Shown: piece after piece, positions 1 to 42,979 of the stretch
How the letters are laid out: each line of letters starts with the position of its first letter
Position numbering within the stretch: position 1 is the first letter of the stretch
Source of the DNA: Parcubacteria group bacterium GW2011_GWA2_40_14
GTDB taxonomy: Bacteria; Patescibacteriota; Minisyncoccia; Phycocordibacterales; DATDWN01
DNA length: 42,979 bases
Direction: 5' to 3'
NCBI GenBank assembly: GCA_000996025.1
Contig: LBYF01000002.1
Span: forward strand, 1-42,979
Notes under the pieces: model-generated
Seen by the model: the letters and a program-made list of their open reading frames with translations, nothing else
Databases searched by the model: none
Told to the model about the DNA's origin: nothing
Program-made: the position numbers and the translations under genes

Positions 1-31
1 TAAAAATGTATACTGAATACGAAATAACACA

Positions 32-126
32 TACGAAATAACGAATTAAAACACGAATAGCTACGAATAATACGAATTTAATTCGTACATTCGTCATCAA
101 TTCGTAGGTCCATTCGTTACTTCGTA
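32..126. repeat. ACGAAT palindromic repeat, copy R1 (95 bp); a partial extra unit TACGAAATAACAC precedes it at 18-30
   Basis: TACGAAATAACGAATTAAAACACGAATAGCTACGAATAATACGAATTTAATTCGTACATTCGTCATCAATTCGTAGGTCCATTCGTTACTTCGTA; terminal arms are 15-bp inverted repeats with 1 mismatch; matches R2 in reverse complement at about 90/95 positions. Confidence 0.93.
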
Positions 127-134
127 TAATATAT

Positions 135-923
135 ATGAAAAAGACGATTAAAAAACCTACAAAAGAACCGTATAGAAAAATCAATATCGTTATACCAATG
201 GCTGGAAAGGGCTCTCGTTTTATGGAAGCTGGTTATACATTTCCAAAACCTCTTATAGGTATAAAAGATAAAACCATGATTGAAGTTGTCATTAATAATC
301 TTAGGTCGATACATAACCATCGTTTTATTTTTATTGCCCAAAAAGAACATTGTGAAAAATATGATATTTACAATGTACTAAAACGGGCAACGAATAATCA
401 ATTTGAGTTAATACAGATCAACGGGATTACAGAAGGAGCAGCTTGTACAGTTTTGCTTGCCTCTAATTACATAAACAATGACAATGACTTGCTCATAGCA
501 AATTCTGACCAATATATTGATATAAAAATTGATGATTTTATAAGTAAAAGTCGTAATTCTAAGTCAGATGGGGTTATCATGACATTTAGGTCAAGCCACC
601 CGAAATGGAGTTACGCTCGGACAAACGAAAAAGGTAGGGTTCTGGAAACAGCCGAAAAAAGGGTTATATCTGACAATGCCACTGTCGGTATTTATTATTT
701 TAAAAAAGGAAAAGATTTTGTCTCTGGAGCACAATCTATGATTCATAAAAATATTAGACACAACAATGAATTCTATGTCTGTCCTGTGTTCAACGAACTG
801 ATAATTACTGGCAAAAATATATACACTCATGATATTGGCGCAGAATCAATGCATGGCTTGGGCACACCAGAAGATTTGAATTTATTTATGCAAAAACTTG
901 ATAATGGACAAATTAAAATATAG
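135..923 (+). CDS. Sugar-phosphate nucleotidyltransferase-like protein (NTP_transferase fold)
   Basis: N-terminal INIVIPMAGKGSRFMEAGYTFPKPLI signature; ATG 9 nt after repeat R1. Confidence 0.8.
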   Translation: MKKTIKKPTKEPYRKINIVIPMAGKGSRFMEAGYTFPKPLIGIKDKTMIEVVINNLRSIHNHRFIFIAQKEHCEKYDIYNVLKRATNNQFELIQINGITEGAACTVLLASNYINNDNDLLIANSDQYIDIKIDDFISKSRNSKSDGVIMTFRSSHPKWSYARTNEKGRVLETAEKRVISDNATVGIYYFKKGKDFVSGAQSMIHKNIRHNNEFYVCPVFNELIITGKNIYTHDIGAESMHGLGTPEDLNLFMQKLDNGQIKI

Positions 924-1761
924 AGAATATCTTGGTGTGGAAACTAGAGCTAAAATACTTAGGATATTTAATAAAATATTTGGCAAACTACTACGGTATG
1001 TTGCCGATACTTACGAGACAAGGTTAAACCTTGTTTCAAACACCACACAACCTGCAAAATCTGGTTGGTCAATCTTGGTTATAACAACTGGGCAAAATAA
1101 AGAATTTCTGGAACGGTTTATCATTTCCGCCTATCATGAACTACAAAACACGGATTATGAAATCATAGTAGTTGGCCCACCAAAACTTGATCTGTCTTAT
1201 ATTCCAAAAAAAATAAGACTCGTGCATGTGCCGTACAGAGAGTTACACATTTCCACCATATCAGGAGCTATCAGCAAGAAGAAAAATTTTGGGGTAAAAC
1301 AAGCAAAATATGATAAAGTTGTGATTAGTCATGATTATCTCTATTTTTTGCCAGGTTGGAAAAAAGGATATGACAAATTTGGAGATTTTACCGTTTGCAC
1401 CAATGTCGTCTTGGACCAAGAGGGTGAGCGTCAGAAAGACTGGGTTGTTTGGGATTATCCCGGAGTAGGCATGGGACTTTTGCCTTATACAGAGGAATTT
1501 ACGCAGTATCAAATTATAGTTGGAAATTATTTTGTGGTCAAACGGGATTTTTTTCTTGAAAATCCAATAAACGAAAATCTGCGTTGGGGTGAAGGCGAAG
1601 ATGTTGATTGGTCACTCTCTATACGAAAAAAAATAAAATTTAGAATTAATACCGAAAGTAAAGTACAATTTTCCAAAGAGATTTCAAAATATAAAAGAGG
1701 TATTTCTGGAATCTGGTTGGAAGGAACTAAAAAAATAGAGCATATCTTGTTGGACAAATAG
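904..1761 (+). CDS. GT2-like glycosyltransferase, paralog A (ORF track starts at TTG 898; ATG at 904 preferred)
   Basis: DYEIIVVGPPKLDLSYI, SHDYLYFLPGWKKGYDKFGDF and NENLRWGEGEDVDWS motifs; overlaps the previous stop. Confidence 0.75.
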   Translation: MDKLKYREYLGVETRAKILRIFNKIFGKLLRYVADTYETRLNLVSNTTQPAKSGWSILVITTGQNKEFLERFIISAYHELQNTDYEIIVVGPPKLDLSYIPKKIRLVHVPYRELHISTISGAISKKKNFGVKQAKYDKVVISHDYLYFLPGWKKGYDKFGDFTVCTNVVLDQEGERQKDWVVWDYPGVGMGLLPYTEEFTQYQIIVGNYFVVKRDFFLENPINENLRWGEGEDVDWSLSIRKKIKFRINTESKVQFSKEISKYKRGISGIWLEGTKKIEHILLDK

Positions 1762-1788
1762 AAATATAAACAGTATATTAGTCAAGAT

Positions 1789-2631
1789 ATGTCTAGACCA
1801 AAGTATAAAAAATATATTACTCCTAACATCTATAAAATATTCAAGGGAATATTTGGCAAGCCACTGCGCTATATTGCCGATAGATACGAGACAATATGGA
1901 ACCCTGTTCCAAAAACTCCTTCTAGAGCTATAACTGGTTGGTCAGTAGTAGTCATAACCGATGGAAACAACAAGTCATCACTGGAGCTTTTTATTAAATC
2001 TGCATACAACGAACTCTGTGGCACAGATTATGAAATAATCGTGGTTGGCCCGCCAAAACTTGACCTGTCTTATATTGAAAAGGATATTATAATTATGCAT
2101 GTGCCATACAAGGAGTTGTCTCTTTGGACCGTACCAGGAGCTGTAGCCAGAAAGAAAAACTTTGGGGCGAAACAAGCAAAATATGATAAGGTTGTGCTCA
2201 GTCATGATTATTTGGTCTTCCAGCCGGGTTGGAAAAAAGGATATGATAAGTTTGGGGACTTTAGTGTTTGCACCAATGTCGTCTTGGATATAGATGGCAA
2301 TCGTCACAGAGATTGGGTCACTTGGGACTACCCTGGGATAGGTCAATCACTCTTGCCATATAACCATGAGTGCACAGAGTACCAAACTATTGGAGGAAAC
2401 TACTTTGCAGTTAATAGAGATTTTTTTCTGGAGCATCCAATGAATGAAAATCTGCGTTGGGGTGAAGGCGAGGACATTGACTGGTCGTTTTCCATAAGAA
2501 ATAAAATAAAGTTTAGAATGAATGCCGAAAGCAAAGTACAACATTCAAAAAGAAAAACGAAAGGTATCTTCGGAAACTGGTTAGAGGGAACTCAAAAAAT
2601 AGAAGCTATCTTAAAACAAAAAACCCTATGA
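1789..2631 (+). CDS. GT2-like glycosyltransferase, paralog B (tandem duplicate of the previous gene)
   Basis: Collinear, strongly similar protein (NENLRWGEGEDIDWSFSIRNKIKFRMNAESKVQHSK). Confidence 0.77.
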   Translation: MSRPKYKKYITPNIYKIFKGIFGKPLRYIADRYETIWNPVPKTPSRAITGWSVVVITDGNNKSSLELFIKSAYNELCGTDYEIIVVGPPKLDLSYIEKDIIIMHVPYKELSLWTVPGAVARKKNFGAKQAKYDKVVLSHDYLVFQPGWKKGYDKFGDFSVCTNVVLDIDGNRHRDWVTWDYPGIGQSLLPYNHECTEYQTIGGNYFAVNRDFFLEHPMNENLRWGEGEDIDWSFSIRNKIKFRMNAESKVQHSKRKTKGIFGNWLEGTQKIEAILKQKTL

Positions 2632-2672
2632 CTATTTTTAATCTTATACAAACTTTAAGAACTTAGTACTTT

Positions 2673-3953
2673 ATGAACTTTATGAACTCCACAAAACCTG
2701 CTATAGAAATAAAAAATATAGGTAAAAAATATAATATCAACCATCAAGGTGGTGGTTATGTTACTTTGCGTGAAGTTATAATGGAAACTGTTAAATCCCC
2801 TATTAAATCCTTAAAATCCAAAATTAAACAGGTTATTGGCAAAGATCAAAAAGAAGAGTTTTGGGCCCTAGATAATGTAAGTTTTAATGTAAAAAGGGGC
2901 GAAATTATCGGAATTATTGGACCAAATGGTGCCGGCAAAAGCACACTCCTGAAAATTCTTTCTCAAATTACTCCACCTACAACAGGAGAGATAAAAATTA
3001 GTGGAAGTGTTGGTTCGCTCCTAGAAGTCGGCACTGGATTTCACCCAGAACTGACTGGGCGAGAAAATATTTTCCTAAACGGCGCCATACTTGGCATGAC
3101 GCGCAAACAAACTGCTAGAAAATTTAATGAGATTGTGGAATTTTCCGGTATCGGTAAATTTCTAGACACTCCAGTCAAACATTACTCTAGTGGTATGTAT
3201 GTCCGTCTTGCCTTCTCTGTTGCCGCCCATATGGAACCGGACATTTTAATAGTTGATGAAGTATTGGCGGTTGGAGATGCTGAATTCCAGAAAAAATGTC
3301 TCGGAAAAATGAATGACATAACAAAATCCGATGGACGAACAATCATATTTGTTAGTCACAACTTAGATGCTATTGAGAGACTTTGCACTAAGACAATTTT
3401 ACTGAAAAAAGGCAAAATAATAAAAGTCGGCGAAACATCAGATGTAATAAATTATTATTTGAATGTTGAGTCATCTTTAAACTCTATAGTCGAATTCAAA
3501 GAAAAAAGTAATCTTCAAGGTCAAATAAAAAAAGTTACTATTTTGGATAAAAATAACGAGCCGAGAGTAAGAATACCGGTTAGTGAAAAATTTTTTATTG
3601 AGATTGAATTGGATATCAAAGAAAAATTGGAACAGAAAATGATTTTCTTACACTTCTACTATCACGGAGAAATAATACTTGTTTCGACTGAAGGTGATAA
3701 AACAGGGGTATATAAAAACTATGATGTTGGTACTTATAAAACCCGTGTGGAAATACCGGCATACTTGTTTCAAGTCGGTATGCTTTTTCTTAATATAGAC
3801 CTGAAACACTTAACAAATATGATTGACCAAGTCATTGATATTAGTATAGAAATCACAAACGAGAATAGTTCGAGAGAGCCAATATCTGGCGACAACTATT
3901 GGGGTAAAATATCAACCATCTTGGACTACAAAACCATACGAATTAACGAATAG
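2673..3953 (+). CDS. Polysaccharide ABC transporter ATP-binding protein (Wzt/TagH type) with C-terminal Wzt-like domain
   Basis: Walker A GPNGAGKST, signature HYSSGMYVRLAFS, Walker B DILIVDEVLAVGD; about 160 aa C-terminal extension; last residues IRINE encoded by repeat R2. Confidence 0.92.
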   Translation: MNFMNSTKPAIEIKNIGKKYNINHQGGGYVTLREVIMETVKSPIKSLKSKIKQVIGKDQKEEFWALDNVSFNVKRGEIIGIIGPNGAGKSTLLKILSQITPPTTGEIKISGSVGSLLEVGTGFHPELTGRENIFLNGAILGMTRKQTARKFNEIVEFSGIGKFLDTPVKHYSSGMYVRLAFSVAAHMEPDILIVDEVLAVGDAEFQKKCLGKMNDITKSDGRTIIFVSHNLDAIERLCTKTILLKKGKIIKVGETSDVINYYLNVESSLNSIVEFKEKSNLQGQIKKVTILDKNNEPRVRIPVSEKFFIEIELDIKEKLEQKMIFLHFYYHGEIILVSTEGDKTGVYKNYDVGTYKTRVEIPAYLFQVGMLFLNIDLKHLTNMIDQVIDISIEITNENSSREPISGDNYWGKISTILDYKTIRINE

Positions 3954-4031
3954 ATCTACGAATTGATAACGAATGTACGAATTAAATTCGTATTATTCGT
4001 AGCTATTCGTGTTTTAATTCGTTACTTCGTA
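3937..4031. repeat. ACGAAT palindromic repeat, copy R2 (inverted relative to R1)
   Basis: TACGAATTAACGAATAGATCTACGAATTGATAACGAATGTACGAATTAAATTCGTATTATTCGTAGCTATTCGTGTTTTAATTCGTTACTTCGTA; 5 differences from reverse complement of R1 over 95 nt. Confidence 0.93.
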
Positions 4032-4079
4032 TGTGCTATTTTTGTTGTATAAAAGAGCAAATTGTGATAGTTTAGACTC

Positions 4080-4886
4080 ATGAAAAATGCTAAAAATAGA
4101 GTTACAGTGGCTGAAAAAACGATAAAAAACCTAAAAAGAAAGGTAATTGAGATAGCTTCAAAATCAGGAGAAGACCACCATATTGCAAGCGCTTTTTCAA
4201 TCATGGATATCTTGTGGGTTCTATATGAAAAAATTCTTTCAATATTCCCAAATAAACCACAGCATCCAGAGCGAGATATTTTCATTTTGAGTAAGGGTCA
4301 GGCATCGCTTGGTCTATATGCCATTCTTCATGAAAAAGGTTTTTTTGACACAAAAACATTGGAAAGTTTCAGCAAATACAACAGCATTCTTGGTGGACAT
4401 CCAATGAAAAATACCAAGGTTGGTATTGAATCATCAACGGGGTCTTTGGGACATGGCATGCCAATAGCTGTGGGTATTGCCCTTGGCTTAAAAATTCAAA
4501 ATAAAAAACAAAAAGTATTTGTACTCATCGGTGATGGAGAGGCCAATGAAGGAACAGTTTGGGAATCAGCCCTCCTTTCTTCTCATCATAAATTAGATAA
4601 CCTATGTTGTATTATTGACCACAACCATTCCACAGACCGGGCCTTATCTATAGATAGCATGAAAGATAAATTTGAATCTTTTGGCTGGAAAGTCTCTACT
4701 GTAGACGGGCACAATCATAAAGAAATAGAAAAATCCTTAAGAACAAAGCATCCCAAACATCCTCTGGCTGTTATAGCTAACACCATAAAAGGCCATGGAG
4801 TTTCCATGATGAAAGACAATCCGGCATGGCATCGCAAGTCTCCGAACAAAGAAGAATTTGAACTGATAATGAAAGAATTAAATTAA
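4080..4886 (+). CDS. Transketolase, N-terminal (ThDP-binding) subunit
   Basis: HHIASAFSIMDILWVLY, ILSKGQASLGLYAIL, TGSLGHGMPIAVGIALG and ThDP motif GDGEANEGTVWESA. Confidence 0.92.
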   Translation: MKNAKNRVTVAEKTIKNLKRKVIEIASKSGEDHHIASAFSIMDILWVLYEKILSIFPNKPQHPERDIFILSKGQASLGLYAILHEKGFFDTKTLESFSKYNSILGGHPMKNTKVGIESSTGSLGHGMPIAVGIALGLKIQNKKQKVFVLIGDGEANEGTVWESALLSSHHKLDNLCCIIDHNHSTDRALSIDSMKDKFESFGWKVSTVDGHNHKEIEKSLRTKHPKHPLAVIANTIKGHGVSMMKDNPAWHRKSPNKEEFELIMKELN

Positions 4887-4895
4887 ATAAATATC

Positions 4896-5669
4896 GTGAG
4901 AAAACAATTTGTAAAAACCGTAGAAGAAATATTGGGCAAAAACGAAAAAGTTGTTCTTCTTCTTGGAGATATAGGAGTTTTTGGATTTAGAGAATCTTTT
5001 AAACTTTACCCCACACGTGTATATAACATAGGAATCCTAGAGCAATCCACTATTAGCGTCGCCTCCGGTTTGAGCATGACTGGCCTTATTCCTATTATAC
5101 ACACTATTGCCCCGTTTATAACCGAAAGATGTTTTGAACAAATCAAAAATGATTTCGGCTATCAAAAAATAGTTGTGCCTGGAACGGCAGAAGAATTTGA
5201 CACATTATTCAAAGAATCATACAACAATGGCAATATAACATATTTCAGATTGAGCGAGAGAAAAAATCAAACTGAAGTAAAGGTAAAATTTGGCAAAGCT
5301 AATGTTATAAAGAAAGGAAAACTGGCAACAGTTATAGCTGTCGGTCCGCTTTTGGATAAAGTTATTTCGGCTACTCTAAATCTAGATGTAACCGTAATAT
5401 ATCTAACAACACTGCGACCATTTGATACTGAAACAGTCAGGAAAAATATCGTTGGAAATAAAGTTTTAATATGTGAACCATATTATAGTGGCGCTATTAC
5501 CTCCAATATAATTAATTCTTCAAAGAATCCTCTGAAAATAGACCTTCTAGGAATACCTCATGAATTTCTGACAAATTACGGTAAAATGGAAGAACACGAT
5601 GAATATATTGGGTTTACAGAAAAAGAAATTGAAAAAAGAGTAAAAAAACTAATACGAAGTAACGAATGA
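4896..5669 (+). CDS. Transketolase, C-terminal subunit
   Basis: RVYNIGILEQSTISVASGLSMTGLIPIIHTIAPFITERCFEQIKND (Pyr domain) plus C-terminal transketolase domain; adjacent to N-terminal subunit; last residues IRSNE encoded by repeat R3. Confidence 0.9.
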   Translation: MRKQFVKTVEEILGKNEKVVLLLGDIGVFGFRESFKLYPTRVYNIGILEQSTISVASGLSMTGLIPIIHTIAPFITERCFEQIKNDFGYQKIVVPGTAEEFDTLFKESYNNGNITYFRLSERKNQTEVKVKFGKANVIKKGKLATVIAVGPLLDKVISATLNLDVTVIYLTTLRPFDTETVRKNIVGNKVLICEPYYSGAITSNIINSSKNPLKIDLLGIPHEFLTNYGKMEEHDEYIGFTEKEIEKRVKKLIRSNE

Positions 5670-5777
5670 AAACACGAATGGCTACGAATAATACGAAAAA
5701 AGAATAATACGTATTGATAATATGTAGTTTTTTTCGTATATTCGTTATTAATTCGTGTTTTAATTCGTTATTTCGTA
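5653..5777. repeat. ACGAAT palindromic repeat, copy R3 (125 bp)
   Basis: TACGAAGTAACGAATGAAAACACGAATGGCTACGAATAATACGAAA...TTTCGTATATTCGTTATTAATTCGTGTTTTAATTCGTTATTTCGTA; covers almost the whole gap between flanking genes. Confidence 0.92.
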
Positions 5778-5781
5778 TATT

Positions 5782-6813
5782 ATGGGTAAATTAGCACAAA
5801 TTATAATAGATGATGCAAAAAATTCCACAAAAGGAATAGATTTTCTTGAATTAAAAAACAAAACTGTTTTGATTACTGGTGCTTCTGGACTTGTCGGTAC
5901 ATATCTTTTAGCGGGACTCTCAAATGTGTCACAAAAAAATTATCCGAAGAAAATTTACGCTGTTTGCCAGAGTAACCCAGAAAAACATTGGCAAGAAATA
6001 ACGGATAGTTTAAAAACAACTGTCATGCGAGGAGACTTATGCGACGATGCTTTTACAAATAAATTACCGGAAGCAGATATTATTATACATGCCAGTGGTT
6101 ACGGCCAACCTGGAAAATTCATGGCTAACCCAATAAAAACTACCAAATTAAACACCACAGTCACCATAAAACTTTTGGAAAAACTGAAACCAAAAGGCAA
6201 ATTTCTTTTCATAAGCTCAAGCGAAGTCTACAGCGGACTCTCAAATCCTCCCCATAGAGAAAACCAGATAGGCACAACAAATACAGACCATCCACGCTCA
6301 TGCTACATAGAAAGCAAACGTTGTGGCGAAGCTATTGTTTTTTCCGCTAGAAACCAGGGAATTGATGCAAAATCAGCTCGCCTCTCGCTTGCCTATGGTC
6401 CAGGCACAAAAACTGATGACAAAAGAGCCATAAACGGATTCATCGGGCGGGCACTTACAGAGAGAAAAATAGAATTGATGGACGCTGGAGAGGCCTTGCG
6501 AACATATTGCTACATAACAGACGCAACCCAAATGATGTGGAATATTTTGCTCCACGGCAAGGAAAATATTTACAATGTCGGCGGAATTTCCAGAACTACA
6601 ATAGCTAAACTGGCAAAACTCATAGGAAAAATAACAAAAGTGCCAGTCATTATTCCAAAATTGAAAAAACGAGCTCTAGCTTCAGCCCCAGAAGATGTCC
6701 GTTTAGATTTGCAAAAAGTTACAAAAGAATTCGGCAAAAAAGATTTTGTCTCTCTCAAAAACGGCCTTCGCAGAACTATCGAATGGCAGAAAGAATTGTA
6801 TAAGCAGTTATGA
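5782..6813 (+). CDS. NAD-dependent epimerase/dehydratase (extended SDR)
   Basis: VLITGASGLVGTYLL Rossmann motif, SSSEVYSG, C-terminal epimerase features. Confidence 0.85.
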   Translation: MGKLAQIIIDDAKNSTKGIDFLELKNKTVLITGASGLVGTYLLAGLSNVSQKNYPKKIYAVCQSNPEKHWQEITDSLKTTVMRGDLCDDAFTNKLPEADIIIHASGYGQPGKFMANPIKTTKLNTTVTIKLLEKLKPKGKFLFISSSEVYSGLSNPPHRENQIGTTNTDHPRSCYIESKRCGEAIVFSARNQGIDAKSARLSLAYGPGTKTDDKRAINGFIGRALTERKIELMDAGEALRTYCYITDATQMMWNILLHGKENIYNVGGISRTTIAKLAKLIGKITKVPVIIPKLKKRALASAPEDVRLDLQKVTKEFGKKDFVSLKNGLRRTIEWQKELYKQL

Positions 6814-6960
6814 ACGTACTGATTTTTCATATAATAAAATACACTAAACTCTCACGGTCGTACAAAATTAATGTATGTCTATAAAATCAACATAAGTGTT
6901 TTAATAAGTTTAAACATTAGTAAATTAGTAAAATTAAATAAAATATGCTAGGATTTTTGA

Positions 6961-8025
6961 ATGCAAAAAAATAGGAAAGAAAGATTTTTTATTACAGGCG
7001 GAATGGGCTACATTGGCTCGGTTTTTGGGAGGGAAGCACTGAAAAAGGGACATGATGTCTGCCTGTATGATTCTTTAATGTACGAGCAGAACCGAGTGCG
7101 AATGATGAAGGAAATCAGGGCGGTAGATACAAAAAAGACTGAATTGAAATTTATTGTCGGTGATACTAGAAATACAGAACTCCTTACAAAATCAATAGAA
7201 GAATTCAAACCTACATATGTACTGCATCTTGGAGAACTCTCCAGTGTTTATGCTTGCAACCATCACCCCGCGCTGACAGAGGACATAAACTATACAGCTT
7301 CAAAGAAAGTTATGGATATTTGCCAGAAATTAAATATTAAAGTTTTATACAACTCCTCTTCCAGTGTTTACGGTGTACAAAAAGATAATAAATTGATGAC
7401 AGAAAAAGATCTTCTTCCAAAACCGACAGATTATTACTGCACCTTCAAACTGAAAATGGAAGAGTGTATAAAAAACAAAGTAAAGAAAAATCCAAACTTT
7501 AAAATAATCGTTTTCAGACCTGCAACTGTTTTTGGCCTTTCCCCGCGTCTTCGCATTGAACTTCTACCAAACCATTTTACATACATGGCTGTGGCTCACA
7601 ATATGATACGTATATCAGAGCTCAATGCTTATCGAGCGGCTATGGATATTGATGAACTTGTCATGGGCTATTTCAAAGTTATAGAAAAAGGCAATTGGAA
7701 AGATTTGATTTATAACATTGGTCATCATAACTTGAGTAAAGGCCAGTTTGCAAAAGGAATACAAAATGTCTTAAAATGCGATGTCGGTCTGGCGCCAGAC
7801 ATGGGTAACCTCCGAAATCTCCAGATAGACTGCTCCAAATTCAATAAAGAATTTGATTTTAAACCAAATATCTCCTACGAGAAAAGCATTAAAAAGGTAG
7901 CCGACTGGATGCAAAAAAATTTGAAAAATTTACAAAGTTCAAACTTCGTGGAACTTCTAAACATGCCGTTGGATGAATGGCACAAAATCTGCCAGTCAAA
8001 CGTAGCCATCACTCCTCGTAGATAA
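6961..8025 (+). CDS. NAD-dependent epimerase/dehydratase (extended SDR)
   Basis: FFITGGMGYIGSVFG, YNSSSSVYG, FRPATVFG. Confidence 0.87.
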   Translation: MQKNRKERFFITGGMGYIGSVFGREALKKGHDVCLYDSLMYEQNRVRMMKEIRAVDTKKTELKFIVGDTRNTELLTKSIEEFKPTYVLHLGELSSVYACNHHPALTEDINYTASKKVMDICQKLNIKVLYNSSSSVYGVQKDNKLMTEKDLLPKPTDYYCTFKLKMEECIKNKVKKNPNFKIIVFRPATVFGLSPRLRIELLPNHFTYMAVAHNMIRISELNAYRAAMDIDELVMGYFKVIEKGNWKDLIYNIGHHNLSKGQFAKGIQNVLKCDVGLAPDMGNLRNLQIDCSKFNKEFDFKPNISYEKSIKKVADWMQKNLKNLQSSNFVELLNMPLDEWHKICQSNVAITPRR

Positions 8026-8042
8026 GAAAAAGGAGAGCGTTA

Positions 8043-8990
8043 ATGCTGTTGAAACAAAATATGGTCGATATACTGAAAAAAATAGGACCGAAAGAGTTTG
8101 GGAACATGCTAGGAAGCAAGATTTCAAATTTTGTGGCAAAAAAAATCATAGAAGCAAAACTGGTTTATTCTCCCATAAACAGTAAAAAAAGAGACGAGGT
8201 CATTTTAAAAATAGTCTCTGTGCTTTTAGACGACTCTATCCCCTTCTCTGGGAAACATCGCTTTGACCAGTGGGAAAAAGGTTGGAAGGAAAATTTTGAT
8301 CTCTACTCAAAAACCAAAGATGACAAAGGTCTTGTGCCAAAATATTATGGCAAATACGATATTGTCAGAGTAAATGGGGACTTCGTTAAAGCAGTCTCGT
8401 CAAATTTTGAGGCAAATATGATAAGTATTATCGTCTACTTCGCAGTAGATAAATACTTAAAAAATGTTGAAAATATATTTGAATTCGGCTGTGGTCCTGG
8501 GCATAACCTTATAAAAATACGACAAATAAATCCAAAAGCCGACATATGGGGTTTGGACTGGGTAGCTTCATCACAAGAAACAGTAAAACAAATAGCTCTA
8601 AAACACGGGGATAAAAAAATGTTTGCAAAACAGTTTGATTATTTTAATCCTGACTTTAAATTTAAATTGTCTCCAAAATCCGGAATACTGACTATGGCCA
8701 GCTTAGAGCAGACGGATGATAATTACAAAAAATTCATTGATTATATATTAAAAAATAGACCTAAAATAGTGGTCAATATTGAGCCAATGGCGGAGACCTT
8801 AGACTCAACTCATCTACCGGATTATCTTTCCATAGAATATTTCAAAAAAAGAAAGTATTTGAATGGTTATGTTGATTATCTAAAAGAACTGGAAACAAAG
8901 GGAAGGGTGAAAATAATAAACACTCAAAGGACAAATTCTGGAAGCATGTTTGTAGACGGGCATTCATTAATTGTCTGGCGACCATTATAG
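8043..8990 (+). CDS. Class I SAM-dependent methyltransferase
   Basis: SAM motif I NIFEFGCGPGHNLIKI; SD-like AAGGAG at 8030-8035. Confidence 0.78.
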   Translation: MLLKQNMVDILKKIGPKEFGNMLGSKISNFVAKKIIEAKLVYSPINSKKRDEVILKIVSVLLDDSIPFSGKHRFDQWEKGWKENFDLYSKTKDDKGLVPKYYGKYDIVRVNGDFVKAVSSNFEANMISIIVYFAVDKYLKNVENIFEFGCGPGHNLIKIRQINPKADIWGLDWVASSQETVKQIALKHGDKKMFAKQFDYFNPDFKFKLSPKSGILTMASLEQTDDNYKKFIDYILKNRPKIVVNIEPMAETLDSTHLPDYLSIEYFKKRKYLNGYVDYLKELETKGRVKIINTQRTNSGSMFVDGHSLIVWRPL

Positions 8991-9011
8991 AATAGTTCAT
9001 AAAGAAATATA

Positions 9012-10082
9012 ATGAAAAAAATTCTCATACAATTGTCTAGTCCTGTTTTTGCAAATAACGCTTTTTTTAATGACAAAGATGAGAATAACATGCTGGCTCC
9101 ATGGCGCGAAGTAAAGAGCCGTCTGGCTAATTTAGGATACGATTTAGTCACAGCTGATGATAATCCTGTTAAAGACTGCTCAAGAATTATCTTTATGGAC
9201 GCGGTTACACTAGGAGAAAGGCCTCCATTTGCCAAAAGATTGAAATGGCAACTTAAAAGACTGCTTGGACAAAAAGTTGATTCATTTTATCCAACGAGGC
9301 AATTATATAAAGAAGGAATAGAAGCCGGCATGAGAGATAGAATGCTTTTTATTATCTGGGAAGGTCGTTCTGTTTATGAGCAAAACTTTGTGGAATCATT
9401 ATGGAAAAAATTTGACAAAATACTGACTTGGGACGATAACCTGGTGGACCATGACAAATTTTTTAAGTATTTTTTGCCAATTCCTCCAAGAGACAAGAGA
9501 CCAGATAGCGTTCCTTTTTCCCAGAAAAAATTACTGGTTAATATGTCTATAAATAGATACTCTACTTATAAACATGAACTATATTCAATCAGAAGAAAAT
9601 CTATTAATTACTTTGAATCTGGTTACCCAAATGATTTTGATTTATACGGCCTTAGATGGGATAAAGCGGTTACTAGGTTACAGAGACTTTTTCCATTCCT
9701 TGTAAAAAAACGTAAAACGTATAGGGGTATAGCCGAAGACAAACTTGGAACCTTTTCCCGTTACAAATTCTGCCTCTGTTATGAAAACAATGGAGATGCA
9801 AATGGTTATATAACTGAAAAAATTTTTGACGCTATGAATGCTGGAACAGTTCCGATATATCTAGGAGCTCCTAACATAGAGGAATATGTAGATAGAGACA
9901 CATTTATAGACAGAAGACATTTCAAAAATGACGAAGAATTGGCAAGGTTTCTTACAAACATGAAAGAGGAAGGGTACAATAAATACATAGAGGCGGGCTT
10001 ACGCTTCATTAAAAGTGAAAGGTATGATAAATTTCTACCTGGACACTTGGCTGATTCAGTAATTAAAGCTCTGAATATATAA
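9012..10082 (+). CDS. GT10-family (alpha-1,3-fucosyltransferase-like) glycosyltransferase
   Basis: YKFCLCYENNGDANGYITEKIFDAMNAGTVPIYLGAPNIEEYV matches GT10 C-terminal donor motif. Confidence 0.87.
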   Translation: MKKILIQLSSPVFANNAFFNDKDENNMLAPWREVKSRLANLGYDLVTADDNPVKDCSRIIFMDAVTLGERPPFAKRLKWQLKRLLGQKVDSFYPTRQLYKEGIEAGMRDRMLFIIWEGRSVYEQNFVESLWKKFDKILTWDDNLVDHDKFFKYFLPIPPRDKRPDSVPFSQKKLLVNMSINRYSTYKHELYSIRRKSINYFESGYPNDFDLYGLRWDKAVTRLQRLFPFLVKKRKTYRGIAEDKLGTFSRYKFCLCYENNGDANGYITEKIFDAMNAGTVPIYLGAPNIEEYVDRDTFIDRRHFKNDEELARFLTNMKEEGYNKYIEAGLRFIKSERYDKFLPGHLADSVIKALNI

Positions 10083-10086
10083 TAAA

Positions 10087-11061
10087 ATGAGAAATATAAA
10101 CCTTAGCTATGTAATCACTACATACAATAAACTGCCATATTTAAAAAATGTATTGTCTTTACTTATAGAAAATATTAAAGAAGACGAAGAAATAGTTGTG
10201 ACGGACGGAGCTTCCACAGATGGAACTGCCGAGTATCTAAAAAAACTTTTTGATGAGGGAAAAATTCATCAGTATGTTTCTGAAAAAGATTATGGTGAAG
10301 CTCATGGCTGGAACAAAAGCTGGCTTATGGCTAAAGGAGCATTAATAAAAATTATTACAGATGATGATGCTTTTTATTATCCAGGAATACAAAAATGCAA
10401 AGAATTTATGCTCACTCACCCAGAAATAGACGCTATGGGAACAGAGGGATTATTTGCTAAAGTTGTCCATGAATCTGCATTTGTAAACTCGGGAATGTAT
10501 AGTGGAGACCATCCCAGCAAGAGGTCAGATTATACGACAGAATACACGAAATGGAGAGACACCGGAAAACCTTTTGCTTTTTGTGATTTGGGTTGGATGC
10601 TACGAAGAAGTTCTATACCTGTATTTGGTTTATGTGACCCCACATATGTCAGTTTAGACGCAGAGTTTTCCATTAGACTAACTCATGGCAAGGCAAATCT
10701 GGCTTGGTATACAGGAAAAACATGGTCTAGAATATTAAATCCTAACAGTAACAGCGTTTTGTATTATAAAAAAATTTGGCAAGACTATGAAAAACTAAAC
10801 CTCATATATCCCCATTCAAACCTAGAAGACGATCCGTCTCACAAAAAATGGTACAATTTTTTGCCAAAAAATATCAAAGTTCCACTAAAAAAACTACGCG
10901 ATAAAATATTTATAAAAAAACCCGACTCTAGAAACAGCTACACCCCAACAGACGATGACTGGAAAGCTATATTTAAACTGCGAGTAGACGAGCTAACTCA
11001 AGTTTATAATAAAGAAGCGGGTGTATTCATCTACAAGAAGAACCAACTAAATACAAAATGA
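10087..11061 (+). CDS. GT2-family glycosyltransferase
   Basis: LSYVITTYNKLPYLKNVLSLL, IVVTDGASTDGTAEYL, ITDDDAFY (DxD). Confidence 0.88.
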   Translation: MRNINLSYVITTYNKLPYLKNVLSLLIENIKEDEEIVVTDGASTDGTAEYLKKLFDEGKIHQYVSEKDYGEAHGWNKSWLMAKGALIKIITDDDAFYYPGIQKCKEFMLTHPEIDAMGTEGLFAKVVHESAFVNSGMYSGDHPSKRSDYTTEYTKWRDTGKPFAFCDLGWMLRRSSIPVFGLCDPTYVSLDAEFSIRLTHGKANLAWYTGKTWSRILNPNSNSVLYYKKIWQDYEKLNLIYPHSNLEDDPSHKKWYNFLPKNIKVPLKKLRDKIFIKKPDSRNSYTPTDDDWKAIFKLRVDELTQVYNKEAGVFIYKKNQLNTK

Positions 11062-12917
11062 ACAACATCGACAAAACTCTTTTTATAGGAACCAAGTTTT
11101 TTGGACACGACAGCGCTTTGTTTATAGTGGAACCAGATGAAAAAAATATTTTTGGCATGTCTACAGAAAGAATGACGAGGTATAAACACGACCCTCTCTC
11201 CCCCCAAGATGTACTGGAACGCTATATTGAATACAGAAAATTAGATACTAGTAAAGTCAAGCGTATATTTGTTGGATACTCATTTACGACAGACGATTAT
11301 ACTCTACCAGAAGACTTCTACTTTTTTAATAAACATTTTAGGTCTCATTTCAACGTTTCCTTCAAAAAAGATGTTGATCTAAAACTTGTAGAATTCAAGG
11401 GCTATTTTTTAATAAAAAAGATTTATAAACTATTGAGCTCAATCCATGGAATAAAACTGGCTCTGGGACTTTTTTATAACAAAATATTTGGACAAAAAAG
11501 AAAAACTATTAGACTGCATATTCATGACATGTTAGCTAAAAAGTTTCCTAAAGCTAAAATATCTATAGAATGTTATGACCATGAGACTTGCCATGCCATA
11601 TCGTCTCATTATACATCACCATTCCAGGAGGAACTTCTATTTACATTTGACGGTTATGGAGATGGAAACTTCTCAAAAATATTTATTGCAAATAAAGAAA
11701 ATGTCAGAGAAATTGCCACATCAAAATATGAGGAAATAAACATCGGAACAACTGATGAACCGGAAATGCTAATTGGGTCAGTCGGTGTTATATATTCGTA
11801 TTTTACTGGTCTATTGGGTTTTATACAAACTGCTGATGAAGGCAAGGTGGAAGCATTGGCAGCGTATGGAACACCAATCCATAATCTGCTAAATGATATG
11901 GTATCATTATTCTCCATTAACAAAAATAATGGTCTAGAAATAGACCCAAAAAAAGCCGCTATTATACTAAAAAATGACCGTATAAAAAAGATTGTGTCAG
12001 AAAATAAAAAAGAAGATATTGCAGCCAGCGTTCAAAAATTTCTAGAAATCGTCACTAAAAAATACCTCTTGCATATAAAAAACATCGCCCCTTTTAAGGC
12101 GATGTCCTTATCTGGAGGAATTGCCGCAAATGTCATAAACAACCTGGGGATTTTTGAAGAAATAACAGAAAATATTCATGTTATCCCAGCGATGGCTGAT
12201 GATGGTTCTGCTCAAGGCGCCGCTATTATAGCCCTTCTAGACAATGGCTACACATACAACAGTTTATATTGGATGAGAGACCTTATTATGCCCTATTATG
12301 GTACATCCTATACAACTGATGAAATTAAATCTTCCTTTGATTCGCATAAAAAGGAGATTTCTTATGAATTTTTAGGAGAAATTTGGCCAGAAAAAGTCGG
12401 TGAACTTATAGCTCAAGAAAAGATTGGGGCTATTTTCCATGGAAAAATGGAGTGGGGCCCTCGTGCTCTCGGTAATCGCAGTATTTTAGCAAGTCCATTG
12501 AAAATTGATTTTCGAGACAGAATAAACAAAGAGATAAAGCGCAGACCAGCATTTCAACCTTTTTGTCCTTCTATACTAGAAGAGGAACGAGAAAGACTGT
12601 TCGACAAGTCATACGAAAACAAACATATGACATGCGCTTTCCATATGAAAAAAGAATTCGCCGAGCAACTTCAAAGCGCAGTGCATATAGACGGCACTGC
12701 CAGAGCCCAATTTGTAGAAGAGAAAGATAATCCACAATATTATCGCATACTGAAAAAAGTTAAAGAATTGACAGGATTTGGTGTTATAATTAACACATCT
12801 TTCAATAAACACGGTAGAACTATCGTAGAATCCCCTAATGACGCGATAAGAGACTTCATAGACACAGATATGGATTATTTAGTGATAGAAGGATTCCTCG
12901 TCAACCGAAAGAAATAA
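11058..12917 (+). CDS. Carbamoyltransferase (NodU/CmcH family)
   Basis: GHDSALFIVE, FDGYGDGN, LSGGIAANVINN, MEWGPRALGNRSILASP, INTSFNKHGRTIVESPNDAI; ATGA overlap with previous gene. Confidence 0.93.
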   Translation: MNNIDKTLFIGTKFFGHDSALFIVEPDEKNIFGMSTERMTRYKHDPLSPQDVLERYIEYRKLDTSKVKRIFVGYSFTTDDYTLPEDFYFFNKHFRSHFNVSFKKDVDLKLVEFKGYFLIKKIYKLLSSIHGIKLALGLFYNKIFGQKRKTIRLHIHDMLAKKFPKAKISIECYDHETCHAISSHYTSPFQEELLFTFDGYGDGNFSKIFIANKENVREIATSKYEEINIGTTDEPEMLIGSVGVIYSYFTGLLGFIQTADEGKVEALAAYGTPIHNLLNDMVSLFSINKNNGLEIDPKKAAIILKNDRIKKIVSENKKEDIAASVQKFLEIVTKKYLLHIKNIAPFKAMSLSGGIAANVINNLGIFEEITENIHVIPAMADDGSAQGAAIIALLDNGYTYNSLYWMRDLIMPYYGTSYTTDEIKSSFDSHKKEISYEFLGEIWPEKVGELIAQEKIGAIFHGKMEWGPRALGNRSILASPLKIDFRDRINKEIKRRPAFQPFCPSILEEERERLFDKSYENKHMTCAFHMKKEFAEQLQSAVHIDGTARAQFVEEKDNPQYYRILKKVKELTGFGVIINTSFNKHGRTIVESPNDAIRDFIDTDMDYLVIEGFLVNRKK

Positions 12918-12937
12918 AAGAATTATAATAAGACAAT

Positions 12938-13702
12938 ATGCTAATTAAAGATTATACGAAAAAAATTACGCCGAAATTTTTACATAAATCATTGACAAAA
13001 ATTTACTTCTATTATATATTTTTAAAAGACTTTAGTGCTTTTAAAAAAGCCTCTCAAAGGAGCTCACGATTTAATCTGTTATGGAGAGATCGTTTTCCTA
13101 GAGCCTTTGATAAAACGCCTACAACAAACTTTGACACCCACTATATATATCATCCTGCTTGGGCAGTTAGAATTGTCAAGAAAATAAATCCGGAAGTCCA
13201 CGTGGATATTTCATCTACTTTATCTTTTTCTGGAATGTTATCGGCCTTTATTCCTGTAAAATTTTATGATTATAGGCCGGTAAATCTAAGACTTCCAAAT
13301 CTGACTACGGAGAAAGCTGACTTGCAGAATCTTCCATTCAAAGACTCCAGTATTAAATCACTTTCATGTATGCACGCTGTCGAACATATAGGCCTAGGAA
13401 GATACGGAGACCAAATAAATCCAGATGGGGATCTGAAAGCCATTTCTGAACTAAAAAGAGTTCTGGCTCATGGGGGAAATCTTTTATTTGTAGTCCCAAT
13501 CGGTAAACCGAAAATCATGTTTAATGCACACAAAATATATTCGTACGAGCAAATAATAAGTTACTTTTCTGATTTGAATCTGAAGGAATTTTCTCTTATT
13601 TTAGATGGCGCGCAAAACGCTGGTATAATATACAACGCAACTAAAGAATTAAGTGATAACCAAAAATATGGTTGTGGTTGTTTTTGGTTTGTAAAAAAAT
13701 AA
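12938..13702 (+). CDS. DUF268-like protein (glycan-cluster associated, methyltransferase-like)
   Basis: MHAVEHIGLGRYGDQINPDGDLKAISELKRVLAHGGNLLFVVPIG and C-terminal YGCGCFWFVKK. Confidence 0.72.
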   Translation: MLIKDYTKKITPKFLHKSLTKIYFYYIFLKDFSAFKKASQRSSRFNLLWRDRFPRAFDKTPTTNFDTHYIYHPAWAVRIVKKINPEVHVDISSTLSFSGMLSAFIPVKFYDYRPVNLRLPNLTTEKADLQNLPFKDSSIKSLSCMHAVEHIGLGRYGDQINPDGDLKAISELKRVLAHGGNLLFVVPIGKPKIMFNAHKIYSYEQIISYFSDLNLKEFSLILDGAQNAGIIYNATKELSDNQKYGCGCFWFVKK

Positions 13703-13705
13703 AAC

Positions 13706-14030
13706 ATGACCCTGTAGTGAAATTTTAGCTCGATTATGTTCTACACTTATGTTTTAAAAAGTAATAGTGGTGAGTTGTACATAGGATATACTCATGACCT
13801 AAAGCGTAGATTTGTAGAACATAATCAAGGGTTAAATCTTTCGACTAAAAAATACAAACCATGGGTAATTATTTATTACGAATGTTGTCTTAACCAAAGT
13901 GATGCTAAGCGAAGAGAAAGATATCTTAAAACCACACAAGGTGGTAGATTATTGAAGAGACGATTAAAAGATTATTTTTATAAAGAAAGGTCGAAAGATT
14001 TAACAAGCTAAAATTCTACTACCGGGATGA
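13706..14030 (+). mobile_element. GIY-YIG-encoding mobile element with 23-bp imperfect terminal inverted repeats and putative 4-bp ATGA target duplication
   Basis: Left end CCCTGTAGTGAAATTTTAGCTCG (13710-13732); right end CAAGCTAAAATTCTACTACCGGG (14004-14026), 19/23 matches inverted; flanked by ATGA at 13706-13709 and 14027-14030. Confidence 0.72.
13736..14011 (+). CDS. Single-domain GIY-YIG endonuclease (YhbQ/UvrC-N-like)
   Basis: FYTYVLKSNSGELYIGYTHDLKRRFVEHNQG ... YYECCLNQSDAKRRERYLK. Confidence 0.92.
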   Translation: MFYTYVLKSNSGELYIGYTHDLKRRFVEHNQGLNLSTKKYKPWVIIYYECCLNQSDAKRRERYLKTTQGGRLLKRRLKDYFYKERSKDLTS

Positions 14031-14878
14031 TAATCATTAAATTGATGGGTGGACTTGGTAATCAAATGTTTCAATACGCCTTGGGACGCAATTTGTCTTT
14101 GATACACAACACTCCTTTTAAAGTAGACTATTCGTATTTAAAAGTACCGAACCAAAGCCAGAGGACTTTGAGAGTGGGCAACTATAGAACAATATTAGAA
14201 GAAGTTACGGATAAAGAAATTGCTTCTTATACATCTACTTTTCAAAAGATTCTAGATAAAATACGCTCAAATAAAAAAATGATTGTAGAAAAATCAAATA
14301 TTTTTGACCCGAACATTTTACTCCAAAATGACGGATATTTTTATGGATATTGGAATGACGAGAAATACTTCGAAGCAAACGAGAAAATAATAAGGGATGA
14401 TTTTAAGCTTAAAGCACCTTTTGGAAAAAGTGCAGAAGCGATTTTAGAAAGAATAAATGTTCTATCAAATTCAACTAGTATACATATTCGTCGTGGAGAC
14501 TATGTTTCTATCAAAAAAATTGCTGATACGCATGGAACTCTTCCATTCTCATATTATGAAAATGCTATAGATAAAATTAAAGACAAATTTCCCGATGTTA
14601 CATTCTTCGTTTTTTCTGATGATATTGAATGGGCAAAGAAAAATTTTCCAAGAAAATATTCAATTATTTTTGTCTCAAATCCTCTTATACCAGATTACGA
14701 AGAACTCATGCTAATGAGTCTCTGCAAACACAACATCACTGCAAATAGCACATTTAGTTGGTGGGCAGCATGGTTAAATGCAAATCCAAATAAGATTGTT
14801 GTTGCGCCAAAAAAATGGTTTGTTGATGAAACCAAATATAATGATGATTTAATCCCGGAAAATTGGATAAAACTATAA
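14027..14878 (+). CDS. GT11-family (alpha-1,2-fucosyltransferase-like) glycosyltransferase
   Basis: MIIIKLMGGLGNQMFQYALGRNL; SIHIRRGDYVS; NSTFSWWAAWL. Confidence 0.93.
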   Translation: MIIIKLMGGLGNQMFQYALGRNLSLIHNTPFKVDYSYLKVPNQSQRTLRVGNYRTILEEVTDKEIASYTSTFQKILDKIRSNKKMIVEKSNIFDPNILLQNDGYFYGYWNDEKYFEANEKIIRDDFKLKAPFGKSAEAILERINVLSNSTSIHIRRGDYVSIKKIADTHGTLPFSYYENAIDKIKDKFPDVTFFVFSDDIEWAKKNFPRKYSIIFVSNPLIPDYEELMLMSLCKHNITANSTFSWWAAWLNANPNKIVVAPKKWFVDETKYNDDLIPENWIKL

Positions 14879-14879
14879 T

Positions 14880-15926
14880 ATGAATATTGAAAAACCTATA
14901 GTGACAGTGGTCATGGCAGTTTACAACAATGAGAAATACATCCAAACAGCAATTGATAGTATTTTGGGTCAAACTCTAAAGAATCTTGAGCTGATTATTA
15001 TCTATGATTTATCAAGTGACAGAACAAAGGAAATTGTCAGTGGATATAATGATTCTCGTATTATATTTATAGAAAATAAGGAAAGACTTGGTCCTGTGTC
15101 CTCGCGTAACATTGGACTAAAGCGAGCTAGAGGAATTTATATAGCTATTATGGATGGAGATGATATCAGTCTTCCAAAGAGACTGCAAAATCAAGTGGGG
15201 TATATGGAAAGAAATAAAGACATAGCAATTTCTGGAACTTGGTCAAAAACATTTGGAGCAAAACATAACTATATTACTAGACACCACACAGACCCAGACC
15301 AGATTAAAGCTAACCTGCTTTTCCGAACTTCTCTTACTCATTCTTCTATTATTATGAGAAGAGAATTTATGAACAAGCATAATATTACATATACTGAAAA
15401 CCAAATTCCTCCTTTTCCTGAAGACCTAGATCTCTACTCTAGGGTATCTCGTATCGGAAAACTTGGTAATATAAATAAGGTCTTACTGCTCTATAGAAAA
15501 CACCAAGAGCAATCTTCCAAAGAAAATGTGGGCATTCAAATAGAGCACGCAAGGCGAATTTTGGCTTATCAATTAAATAATCTTGGTATTATCCCAACTG
15601 AAAAAGATATAGACACACTTATTTCTTTCAAAAGATATCTTTTTTTGGACGATTCCAACTTTTTTGGTGAACTTGAATTGTTATTTGATAAAATTATAAA
15701 TGCCAATAAAAAAAGCAATACCTACAAAGAAAAAGCTTTAAAAAAAGTATGTGGTGAAGTTTGGCTTGAGACAGCTATTGCATATTCCATAAATAACGAA
15801 AATGCATGGAAAACATTTTGCAATGGTGCTCCTGGGCGGTGGATCAAACTTTCACCGCGAAATGTGGCTAAAATTTTAAAGCTTCTGTTTAAAACTATTG
15901 TACTTATATTTAAAAATAATATCTAA
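14880..15926 (+). CDS. GT2-family glycosyltransferase
   Basis: VTVVMAVYNNEKYIQTAIDSILGQT, IAIMDGDDISLPKRLQNQ. Confidence 0.9.
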   Translation: MNIEKPIVTVVMAVYNNEKYIQTAIDSILGQTLKNLELIIIYDLSSDRTKEIVSGYNDSRIIFIENKERLGPVSSRNIGLKRARGIYIAIMDGDDISLPKRLQNQVGYMERNKDIAISGTWSKTFGAKHNYITRHHTDPDQIKANLLFRTSLTHSSIIMRREFMNKHNITYTENQIPPFPEDLDLYSRVSRIGKLGNINKVLLLYRKHQEQSSKENVGIQIEHARRILAYQLNNLGIIPTEKDIDTLISFKRYLFLDDSNFFGELELLFDKIINANKKSNTYKEKALKKVCGEVWLETAIAYSINNENAWKTFCNGAPGRWIKLSPRNVAKILKLLFKTIVLIFKNNI

Positions 15927-16870
15927 CCGAAAAGCTTGGGATTCTTTTGTAAATAAGCCACTGTCTTTCGTATACCATCCTTAATACTAAACTGGGGCTT
16001 CCAACCCAAATGTCGCAGTTTTTTGTTATCCAGATGGACAAAGTTGTTATCCCCCTTCCAACCACGATTACCTCCTTTGTACTTTTTCTTGATGATAATA
16101 TCGGCAGAACTCAAAATTGTATCTACTATTTCATCTATAGTCAAAACGCCATCATGACCAATGTTGAAAATATTTACTTCTCCCTTTTTAACTTTGTCTA
16201 TAACCATAAAGATGCCTCGTATGGCATCTCCGATATATACTGAAGACTTCTTTGGTGTTCCGTCAGAAAAAAGCGGGAGAACTGTTGCGCCATTCTTTAT
16301 TTTCTTGAGCACATCAAAAATTATTCCGTGAGTATATCTTTCACCTATAAATGAAGCGAATCGGAAAATGTAGGCATTCCAACCATAGTAGCTGGCATAG
16401 GAGCGTATATAGCCCTCCGCAGCTGCCTTTGTGGCTCCATATAACGACGTAGGTTCAAATGGATAGGATTCAGGGGTCGGATGTACCTTAGCGTCTCCGT
16501 ATACTGATGATGTAGAGGCAAATGCTATGTTTTTAACATTATTCTTTTTCATTGCCTCTAAGACTGACTGGGTAGCTTCAAGATTCTGCATATGGTCAAC
16601 GTCATGATTGAGAAAACCTGCTTTAGTATCAGCATGAGCTGCAAAATGAAAAACAAAATCTACTCCACTCATGGCTTTAGATAATTTTCTAGTATTAAGC
16701 ACATCTCCCTTAACTAAACTAAATTTTTTATTTTTTAAGTTATGTTCAATAAAAAGCTTCTTACCCGTTGAAAAGTTATCATAGACAATAACCGAGTGGC
16801 CACGTTTTAAGACATAGTCAGCTATATGAGAACCTATGAACCCTGCCCCACCAGTGACTAAATATTTCAT
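15923..16870 (-). CDS. NAD-dependent epimerase (UDP-glucose 4-epimerase-like SDR)
   Basis: YLVTGGAGFIGSHIADYVLKRGH, FASTSSVYGDA, YGATKAAAEGYI. Confidence 0.9.
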   Translation of the reverse strand: MKYLVTGGAGFIGSHIADYVLKRGHSVIVYDNFSTGKKLFIEHNLKNKKFSLVKGDVLNTRKLSKAMSGVDFVFHFAAHADTKAGFLNHDVDHMQNLEATQSVLEAMKKNNVKNIAFASTSSVYGDAKVHPTPESYPFEPTSLYGATKAAAEGYIRSYASYYGWNAYIFRFASFIGERYTHGIIFDVLKKIKNGATVLPLFSDGTPKKSSVYIGDAIRGIFMVIDKVKKGEVNIFNIGHDGVLTIDEIVDTILSSADIIIKKKYKGGNRGWKGDNNFVHLDNKKLRHLGWKPQFSIKDGIRKTVAYLQKNPKLFG

Positions 16871-17844
16871 AATTTTTTATATGATTGCTTAATAATTTCT
16901 AAAACATATTTTGCTTCTCTCAAAGACTTGTTGCTAACATCGTGTTTACGTATTTTTTGAAAAAAGATGTTGCACTCTCTTTTCCATGATAAATCCTCGT
17001 CAGGGAAATTATGCTCGGTTATTTTTGGTGGTCCCATTTTTTTACTCATTTTATACAATGTTAGTTTTTCTGCACCGTAACTTCTACCTAGCCCATCTAT
17101 TTGAATTTTTGCTGTCCGGAGCATTATTTCAAAAGAAAAGAGATTTTTCCACTCAAGGCAAGTTGCTGATAAATTTGCGGCCACATTCCCACCCTTTAAA
17201 AGCAAGAAGGATGTATCCTCAAGTTTTGTTTTCCAAAAAAGAGTTCCGACGAAACTGCCATGATACTTCAATTCTCCAGAGAAATAATTCACCAAATCAA
17301 TAAGATGAGACCCTTGATCCAAGAGTTCGCCTCCACCTGCTATATCTTTATCAAATCTCCATTCTTTTTCGTATCCTAATCTTCCTCCATGGCCGTACTT
17401 GGCTCGAATGAACAAAACTTCACCGAATTTTTTTGAATCAACAATTTCTTTTGCCTTAAGTATTGCCGGATGATACCTGTGATTATAGCCGAACATTACC
17501 ACCACTTTTTTATATCCATAAGCTTTAATGATTTCTTCCAAATCCTTGGTACTCCTCCCTCCAGGTTTTTCTACTAATACATGTTTGCCATGCAAGATAG
17601 CTGACGCAGCAATTTTAGATAAATATTTATTAGGTGTTGATATAATTAATGCTTCTATATGGAAATCATTTACTACTTTTTTCCAATCTGTCTCACTCTG
17701 ACAGTTAAATTCACGGGCAAACCTTTGCGCCTTTTTTTTATCTGTATCGCAAATAGTAGCTAAGTGTGCACCCTTTGGCAGAAATAAGGCCCTTTTCCTT
17801 CCTATTAAACCTGCTCCAATGATTGCAACATTTATTTTTTTCAT
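16867..17844 (-). CDS. Gfo/Idh/MocA-family oxidoreductase (ORF track extends to 17925; start MKKINVAIIG at 17844 preferred)
   Basis: INVAIIGAGLIGRKRALFL; HVLVEKPGGRS; GGGELLDQGSHLIDLV. Confidence 0.9.
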   Translation of the reverse strand: MKKINVAIIGAGLIGRKRALFLPKGAHLATICDTDKKKAQRFAREFNCQSETDWKKVVNDFHIEALIISTPNKYLSKIAASAILHGKHVLVEKPGGRSTKDLEEIIKAYGYKKVVVMFGYNHRYHPAILKAKEIVDSKKFGEVLFIRAKYGHGGRLGYEKEWRFDKDIAGGGELLDQGSHLIDLVNYFSGELKYHGSFVGTLFWKTKLEDTSFLLLKGGNVAANLSATCLEWKNLFSFEIMLRTAKIQIDGLGRSYGAEKLTLYKMSKKMGPPKITEHNFPDEDLSWKRECNIFFQKIRKHDVSNKSLREAKYVLEIIKQSYKKL

Positions 17845-17848
17845 ATTA

Positions 17849-19132
17849 CTATATTCCCATTCCAATGTATGTGAAACCATTCTTTCTGTATAGATCGGCC
17901 GGAAGAAAGTTTTTTGTGTCAACAATAACAGCCTTATTCATGAGAGGCGCAATGGTCTGTGGGTTAATTTCCTTAAACTCATCCCAATCAGTCATTAACA
18001 CCACCATATCAAGTTTACGGAAAAAATTCGGAAGCTTTGTACAGACTTCAATGAAGGGGCTACTTGCAATAGGCTTTTTTATTGCTGGATCAAAAGCCTT
18101 AATGATACAACCTTTAGCTTTCAGTAGCACTGCCAACTCTAGCGACATTGACCTTCTCAAAGTATCAGTTTTAGGTTTATAGGTCAATCCAAGAATTCCT
18201 ATGGTTTTACCCCTAAGTGAGAAATTAGGAATCATTATTTTTTTAAGAAGCATGGGCAATCTGCCTTTGTTGACAGCATATACTGCATCAAGTAACTTTG
18301 ATGCAGTATTGGTCTCTTTGGCTATTTTCCGAAGAGATTGAACGTCCCTACCTAAAGTCCCACCACCAAACCCTAGTCCTGGGTTTAGTGAAGCGTGTGG
18401 ACTGACTCGTTTATCTGATTTCAGAGCTTTTACCACGTCCGTCATGTCCGCCCCTACTTTTTCTGAAATATCAGACAGTTCGCTACTCCAGGAAATGCAG
18501 AGGGCGAGGTAGCTATTCAAGGCATGTTTAACCATTTCTGCACTTTCCAAGCCCATAGTTATAATTGGGCAATTAAACGAAAAATTGCGTTCAAATTGCT
18601 TTAATTCTTCACTATTATCTGACCCCAAAATGATGCGGTCCGGTTCTAAAAAAGATGAGAAAGCTTGACCGAGTTTTAGGTTCTCAGGAAAATAGACTAC
18701 TTTTGGATTCTTCCATCCTTTTTTCTTTAAAACATTAATCAAAGTTCTTGATGTCCCAACCGGAATCTGGCTTGATATGACAATAACGGTTCGAGATGAT
18801 ACGTTTGCGGCGACAATTTTAAATAGTTTCTTAATTATACTCATATCAGAGGTATCTTTGTCATCAACCTCCACATCATAAGTGATGAAAATATAATCCT
18901 TATCTCTCAAAATCTTTTCTTCCGTAGAAAAGATTAAATTTTTGTTTATATGTTTTTTCAATAGTTCGTCAAGATCAGGCTCAAAAATTGGTGTAATCCC
19001 TTTATTAAGATTTTTTATTAAATTTTTATCAATATCAAAACCAAAAACATTAAACCCTAGTTTGGCTAAAGATGTTGCATAAACACAACCCAAGTGCCAA
19101 AGTCCAACAACTGCAACATTTTTATTTTTCAT
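17849..19132 (-). CDS. UDP-glucose/GDP-mannose dehydrogenase-family protein with non-canonical active-site motif
   Basis: NVAVVGLWHLGCVYATSLAKLGFNVFGFDID; AEMVKHALNSYLA; NPGLGFGGGTLGRDVQSL where canonical enzymes have GFGGSCFPKD. Confidence 0.88.
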   Translation of the reverse strand: MKNKNVAVVGLWHLGCVYATSLAKLGFNVFGFDIDKNLIKNLNKGITPIFEPDLDELLKKHINKNLIFSTEEKILRDKDYIFITYDVEVDDKDTSDMSIIKKLFKIVAANVSSRTVIVISSQIPVGTSRTLINVLKKKGWKNPKVVYFPENLKLGQAFSSFLEPDRIILGSDNSEELKQFERNFSFNCPIITMGLESAEMVKHALNSYLALCISWSSELSDISEKVGADMTDVVKALKSDKRVSPHASLNPGLGFGGGTLGRDVQSLRKIAKETNTASKLLDAVYAVNKGRLPMLLKKIMIPNFSLRGKTIGILGLTYKPKTDTLRRSMSLELAVLLKAKGCIIKAFDPAIKKPIASSPFIEVCTKLPNFFRKLDMVVLMTDWDEFKEINPQTIAPLMNKAVIVDTKNFLPADLYRKNGFTYIGMGI

Positions 19133-19967
19133 AAAAAAAATCGTTATCTATTCTCCGTAATTTAAACAAGTCATTCTTCTTTAACTTTTTCAAGATATCA
19201 GTCCTATCCCATTTAGCGCTTAACAATCTTCCACTTATATGATCTGCCTCGGGTGAGCATAGAAAAGCTACCAAACTAGTAATTTGCTCTGTGGAACTTT
19301 CCCCTTCTTTCTTTTGTTTCAAAGCGTCATTGTACATTTGGAGTCCAGCTTTCTTTTGTCCTTGGGCGATCAAATAATCCGTGATGCCCGTATTGACCGA
19401 ACCGGGCGAGATACAGTTCACTTGTATGCCTAATACCCCAATCTCTGTGGCTAGGGTCTCCGTAAAACCAGAGACAGCAATCTTTGATGTATAGTAAGCT
19501 GAAAAGTTAGGTAATGCTTTTTTCCCACCTATACCTCCTCCAGCCAAATTGACAATCTTGCCCTTTTTTTGTTTTTTCATAATAGGCAACACAAATCGTG
19601 TGCAATATACGGTCCCAAAGACATTTGTTTCTATTGTTTTTGTCCACTTTTTCAAGTCCGCCCTGGTAAACTCCCCAATTTCACCATAAATCCCAGCATT
19701 GTTGATTAATATATCAATGGTCCCAAATTTTTTTAGAGCAAAATTTATCAGCCAACGACAATCAGAAATTTTAGAAACGTCAGCCGTAATACCAAAAAAT
19801 CTTTTGCCGGTTGGATCTATTTCTCTAGAAATTGCATCGACATCTTCCTTTTTCCGCGCACAGATAAGTACTGTAGCCCCACGTTCAAAAAAATTCGTAG
19901 CGATTGCCTTACCAATGCCTTTTGACCCTCCAGTAACTATGACATATTTACCGCTAAAATCATTCAT
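19122..19967 (-). CDS. Classical short-chain dehydrogenase/reductase
   Basis: VIVTGGSKGIGKAIA, NNAGIYGE, YYTSK catalytic motif. Confidence 0.92.
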   Translation of the reverse strand: MNDFSGKYVIVTGGSKGIGKAIATNFFERGATVLICARKKEDVDAISREIDPTGKRFFGITADVSKISDCRWLINFALKKFGTIDILINNAGIYGEIGEFTRADLKKWTKTIETNVFGTVYCTRFVLPIMKKQKKGKIVNLAGGGIGGKKALPNFSAYYTSKIAVSGFTETLATEIGVLGIQVNCISPGSVNTGITDYLIAQGQKKAGLQMYNDALKQKKEGESSTEQITSLVAFLCSPEADHISGRLLSAKWDRTDILKKLKKNDLFKLRRIDNDFFYEK

Positions 19968-19968
19968 A

Positions 19969-20754
19969 TTAGAGTTGTTTTTTTAGCGCTTGCCATGATG
20001 CATCAAAATCTGCATTGGTTTCAATTGTTCGCTGACTATAGAGCATTGCTTGGAGTACAGCAGGTTGAATTGTTACAATATTTGCACCAGCAGCAAAGGC
20101 CTGGCCAATCTGTGATACATTGCGAATACTGCCAACAATCAACTTTGGAATATCATATCCACCACTTTTTAGAAAATTTATAAGCCCCTCTGTAATTTTT
20201 GCTGGATGAGAATTTACATCAGTTAGCTGTCCAAGGATTGGATGATTTTTCTGAAACTCATTACTAGTTCTATATTTCTCTTGATCCTCAATACTGCGAG
20301 CCCAAAATAAACTAACGAATGACGGTGTTGGGTGATTTCTGATTGCTAGTGATGCGATTACTAGTTGTTCAAAGTTCATCATTGCAGTAACGTTCACAGG
20401 AATCTTTAAGTCGCCAAGTTTTTTTATAACATTTAAACACTTTATGTCCGAGGGAATCATTGGGACCTTAACAATAATATTCCTGGCAATTTGTCTGTAT
20501 TTTTTTGCTTCGCTGACCATTTGTTCAATACTGGCAGTACTATCCGTAAGCTCAATGGAAACCGGTTTGTCATTCATTATCTTACAAATCTTTTTGATTG
20601 TCGGGATTACTTGTTTCAAAGTCAATCCATCTTTTAGCATAATGCTTTGATTTGTGGTAACGCCATCAATAATCCCCGTAGCGTTCCATTTTTCAATTTC
20701 TTTTACACTGGATGAGTCAAGAAAAATACTGCGGTTATAATCAATTTTTTTCAT
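19969..20754 (-). CDS. Transaldolase-family protein
   Basis: IFLDSSSVKEIEKWNATGIIDGVTTNQSIM; NIIVKVPM Schiff-base Lys motif; NVTAMMNFEQ. Confidence 0.9.
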   Translation of the reverse strand: MKKIDYNRSIFLDSSSVKEIEKWNATGIIDGVTTNQSIMLKDGLTLKQVIPTIKKICKIMNDKPVSIELTDSTASIEQMVSEAKKYRQIARNIIVKVPMIPSDIKCLNVIKKLGDLKIPVNVTAMMNFEQLVIASLAIRNHPTPSFVSLFWARSIEDQEKYRTSNEFQKNHPILGQLTDVNSHPAKITEGLINFLKSGGYDIPKLIVGSIRNVSQIGQAFAAGANIVTIQPAVLQAMLYSQRTIETNADFDASWQALKKQL

Positions 20755-20784
20755 ATTATTACTTTTCCTTTTTTAGATTATAAG

Positions 20785-20793
20785 TGATATAAT
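20785..20793 (+). promoter_or_regulatory. Extended -10 promoter candidate TGATATAAT for the gmhB-like/hddC-like pair
   Basis: TG-N-TATAAT about 26 nt upstream of ATG 20819, in the divergent gap with the transaldolase gene. Confidence 0.55.
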
Positions 20794-20818
20794 ATACTCT
20801 TAATTAGCAATTTGCAAT

Positions 20819-21409
20819 ATGAAAAATAGGGCTTTATTCATAGATAGAGATGGCGTAATCAACCATATGATATTGCAAAAGAATGGCAACTTTGATTCCC
20901 CGCAAAATCCCGCCCAAATCATGCTTGTGGATGGCGTTGTTGATGTAATTTTACTAATGAATAATCTAAATATTCCTGTTATAGAAGTATCCAACCAACC
21001 CGGAGTTGCCCTTGGAAAAATGAATTGGCAACTTCTAGAGAATATAGAAAACAAGATTCATTCTTTACTTAATGAACGAGGAGTACATATACATAAATCT
21101 TATCGATGCTTCCACCATCCAGAATCTGGTATAAGTGACCTTAAGATGATTTGTCAGTGTCGAAAACCGAATCCCGGACTTTTGCTACAGGCAACCTCTG
21201 AATACAAACTAGACCTTGAACAATGTATCATTTTGGGAGATAATGCTACTGATATGGAAGCTGGCAGAAAAATCGGGTGCAGGACCATACTCTTTTTTCA
21301 TACAAACGACCTGCCACACAAGATAAAGACTAAAGAAACATATCCCGCTGAATTCAGAGTTCGCTCACATGCCGAAGTTATTCCTATATTAAAAAAATTA
21401 TTTTTATGA
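20819..21409 (+). CDS. gmhB: D-glycero-D-manno-heptose 1,7-bisphosphate phosphatase-like HAD protein
   Basis: FIDRDGVIN; CFHHPESG...CQCRKPNPGLL zinc-loop motif; GDNATDMEAGRKIG. Confidence 0.87.
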   Translation: MKNRALFIDRDGVINHMILQKNGNFDSPQNPAQIMLVDGVVDVILLMNNLNIPVIEVSNQPGVALGKMNWQLLENIENKIHSLLNERGVHIHKSYRCFHHPESGISDLKMICQCRKPNPGLLLQATSEYKLDLEQCIILGDNATDMEAGRKIGCRTILFFHTNDLPHKIKTKETYPAEFRVRSHAEVIPILKKLFL

Positions 21410-22128
21410 AAGCTATAATTGTTGCAGGTGGTACAGGAGGACGACTGCGACCGCTGACTGATAACATTCCGAAGCCGATGATTGAAATTTCTGGTAAACC
21501 CATTCTGGAGCATATCATCAATTTTTTAGGCAAAAATGGTGTTAAAGATATTATTCTTGCCTTATGTCATTTACCCGAGCCAATCATGAATTATTTCAAA
21601 GATGGCAAAGATTTTGGTGTAAATATCACCTATGTTTTTGAGGACCCAAAAGTACCTATGGGCACTGCAGGGGCAATCTTCTCCGCCCGCAAGCACATAT
21701 CTGATACATTTATTGTGGAATACGCAGACACATTAAGAGAACTTGATGTTGAAGAAATGATAAAGTTTCATAAAGCATCTGGAAGCTTTGCCACTATTAA
21801 TGCATATCAACATCGTGGCATTAATCATAAAAGTACTTTGCATTTTACCGAAGATAATATACTTACTAAATTTGAAGAACGTCAAACCTCACAAAACCTA
21901 GAGAAAGGTTTTGCTTGGTCAAACGCTGCCTTTTATATATTCAATCCAGAAATATTTGAATATATCAACGAAAATACAAAATCAGATTTTTCACATGATA
22001 TTTTCCCAAAATTATTATCACTGAACAAAAAGATTTCTGTATTTCCCACTACAAGTTATTTAATGGATATCGGAACGATAGAAAGTTTAGAGAAAGCTAG
22101 AGAGGATATGGCTAAAAAGTCTGCCTAA
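21406..22128 (+). CDS. hddC: Heptose-1-phosphate guanylyltransferase-like nucleotidyltransferase
   Basis: MKAIIVAGGTGGRLRPLTDNIPKPMIEISGKPILEH; ATGA overlap with gmhB; clustered with gmhA/hddA-like genes. Confidence 0.75.
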   Translation: MKAIIVAGGTGGRLRPLTDNIPKPMIEISGKPILEHIINFLGKNGVKDIILALCHLPEPIMNYFKDGKDFGVNITYVFEDPKVPMGTAGAIFSARKHISDTFIVEYADTLRELDVEEMIKFHKASGSFATINAYQHRGINHKSTLHFTEDNILTKFEERQTSQNLEKGFAWSNAAFYIFNPEIFEYINENTKSDFSHDIFPKLLSLNKKISVFPTTSYLMDIGTIESLEKAREDMAKKSA

Positions 22129-22709
22129 CTTCGTAATTTCGGATGTGTGACAATTGAGTGCCAGATGACAGCTTGAAAACTTTCCGAAAGTGGTGTAATC
22201 AGTTCAGGTTCCGAAATGGGAAGATGAATTGATACTTTTGCCACTTTTTTGGTATAACCTCCATCACGACTTACAATACCAAGAATTGGACTACCCACTT
22301 TTTTTGCAAATTCCAAAGCTTTAACAATATTAACGCTTATGTTTTTTTCTATATTTCCGCCACCAACAGAAAAGACCATAACCACATCATTTGAACTTAG
22401 TTGGCTAACCTCTAACCACTTATTAAAGACAGTATCAAAGCCATCATCATTCGCGCGGGCTGTCAATTCAGAGACATTATCCGTAGGGGCATAAGCTTCT
22501 ATCTTGCAAATTTTGCGAAAATCATTTACTGCGTGAGAGCAGTTTCCGGCAGACCCGCCAACACCGAGTAAGAAAAGTCTGCCGCCTTTTTTCTTGAGAT
22601 TGACTAGGACTTTTATAGTTGCCTCAATTTCTTGTCGATTAATTTGACCTATGAGCTTGACTGCAGCATCTAGGTACATCCCAATATAATTTGTCATTTT
22701 TGTTTGCAT
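22125..22709 (-). CDS. gmhA: SIS-domain sedoheptulose-7-phosphate isomerase-like protein
   Basis: GGRLFLLGVGGSAGNCSHAVNDFRK; VVMVFSVGGGNIEKNIS; neighbours. Confidence 0.8.
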   Translation of the reverse strand: MQTKMTNYIGMYLDAAVKLIGQINRQEIEATIKVLVNLKKKGGRLFLLGVGGSAGNCSHAVNDFRKICKIEAYAPTDNVSELTARANDDGFDTVFNKWLEVSQLSSNDVVMVFSVGGGNIEKNISVNIVKALEFAKKVGSPILGIVSRDGGYTKKVAKVSIHLPISEPELITPLSESFQAVIWHSIVTHPKLRS

Positions 22710-22713
22710 AATG

Positions 22714-23772
22714 TTAAAAATTCAGTACAACTTTACTACCTTCCATATCAAATCGCACCTTCGTCTCTTCCAAACCTATTTCTTTCATCCTTTTTCTAAA
22801 AGCCGACTTATTATCTTTAACATAAAAGACAAACCAACCTCCGCCTCCTGCACCCATTATCTTTCCTCCAGAAGCTCCACTCTTCATGGCTTCAGCATAC
22901 CATCTGTCTATCTGGGAATTAGAAACATGCTTTGATAATGTTTTCTTTATCTGCCAATGTTTGTCAAGGGTAACGCCAAAACTATCTACATCACCCTTCA
23001 AAAGATATTCTTTAGCTTTTTGACCTAATTTTTTTATATCATCCAGAGCTTTAATATGCCTTGCTGTAGCATGCTCTTTCTGGTCCGCAAGTGCTAAACT
23101 GGTATCCCTTAATATACCCGTTCTAAAAAACAAAAGGTTTGATTCCAATTCTAGAATTGTATGTAAAGATAAATGCAAAGGATAAACTGTAACCTTCCCT
23201 GTCGTATCCCTTTCAAAATATTTAAAACCTCCAAGAGCAACGATGTATTGGTCTTGCGGACCAATAAAATCACGACCTATCTTAAAACGCTCAATAGAAA
23301 AAGCTTTCTTTGCCAAATCAAGCTGTGAAATAGATTCTCTCTTTAAGCAATATAAAGCATTCAATAGTCCAACCTCTAGAGCTGCTGAACCACCTAAACC
23401 AGACCTTCCTGACACTTCCGAGTTAATATTGAGACTTACTCCGCTTAGTATTCCCGTGTGTTCAAGACAGGCTTTAACATATGGGTTTGGAATATCTTTG
23501 TATGAATGGCCTTGCGTGGCTTCCTGGCCATATGAGTAACTTATAAAGTTCGGATTCTCGCCCATAGTCAGTGTCACAACTAAATAGCGATTAATGGAAA
23601 CACTGACCCAAGCTCCACCGTGAAGATTACTGTACCAATCAACATCTGTTCCCCCACCAGAGAGTGTAATGCGCATAGGTGTTTGAGTAACTATGACCGC
23701 CCTATCGCGAGAATTATGAGCATAGTAGTTTTCCTTGGGATTTTTACCCATCTTTTTCTGAATTTTTGACAT
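22714..23772 (-). CDS. hddA: D-glycero-D-manno-heptose-7-phosphate kinase-like GHMP kinase (ORF track extends to 23862; MSKIQKK at 23772 preferred)
   Basis: QTPMRITLSGGGTDVDWYSNLHGGAWVSVSINRYL; GRSGLGGSAALEVGLLNAL; SGASGGKIMGAGGGGWFVFY. Confidence 0.85.
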   Translation of the reverse strand: MSKIQKKMGKNPKENYYAHNSRDRAVIVTQTPMRITLSGGGTDVDWYSNLHGGAWVSVSINRYLVVTLTMGENPNFISYSYGQEATQGHSYKDIPNPYVKACLEHTGILSGVSLNINSEVSGRSGLGGSAALEVGLLNALYCLKRESISQLDLAKKAFSIERFKIGRDFIGPQDQYIVALGGFKYFERDTTGKVTVYPLHLSLHTILELESNLLFFRTGILRDTSLALADQKEHATARHIKALDDIKKLGQKAKEYLLKGDVDSFGVTLDKHWQIKKTLSKHVSNSQIDRWYAEAMKSGASGGKIMGAGGGGWFVFYVKDNKSAFRKRMKEIGLEETKVRFDMEGSKVVLNF

Positions 23773-23865
23773 AAGGGAATTATAACTATGATAGCGACGA
23801 ATGCAAGTAAATATTATATAATTGCTTTTGTTCCAAAAAAATGTTTTAATGAAATAATACAAAAA

Positions 23866-24846
23866 ATGATTGGCAAAATACTAAAAAATGTAGTCCACCA
23901 ACTATTGATTAAGTGCATAATTATAAAAAATAAGTTTGGAGATAAACTCTCTGACTGGATGTTGCCAGAGGGAACAGAAGAAGAAAAATTTAGAATTAGT
24001 ATTCTAAGAAATGACATAAACTCTCTCCCCAAACTTCAAGAAAAAGATTCTATTGTCTCCGAACAAGAATGGGATAGACATAGAATGACTCTGCGAGATC
24101 ATATTATGAGACTGGATCCGCGTAATTTTTTGCGCTGGCCAGTGGTTATTTCCACAATGTTTTTTTCTGGAAAAATTGTAGAACTGGAATACTTAAAAAG
24201 TCTTCCAGATTGGGCAGAATACGATAAAGCTATTACCGAATCTACTATAGGTAAACCAAAAAACTTCCCTGATTTTAAGAGATCAAGCGGTAATCTCATC
24301 CACCATGCATACAGTATCGCTCTTTTTTCTGAAACATTCTCTCTTAAAATAAAGTCTTGTCATAATATTTTTGAATTTGGCGGTGGGTATGGTAGTCTAG
24401 TTCGTTTTATGTATCAATTTGGATTTACAGGGAAATATATCATTTTTGATCTTCCAGAATTTTCTTTCCTTCAGAAATACTATCTTTCTGGAATCCCGAG
24501 ACTTGGTATTGACTTCAACAAAAATACAGAAAGAACGGAGAAAGTAGTCTCACTGACAACAACCATTGAACAAAGCGTGAACTCCGTCGGAAATAAGCCA
24601 TTAGACATTTTTATAGCCCTTTGGTCACTTAGTGAATGTCCTATTGCCCTTAGGGAAGAAATTTTCAAATTACTACCATTGCCAAAATATTTCCTAATTG
24701 CTTACCAAGAAAAATTCAACAATATTGACAATGTTGATTATTTCAAAAAATTGGCCATTCTACGTCCAGAGTACAGATGGATTGACTTTCCTATTTTACA
24801 TCTGCCGGGCAATCGTTATTTTTTTGGCAAAAAAATAGAAGGGTAG
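23866..24846 (+). CDS. Putative sugar O-methyltransferase (ORF from 23788; ATG 23866 leaves room for a divergent promoter)
   Basis: NIFEFGGGYGSLVRFMYQFGFTGKYIIFDLPEF; ALWSLSECPIALRE. Confidence 0.68.
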   Translation: MIGKILKNVVHQLLIKCIIIKNKFGDKLSDWMLPEGTEEEKFRISILRNDINSLPKLQEKDSIVSEQEWDRHRMTLRDHIMRLDPRNFLRWPVVISTMFFSGKIVELEYLKSLPDWAEYDKAITESTIGKPKNFPDFKRSSGNLIHHAYSIALFSETFSLKIKSCHNIFEFGGGYGSLVRFMYQFGFTGKYIIFDLPEFSFLQKYYLSGIPRLGIDFNKNTERTEKVVSLTTTIEQSVNSVGNKPLDIFIALWSLSECPIALREEIFKLLPLPKYFLIAYQEKFNNIDNVDYFKKLAILRPEYRWIDFPILHLPGNRYFFGKKIEG

Positions 24847-25538
24847 TCCTTTTTTACCTGCTCTAGGGCAGTAAAAGTTCCTATATCAACAAGATAACCT
24901 GACAAATGATAGCCGTACATTTTAATTCCTTTTTCCAAAAGAGAAGGAAAAATATCCTTGCCAAAATCATAATCTCTATCTTCCGGTATATAGGAAAAGA
25001 TTTCTGGTTCAAATATATATATACCGGCATTGACAAGGTTTGTAGTAACTTCTTCTGGTTTGGGTTTTTCTTTAAACCAGAGTATGCACTCTCTTTCATC
25101 TAATCCGACTATTCCCTTCCCGGTTAGATCTTCAAAACGCTTAAGGGCTATAGAAACAATACCCTTTTTTGTATCGTGAAATTTTTCAAAATCTTTTAAA
25201 TCTAAAGAAAAAAAGTTATCACCGTAGATGACAAGACATTTTTCATTCCCGACAAAATCTTTAAAATTTTTGAATCCTCCAGCTGTTCCAGATAATGTTT
25301 TTTCTATTGAATAGCGAATTTTTGCTCCAAACCTTGAACCATCGCCGAAAAAGTCGGTAATAACATCCGGTAAATAAAAAAGGTTGATACCGATGTCACG
25401 AATTCCATTTTCAACTAACCATTCTATGTGATGTTGTAAAAGAGGTTTCCCACCGATTTCCACCATTACTTTTGGTATGGTGTCGGTAATTGGGCGTAAT
25501 CGTGTACCTAAACCTGCGCAAAGAATTACTGCTTTCAT
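24816..25538 (-). CDS. Sugar-1-phosphate nucleotidyltransferase
   Basis: MKAVILCAGLGTRLRPITDTIPKVMVEIGGKPLLQHHIEW; converges with and overlaps the previous gene. Confidence 0.87.
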   Translation of the reverse strand: MKAVILCAGLGTRLRPITDTIPKVMVEIGGKPLLQHHIEWLVENGIRDIGINLFYLPDVITDFFGDGSRFGAKIRYSIEKTLSGTAGGFKNFKDFVGNEKCLVIYGDNFFSLDLKDFEKFHDTKKGIVSIALKRFEDLTGKGIVGLDERECILWFKEKPKPEEVTTNLVNAGIYIFEPEIFSYIPEDRDYDFGKDIFPSLLEKGIKMYGYHLSGYLVDIGTFTALEQVKKDYPSIFLPKK

Positions 25539-25650
25539 CCCGTTAGTAGAAAATAGCATCGCTCTCCGAGCAGAATGTTATTTTAAGATTATATGTTGTT
25601 AATTTAGACTTTATCATACTTATCATTTTATGGATTTATCCAATGCTATT

Positions 25651-25700
25651 TTCACTACGGGATGTACCCTGTAGTGAGCTTTGCTCTACTACCGGGGTCA
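25651..25700. mobile_element. ORF-less hairpin relative (MITE/REP-like) of the GIY-YIG element ends
   Basis: CACTACGGGatgtaCCCTGTAGTGAGCtttGCTCTACTACCGGGG: same CCCTGTAGTGA and CTACTACCGGG termini as 13710-14026; abuts TGA stop (ATGA on - strand) of the downstream epimerase. Confidence 0.72.
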
Positions 25701-26627
25701 TTTTAGTGATTTTTTGTAATATTCTATTGTTTTGACTAATCCATCATGCAGATTAGTTTTTGGTTTCCATCCAACAGATTTGTAAATCATGGATATATCC
25801 GCCACCAGTTTCATTGGGTCCCCCGGTCTTTCTCCTTGGTCTATTATTTCCAGTTTTTTTCCTGTGATTTTAACAATTTCTTCTAGCACATCTCGCATAA
25901 TAACCCCAGAACCTGAACCTATATTGAAAATGTTGCAACCCGGAAGATCCATTACTGCAATATGAGCCTCTGCGATATCTTTTACAAAGACATAATCTCG
26001 AAATTGTTTCCCGCCCCAGTACAATTTTACCGACTTACCTGCAAGGGCTCCTTTAATCCACAGAGGAACTGCGCGAGTAGGGGGTTTTTGCTCATCGTGT
26101 GGACCATAAGCGTTAAAATAACGCAAAGACACACTCTCTATTCCAAAGCTATGATAATAAGCATTGAGTATTGACTCAAATGCTAATTTGCTTGCTCCGT
26201 ACGGTTGCATCGGTTTTTTAATTTGGTCTTCTTTTACAGGAATCTCTTTTGGTTCACCATATACAGAAGCAGATGAGGAAAAAATGATTTTTTTCACGCC
26301 TGCATTACGCATACTTTCAAGCAGTTTGACTCCATTTATCACATTGTTTTCAATATACGAAAGAGGATTATCAAAAGAAAATTTAATAATACTGAATGCG
26401 GCGAAATGCATAACCACATCTACCCCCTCCAAAGCTTTTTCAAGTATTTTTTCATCAACTATAGAAGCTTTATAAAACTTAGCTCTTTTGTCTACAAATT
26501 TTTCATATCCAAAAGATAGGTCATCAATAACCTTGACTGAATGTCCATAATCGCAAAGAAGTTTTACTGTATTTGAGCCAATAAAACCAGCTCCGCCTGT
26601 AACTAAGATTTTCTTTTTAGCCGACAT
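25698..26627 (-). CDS. NAD-dependent epimerase (GalE-like SDR)
   Basis: ILVTGGAGFIGSNTVKLL; FSSSASVYGEP; YGASKLAFESIL; LRYFNAYGP. Confidence 0.92.
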   Translation of the reverse strand: MSAKKKILVTGGAGFIGSNTVKLLCDYGHSVKVIDDLSFGYEKFVDKRAKFYKASIVDEKILEKALEGVDVVMHFAAFSIIKFSFDNPLSYIENNVINGVKLLESMRNAGVKKIIFSSSASVYGEPKEIPVKEDQIKKPMQPYGASKLAFESILNAYYHSFGIESVSLRYFNAYGPHDEQKPPTRAVPLWIKGALAGKSVKLYWGGKQFRDYVFVKDIAEAHIAVMDLPGCNIFNIGSGSGVIMRDVLEEIVKITGKKLEIIDQGERPGDPMKLVADISMIYKSVGWKPKTNLHDGLVKTIEYYKKSLK

Positions 26628-26647
26628 AGGAACACTTTAGCATAACC

Positions 26648-26675
26648 TTGATAAAAATGTCTAAAACTGTATTAT
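26648..26675 (+). promoter_or_regulatory. Promoter candidate TTGATA - 16 nt - TATTAT upstream of GT2 gene
   Basis: TTGATAaaaatgtctaaaactgTATTAT about 10 nt before ATG 26685. Confidence 0.42.
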
Positions 26676-26684
26676 AGTGAAATA

Positions 26685-27713
26685 ATGAACAAAGAGTCAC
26701 CTTTTGTTAGTGTCATTCTGCCTATTTATAATAGTGAGGAGTATCTCAAAGACTCCATCGGAAGTATCCTGAATCAAACATATAAAAATATTGAGTTGTT
26801 ACTCCTAATTTCCGCTAGAACTAACAGGGAGAGCTTAGATGTAATAAATTCTTTTACTGATGCTCGAATACGACGAATATACCGCACACCAGAAGAAAAC
26901 CTGCCAATAGCTCTAAACAGAGGGATTAGAGAGTCTAAAGGCAAATACATCGCTAGAATGGATGCTGATGATATCAGTATGAGCAATCGTTTGGAAGAGC
27001 AAGTCAATTTTATGGAGAGGCATCAAGATGTGGGGGTAGTTGGCTCTTGGGTCAAAACAATTGGCACTGGCAAAAGTTTTATAAATAAAGCTTTGACAAA
27101 TCCAGAAGACATTCGGGTCAATCTTCTTTTTTACACTTCCATGGTGCATCCATCCACTATGTTTCGCAGGAGTCTCTTAGAAAAATTTAACCTAGAGTAC
27201 GACGGAACATTTGATGAAGTAGAAGATTATGACATGTGGGTACGATGTTCAGTTTGTTTTCCAATAACCAATATAAACAAAGTGCTACTTTTATATCGTA
27301 TACACAAAAACAGTAAGTTCCAAACTCATAGAAAAGAAGTAAGAGATGTAACCTACAAAATCAGATTGAAATTACTGCAAAAGCTGGGTCTTAATCCGAG
27401 TGGAGAAGAGATGATAACTCACAATTCTCTCGATCCGATGGAAGGAGAAAATGTTGATGTCTTTTTAAAAAAAGAAGGAGAGTGGCTGACTAAAATCATA
27501 AAGGCCAATGTAAGAACAAATGTATATGCCAAAGAATCACTTTCCAAAATAATTTATAATCGCTGGTACGCAATATGTGGAGCTAATACAAAAGAAGGAT
27601 TAGTTGTATGGAAGAAATTCATACAGTCTCCATTCTTTCATATAAACAAACCTGGACATATATGGGACTGTATAAAAATGTTTATTAAATGTGTTATAAT
27701 TTTACAAACTTAA
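26685..27713 (+). CDS. GT2-family glycosyltransferase with degenerate first nucleotide-binding motif
   Basis: VSVILPIYNSEEYLKDSIGSILNQTYKNIELLLL; IARMDADDIS; paralog of 14880-15926. Confidence 0.9.
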   Translation: MNKESPFVSVILPIYNSEEYLKDSIGSILNQTYKNIELLLLISARTNRESLDVINSFTDARIRRIYRTPEENLPIALNRGIRESKGKYIARMDADDISMSNRLEEQVNFMERHQDVGVVGSWVKTIGTGKSFINKALTNPEDIRVNLLFYTSMVHPSTMFRRSLLEKFNLEYDGTFDEVEDYDMWVRCSVCFPITNINKVLLLYRIHKNSKFQTHRKEVRDVTYKIRLKLLQKLGLNPSGEEMITHNSLDPMEGENVDVFLKKEGEWLTKIIKANVRTNVYAKESLSKIIYNRWYAICGANTKEGLVVWKKFIQSPFFHINKPGHIWDCIKMFIKCVIILQT

Positions 27714-28806
27714 CTATGTTTTCGGCTCTTTTGTCCCATGTGCATCCAAGAACTTTTAGAAAAGCCTTATCGGCTAATTTTCTGCCAGCTTCTGGATTTT
27801 CATATAAATATGTGATTTTATTGGCTAAATCCTTCGGATTATCTGGTATTGAGGAAATAGCGCAATCAAAAAGCATCTCATCTATAATCGGCAGATTTGA
27901 ATAGACTATAGGTTTCTTGCTAAACATATATTCATAGACTTTCATCGGAAAACCGTACTCTCTGAAATGTGGCTTATCAGGATATGGAATAACAAGCATA
28001 TCCATGGCCTGCTCAAAAGCCGGTACTTCATGCGCCTTTACCGCCTTAAGAAAAAAGGCTCTGTCAGAGACACCCAGATTTTCTGCTATAGCTTGGTTTT
28101 CTTCTATTTCTTTTTTATCCATCGCTCCTACAAAAATCATTTTTATATTTTTATCCGATATATAAGTCAAAGCTGCAGTCATAGTGCCCACTCCTTTCTC
28201 CATACCCATAGTTTTATAAAAACCGACATAGCCAACCAATGTTCCATCTAGAGGAAATCCTAAACGTTTGCGCAAATCCTTTATTGTCTCGGAGGTATGT
28301 TTAAACATTTCCACATCTACCCCTCCATATGAAACCAAAACTTTATGGCTGTTAATACCAGATGCACGAACGATTGAGTCTTTTATTTTTTTTGTGGTTG
28401 AAACCAAATAGTCGCTATTTTTAGCAATAAAATTATCTCGCCAATCCTCAAACAACTGATGCCAATCAGAAAAAACTTTGTAACGAAATCTTAAGACTTT
28501 TCGCCAGAAAATAAGTGTGACGGAGAGATATGGGTCATTTGAAAATAAAACGGTCTCTTTTGTATTGTATTTCTTGGCCAGAATAAAATAAGGCAGATAG
28601 AAAAAATAAAAAACTGACCGTAAAGAAGCCCATGAGTTTATGGAAATTACATTGGTATTTCCAAAGTTATCTCCCAGAGGTCCGGCTATAACAAATGTAA
28701 AGTCGCCTGCCAAAACTCGGTTAAAAGCCGTAGCCATAGATTTCATATATATATAGACAGGTCTGGCTGACGGATATTTATATGATGTTAAAAATATAAA
28801 TCTCAT
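27694..28806 (-). CDS. GT4-family glycosyltransferase
   Basis: VGYVGFYKTMGMEKGVGTMTAAL, FPMKVYEYMFSKKPIVYSNLP; C-terminal WDKRAENIVKFV. Confidence 0.88.
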   Translation of the reverse strand: MRFIFLTSYKYPSARPVYIYMKSMATAFNRVLAGDFTFVIAGPLGDNFGNTNVISINSWASLRSVFYFFYLPYFILAKKYNTKETVLFSNDPYLSVTLIFWRKVLRFRYKVFSDWHQLFEDWRDNFIAKNSDYLVSTTKKIKDSIVRASGINSHKVLVSYGGVDVEMFKHTSETIKDLRKRLGFPLDGTLVGYVGFYKTMGMEKGVGTMTAALTYISDKNIKMIFVGAMDKKEIEENQAIAENLGVSDRAFFLKAVKAHEVPAFEQAMDMLVIPYPDKPHFREYGFPMKVYEYMFSKKPIVYSNLPIIDEMLFDCAISSIPDNPKDLANKITYLYENPEAGRKLADKAFLKVLGCTWDKRAENIVKFVKL

Positions 28807-28808
28807 AA

Positions 28809-28901
28809 TACGAAATAACGAATAAAAACACGAATAGCTACAAATAATATCACAGAAAGTCCCTTTTCGTAGCTATTCGTGGACTCATTCGTTACTTCGT
28901 A
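28809..28901. repeat. ACGAAT palindromic repeat, copy R4 (93 bp)
   Basis: TACGAAATAACGAATAAAAACACGAATAGCTAC...GTAGCTATTCGTGGACTCATTCGTTACTTCGTA. Confidence 0.92.
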
Positions 28902-28945
28902 TTATATTATACAAAAAAGGGACTTTATGGTAAGGTAAAATACAC

Positions 28946-29842
28946 ATGACCAAGAAAAAACAAAAAAAGAATGGTGTCAGAAAGATTGATGTAAAAAAGG
29001 ATAGGTTTCTGGTGACTGGTGGAACAGGTTCTTTGGGAAGACATATTATAAAGAAACTTCTAAACCTTGGAGCAAAAAATATTATATCTATTAGTAGAAA
29101 TGAGGACTTAATAAAACAAGCTGAACTGGAAATTAATTCCCCTTATGTCAAATTCAAAATAGGAAATATTTCGGATGAAGAGATGATAAAAAACCTTATG
29201 GAAAGGGTGGATGTTGTCTTTCACACCGCCGCCATAAAGCACGTTTCTTTGGCTGAACAGAATCCGCGAGAAGCATACCGCGCAAATATATCTGGTCTAC
29301 TTAACATATTGAACGCAAGTTCTTCTCTAAAACGCTTCGTTCACACCTCCTCTGATAAAGCCATTGGTGTTATGAATTGCTACGGAGCAACGAAACTTTT
29401 GGGAGAATACTTGGTTCGAGAAAGTAATGAATTGTATAATGACGACTCATATCTAGTTATTCGTTGTCCAAACTTTTTGGGTTCTCGCGGTTCTGTTCTG
29501 GATATGTGGAAAAAACAATTGGCAAATGCTAATAAAATAAAAATAAGCGACCCGGATATGACCAGATATTTTATCACCCTTCCGAATGCAACCGAATTTA
29601 TAGTAGATATGGGTCTTACAGATAAACCAGATGCCAAAAAAATATATTATCCTTTAAAATATACAAAAAAATTCAGACTGGAAGACTTAGCTAAGGCATT
29701 CTTAAAAGTCCACGGCAATAAAACTTCATCAATTCAAATCACTGGCGCCACACCCGGAGAAAAGAAACACGAGGATTATATCTCTGACGTGTCTTTAACT
29801 CCAATAAGCGAGCTGGTCTCCATGATAGACCAATTGGTATAA
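28946..29842 (+). CDS. Polysaccharide biosynthesis protein, UDP-GlcNAc 4,6-dehydratase-like (CapD/FlaA1-type SDR)
   Basis: FLVTGGTGSLGRHIIKKLL; VFHTAAIKHVSLAEQNPREAYRANI; TSSDKAIGVMNCYGATKLLGE; GATPGEKKHEDYIS. Confidence 0.9.
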   Translation: MTKKKQKKNGVRKIDVKKDRFLVTGGTGSLGRHIIKKLLNLGAKNIISISRNEDLIKQAELEINSPYVKFKIGNISDEEMIKNLMERVDVVFHTAAIKHVSLAEQNPREAYRANISGLLNILNASSSLKRFVHTSSDKAIGVMNCYGATKLLGEYLVRESNELYNDDSYLVIRCPNFLGSRGSVLDMWKKQLANANKIKISDPDMTRYFITLPNATEFIVDMGLTDKPDAKKIYYPLKYTKKFRLEDLAKAFLKVHGNKTSSIQITGATPGEKKHEDYISDVSLTPISELVSMIDQLV

Positions 29843-29912
29843 ATCCTTGTATAAAATGTCAAAAAATGTATCATATGTTCAGAAGTTCTTAGAAATATAG
29901 AAGGGAGTTTGT

Positions 29913-31394
29913 ATGAGAGTTTGTCTGAATGTTCCACCTTCTTTGATACTTTCTGATGAGAGATTGATGATGCATCTCGGCATCCTAAAAGTCGGAAGTG
30001 TATTGAAAGAAAAAGGAATTCCCGTGGATCATTTAGATCTCTCGGGAGTAAAAAACTACACAGCTGTGATAAAAACCTATATCGCCGATAATGATACACT
30101 CATTTTCGGCATTACCGCAACCAGTCCGCAAATCCCCGCTTCTGTTGCGCTGGTCAAAGCAATTAAGGAAAAGAGACCGGAGGCCAAGGTTATCTTGGGT
30201 GGATCTCACGTCACCTTAGTCAATGCCGCCTTTCGCAAAGAAGTTGCCAAAGGAATTTCCGGAAGAGCGACTCGTGCCTTTCAAAAACTGGATGGGTTGT
30301 TTGACACCATGATTGCCGGTGATGGAGAGCTTGCAATGCTTCATGCTTTGGAAAATCCAAATCTGAAGTTTATTGATGCAGACGATCCAAAGTCAGATCT
30401 TTTTCTCAATTCTACCTCGCTTAATGCGCTACCGTGGCCAGCAAGAGACCTTGTCGATGTTCCAAGCTACAAATACACGATCGATGGAATACGCGCCATC
30501 ACTATGATTCTACAGCTTGGATGTCCATTTGGTTGTGGTTTTTGCGGAGGCAGAGAATCACCATTCCTTCGCAGAGTCAGGTTGCGGGACACAGAAAATG
30601 CCATCGCCGAAATGCGACACATCTATGAGACATATGGTCTAAGAGGTATCATGTTTTACGACGATGAACTCAATGTTAACCCGCAAATGATTCCCTTGAT
30701 GCACGGCATCGCTAGACTCGGAAAGGAGCTCGGAATAGAGTGGAAGTTGCGAGGGTTTGTAAAATCTGAACTCTTTACAGCAGAACAAGCTTCGGTAATG
30801 TACGAGGCGGGATTCAGAGAAATCCTCATCGGCTTTGAGTCTGGTTCACCCCTCATCCTGAAAAATATTAACAAACGGGCAACAAAAGAAGACAACACAA
30901 GATGCGTTGAGCTCGCTCGAGACGCCGGTTTGCGTGTAAAAGCTCTGATGTCCATGGGGCATCCCGGGGAGAGTGAACAAACCGTGAGAGAGACTGAAGA
31001 ATGGATTCTGGCAATGAAGCCAGACTCATTTGACTTGACTCGTATCACAGTTTATCCAGGCACTCCGTATTTTGACCACGCTGTGCCGCATGCAACCCAA
31101 GATGGTGTCTGGATATACACCATAAACGGCTCCAATCTCTACTCTCGCGAAGTAGACTTCACGACAAACTTCCTCTACTACAAAGGTGATCGAGGTGATC
31201 GGATGGGTCTCAACCAATTTTTCACTTTTACTGACTTCTTGTCAGCAGAAGACCTGGGTCAACTCAGGACAGAAACTGAAACTCGACTGAGAGAAAAACT
31301 AGGACAACCATTCCAAGATGATGCTCCAGCTATCCAGTTTGAGCATTCTATGGGTATGGGTCTGCCAGAACACATCTTACGAAGTTCTAGCTAA
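29913..31394 (+). CDS. B12-binding-type radical SAM protein
   Basis: LQLGCPFGCGFCGG (CxxxCxxC cluster), N-terminal LGILKVGSVLKEKGIPVDHLDLSG; SD-like GAAGGGAG at 29900-29907. Confidence 0.9.
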   Translation: MRVCLNVPPSLILSDERLMMHLGILKVGSVLKEKGIPVDHLDLSGVKNYTAVIKTYIADNDTLIFGITATSPQIPASVALVKAIKEKRPEAKVILGGSHVTLVNAAFRKEVAKGISGRATRAFQKLDGLFDTMIAGDGELAMLHALENPNLKFIDADDPKSDLFLNSTSLNALPWPARDLVDVPSYKYTIDGIRAITMILQLGCPFGCGFCGGRESPFLRRVRLRDTENAIAEMRHIYETYGLRGIMFYDDELNVNPQMIPLMHGIARLGKELGIEWKLRGFVKSELFTAEQASVMYEAGFREILIGFESGSPLILKNINKRATKEDNTRCVELARDAGLRVKALMSMGHPGESEQTVRETEEWILAMKPDSFDLTRITVYPGTPYFDHAVPHATQDGVWIYTINGSNLYSREVDFTTNFLYYKGDRGDRMGLNQFFTFTDFLSAEDLGQLRTETETRLREKLGQPFQDDAPAIQFEHSMGMGLPEHILRSSS

Positions 31395-31429
31395 AAGGGC
31401 TGGGGAATTCCCCATGCCCTTTCTTTTTT
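31394..31429 (+). terminator. Rho-independent terminator of the radical SAM gene
   Basis: AAAGGGCTGGGGAATTCCCCATGCCCTTTCTTTTTT: long stem then T-run. Confidence 0.88.
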
Positions 31430-32039
31430 ATTTATATTTTATTTTATAATTTAGGCGTCTTGCAAGATCATACACTTGATATCTGGCTAGAGTGTATGTG
31501 ATTAAAGTTGGATTAGTCAAAGCTTTTGCTAATGGTACAACAACAATTTCAGTAAATTCTTTTTCACTCATTAAACCATGGCTTTGTTTACGCAAATGTG
31601 ACAACATCTTTAAACTATCAATTTTTAAATCAACGATTCCCAAGTGAACGACCTGGTCGCAAAAAGATGGTGCATGATGTTGTTTACCAGCTATAACAAT
31701 GGAAGAGGGGGTAACATTAATGCCTGACTCTTCTAATAGTTCTCTGGCCATTTCGTGCTTGACTTTTTTACCTTCTTTAGTTAATCCACCAGGTGCTTCT
31801 AAACAAAGTGAATCAACAGCAGGACGATGCTGACGGATTAAAACCACATACCAATCCTTTTTTAATTTATCGTAAAAATATGGCAATACACTGACAGCTG
31901 GACCTGTTTCAAAAACATGTCGTACAAACTTATATCGAGAACCATTTTTCATCTTCACTTCAGCTGTTCTTCGTGTAAAACGAAAAATATTATGAAATTT
32001 TTTCGAGATTGCCTCAATTTTTATTACTTTGCCTTTCAT
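31428..32039 (-). CDS. NUDIX hydrolase (ADP-sugar pyrophosphatase-like)
   Basis: LEAPGGLTKEGKKVKHEMARELLEESGI Nudix-box-like motif. Confidence 0.85.
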   Translation of the reverse strand: MKGKVIKIEAISKKFHNIFRFTRRTAEVKMKNGSRYKFVRHVFETGPAVSVLPYFYDKLKKDWYVVLIRQHRPAVDSLCLEAPGGLTKEGKKVKHEMARELLEESGINVTPSSIVIAGKQHHAPSFCDQVVHLGIVDLKIDSLKMLSHLRKQSHGLMSEKEFTEIVVVPLAKALTNPTLITYTLARYQVYDLARRLNYKIKYK

Positions 32040-32043
32040 ATAA

Positions 32044-32937
32044 TTATAATTTTAGGGATTTAATGAACTTCTTTAGGGGTTTGGCAAATTTTGGATGTGT
32101 TATTCCAAAATTTATTGTGGCTCTTATAAAATCAAGCTTGTTGCCCGTATCTTGAATTTTTCCTTTGCATTCATAGGCGTACATTTCATGTGTATGAGAA
32201 TATACTTTTAACGCGTCTGCCAATTTTACTTCTCCATTTGTATGATTTTTTACCAGATTTTCCAGAATGGAGAAGAATTCTGGTGTTAAAATATACTTAC
32301 CGGTCAAAATCAGCCTACTGGGAGCCAAAGCCGGCCCAGGCTTTTCTATGATGTCAACGACTTGATGAAGTCTGCCTTTTGATTTTTTCGGTTTGATAAC
32401 GCCAAACCGTGAAGTGGCCTCCAAGGGAACTTTCTCGACAGAAACAACCGGAACATTTTTTTCTTCGTACACTTCCATAAGCTGTTGTATAAACGGATGG
32501 TCGTCAAAACCCAAAAGATCCCCCATGCTTACCACAAACGCTTCATTTGATTTTATAAAGGGACGGGCAAATAAAATAGAATGACCGTCTCCCAAAGTGC
32601 TTTGCTTTTTAATATAACGAAATTTAATTTTCTTGATGAGCTCGTGAAGTTTTATGAGATCCTCTGGGGCATCATCAGGTTTTGAAAAGGCTTTTTCTAA
32701 ATATGCATCCTGATATTTTGGAGAAAAATATTTTTGTATGCTGTCCTTGCTCTGATTTAAAATAAAAATTATCTCTTTTATACCAGACTCTACAGCCTCT
32801 TCCACTAAGTATTGAAGTATGGGCTTATCTACCAGATGAGTCAGCTCCTTTGGGTAAGCTGTAGAAGACGGGGCAAACCTTGTGCCCAAGCCAGCCAATG
32901 GAACAATTAATTTAGTAATAGGATGTTTTGAAGCCAT
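32044..32937 (-). CDS. galU: UTP-glucose-1-phosphate uridylyltransferase (ORF track extends to 33000; MASKHPI at 32937 preferred)
   Basis: KLIVPLAGLGTRFAPSSTAYPKELTHLVDKPILQYLVEEAVESGIKEIIF. Confidence 0.9.
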   Translation of the reverse strand: MASKHPITKLIVPLAGLGTRFAPSSTAYPKELTHLVDKPILQYLVEEAVESGIKEIIFILNQSKDSIQKYFSPKYQDAYLEKAFSKPDDAPEDLIKLHELIKKIKFRYIKKQSTLGDGHSILFARPFIKSNEAFVVSMGDLLGFDDHPFIQQLMEVYEEKNVPVVSVEKVPLEATSRFGVIKPKKSKGRLHQVVDIIEKPGPALAPSRLILTGKYILTPEFFSILENLVKNHTNGEVKLADALKVYSHTHEMYAYECKGKIQDTGNKLDFIRATINFGITHPKFAKPLKKFIKSLKL

Positions 32938-32942
32938 TACTT

Positions 32943-33635
32943 TTAATTTATAAACCTGTATCTGATAATTGTCCAGAGAATTTTGAAACCATGTCGCCAA
33001 TTCATTTTCTTGCCTTCAGCATAACTTCTGGGATAATAGTGTATGGAAACATCCACAGGTTTGTATCCTCGTTTCAATATTTTACACATAAGTTCATTAT
33101 CAAAATCAAAATCATTCGTTTTAACATCAATAGAATCCAAAAGTTTTTTTGTAAAAGCTTTATAGCATCCTTCATATTCTCCGGCATTATTTAAATAAAG
33201 AATATTAGTAGTCCAAGTTATAGCAAAATTACCAAGCCAACCTAAAATACCCACAGATATGCGGTTAGTTTCCCTTAATCGATTTTCTATGCGGACTCCG
33301 TTAGTGACTTCTGTTTTATTATCCAATATTGGCTTTATCACAGCAGGATAATCTTGAGGATCATATTCTAAGTCAGCGTCCTGAAAAATAACAATATCCC
33401 CTGTAACTTCCTTTAATCCAGCTTTAATAGCACCCCCCTTACCACGATTTGGATTAAGTGTAACCACTTTTATACCCTCAACACCTTTCAATGTATCTTT
33501 CGTATGGTCACTTGAACCATTATCCACAACAATAATCTCTTTTTCTAAATCCAAACGGGCATCTTTAACACGCTTTATAATTTCTAGAATCGTCTTCTGT
33601 TCATTGTAAGCAGGAATTATTATTGATAGTTTCAT
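32943..33635 (-). CDS. GT2-family glycosyltransferase, dolichyl-phosphate-mannose-synthase-like
   Basis: MKLSIIIPAYNEQKTILEIIKRV; IVVDNGSSDHTKD; GKGGAIKAGL; FQDADLEYDPQDYP. Confidence 0.92.
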   Translation of the reverse strand: MKLSIIIPAYNEQKTILEIIKRVKDARLDLEKEIIVVDNGSSDHTKDTLKGVEGIKVVTLNPNRGKGGAIKAGLKEVTGDIVIFQDADLEYDPQDYPAVIKPILDNKTEVTNGVRIENRLRETNRISVGILGWLGNFAITWTTNILYLNNAGEYEGCYKAFTKKLLDSIDVKTNDFDFDNELMCKILKRGYKPVDVSIHYYPRSYAEGKKMNWRHGFKILWTIIRYRFIN

Positions 33636-33663
33636 ATAATGCAGGTAGTATATCTCAAAAAAA

Positions 33664-35901
33664 CTAGAATGGTAGGTTGACAAAGTCTAGTATGAATGCG
33701 TCCATTAAATAGGTCGAGAGGACATATAATACAAAAATTGGGAAAAGGAATATCAATTTTGAATGGATTTTTTTTATATATAAACTAGAAACAATAACAA
33801 CTGCTGGCATAGTAATAAATAAAACTCGTGTCACTATTGGCCAAACAAAAACAACAGTAGAGGAAAGGAGAACTAACCAAATAAATATTGTATTTTTATC
33901 TAGATTTTTATCTTGAAATACTTCTTTCGTTCGTTTGAAAAAAATATACGCTCCACCCAAAAACAAAAACCAGCCGAAATTATATAAACTTCCGAATGAT
34001 TTTATATATTCAAGGATACGAGAGTTGTAAACATAAATCGGCTGATTGAAAAACCAATCAATATAAGTGTAGTGGTAAACAGAAAAAATGTGTAAATTCA
34101 GAACAAGCATTGGAGTAAAAGAGAGCAACCCTGTAATAAACATTTTTTTTATCATGTTTGACCAATCTTTCCAATAAATAAAAATAATCAAGCCGAAAAT
34201 AACCACGTAAGCCAAAAAAGCGTATTCTTTGAACAAACCCCCAATACCAACCAGTACAGAGGATATCCAAAGCCATTTAGTTTCTTTAGTCTCAAGGTAT
34301 CTATAGGAATAATACAAAGATGCCACATAAAAAGCCCAACCACCCATATCCATAAGATAAGAAAGACCAAAGACAACAACGGCATAATTTGTGACTAAAA
34401 ATAAAGTTCCAAAAAAAGCGGTCTTTGAATGACCTATAATCCTGCGCAGTAGAGAATAAAAAAACATTCCCATTATAATATATAAAAGACTATTCTGTAC
34501 TAACCATGATAATAGAATATTGTCAACTAATATATCGATGGCTCTGACTGATTGCAAACCTAGATATGTGGTAACAATCCTATATGGAGTAAATCCTGAA
34601 GGTTCTATGCCAGTTTCTAACACTAGAATAGCATCAACATAGGAAACACTATCACCTACAACTTGAGGACCAATGGCATAAATAGAAAAAACTGACAAAA
34701 ATATAAGTAATAAAAATAAACTGATTTTAAATTTATCTCTAATATAAGAGGACGAAAGAAATTTGATTAATCTTTCGGCTCTTTTGTCCCAACTGTGCTC
34801 CTCTATTTCTTTCCTTGCATTTTCACTTATTTCTTTAGCAAAATCTGGATTATTATCTATTTTCAATAGACCATTGACCATACTGTCAACATCACCAGAT
34901 TCTGTGTATATAGCGGAATTTTCGCCTAAAACCTCTTTTATAGAGTTAAGGTTTGTAGTAATAATAGGACGCCGACTTGACATATATTCAAATATTTTCA
35001 TTGGTGACATATAGAATTCATAGTGGTCATTTTTCGGAAAAGGAGCAATAAGAGCACTTGAAGCTCCTAAATATGCTGGTACTTCGGTATTTTTAACAAA
35101 GCCAGCAAAAATCACTCGGTCTTTAAGACCACTTTCATCAACAATTTTTTTATAGAAAGAAATATCTCCTTCAGTTCCACCAACCAACATCAAGATAAAT
35201 TTTTCAGGTAATCTTTTAAGCACCGAGAAAAGTGTGGACAGGCCTTTTTCCATACCCATAGTACGAAGCATCCCCACATATGTAATTATAAATTTGTCTT
35301 CTGGAAGTTCTAATTTTCTCCTGGCTTCATTTGTGGAAATGTTCGGTAAGAACGATTTAAAATCTACAGCATTTGATTCATAAATAATTCTCTCTTCAGT
35401 AATACCAAATTCTTTCATTATTTTTTCTTTCTTCCAGCGATTAGTAGCAATTATTTTCCAAACTCTTTTGAACAATAAACTGTAAAATCCTTTTTGATTT
35501 TTGGGATAATTATGAATCTCGTAAACAGTTTTTGGAAAAAAAATGGAAGCGAACAATAGTGGTGGCGTGTCGCATGAAATTATGACATCTTGTTTGTTTG
35601 CTTTGAAAAGGAGGTATAGGACGCAAGATATAGAAAACGAAAAAAGACTTATAAGAAAGGTAATTTTTTCCAAAAACCCGATAAAGAGCAAATCCAAAAC
35701 AGGTAAAAAAACCACTTTAAAATTATCTTTTGTGCCAAAATATTCAGAAGATGTTTTTGAAGTCCGCTTCAGTCTGCGAGGAACTAGGACGATAGTCTCC
35801 ATTCCTGCATTACAAAAAGCTTCTGCCATTTTGGCAGTGAAAAAGGCAATGCCTAATTCTGCAGGAAATCTACCATGATATATCAAGAATATCTTTTTCA
35901 T
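33664..35901 (-). CDS. Fusion: N-terminal GT4 glycosyltransferase + C-terminal polytopic membrane domain
   Basis: FIITYVGMLRTMGMEKGLSTL, SPMKIFEYMSSRRPIITTNL, WDKRAERLIKF followed by many hydrophobic segments. Confidence 0.88.
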   Translation of the reverse strand: MKKIFLIYHGRFPAELGIAFFTAKMAEAFCNAGMETIVLVPRRLKRTSKTSSEYFGTKDNFKVVFLPVLDLLFIGFLEKITFLISLFSFSISCVLYLLFKANKQDVIISCDTPPLLFASIFFPKTVYEIHNYPKNQKGFYSLLFKRVWKIIATNRWKKEKIMKEFGITEERIIYESNAVDFKSFLPNISTNEARRKLELPEDKFIITYVGMLRTMGMEKGLSTLFSVLKRLPEKFILMLVGGTEGDISFYKKIVDESGLKDRVIFAGFVKNTEVPAYLGASSALIAPFPKNDHYEFYMSPMKIFEYMSSRRPIITTNLNSIKEVLGENSAIYTESGDVDSMVNGLLKIDNNPDFAKEISENARKEIEEHSWDKRAERLIKFLSSSYIRDKFKISLFLLLIFLSVFSIYAIGPQVVGDSVSYVDAILVLETGIEPSGFTPYRIVTTYLGLQSVRAIDILVDNILLSWLVQNSLLYIIMGMFFYSLLRRIIGHSKTAFFGTLFLVTNYAVVVFGLSYLMDMGGWAFYVASLYYSYRYLETKETKWLWISSVLVGIGGLFKEYAFLAYVVIFGLIIFIYWKDWSNMIKKMFITGLLSFTPMLVLNLHIFSVYHYTYIDWFFNQPIYVYNSRILEYIKSFGSLYNFGWFLFLGGAYIFFKRTKEVFQDKNLDKNTIFIWLVLLSSTVVFVWPIVTRVLFITMPAVVIVSSLYIKKIHSKLIFLFPIFVLYVLSTYLMDAFILDFVNLPF

Positions 35902-35902
35902 A

Positions 35903-36024
35903 TACGAAATAACGAATTAAAACACGAATGACTACGAATAATACGAAGTAACGAAATGATACACGAAAAACTGTGAATTAGGAACCATTTCGTAGTTATT
36001 TGTAGATTTATTCGTTATTTCGTA
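35903..36024. repeat. ACGAAT palindromic repeat, copy R5 (122 bp)
   Basis: TACGAAATAACGAATTAAAACACGAATGACTACGAATAATACGAAG...TTTCGTAGTTATTTGTAGATTTATTCGTTATTTCGTA; fills almost the whole gap between two same-strand genes. Confidence 0.92.
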
Positions 36025-36026
36025 TA

Positions 36027-36665
36027 CTACTTTATTGCGAATACATAATAACCGGAAGTCGTCGTTCTCCTTTCAGTTTTAAATACTGCATCTAAAAAAT
36101 CTGCCAAAGGGTCTATTACGAACCGAAGACGATGTTGAAATGGAATAAAGAACAAAAGAGCTTTGAAATAACCTCCTCTTTTAACACATTCAACTTTAGA
36201 AAAATCTTTAAAGAGAAGTTCAATTGCATCATCAAAAAATCGCCAGTAATCAGGGTAGAAGCCCTTTTTTGCATGATATGGGTAGATGGACGGCACATGA
36301 AAAAACATCTTGCCTCCATGCCGTAGGACACGATGCATCTCATCCATGGCCTTCTGTGGGTCCCTGACATGCTCTAAAACAGAATGGCAGATAATAGCAT
36401 CAATTGAGCCCTCAGGAAGAGGAATGTTGTGAATATCACCAACGATATCTGCTCCGGTATTTTTATCATAATCCATAGTCTTGTAGTCTGAATTTGCAAA
36501 TAGCTCCTTATATGAAGAGAGCCATTTTGTAAATGGTTTCCCTCCACCAACATCCAAAATAACTTTCTCTTTACTTATTTCCTTAATCTTATTTTCTATA
36601 AATTTTTGGCAGTTCATTTTATCAAAGTTAATATACCGATATATCCGGTATGCCATGACAATCAT
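36027..36665 (-). CDS. Class I SAM-dependent methyltransferase (Methyltransf_11-like)
   Basis: VILDVGGGKPFTKWL; DIVGDIHNIPLPEGSIDAIICHSVLEHVRDPQKAMDEMHRVLRHGGKMFF. Confidence 0.9.
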   Translation of the reverse strand: MIVMAYRIYRYINFDKMNCQKFIENKIKEISKEKVILDVGGGKPFTKWLSSYKELFANSDYKTMDYDKNTGADIVGDIHNIPLPEGSIDAIICHSVLEHVRDPQKAMDEMHRVLRHGGKMFFHVPSIYPYHAKKGFYPDYWRFFDDAIELLFKDFSKVECVKRGGYFKALLFFIPFQHRLRFVIDPLADFLDAVFKTERRTTTSGYYVFAIK

Positions 36666-38319
36666 ATACAGTGGCAGACATTTTTTTATCTACCTCCGTA
36701 TATAATACCTTACAAGTATCAAAATATTTTCGATAGACACTCCTTTGGTCTATCCTAGGCACATCTAACACAAAATAATATGCTTTGTTCTGATTCATAT
36801 AATCTATTTGTCCCGGAAATTTGGGGTCAATATATAAACGCCTCCCATATTTACCTATTCCTCGTATTTCATGCCCACCATTATCATTAAAAGTAATGAT
36901 TTTATCAATATCTGGATTATTTTTTATATATTCCACCGCAGGATAAAGTAAAAATTGAGCATGCCCATTCCAATGCCCCACAAGATATTCTTCTACAAAT
37001 AGGCCATTATACACCAAACCAAGTGGTAGGAGGAAAATAAGAACTAATTTTTTGTACTGCGGTTTGATCATTGCAAATACCACTGCTACGAGACTAATAA
37101 TCCAGGAAAAACCGATAACTAAAAAAGAAACATAAAAACCTAGTGGCCCTGAGCCTCCAGAAAATGGATAAACAAAATTCCATTTAAGACTTGCTATCCT
37201 AGTAATCCACTCCGACTTTGGATGGAGTGACGGAACATAGTGTGGCAATGATTGAAGTAAAATTAAAATTAGACCAATTATTAAACCGAACAGAAAAAAT
37301 TCTTTGGTACGCCGGTCTTTTGTTCTCACAATCTGGGCTATAACCAAAGTGGTCAAAACCGTAAGTGGCAAAACAAGAAGTTGTAAATATCTGTCAAGCG
37401 CTCCTGCAGAAAAATCAAATAGAATAACATAAAAGACTATGGAAAATAGAAGAAAAAATATAAACAACTTTGCTTTATAAAAAATTCCTTTTAAATCGAG
37501 TAATGGTACAAGAACTAAAAATGGAGAGGAGTACAACAATGCTTTAATGCATTGTATAACTGTCTGAAACCAGGAGCGAGAAGAGAAGTCTATTAAAAAA
37601 CGTCCCCAGTAACTAATAGACTCTTCAAGCTTAAAAAAGGGAAAAATTTTCACCGAAAAAACGAGAAGAACTGTGAGCAGGCCGAGAAAAAAACCCAATC
37701 TTACGATATATCGTAAGATATCTTTCTTGCTTATATCATTTTTCTTTGACCAAATAAAATCAGCTATTATAGCAAAAATGGCCAAAAGAAAACTGACCTT
37801 AACTAAAAATCCCAATATGCAAGCAAGACCTAACAGAATAAGCCATTTATATTTTTCCTTGCCGGTGGTTTTTTTAATTTTAAAATATCCAATCAGTGCC
37901 AAAAGAAAAAAGAATGGCATAATCTCTCCATCCGTATCAACCATAAGAGACGCCAACACTGAAAAATAAGAAAAAATCCAAATGAAAGAAGCGATAAGAG
38001 CTTCCTTTCGCCCAAACAAAAATCTCATCAAATAATATAAAAGCAATAAATTTAATAATCCAAAGAAGACTGGAACAAATCGAAAATGGGTGTTAAAACC
38101 TATCATAGACCCCGCCGTACGATAAATAAATTGCCCTAAAGGCGGATGCGGTATTGTAGAGCCAATATTAGCCGGATTAACTACAATAGGCCATTTGTAT
38201 TCGTCTTGGTGAAGTGGTAAACCTGCCCCTCCCAAACGAGTTGCCAAGAAAAGCAAAACCAGTATAAAAAGCGTTGTCTTTTCATGCATCTTAAACCAGT
38301 CAATTATTCTATTTATCAT
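36628..38319 (-). CDS. GT39/ArnT-like polytopic membrane glycosyltransferase (ORF track extends to 38397; MINRIIDW at 38319 preferred)
   Basis: LATRLGGAGLPLHQDEYKWPIV N-terminal acidic motif, HPPLGQFIYR, many TM segments. Confidence 0.85.
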   Translation of the reverse strand: MINRIIDWFKMHEKTTLFILVLLFLATRLGGAGLPLHQDEYKWPIVVNPANIGSTIPHPPLGQFIYRTAGSMIGFNTHFRFVPVFFGLLNLLLLYYLMRFLFGRKEALIASFIWIFSYFSVLASLMVDTDGEIMPFFFLLALIGYFKIKKTTGKEKYKWLILLGLACILGFLVKVSFLLAIFAIIADFIWSKKNDISKKDILRYIVRLGFFLGLLTVLLVFSVKIFPFFKLEESISYWGRFLIDFSSRSWFQTVIQCIKALLYSSPFLVLVPLLDLKGIFYKAKLFIFFLLFSIVFYVILFDFSAGALDRYLQLLVLPLTVLTTLVIAQIVRTKDRRTKEFFLFGLIIGLILILLQSLPHYVPSLHPKSEWITRIASLKWNFVYPFSGGSGPLGFYVSFLVIGFSWIISLVAVVFAMIKPQYKKLVLIFLLPLGLVYNGLFVEEYLVGHWNGHAQFLLYPAVEYIKNNPDIDKIITFNDNGGHEIRGIGKYGRRLYIDPKFPGQIDYMNQNKAYYFVLDVPRIDQRSVYRKYFDTCKVLYTEVDKKMSATVYDCHGIPDISVY

Positions 38320-38359
38320 ATAGCAAGATGGTATCAAAATAAAGTTATTTTGAATACCG

Positions 38360-40075
38360 TTACTTTTTACGTTTGCATAAATATTGTCCCAAAACAATAT
38401 AATCCATTTCTGTGTTCAAAAAACATTTTATAGCATCATTTGGGGTGCAAACAATCGGTTCGCCCTTAACATTAAACGAGGTGTTTAAGAGAAGACTTAC
38501 TCCGGTTAATTTCTTGAACTCGTTAATAAGATTCCAATATCTGGGATTGGTCTGTTTGGAAACTGTTTGGATTCGAGCAGTGCCATCAACGTGTGTTACT
38601 GCTGGAATGATTTTCTGTTTATCTGCACGTACCGGACAAACAAAAAGCATGTAAGGTGAGATGCCAGAATCAAAGTATTGCTCCACATCTTCTTCCAAAA
38701 CAGAGGGAGCAAACGGGCGATATGGCTCTCTAAATTTTATCTTACGGTTTACAATATCTTTCATCTCTCTCCGTCGCGGATCTGCAAGGATACTGCGATT
38801 GCCAAGCGAACGTGGCCCCCACTCCATCCTGCCCTGATACCAGCCGACCACATTTCCTTCCGAAATTAAACGTGCCGCTTCTTGTTCTATATCTTCTCGA
38901 ATTTCATAATCTAGCTCAAATTTTTTTATAGCTTCTAGAACCGCCCTCTCACTATACTCTGGTCCCCAATACGCATGCTCCATTTGAAAAGTTCGCGGTT
39001 TGTCTAAAATATGATGCCAAATATAAAAACAAACACCTATCGTGCAACCGGGATCATAAGCCGATGGTTGAATCCAAATATTATCAAATATTTTTTTCTG
39101 TAATAACTTCCCATTAGCGGAGGAATTTAGGGCCACACCACCAGCCATAACCAAGTTTTTCTCTCCAGTATTTTTTTGTAACCAAAAAGCCATATCAAAA
39201 AAAATATCTTCCAAGACTTTTTGTCCGCTAGAGGCATAATGTTTATATTCTCCCGTTTGCACAGAATTCTCGTCCGCACAAGCTGGACCAAATTCTTTTA
39301 TCCATTTATCGGAATAAGCAAAGTTACCACCTAAATGAAAAGAAAACCAAGAATTATCGTTTAGCAATTTTCCTTCTTTGAACTTAATCATTTTGGAAAA
39401 AACATCATAGTATTTTGGCTCTCCATAAGAAGCCAGGCCCATAACTCTATATTCATCTGCAAGCATTTTGTATCCCAGATACTGTGTAAGCGCTCCATAA
39501 TAAAGACCGAGCGAATGTGGCAAATAAGTTCTTTTAATAACTCTCATTTTATTGCCATTACCAATACCCAAAAGAGTGGTGCAAGACTCCCCGCAGGCAT
39601 CCACAGTTAGAATAGCCGCTTTTTCGTATGGAGAAACAAAAAAGGCGCTCGATGCATGGGCTATGTGATGTTCAATATAATAAAACTTTCCATTAAACCC
39701 AAGTTTTCGCAATTTGAATGGAACAGCTAAATGCTGAAAAAGTGTAAAAACAGATCCTCGCCACTCCTTATCATTCTTAAATGTAGATAGGGAGCGTGGA
39801 AAATATCGAATTAGCCACCAAATGCGCTTTAAGAGGCCTTTCCATGGTTGCCAATAAAATCCGGCATATTGCACATCGGAAAGTTTTATACCTGTTTCTT
39901 TTAGACAATACTCTATAGCGCTTATAGGAAATCGGCTGTCATATTTTTTGCGAGTGAAACGCTCTTCTTCAACTGCGGCAATAAGAACACCGTCTGCAGT
40001 AAGCGAGGCCGCGCTCTGATGAATATTGCAACTAATGCCTAAAATATAAATTGGATTCTTTGTATTCATTCTCAA
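38360..40075 (-). CDS. Carbamoyltransferase (NodU/CmcH family)
   Basis: EEERFTRKKYDSRFP; EHHIAHASSAFF; VMAGGVALNSSANGKL; MEWGPRSLGNRSILADPRR; LNTSFNVKGEPIVCTPNDAI. Confidence 0.94.
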   Translation of the reverse strand: MRMNTKNPIYILGISCNIHQSAASLTADGVLIAAVEEERFTRKKYDSRFPISAIEYCLKETGIKLSDVQYAGFYWQPWKGLLKRIWWLIRYFPRSLSTFKNDKEWRGSVFTLFQHLAVPFKLRKLGFNGKFYYIEHHIAHASSAFFVSPYEKAAILTVDACGESCTTLLGIGNGNKMRVIKRTYLPHSLGLYYGALTQYLGYKMLADEYRVMGLASYGEPKYYDVFSKMIKFKEGKLLNDNSWFSFHLGGNFAYSDKWIKEFGPACADENSVQTGEYKHYASSGQKVLEDIFFDMAFWLQKNTGEKNLVMAGGVALNSSANGKLLQKKIFDNIWIQPSAYDPGCTIGVCFYIWHHILDKPRTFQMEHAYWGPEYSERAVLEAIKKFELDYEIREDIEQEAARLISEGNVVGWYQGRMEWGPRSLGNRSILADPRRREMKDIVNRKIKFREPYRPFAPSVLEEDVEQYFDSGISPYMLFVCPVRADKQKIIPAVTHVDGTARIQTVSKQTNPRYWNLINEFKKLTGVSLLLNTSFNVKGEPIVCTPNDAIKCFLNTEMDYIVLGQYLCKRKK

Positions 40076-40980
40076 TTAATTTCCTTCGTAAATTCTCTCA
40101 GATATTCCTTAAGACAAACCTTCCAATCTCTAGTGAGATGTGGAGCAATCTTTTTTAATTCAATATTGGTTAACACTTCAGAACGAGGACGTGGAGCAAA
40201 CCACGTTTCTTTAACGAAGTCAGATGTTACTTTTCGGACTTTAATTTTATTTGATAATTTAAAATATTTAACAATTGCAACTGCCACATCATAACGACTA
40301 CAATTCCCTTGGCAAGCTCCGTGGTAAATCCTACCATAAAGTTCATGTTCCAGAATATATTTGATACTCTTGGCAAGATCATGAGTATAACAAGGCGTAC
40401 CGTATTTATCCGTAACCACATTCAGTTCTCTTATCCCAACTTGGAGTTGTTTGATTATTTTATTTACAAATTTCTTATCTTTCTTCGGCCCGCCTCCCAT
40501 CATCCAACCGGCCCGAATAACTACTGATTTAGGAAGGTCTCTTGCTATAAGCTCACCTGCGTATTTTGATTTACCATAAACACTCAAAGGATTCGGTATA
40601 TCTTTTTCATTATATTCATCCTTTTCGCCGTCAAATATACCAGCTGTAGAAATGTATAAGAGTGGAAGATTATGTTCTCTTGCATAATCTGCAATATTTC
40701 GTACACCATCAGTATTTGTGGCGTAAGCTTCTTCTGGATGAAGTTCGCAGTACTCCATGTCCGTCAGAGCGGCAAGGTGAATAATGTAGTTTGGTTTTAC
40801 TTTAGCGAGGTATTTGGCAACATCTTTACTTGACGATACATCAAGCCTATCCAGCCACGCAACGTTAACATCAATGTCGCTGGCATAGACATGACAAATA
40901 TCTGTAAAAACTTCGTGTACGGCCTCGCCAAGCATACCTCCACAACCAGTTATTGCTACTCTGTCACTCTTATTAATCAT
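40072..40980 (-). CDS. RmlD-like SDR (dTDP-4-dehydrorhamnose reductase-like)
   Basis: VAITGCGGMLGEAVHEVF; IIHLAALTDMEYCELHPEEAYATNTDGVRNIA; VYGKSKYAGE; WMMGGG. Confidence 0.88.
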   Translation of the reverse strand: MINKSDRVAITGCGGMLGEAVHEVFTDICHVYASDIDVNVAWLDRLDVSSSKDVAKYLAKVKPNYIIHLAALTDMEYCELHPEEAYATNTDGVRNIADYAREHNLPLLYISTAGIFDGEKDEYNEKDIPNPLSVYGKSKYAGELIARDLPKSVVIRAGWMMGGGPKKDKKFVNKIIKQLQVGIRELNVVTDKYGTPCYTHDLAKSIKYILEHELYGRIYHGACQGNCSRYDVAVAIVKYFKLSNKIKVRKVTSDFVKETWFAPRPRSEVLTNIELKKIAPHLTRDWKVCLKEYLREFTKEIN

Positions 40981-40985
40981 TATGA

Positions 40986-41696
40986 TTATAGTAAGCCAAG
41001 CCTCAATTTTATCATATCTTTTATAGTATTCAAAATAAGTTTAGGTTTGGAGCCAGAGGCAATCCCTGTCTTTCTTTTATAATGAACGACAGGAAATTGA
41101 GCAATCTTAAAACCTATTTTATTCGCTTTCAAGATTAATTCAGCGTCTATAAATGCGCCGGATGGATCACTATTTATTTTTATTTTGTCCAGAACAGATT
41201 TCTTAAAGATCTTCAGAGCGCAATTAATGTCTTTGAAAGATGTAAAAAATAGAATACTAATAAGAAAATTATATACCAAAGACTGAATTTTTCTAAAACC
41301 AGAAACGGCTTTTTTTATAGCATATCCGGCAATAACATCATTATCTTTGAGAAAGTGGAGGTATGGCACAGAATCCATGACATCATACTGGTTATCACCA
41401 TCCGTATACATAATATAGTCATATTTTCCATTTTCAAAACCTTCTTTCAGTGTGGCTGTGTATCCTTTATTTTTGATGTGATGAACAACTCGTGTGTTTG
41501 GAAATTTTCGTGCCATTTCCTCAGCAACCTCGCCCGTCTTATCTTTTGCACCATCATCTATTATAACAATTTCAAATTTCTGGCTATTTTCTTTCAAAAA
41601 ATCAAAGACGGTTGGTATCAAATTCGGCAAATTTCCTTCATCGTTATACGCTGGACAAAAAAAAGAGACTGAGCTTAATTTAAAATTTTCTGTCAT
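40986..41696 (-). CDS. GT2-family glycosyltransferase (DPM1-like)
   Basis: VSFFCPAYNDEGNLPNLIPTV; IVIIDDGAKDKTGEVAEEM; MYTDGDNQYD. Confidence 0.92.
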   Translation of the reverse strand: MTENFKLSSVSFFCPAYNDEGNLPNLIPTVFDFLKENSQKFEIVIIDDGAKDKTGEVAEEMARKFPNTRVVHHIKNKGYTATLKEGFENGKYDYIMYTDGDNQYDVMDSVPYLHFLKDNDVIAGYAIKKAVSGFRKIQSLVYNFLISILFFTSFKDINCALKIFKKSVLDKIKINSDPSGAFIDAELILKANKIGFKIAQFPVVHYKRKTGIASGSKPKLILNTIKDMIKLRLGLL

Positions 41697-41705
41697 TTTT
41701 ATTTC

Positions 41706-42728
41706 TTAATTTAACTCTTTTACTAACTTTTTCATTAAAACATTTAAACTTTGGGACTGGGTAAAAGAACCTAATTTTTGTTGTATTTCTAACCTCTGGT
41801 GCGGGTCAAATAAACGCTGTATAGAGCTGGCTATGGCCTTTGGCGTGGCTTCTGTTATGCAAATGTCCGGCAGAAGATTAGTTAGAGATGTGTTGGAAAC
41901 GAGGGGTATGGCTCCACAAGCAGATGCCTCCACTATGGTCTTATCGAATGAGCCGGATGGGGTAAGATTGAGATATATTTCGTGACTGCTATATATCTCC
42001 GGCAACTTATCTTGAGAGACTGCTTCCATAAAACTGACAGAAGAAGACAGATTTTGTTCCAGTACTATACTTTTTAAAAAGGCCAGATAATCAAAATCTT
42101 TTTGGATGGGAGAGCCAACGATAATCAAAGATATTTGAGAGCCGGATGAAACCAGTTCTTTAACAGCAGAAAGCGCCAGTTCTATATGTTTTATAGGGGC
42201 AATACGTGAAACCATACAAACGGAATATTTTTGACGGATAATGTGAGCCACAGGTTTAAAAAGTTCCGTATCAATACCTGCTGGCATAATGACAGTCTTT
42301 TCGAAGCGAGTGGTGAAAGATTGGATGGATGTACAAAATACTTTCGTAGAAAGCAAAACTGCAAAACGAGTAAGAATACTGCCGTAAGGATGATTTCTCC
42401 ATAGATAAACTGGAATTCCTTTTAATTTCCAATACAAACCAGCCAGCAGAACATACTCCTCATTCATATGCACAAAAACTTTGTCGTATGAGCCGGAAAT
42501 TAGCCACAAATACTTGTACAAATTAATTATATATCTAAATTTAGAAACTGCTTTTTCTTTTCCTAAAGAGTATACCGTCACATTTTTTGCTAAATCAAAA
42601 GAACCCTTTTCCAAGCAGATAACAGAAACGGATAGAGCTCGCTCGGATATTTTTTTTATCCATCCATGAAAAAAGCCCAATACCGGATCCATAGAGTCAA
42701 CCTTTTGGGTAAAAATAAGAAGTCTCAT
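41706..42728 (-). CDS. GT4-family glycosyltransferase
   Basis: YSVCMVSRIAPIKHIELALSAV; YLNLTPSGSFDKTIVEASACGAIPLVSN. Confidence 0.85.
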   Translation of the reverse strand: MRLLIFTQKVDSMDPVLGFFHGWIKKISERALSVSVICLEKGSFDLAKNVTVYSLGKEKAVSKFRYIINLYKYLWLISGSYDKVFVHMNEEYVLLAGLYWKLKGIPVYLWRNHPYGSILTRFAVLLSTKVFCTSIQSFTTRFEKTVIMPAGIDTELFKPVAHIIRQKYSVCMVSRIAPIKHIELALSAVKELVSSGSQISLIIVGSPIQKDFDYLAFLKSIVLEQNLSSSVSFMEAVSQDKLPEIYSSHEIYLNLTPSGSFDKTIVEASACGAIPLVSNTSLTNLLPDICITEATPKAIASSIQRLFDPHQRLEIQQKLGSFTQSQSLNVLMKKLVKELN

Positions 42729-42979
42729 AGGAGGTTTTCTTCCTTTTTATATTTAAAAACAAAATCTCTGGAAATAAAAAATGTGCAACAAGCCACAAGA
42801 CCGCCGGCAAAAACTTGGGATGAGATCACTCCCACATGAATATAATCTACAAATATATACATAAGCAATGTGTTCAGAGAAAGCCCAAACAATGATGTCC
42901 CGAGGTATATAACAGTTTGTTTGTGTATGCCGTCCGTAGAATGGTCCTTGAATGTCCAAAATTTTTGAAGAGTAAAACT
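42725..42979 (-). CDS. GtrA-like membrane protein, C-terminal part (runs off the window; not in ORF track)
   Basis: Frame read from the window end gives LQKFWTFKDHSTDGIHKQTVIYLGTSLFGLSLNTLLMYIFVDYIHVGVISSQVFAGGLVACCTFFISRDFVFKYKKEENLL*; TGA overlaps next ATG (ATGA). Confidence 0.78.
   Translation of the reverse strand, partial: SFTLQKFWTFKDHSTDGIHKQTVIYLGTSLFGLSLNTLLMYIFVDYIHVGVISSQVFAGGLVACCTFFISRDFVFKYKKEENLL

Follow-up and report, generated by a model that had tools for sequence, protein, structure and literature searches.

A small ORF for a single-domain GIY-YIG protein separates a DUF268 gene from a GT11 gene in the stretch of DNA analysed here (hereafter the window, 42,979 nucleotides), which makes up contig C2 of G000, a genome of 637 kb assembled into 26 contigs. 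The question raised by this locus is whether the ORF is an ordinary chromosomal gene or the enzyme of a very small mobile element. The initial annotation favored the second answer on the basis of terminal inverted repeats, flanking ATGA tetranucleotides and a 276-bp GIY-YIG ORF, and all three are present at the positions summarized in Table 1. The left end reads CCCTGTAGTGAAATTTTAGCTCG and the reverse complement of the right end reads CCCGGTAGTAGAATTTTAGCTTG, the two matching at 19 of 23 positions. With up to 3 mismatches allowed, the window contains two matches to the end motif and 100 dinucleotide shuffles contain none. The GT11 gene (14027-14878) starts with the ATG of the right duplication copy. 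The GIY-YIG ORF is the only one inside the element, from which the known transposase types (DDE, HUH, Tyr/Ser recombinase, Cas1) are absent. Inverted ends, a short duplication and empty orthologous sites are all found, as in DNA transposons with terminal inverted repeats and target duplications.

Table 1 Features of the element and of its immediate flanks in the window
Feature	Position	Strand	Evidence
Left target-duplication copy, ATGA, original GT11 start codon region	13706..13709	+	sequence; empty site in G004
Whole mobile element, 317 bp	13710..14026	+	ends, duplication, second genomic copy with the same ends, empty sites
Left terminal inverted repeat, GA type, outer stem 5' arm	13710..13732	+	19/23 match with 14004-14026; homologous ends elsewhere
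GA half of the two-base outer-stem mismatch	13719..13720	+	partner CT at 14016-14017; end-type counts
Inner hairpin 1, 5' arm, overlapping the ORF start	13729..13745	+	inverted-repeat search; pairs with 13813-13829
ORF, single-domain GIY-YIG nuclease, 91 aa, 276 bp	13736..14011	+	translation; PF01541 match
Inner hairpin 1, 3' arm, codons of conserved E-H-N-Q	13813..13829	+	inverted-repeat search; conservation
Inner hairpin 2, 5' arm	13831..13845	+	inverted-repeat search; pairs with 13990-14004
Inner hairpin 2, 3' arm, C-terminal codons, reaching almost to the stop	13990..14004	+	inverted-repeat search
Right terminal inverted repeat, AG type, outer stem 3' arm	14004..14026	+	sequence match; motif search; genome scan
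Right target-duplication copy, ATGA	14027..14030	+	sequence; empty site in G004

The removal of the element and of one ATGA had been predicted to rejoin the DUF268 and GT11 genes, and this junction exists in an empty state in G004, a genome of the same genus, where the orthologous DUF268 stop is followed by TTTTAAAAAGGG and then by ATGATTATAATTAAA (GT11). A second copy in G000, on contig C15, shares its ends and 86% protein identity with the first and is likewise bordered by duplicated ATGA; it sits on the start codon of a PBP1A-like gene. This start is devoid of the element in nine genomes of the same genus, and most of the empty starts are preceded by a recognisably conserved promoter (e.g. 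TATCATAAATATGTTAGAATACGA before the ATG). A third insertion lies at the ftsE start in genome G010, a position that is empty in seven genomes; in G002, one contig starts within an element directly upstream of ftsE. The search for empty sites that had been proposed was therefore successful for three different insertions, and the parallel search for the same ends with and without the ORF retrieved copies in this genome and widely elsewhere. As judged from these genome comparisons, the empty sites, 4-bp duplications, dispersed copies and short ORF-less relatives show that the element is mobile. Since the end-motif pairs of G000 belong only to its two GIY-YIG elements, no larger transposon with these ends is seen in that genome. 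Tandem copies separated by one duplication also occur. Such arrays, with elements 3-4 bases apart, were observed at L077, L087, L100, L107, L111 and L135, and they give the impression that a duplication already in place serves as the target of new copies.

The 91-aa protein matches the GIY-YIG profile (PF01541, E=5.4e-16) and displays the conserved Tyr, Tyr, Arg and Glu of this nuclease superfamily: the catalytic residues Y5, Y15, R25 and E61, together with the His of the Tyr/Tyr/Arg/His/Glu set, are invariant across 61 sequences. Its structure model has a pLDDT of 93.5, and its profile and fold matches are UPF0213 proteins, which are the nearest solved relatives, and the branched-DNA nuclease SLX1; the score against group I intron endonucleases is weak. 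Between the two G000 copies dN/dS is ~0.12, in codons that are also constrained by the stems, and the substitution pattern indicates that the ORF is under purifying selection. Two additional GIY-YIG ORFs of G000 (L003 and L004, on contig C21) lie inside an apparent rRNA operon and do not have the element's ends; one of them is followed by a LAGLIDADG-like ORF, and both are probable introns.

A total of 85,462 species genomes were scanned with a protein alignment, which returned 247 related stretches, and the best 80 loci were examined for ends. These loci were found by the protein alone, and 61 of the 80 passed a strict inverted-end test around the ORF. The carriers span many candidate phyla (Nomura-, Zambryski-, Gottesman-, Kazan-, Uhr- and Saccharibacteria, among others). 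Symmetrical CCCCGTTAG ends are found in relatives that reach Planctomycetes and Neomarinimicrobiota, and the Verrucomicrobia relatives have another end type. In a sample of 20 more remote relatives, taken from related genomes, further inverted-end types, several of them starting with CCC, lie beside about half of the ORFs. Distant ORFs framed in this way, for instance by CCCGTTAGAGA, CCCGTACGAAAT or CCCCCACACC (L280, L282, L284 and L291-L293), probably represent additional families of such elements. The scan of viral contigs and of plasmid and phage collections found no relatives of the element.

The GA end is present in 32 of the 397 genomes of the order, with ~10 times more matches than the reversed control. 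The collection amounts to 109 distinct elements; the ORF-less ones number 50 and are 59-144 nt long. When the boundary is set 4 nt outside GTAG...CTAC, an exact 4-bp duplication surrounds 34 of the 50 ORF-less elements and 38 of 66 ORF elements, and those of the latter include TATG, TGAA, ATGA, TACG, TGAG and TGGA, among others. A sticky-end re-ligation of a fixed ATGA overhang was considered and rejected, since related copies within one genome have different duplications. Every genome holding ORF-less elements also has GIY-YIG relatives, but this co-presence is weak and uninformative, given that 76 of 148 related genomes carry such relatives anyway.

An ATG on the ORF strand stands at the right boundary of 43 of 65 ORF elements, and 34 of these 43 are start-like, compared with 11% of 11,314 ATGs in an approximate control set; on the other strand, no boundary ATG has an ORF of at least 50 codons. 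About one third of the ORF elements sit away from any ATG. ORF-less elements of 120-145 nt are also found at start codons, with a preferred orientation (27 vs 4). A -10-like box lies upstream of 33 of 77 target ATGs, most often ~6 nt away, vs 14% of start-like controls (p=2e-8, again with an approximate control set). The duplication restores the host start codon; where it reads TGNN, this role falls to the element's last A. These boundaries show that the element inserts for the most part at start codons, in many cases shortly downstream of a -10 box.

The ends have a second peculiarity. Of the GTAG-type ORF elements, 55 have the two standard end types, and every one of them carries GA on one end and AG on the other, an asymmetry present in both orientations relative to the ORF; one further element (L122) has GA/AT ends. 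A search that was unconstrained at the mismatch bases recovered 109 AG/GA pairs, one AG/GC and one AT/GA, and neither GA/GA nor AG/AG. On the protein tree, the position of the GA end relative to the ORF changes 11 times, at least five of them forced, and always in concert. The remaining outer stem is paired in 95.6% of cells, vs 74.4% in shuffles, and has changes on both sides at 12 of 17 pairs, in a set of elements partly selected by stem score. These comparisons show that the ends keep a stem that is paired and yet always mismatched.

Two internal inverted repeats, which the initial annotation had missed, would allow the whole element to fold into the outer stem and two inner hairpins at a three-way junction. 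Hairpin 1 is found in 48 of 55 elements and hairpin 2 in 32 of 55. In hairpin 1, the ORF start region pairs with the codons of the conserved E-H-N, and the non-coding base -3 covaries with the wobble base of the Asn codon (A-T 45, G-C 8, p = 4e-8). The single-strand DNA fold of the window element has z = -7.1, and that of an 84-nt ORF-less relative z = -9.3. An Rfam search of the element gave nothing near a gathering score and no described structured RNA family. A single-stranded intermediate is without firm support: GC skew, used as a test of strand-specific (lagging-strand) movement, could not separate the end polarities (p=0.31), and G.T versus A.C mismatches favor one strand only marginally (37:22, p=0.07).

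Several scenarios may explain these observations. One is that the ORF is a chromosomal repair gene of the UPF0213/YhbQ type whose flanking repeats are regulatory or fortuitous. This is the context of its closest solved relatives, the UPF0213 proteins, but empty sites, target duplications, dispersed copies and covarying ends refute it, and we give it practically no credence. Another is that of a free-standing GIY-YIG homing gene, in which the enzyme cuts an allele without the element and homologous repair then copies the element into it. Homing endonucleases classically have the GIY-YIG fold, and the weak score against group I intron endonucleases as well as the two ORFs in the apparent rRNA operon point in the same direction. 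Homing, however, requires allelic homology, generates no duplication of the target and can do without inverted ends, whereas the copies studied here lie at unrelated start codons of unrelated genes with the varied duplications listed above, and allelic insertion without duplication is not what these elements display. Transposition is preferred since the targets share only a short ATG-containing core, the duplications vary (3-5 bp) and ORF-less relatives have spread. Thus, of the "minimal transposable/homing element" originally suggested, the transposable part is retained and the homing part appears very improbable.

A more serious competitor is a MITE-like element moved in trans by a host transposase (e.g. 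of Y1/RAYT or DDE type), the GIY-YIG protein then being a passenger or a parasitic homing endonuclease. Short ORF-less copies also move, RAYT-type Y1 transposases are present in 12 of 14 carrier genomes, and the combination of GTAG and a GA mismatch recalls the REP hairpins, for some families of which a stem GA mismatch is reported (PMC3733652). Yet, none of the 20 Y1 loci examined bears the ends of our element: palindromes of a different sequence lie beside most of them, a few have no clear repeat and one has no ORF. No Y1 match was found in carrier genomes G137 and G157 (95% and 99% complete), the ends are coupled to the GIY-YIG ORF across many candidate phyla, and that ORF is under purifying selection. 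A Y1 (PF01797) transposase within the element or, among the loci examined, tied to it by shared ends, as in REP/RAYT or IS200/IS605 systems, was not found. A host RAYT is hence disfavored as the mobiliser, and mobilization in trans as a whole seems unlikely. As an observation on these genes themselves, most of the RAYT-type Y1 genes of Patescibacteria at L246-L249 and L251-L265 have palindromes of other sequence on both sides, a TIRYT-like arrangement.

The reading that we consider probable is that Patescibacteria harbor a minimal autonomous DNA transposon whose movement is driven by its own single-domain GIY-YIG nuclease. That this protein is the element's enzyme, as the initial annotation had it, is strongly suggested by comparative data, from which we infer both the mobilising role of the nuclease and the use of folded DNA as its substrate. 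The element, as an extruded cruciform or exposed single strand, would fold into a three-way junction made up of the outer stem with its invariant GA/CT mismatch and one or two inner hairpins. With SLX1 among its solved relatives, the nuclease would recognise this fold, cut 4 nt outside GTAG...CTAC and make a 4-nt staggered cut at the target start codon, and gap filling would then yield the target duplication. Since GIY-YIG enzymes are known to act as hydrolases, cutting alone would not account for the joining step, which would need host repair or a putative strand-transfer activity of the nuclease. By landing between a host promoter and a start codon, the element could have its ORF expressed by that promoter, and the host gene would regain its start codon from the duplication or from the last A of the element.

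REP/REPIN sequences with their RAYT (TnpA-REP) and the TIR-flanked TIRYT are also short palindromic mobile DNA with GTAG, ORF-less copies and intergenic sites, but their enzyme is a Y1 HUH transposase instead of a GIY-YIG nuclease, the GTAG of REP is an unpaired tag instead of part of the stem, and the Y1 genes of the same genomes have different ends. REP/RAYT elements have no 4-bp target duplication and are not known to prefer start codons, two features that characterize the window-type elements. IS200/IS605 and IscB/HEARO elements share subterminal hairpins with ours; their TnpA, TnpB and IscB are absent from it. IS200/IS605 or REP/RAYT have a fixed adjacent tetranucleotide and no duplication, in contrast to the true duplications of varying sequence reported here. 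An ATGA-type target motif exists in some IS200/IS605 and IscB/HEARO elements. I-TevI and Seg, which are intron-borne or free-standing homing endonucleases, belong to the same nuclease superfamily and spread selfishly; unlike them, the window-type elements have inverted ends, a target duplication and unrelated target genes, and the 91-aa protein has no extra DNA-binding domain. The single-domain SLX1 and UPF0213 proteins have the same fold and catalytic residues but correspond to host repair genes or genes of unknown role, outside mobile elements. Bacterial MITEs and DDE insertion sequences resemble our elements in their inverted ends, short duplication and non-autonomous derivatives, and differ in that our elements have no DDE transposase, obligatorily mismatched ends and a three-way-junction fold. 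Finally, Penelope-like retroelements contain a GIY-YIG nuclease within a mobile element, but a reverse transcriptase is lacking in the window element.

To our knowledge, the transposition enzymes of prokaryotes rely on a few chemistries (DDE, HUH, Tyr/Ser recombinases, Cas1 and reverse transcriptases), and searches of the open-access literature, which leaves subscription papers and preprints aside, found no report of bacterial GIY-YIG elements of this kind. Our analysis suggests that GIY-YIG enzymes, for which no role as bacterial transposases had been described, are able to drive the transposition of DNA. A more specific proposal, offered tentatively, is that of a new transposase class: a ~90-residue GIY-YIG nuclease that may recognise its own three-way-junction fold via the obligatory mismatch and insert at transcription starts or at the start codons of leaderless genes, perhaps using opened promoter DNA. 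If the element is indeed moved by its GIY-YIG nuclease, another transposition chemistry would be added, the element, at 317 bp, would rank with the smallest autonomous transposons, a function could be assigned to many small GIY-YIG ORFs of Patescibacteria, and a compact DNA mobility system targeting start codons would be at hand. The obligatory mismatch makes the folded-DNA mechanism directly testable.

Some other genes of the window deserve mention. Those at 19969-23862, named by eye from their translations (transaldolase-like, GmhB-like HAD phosphatase, nucleotidyltransferase, phosphoheptose isomerase and GHMP kinase), look like a pathway for nucleotide-activated heptose, and transketolase is split in two halves at 4080-5669. 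Two NodU/CmcH-like carbamoyltransferase genes (11058-12917 and 38360-40075) are found in one surface-polysaccharide locus.
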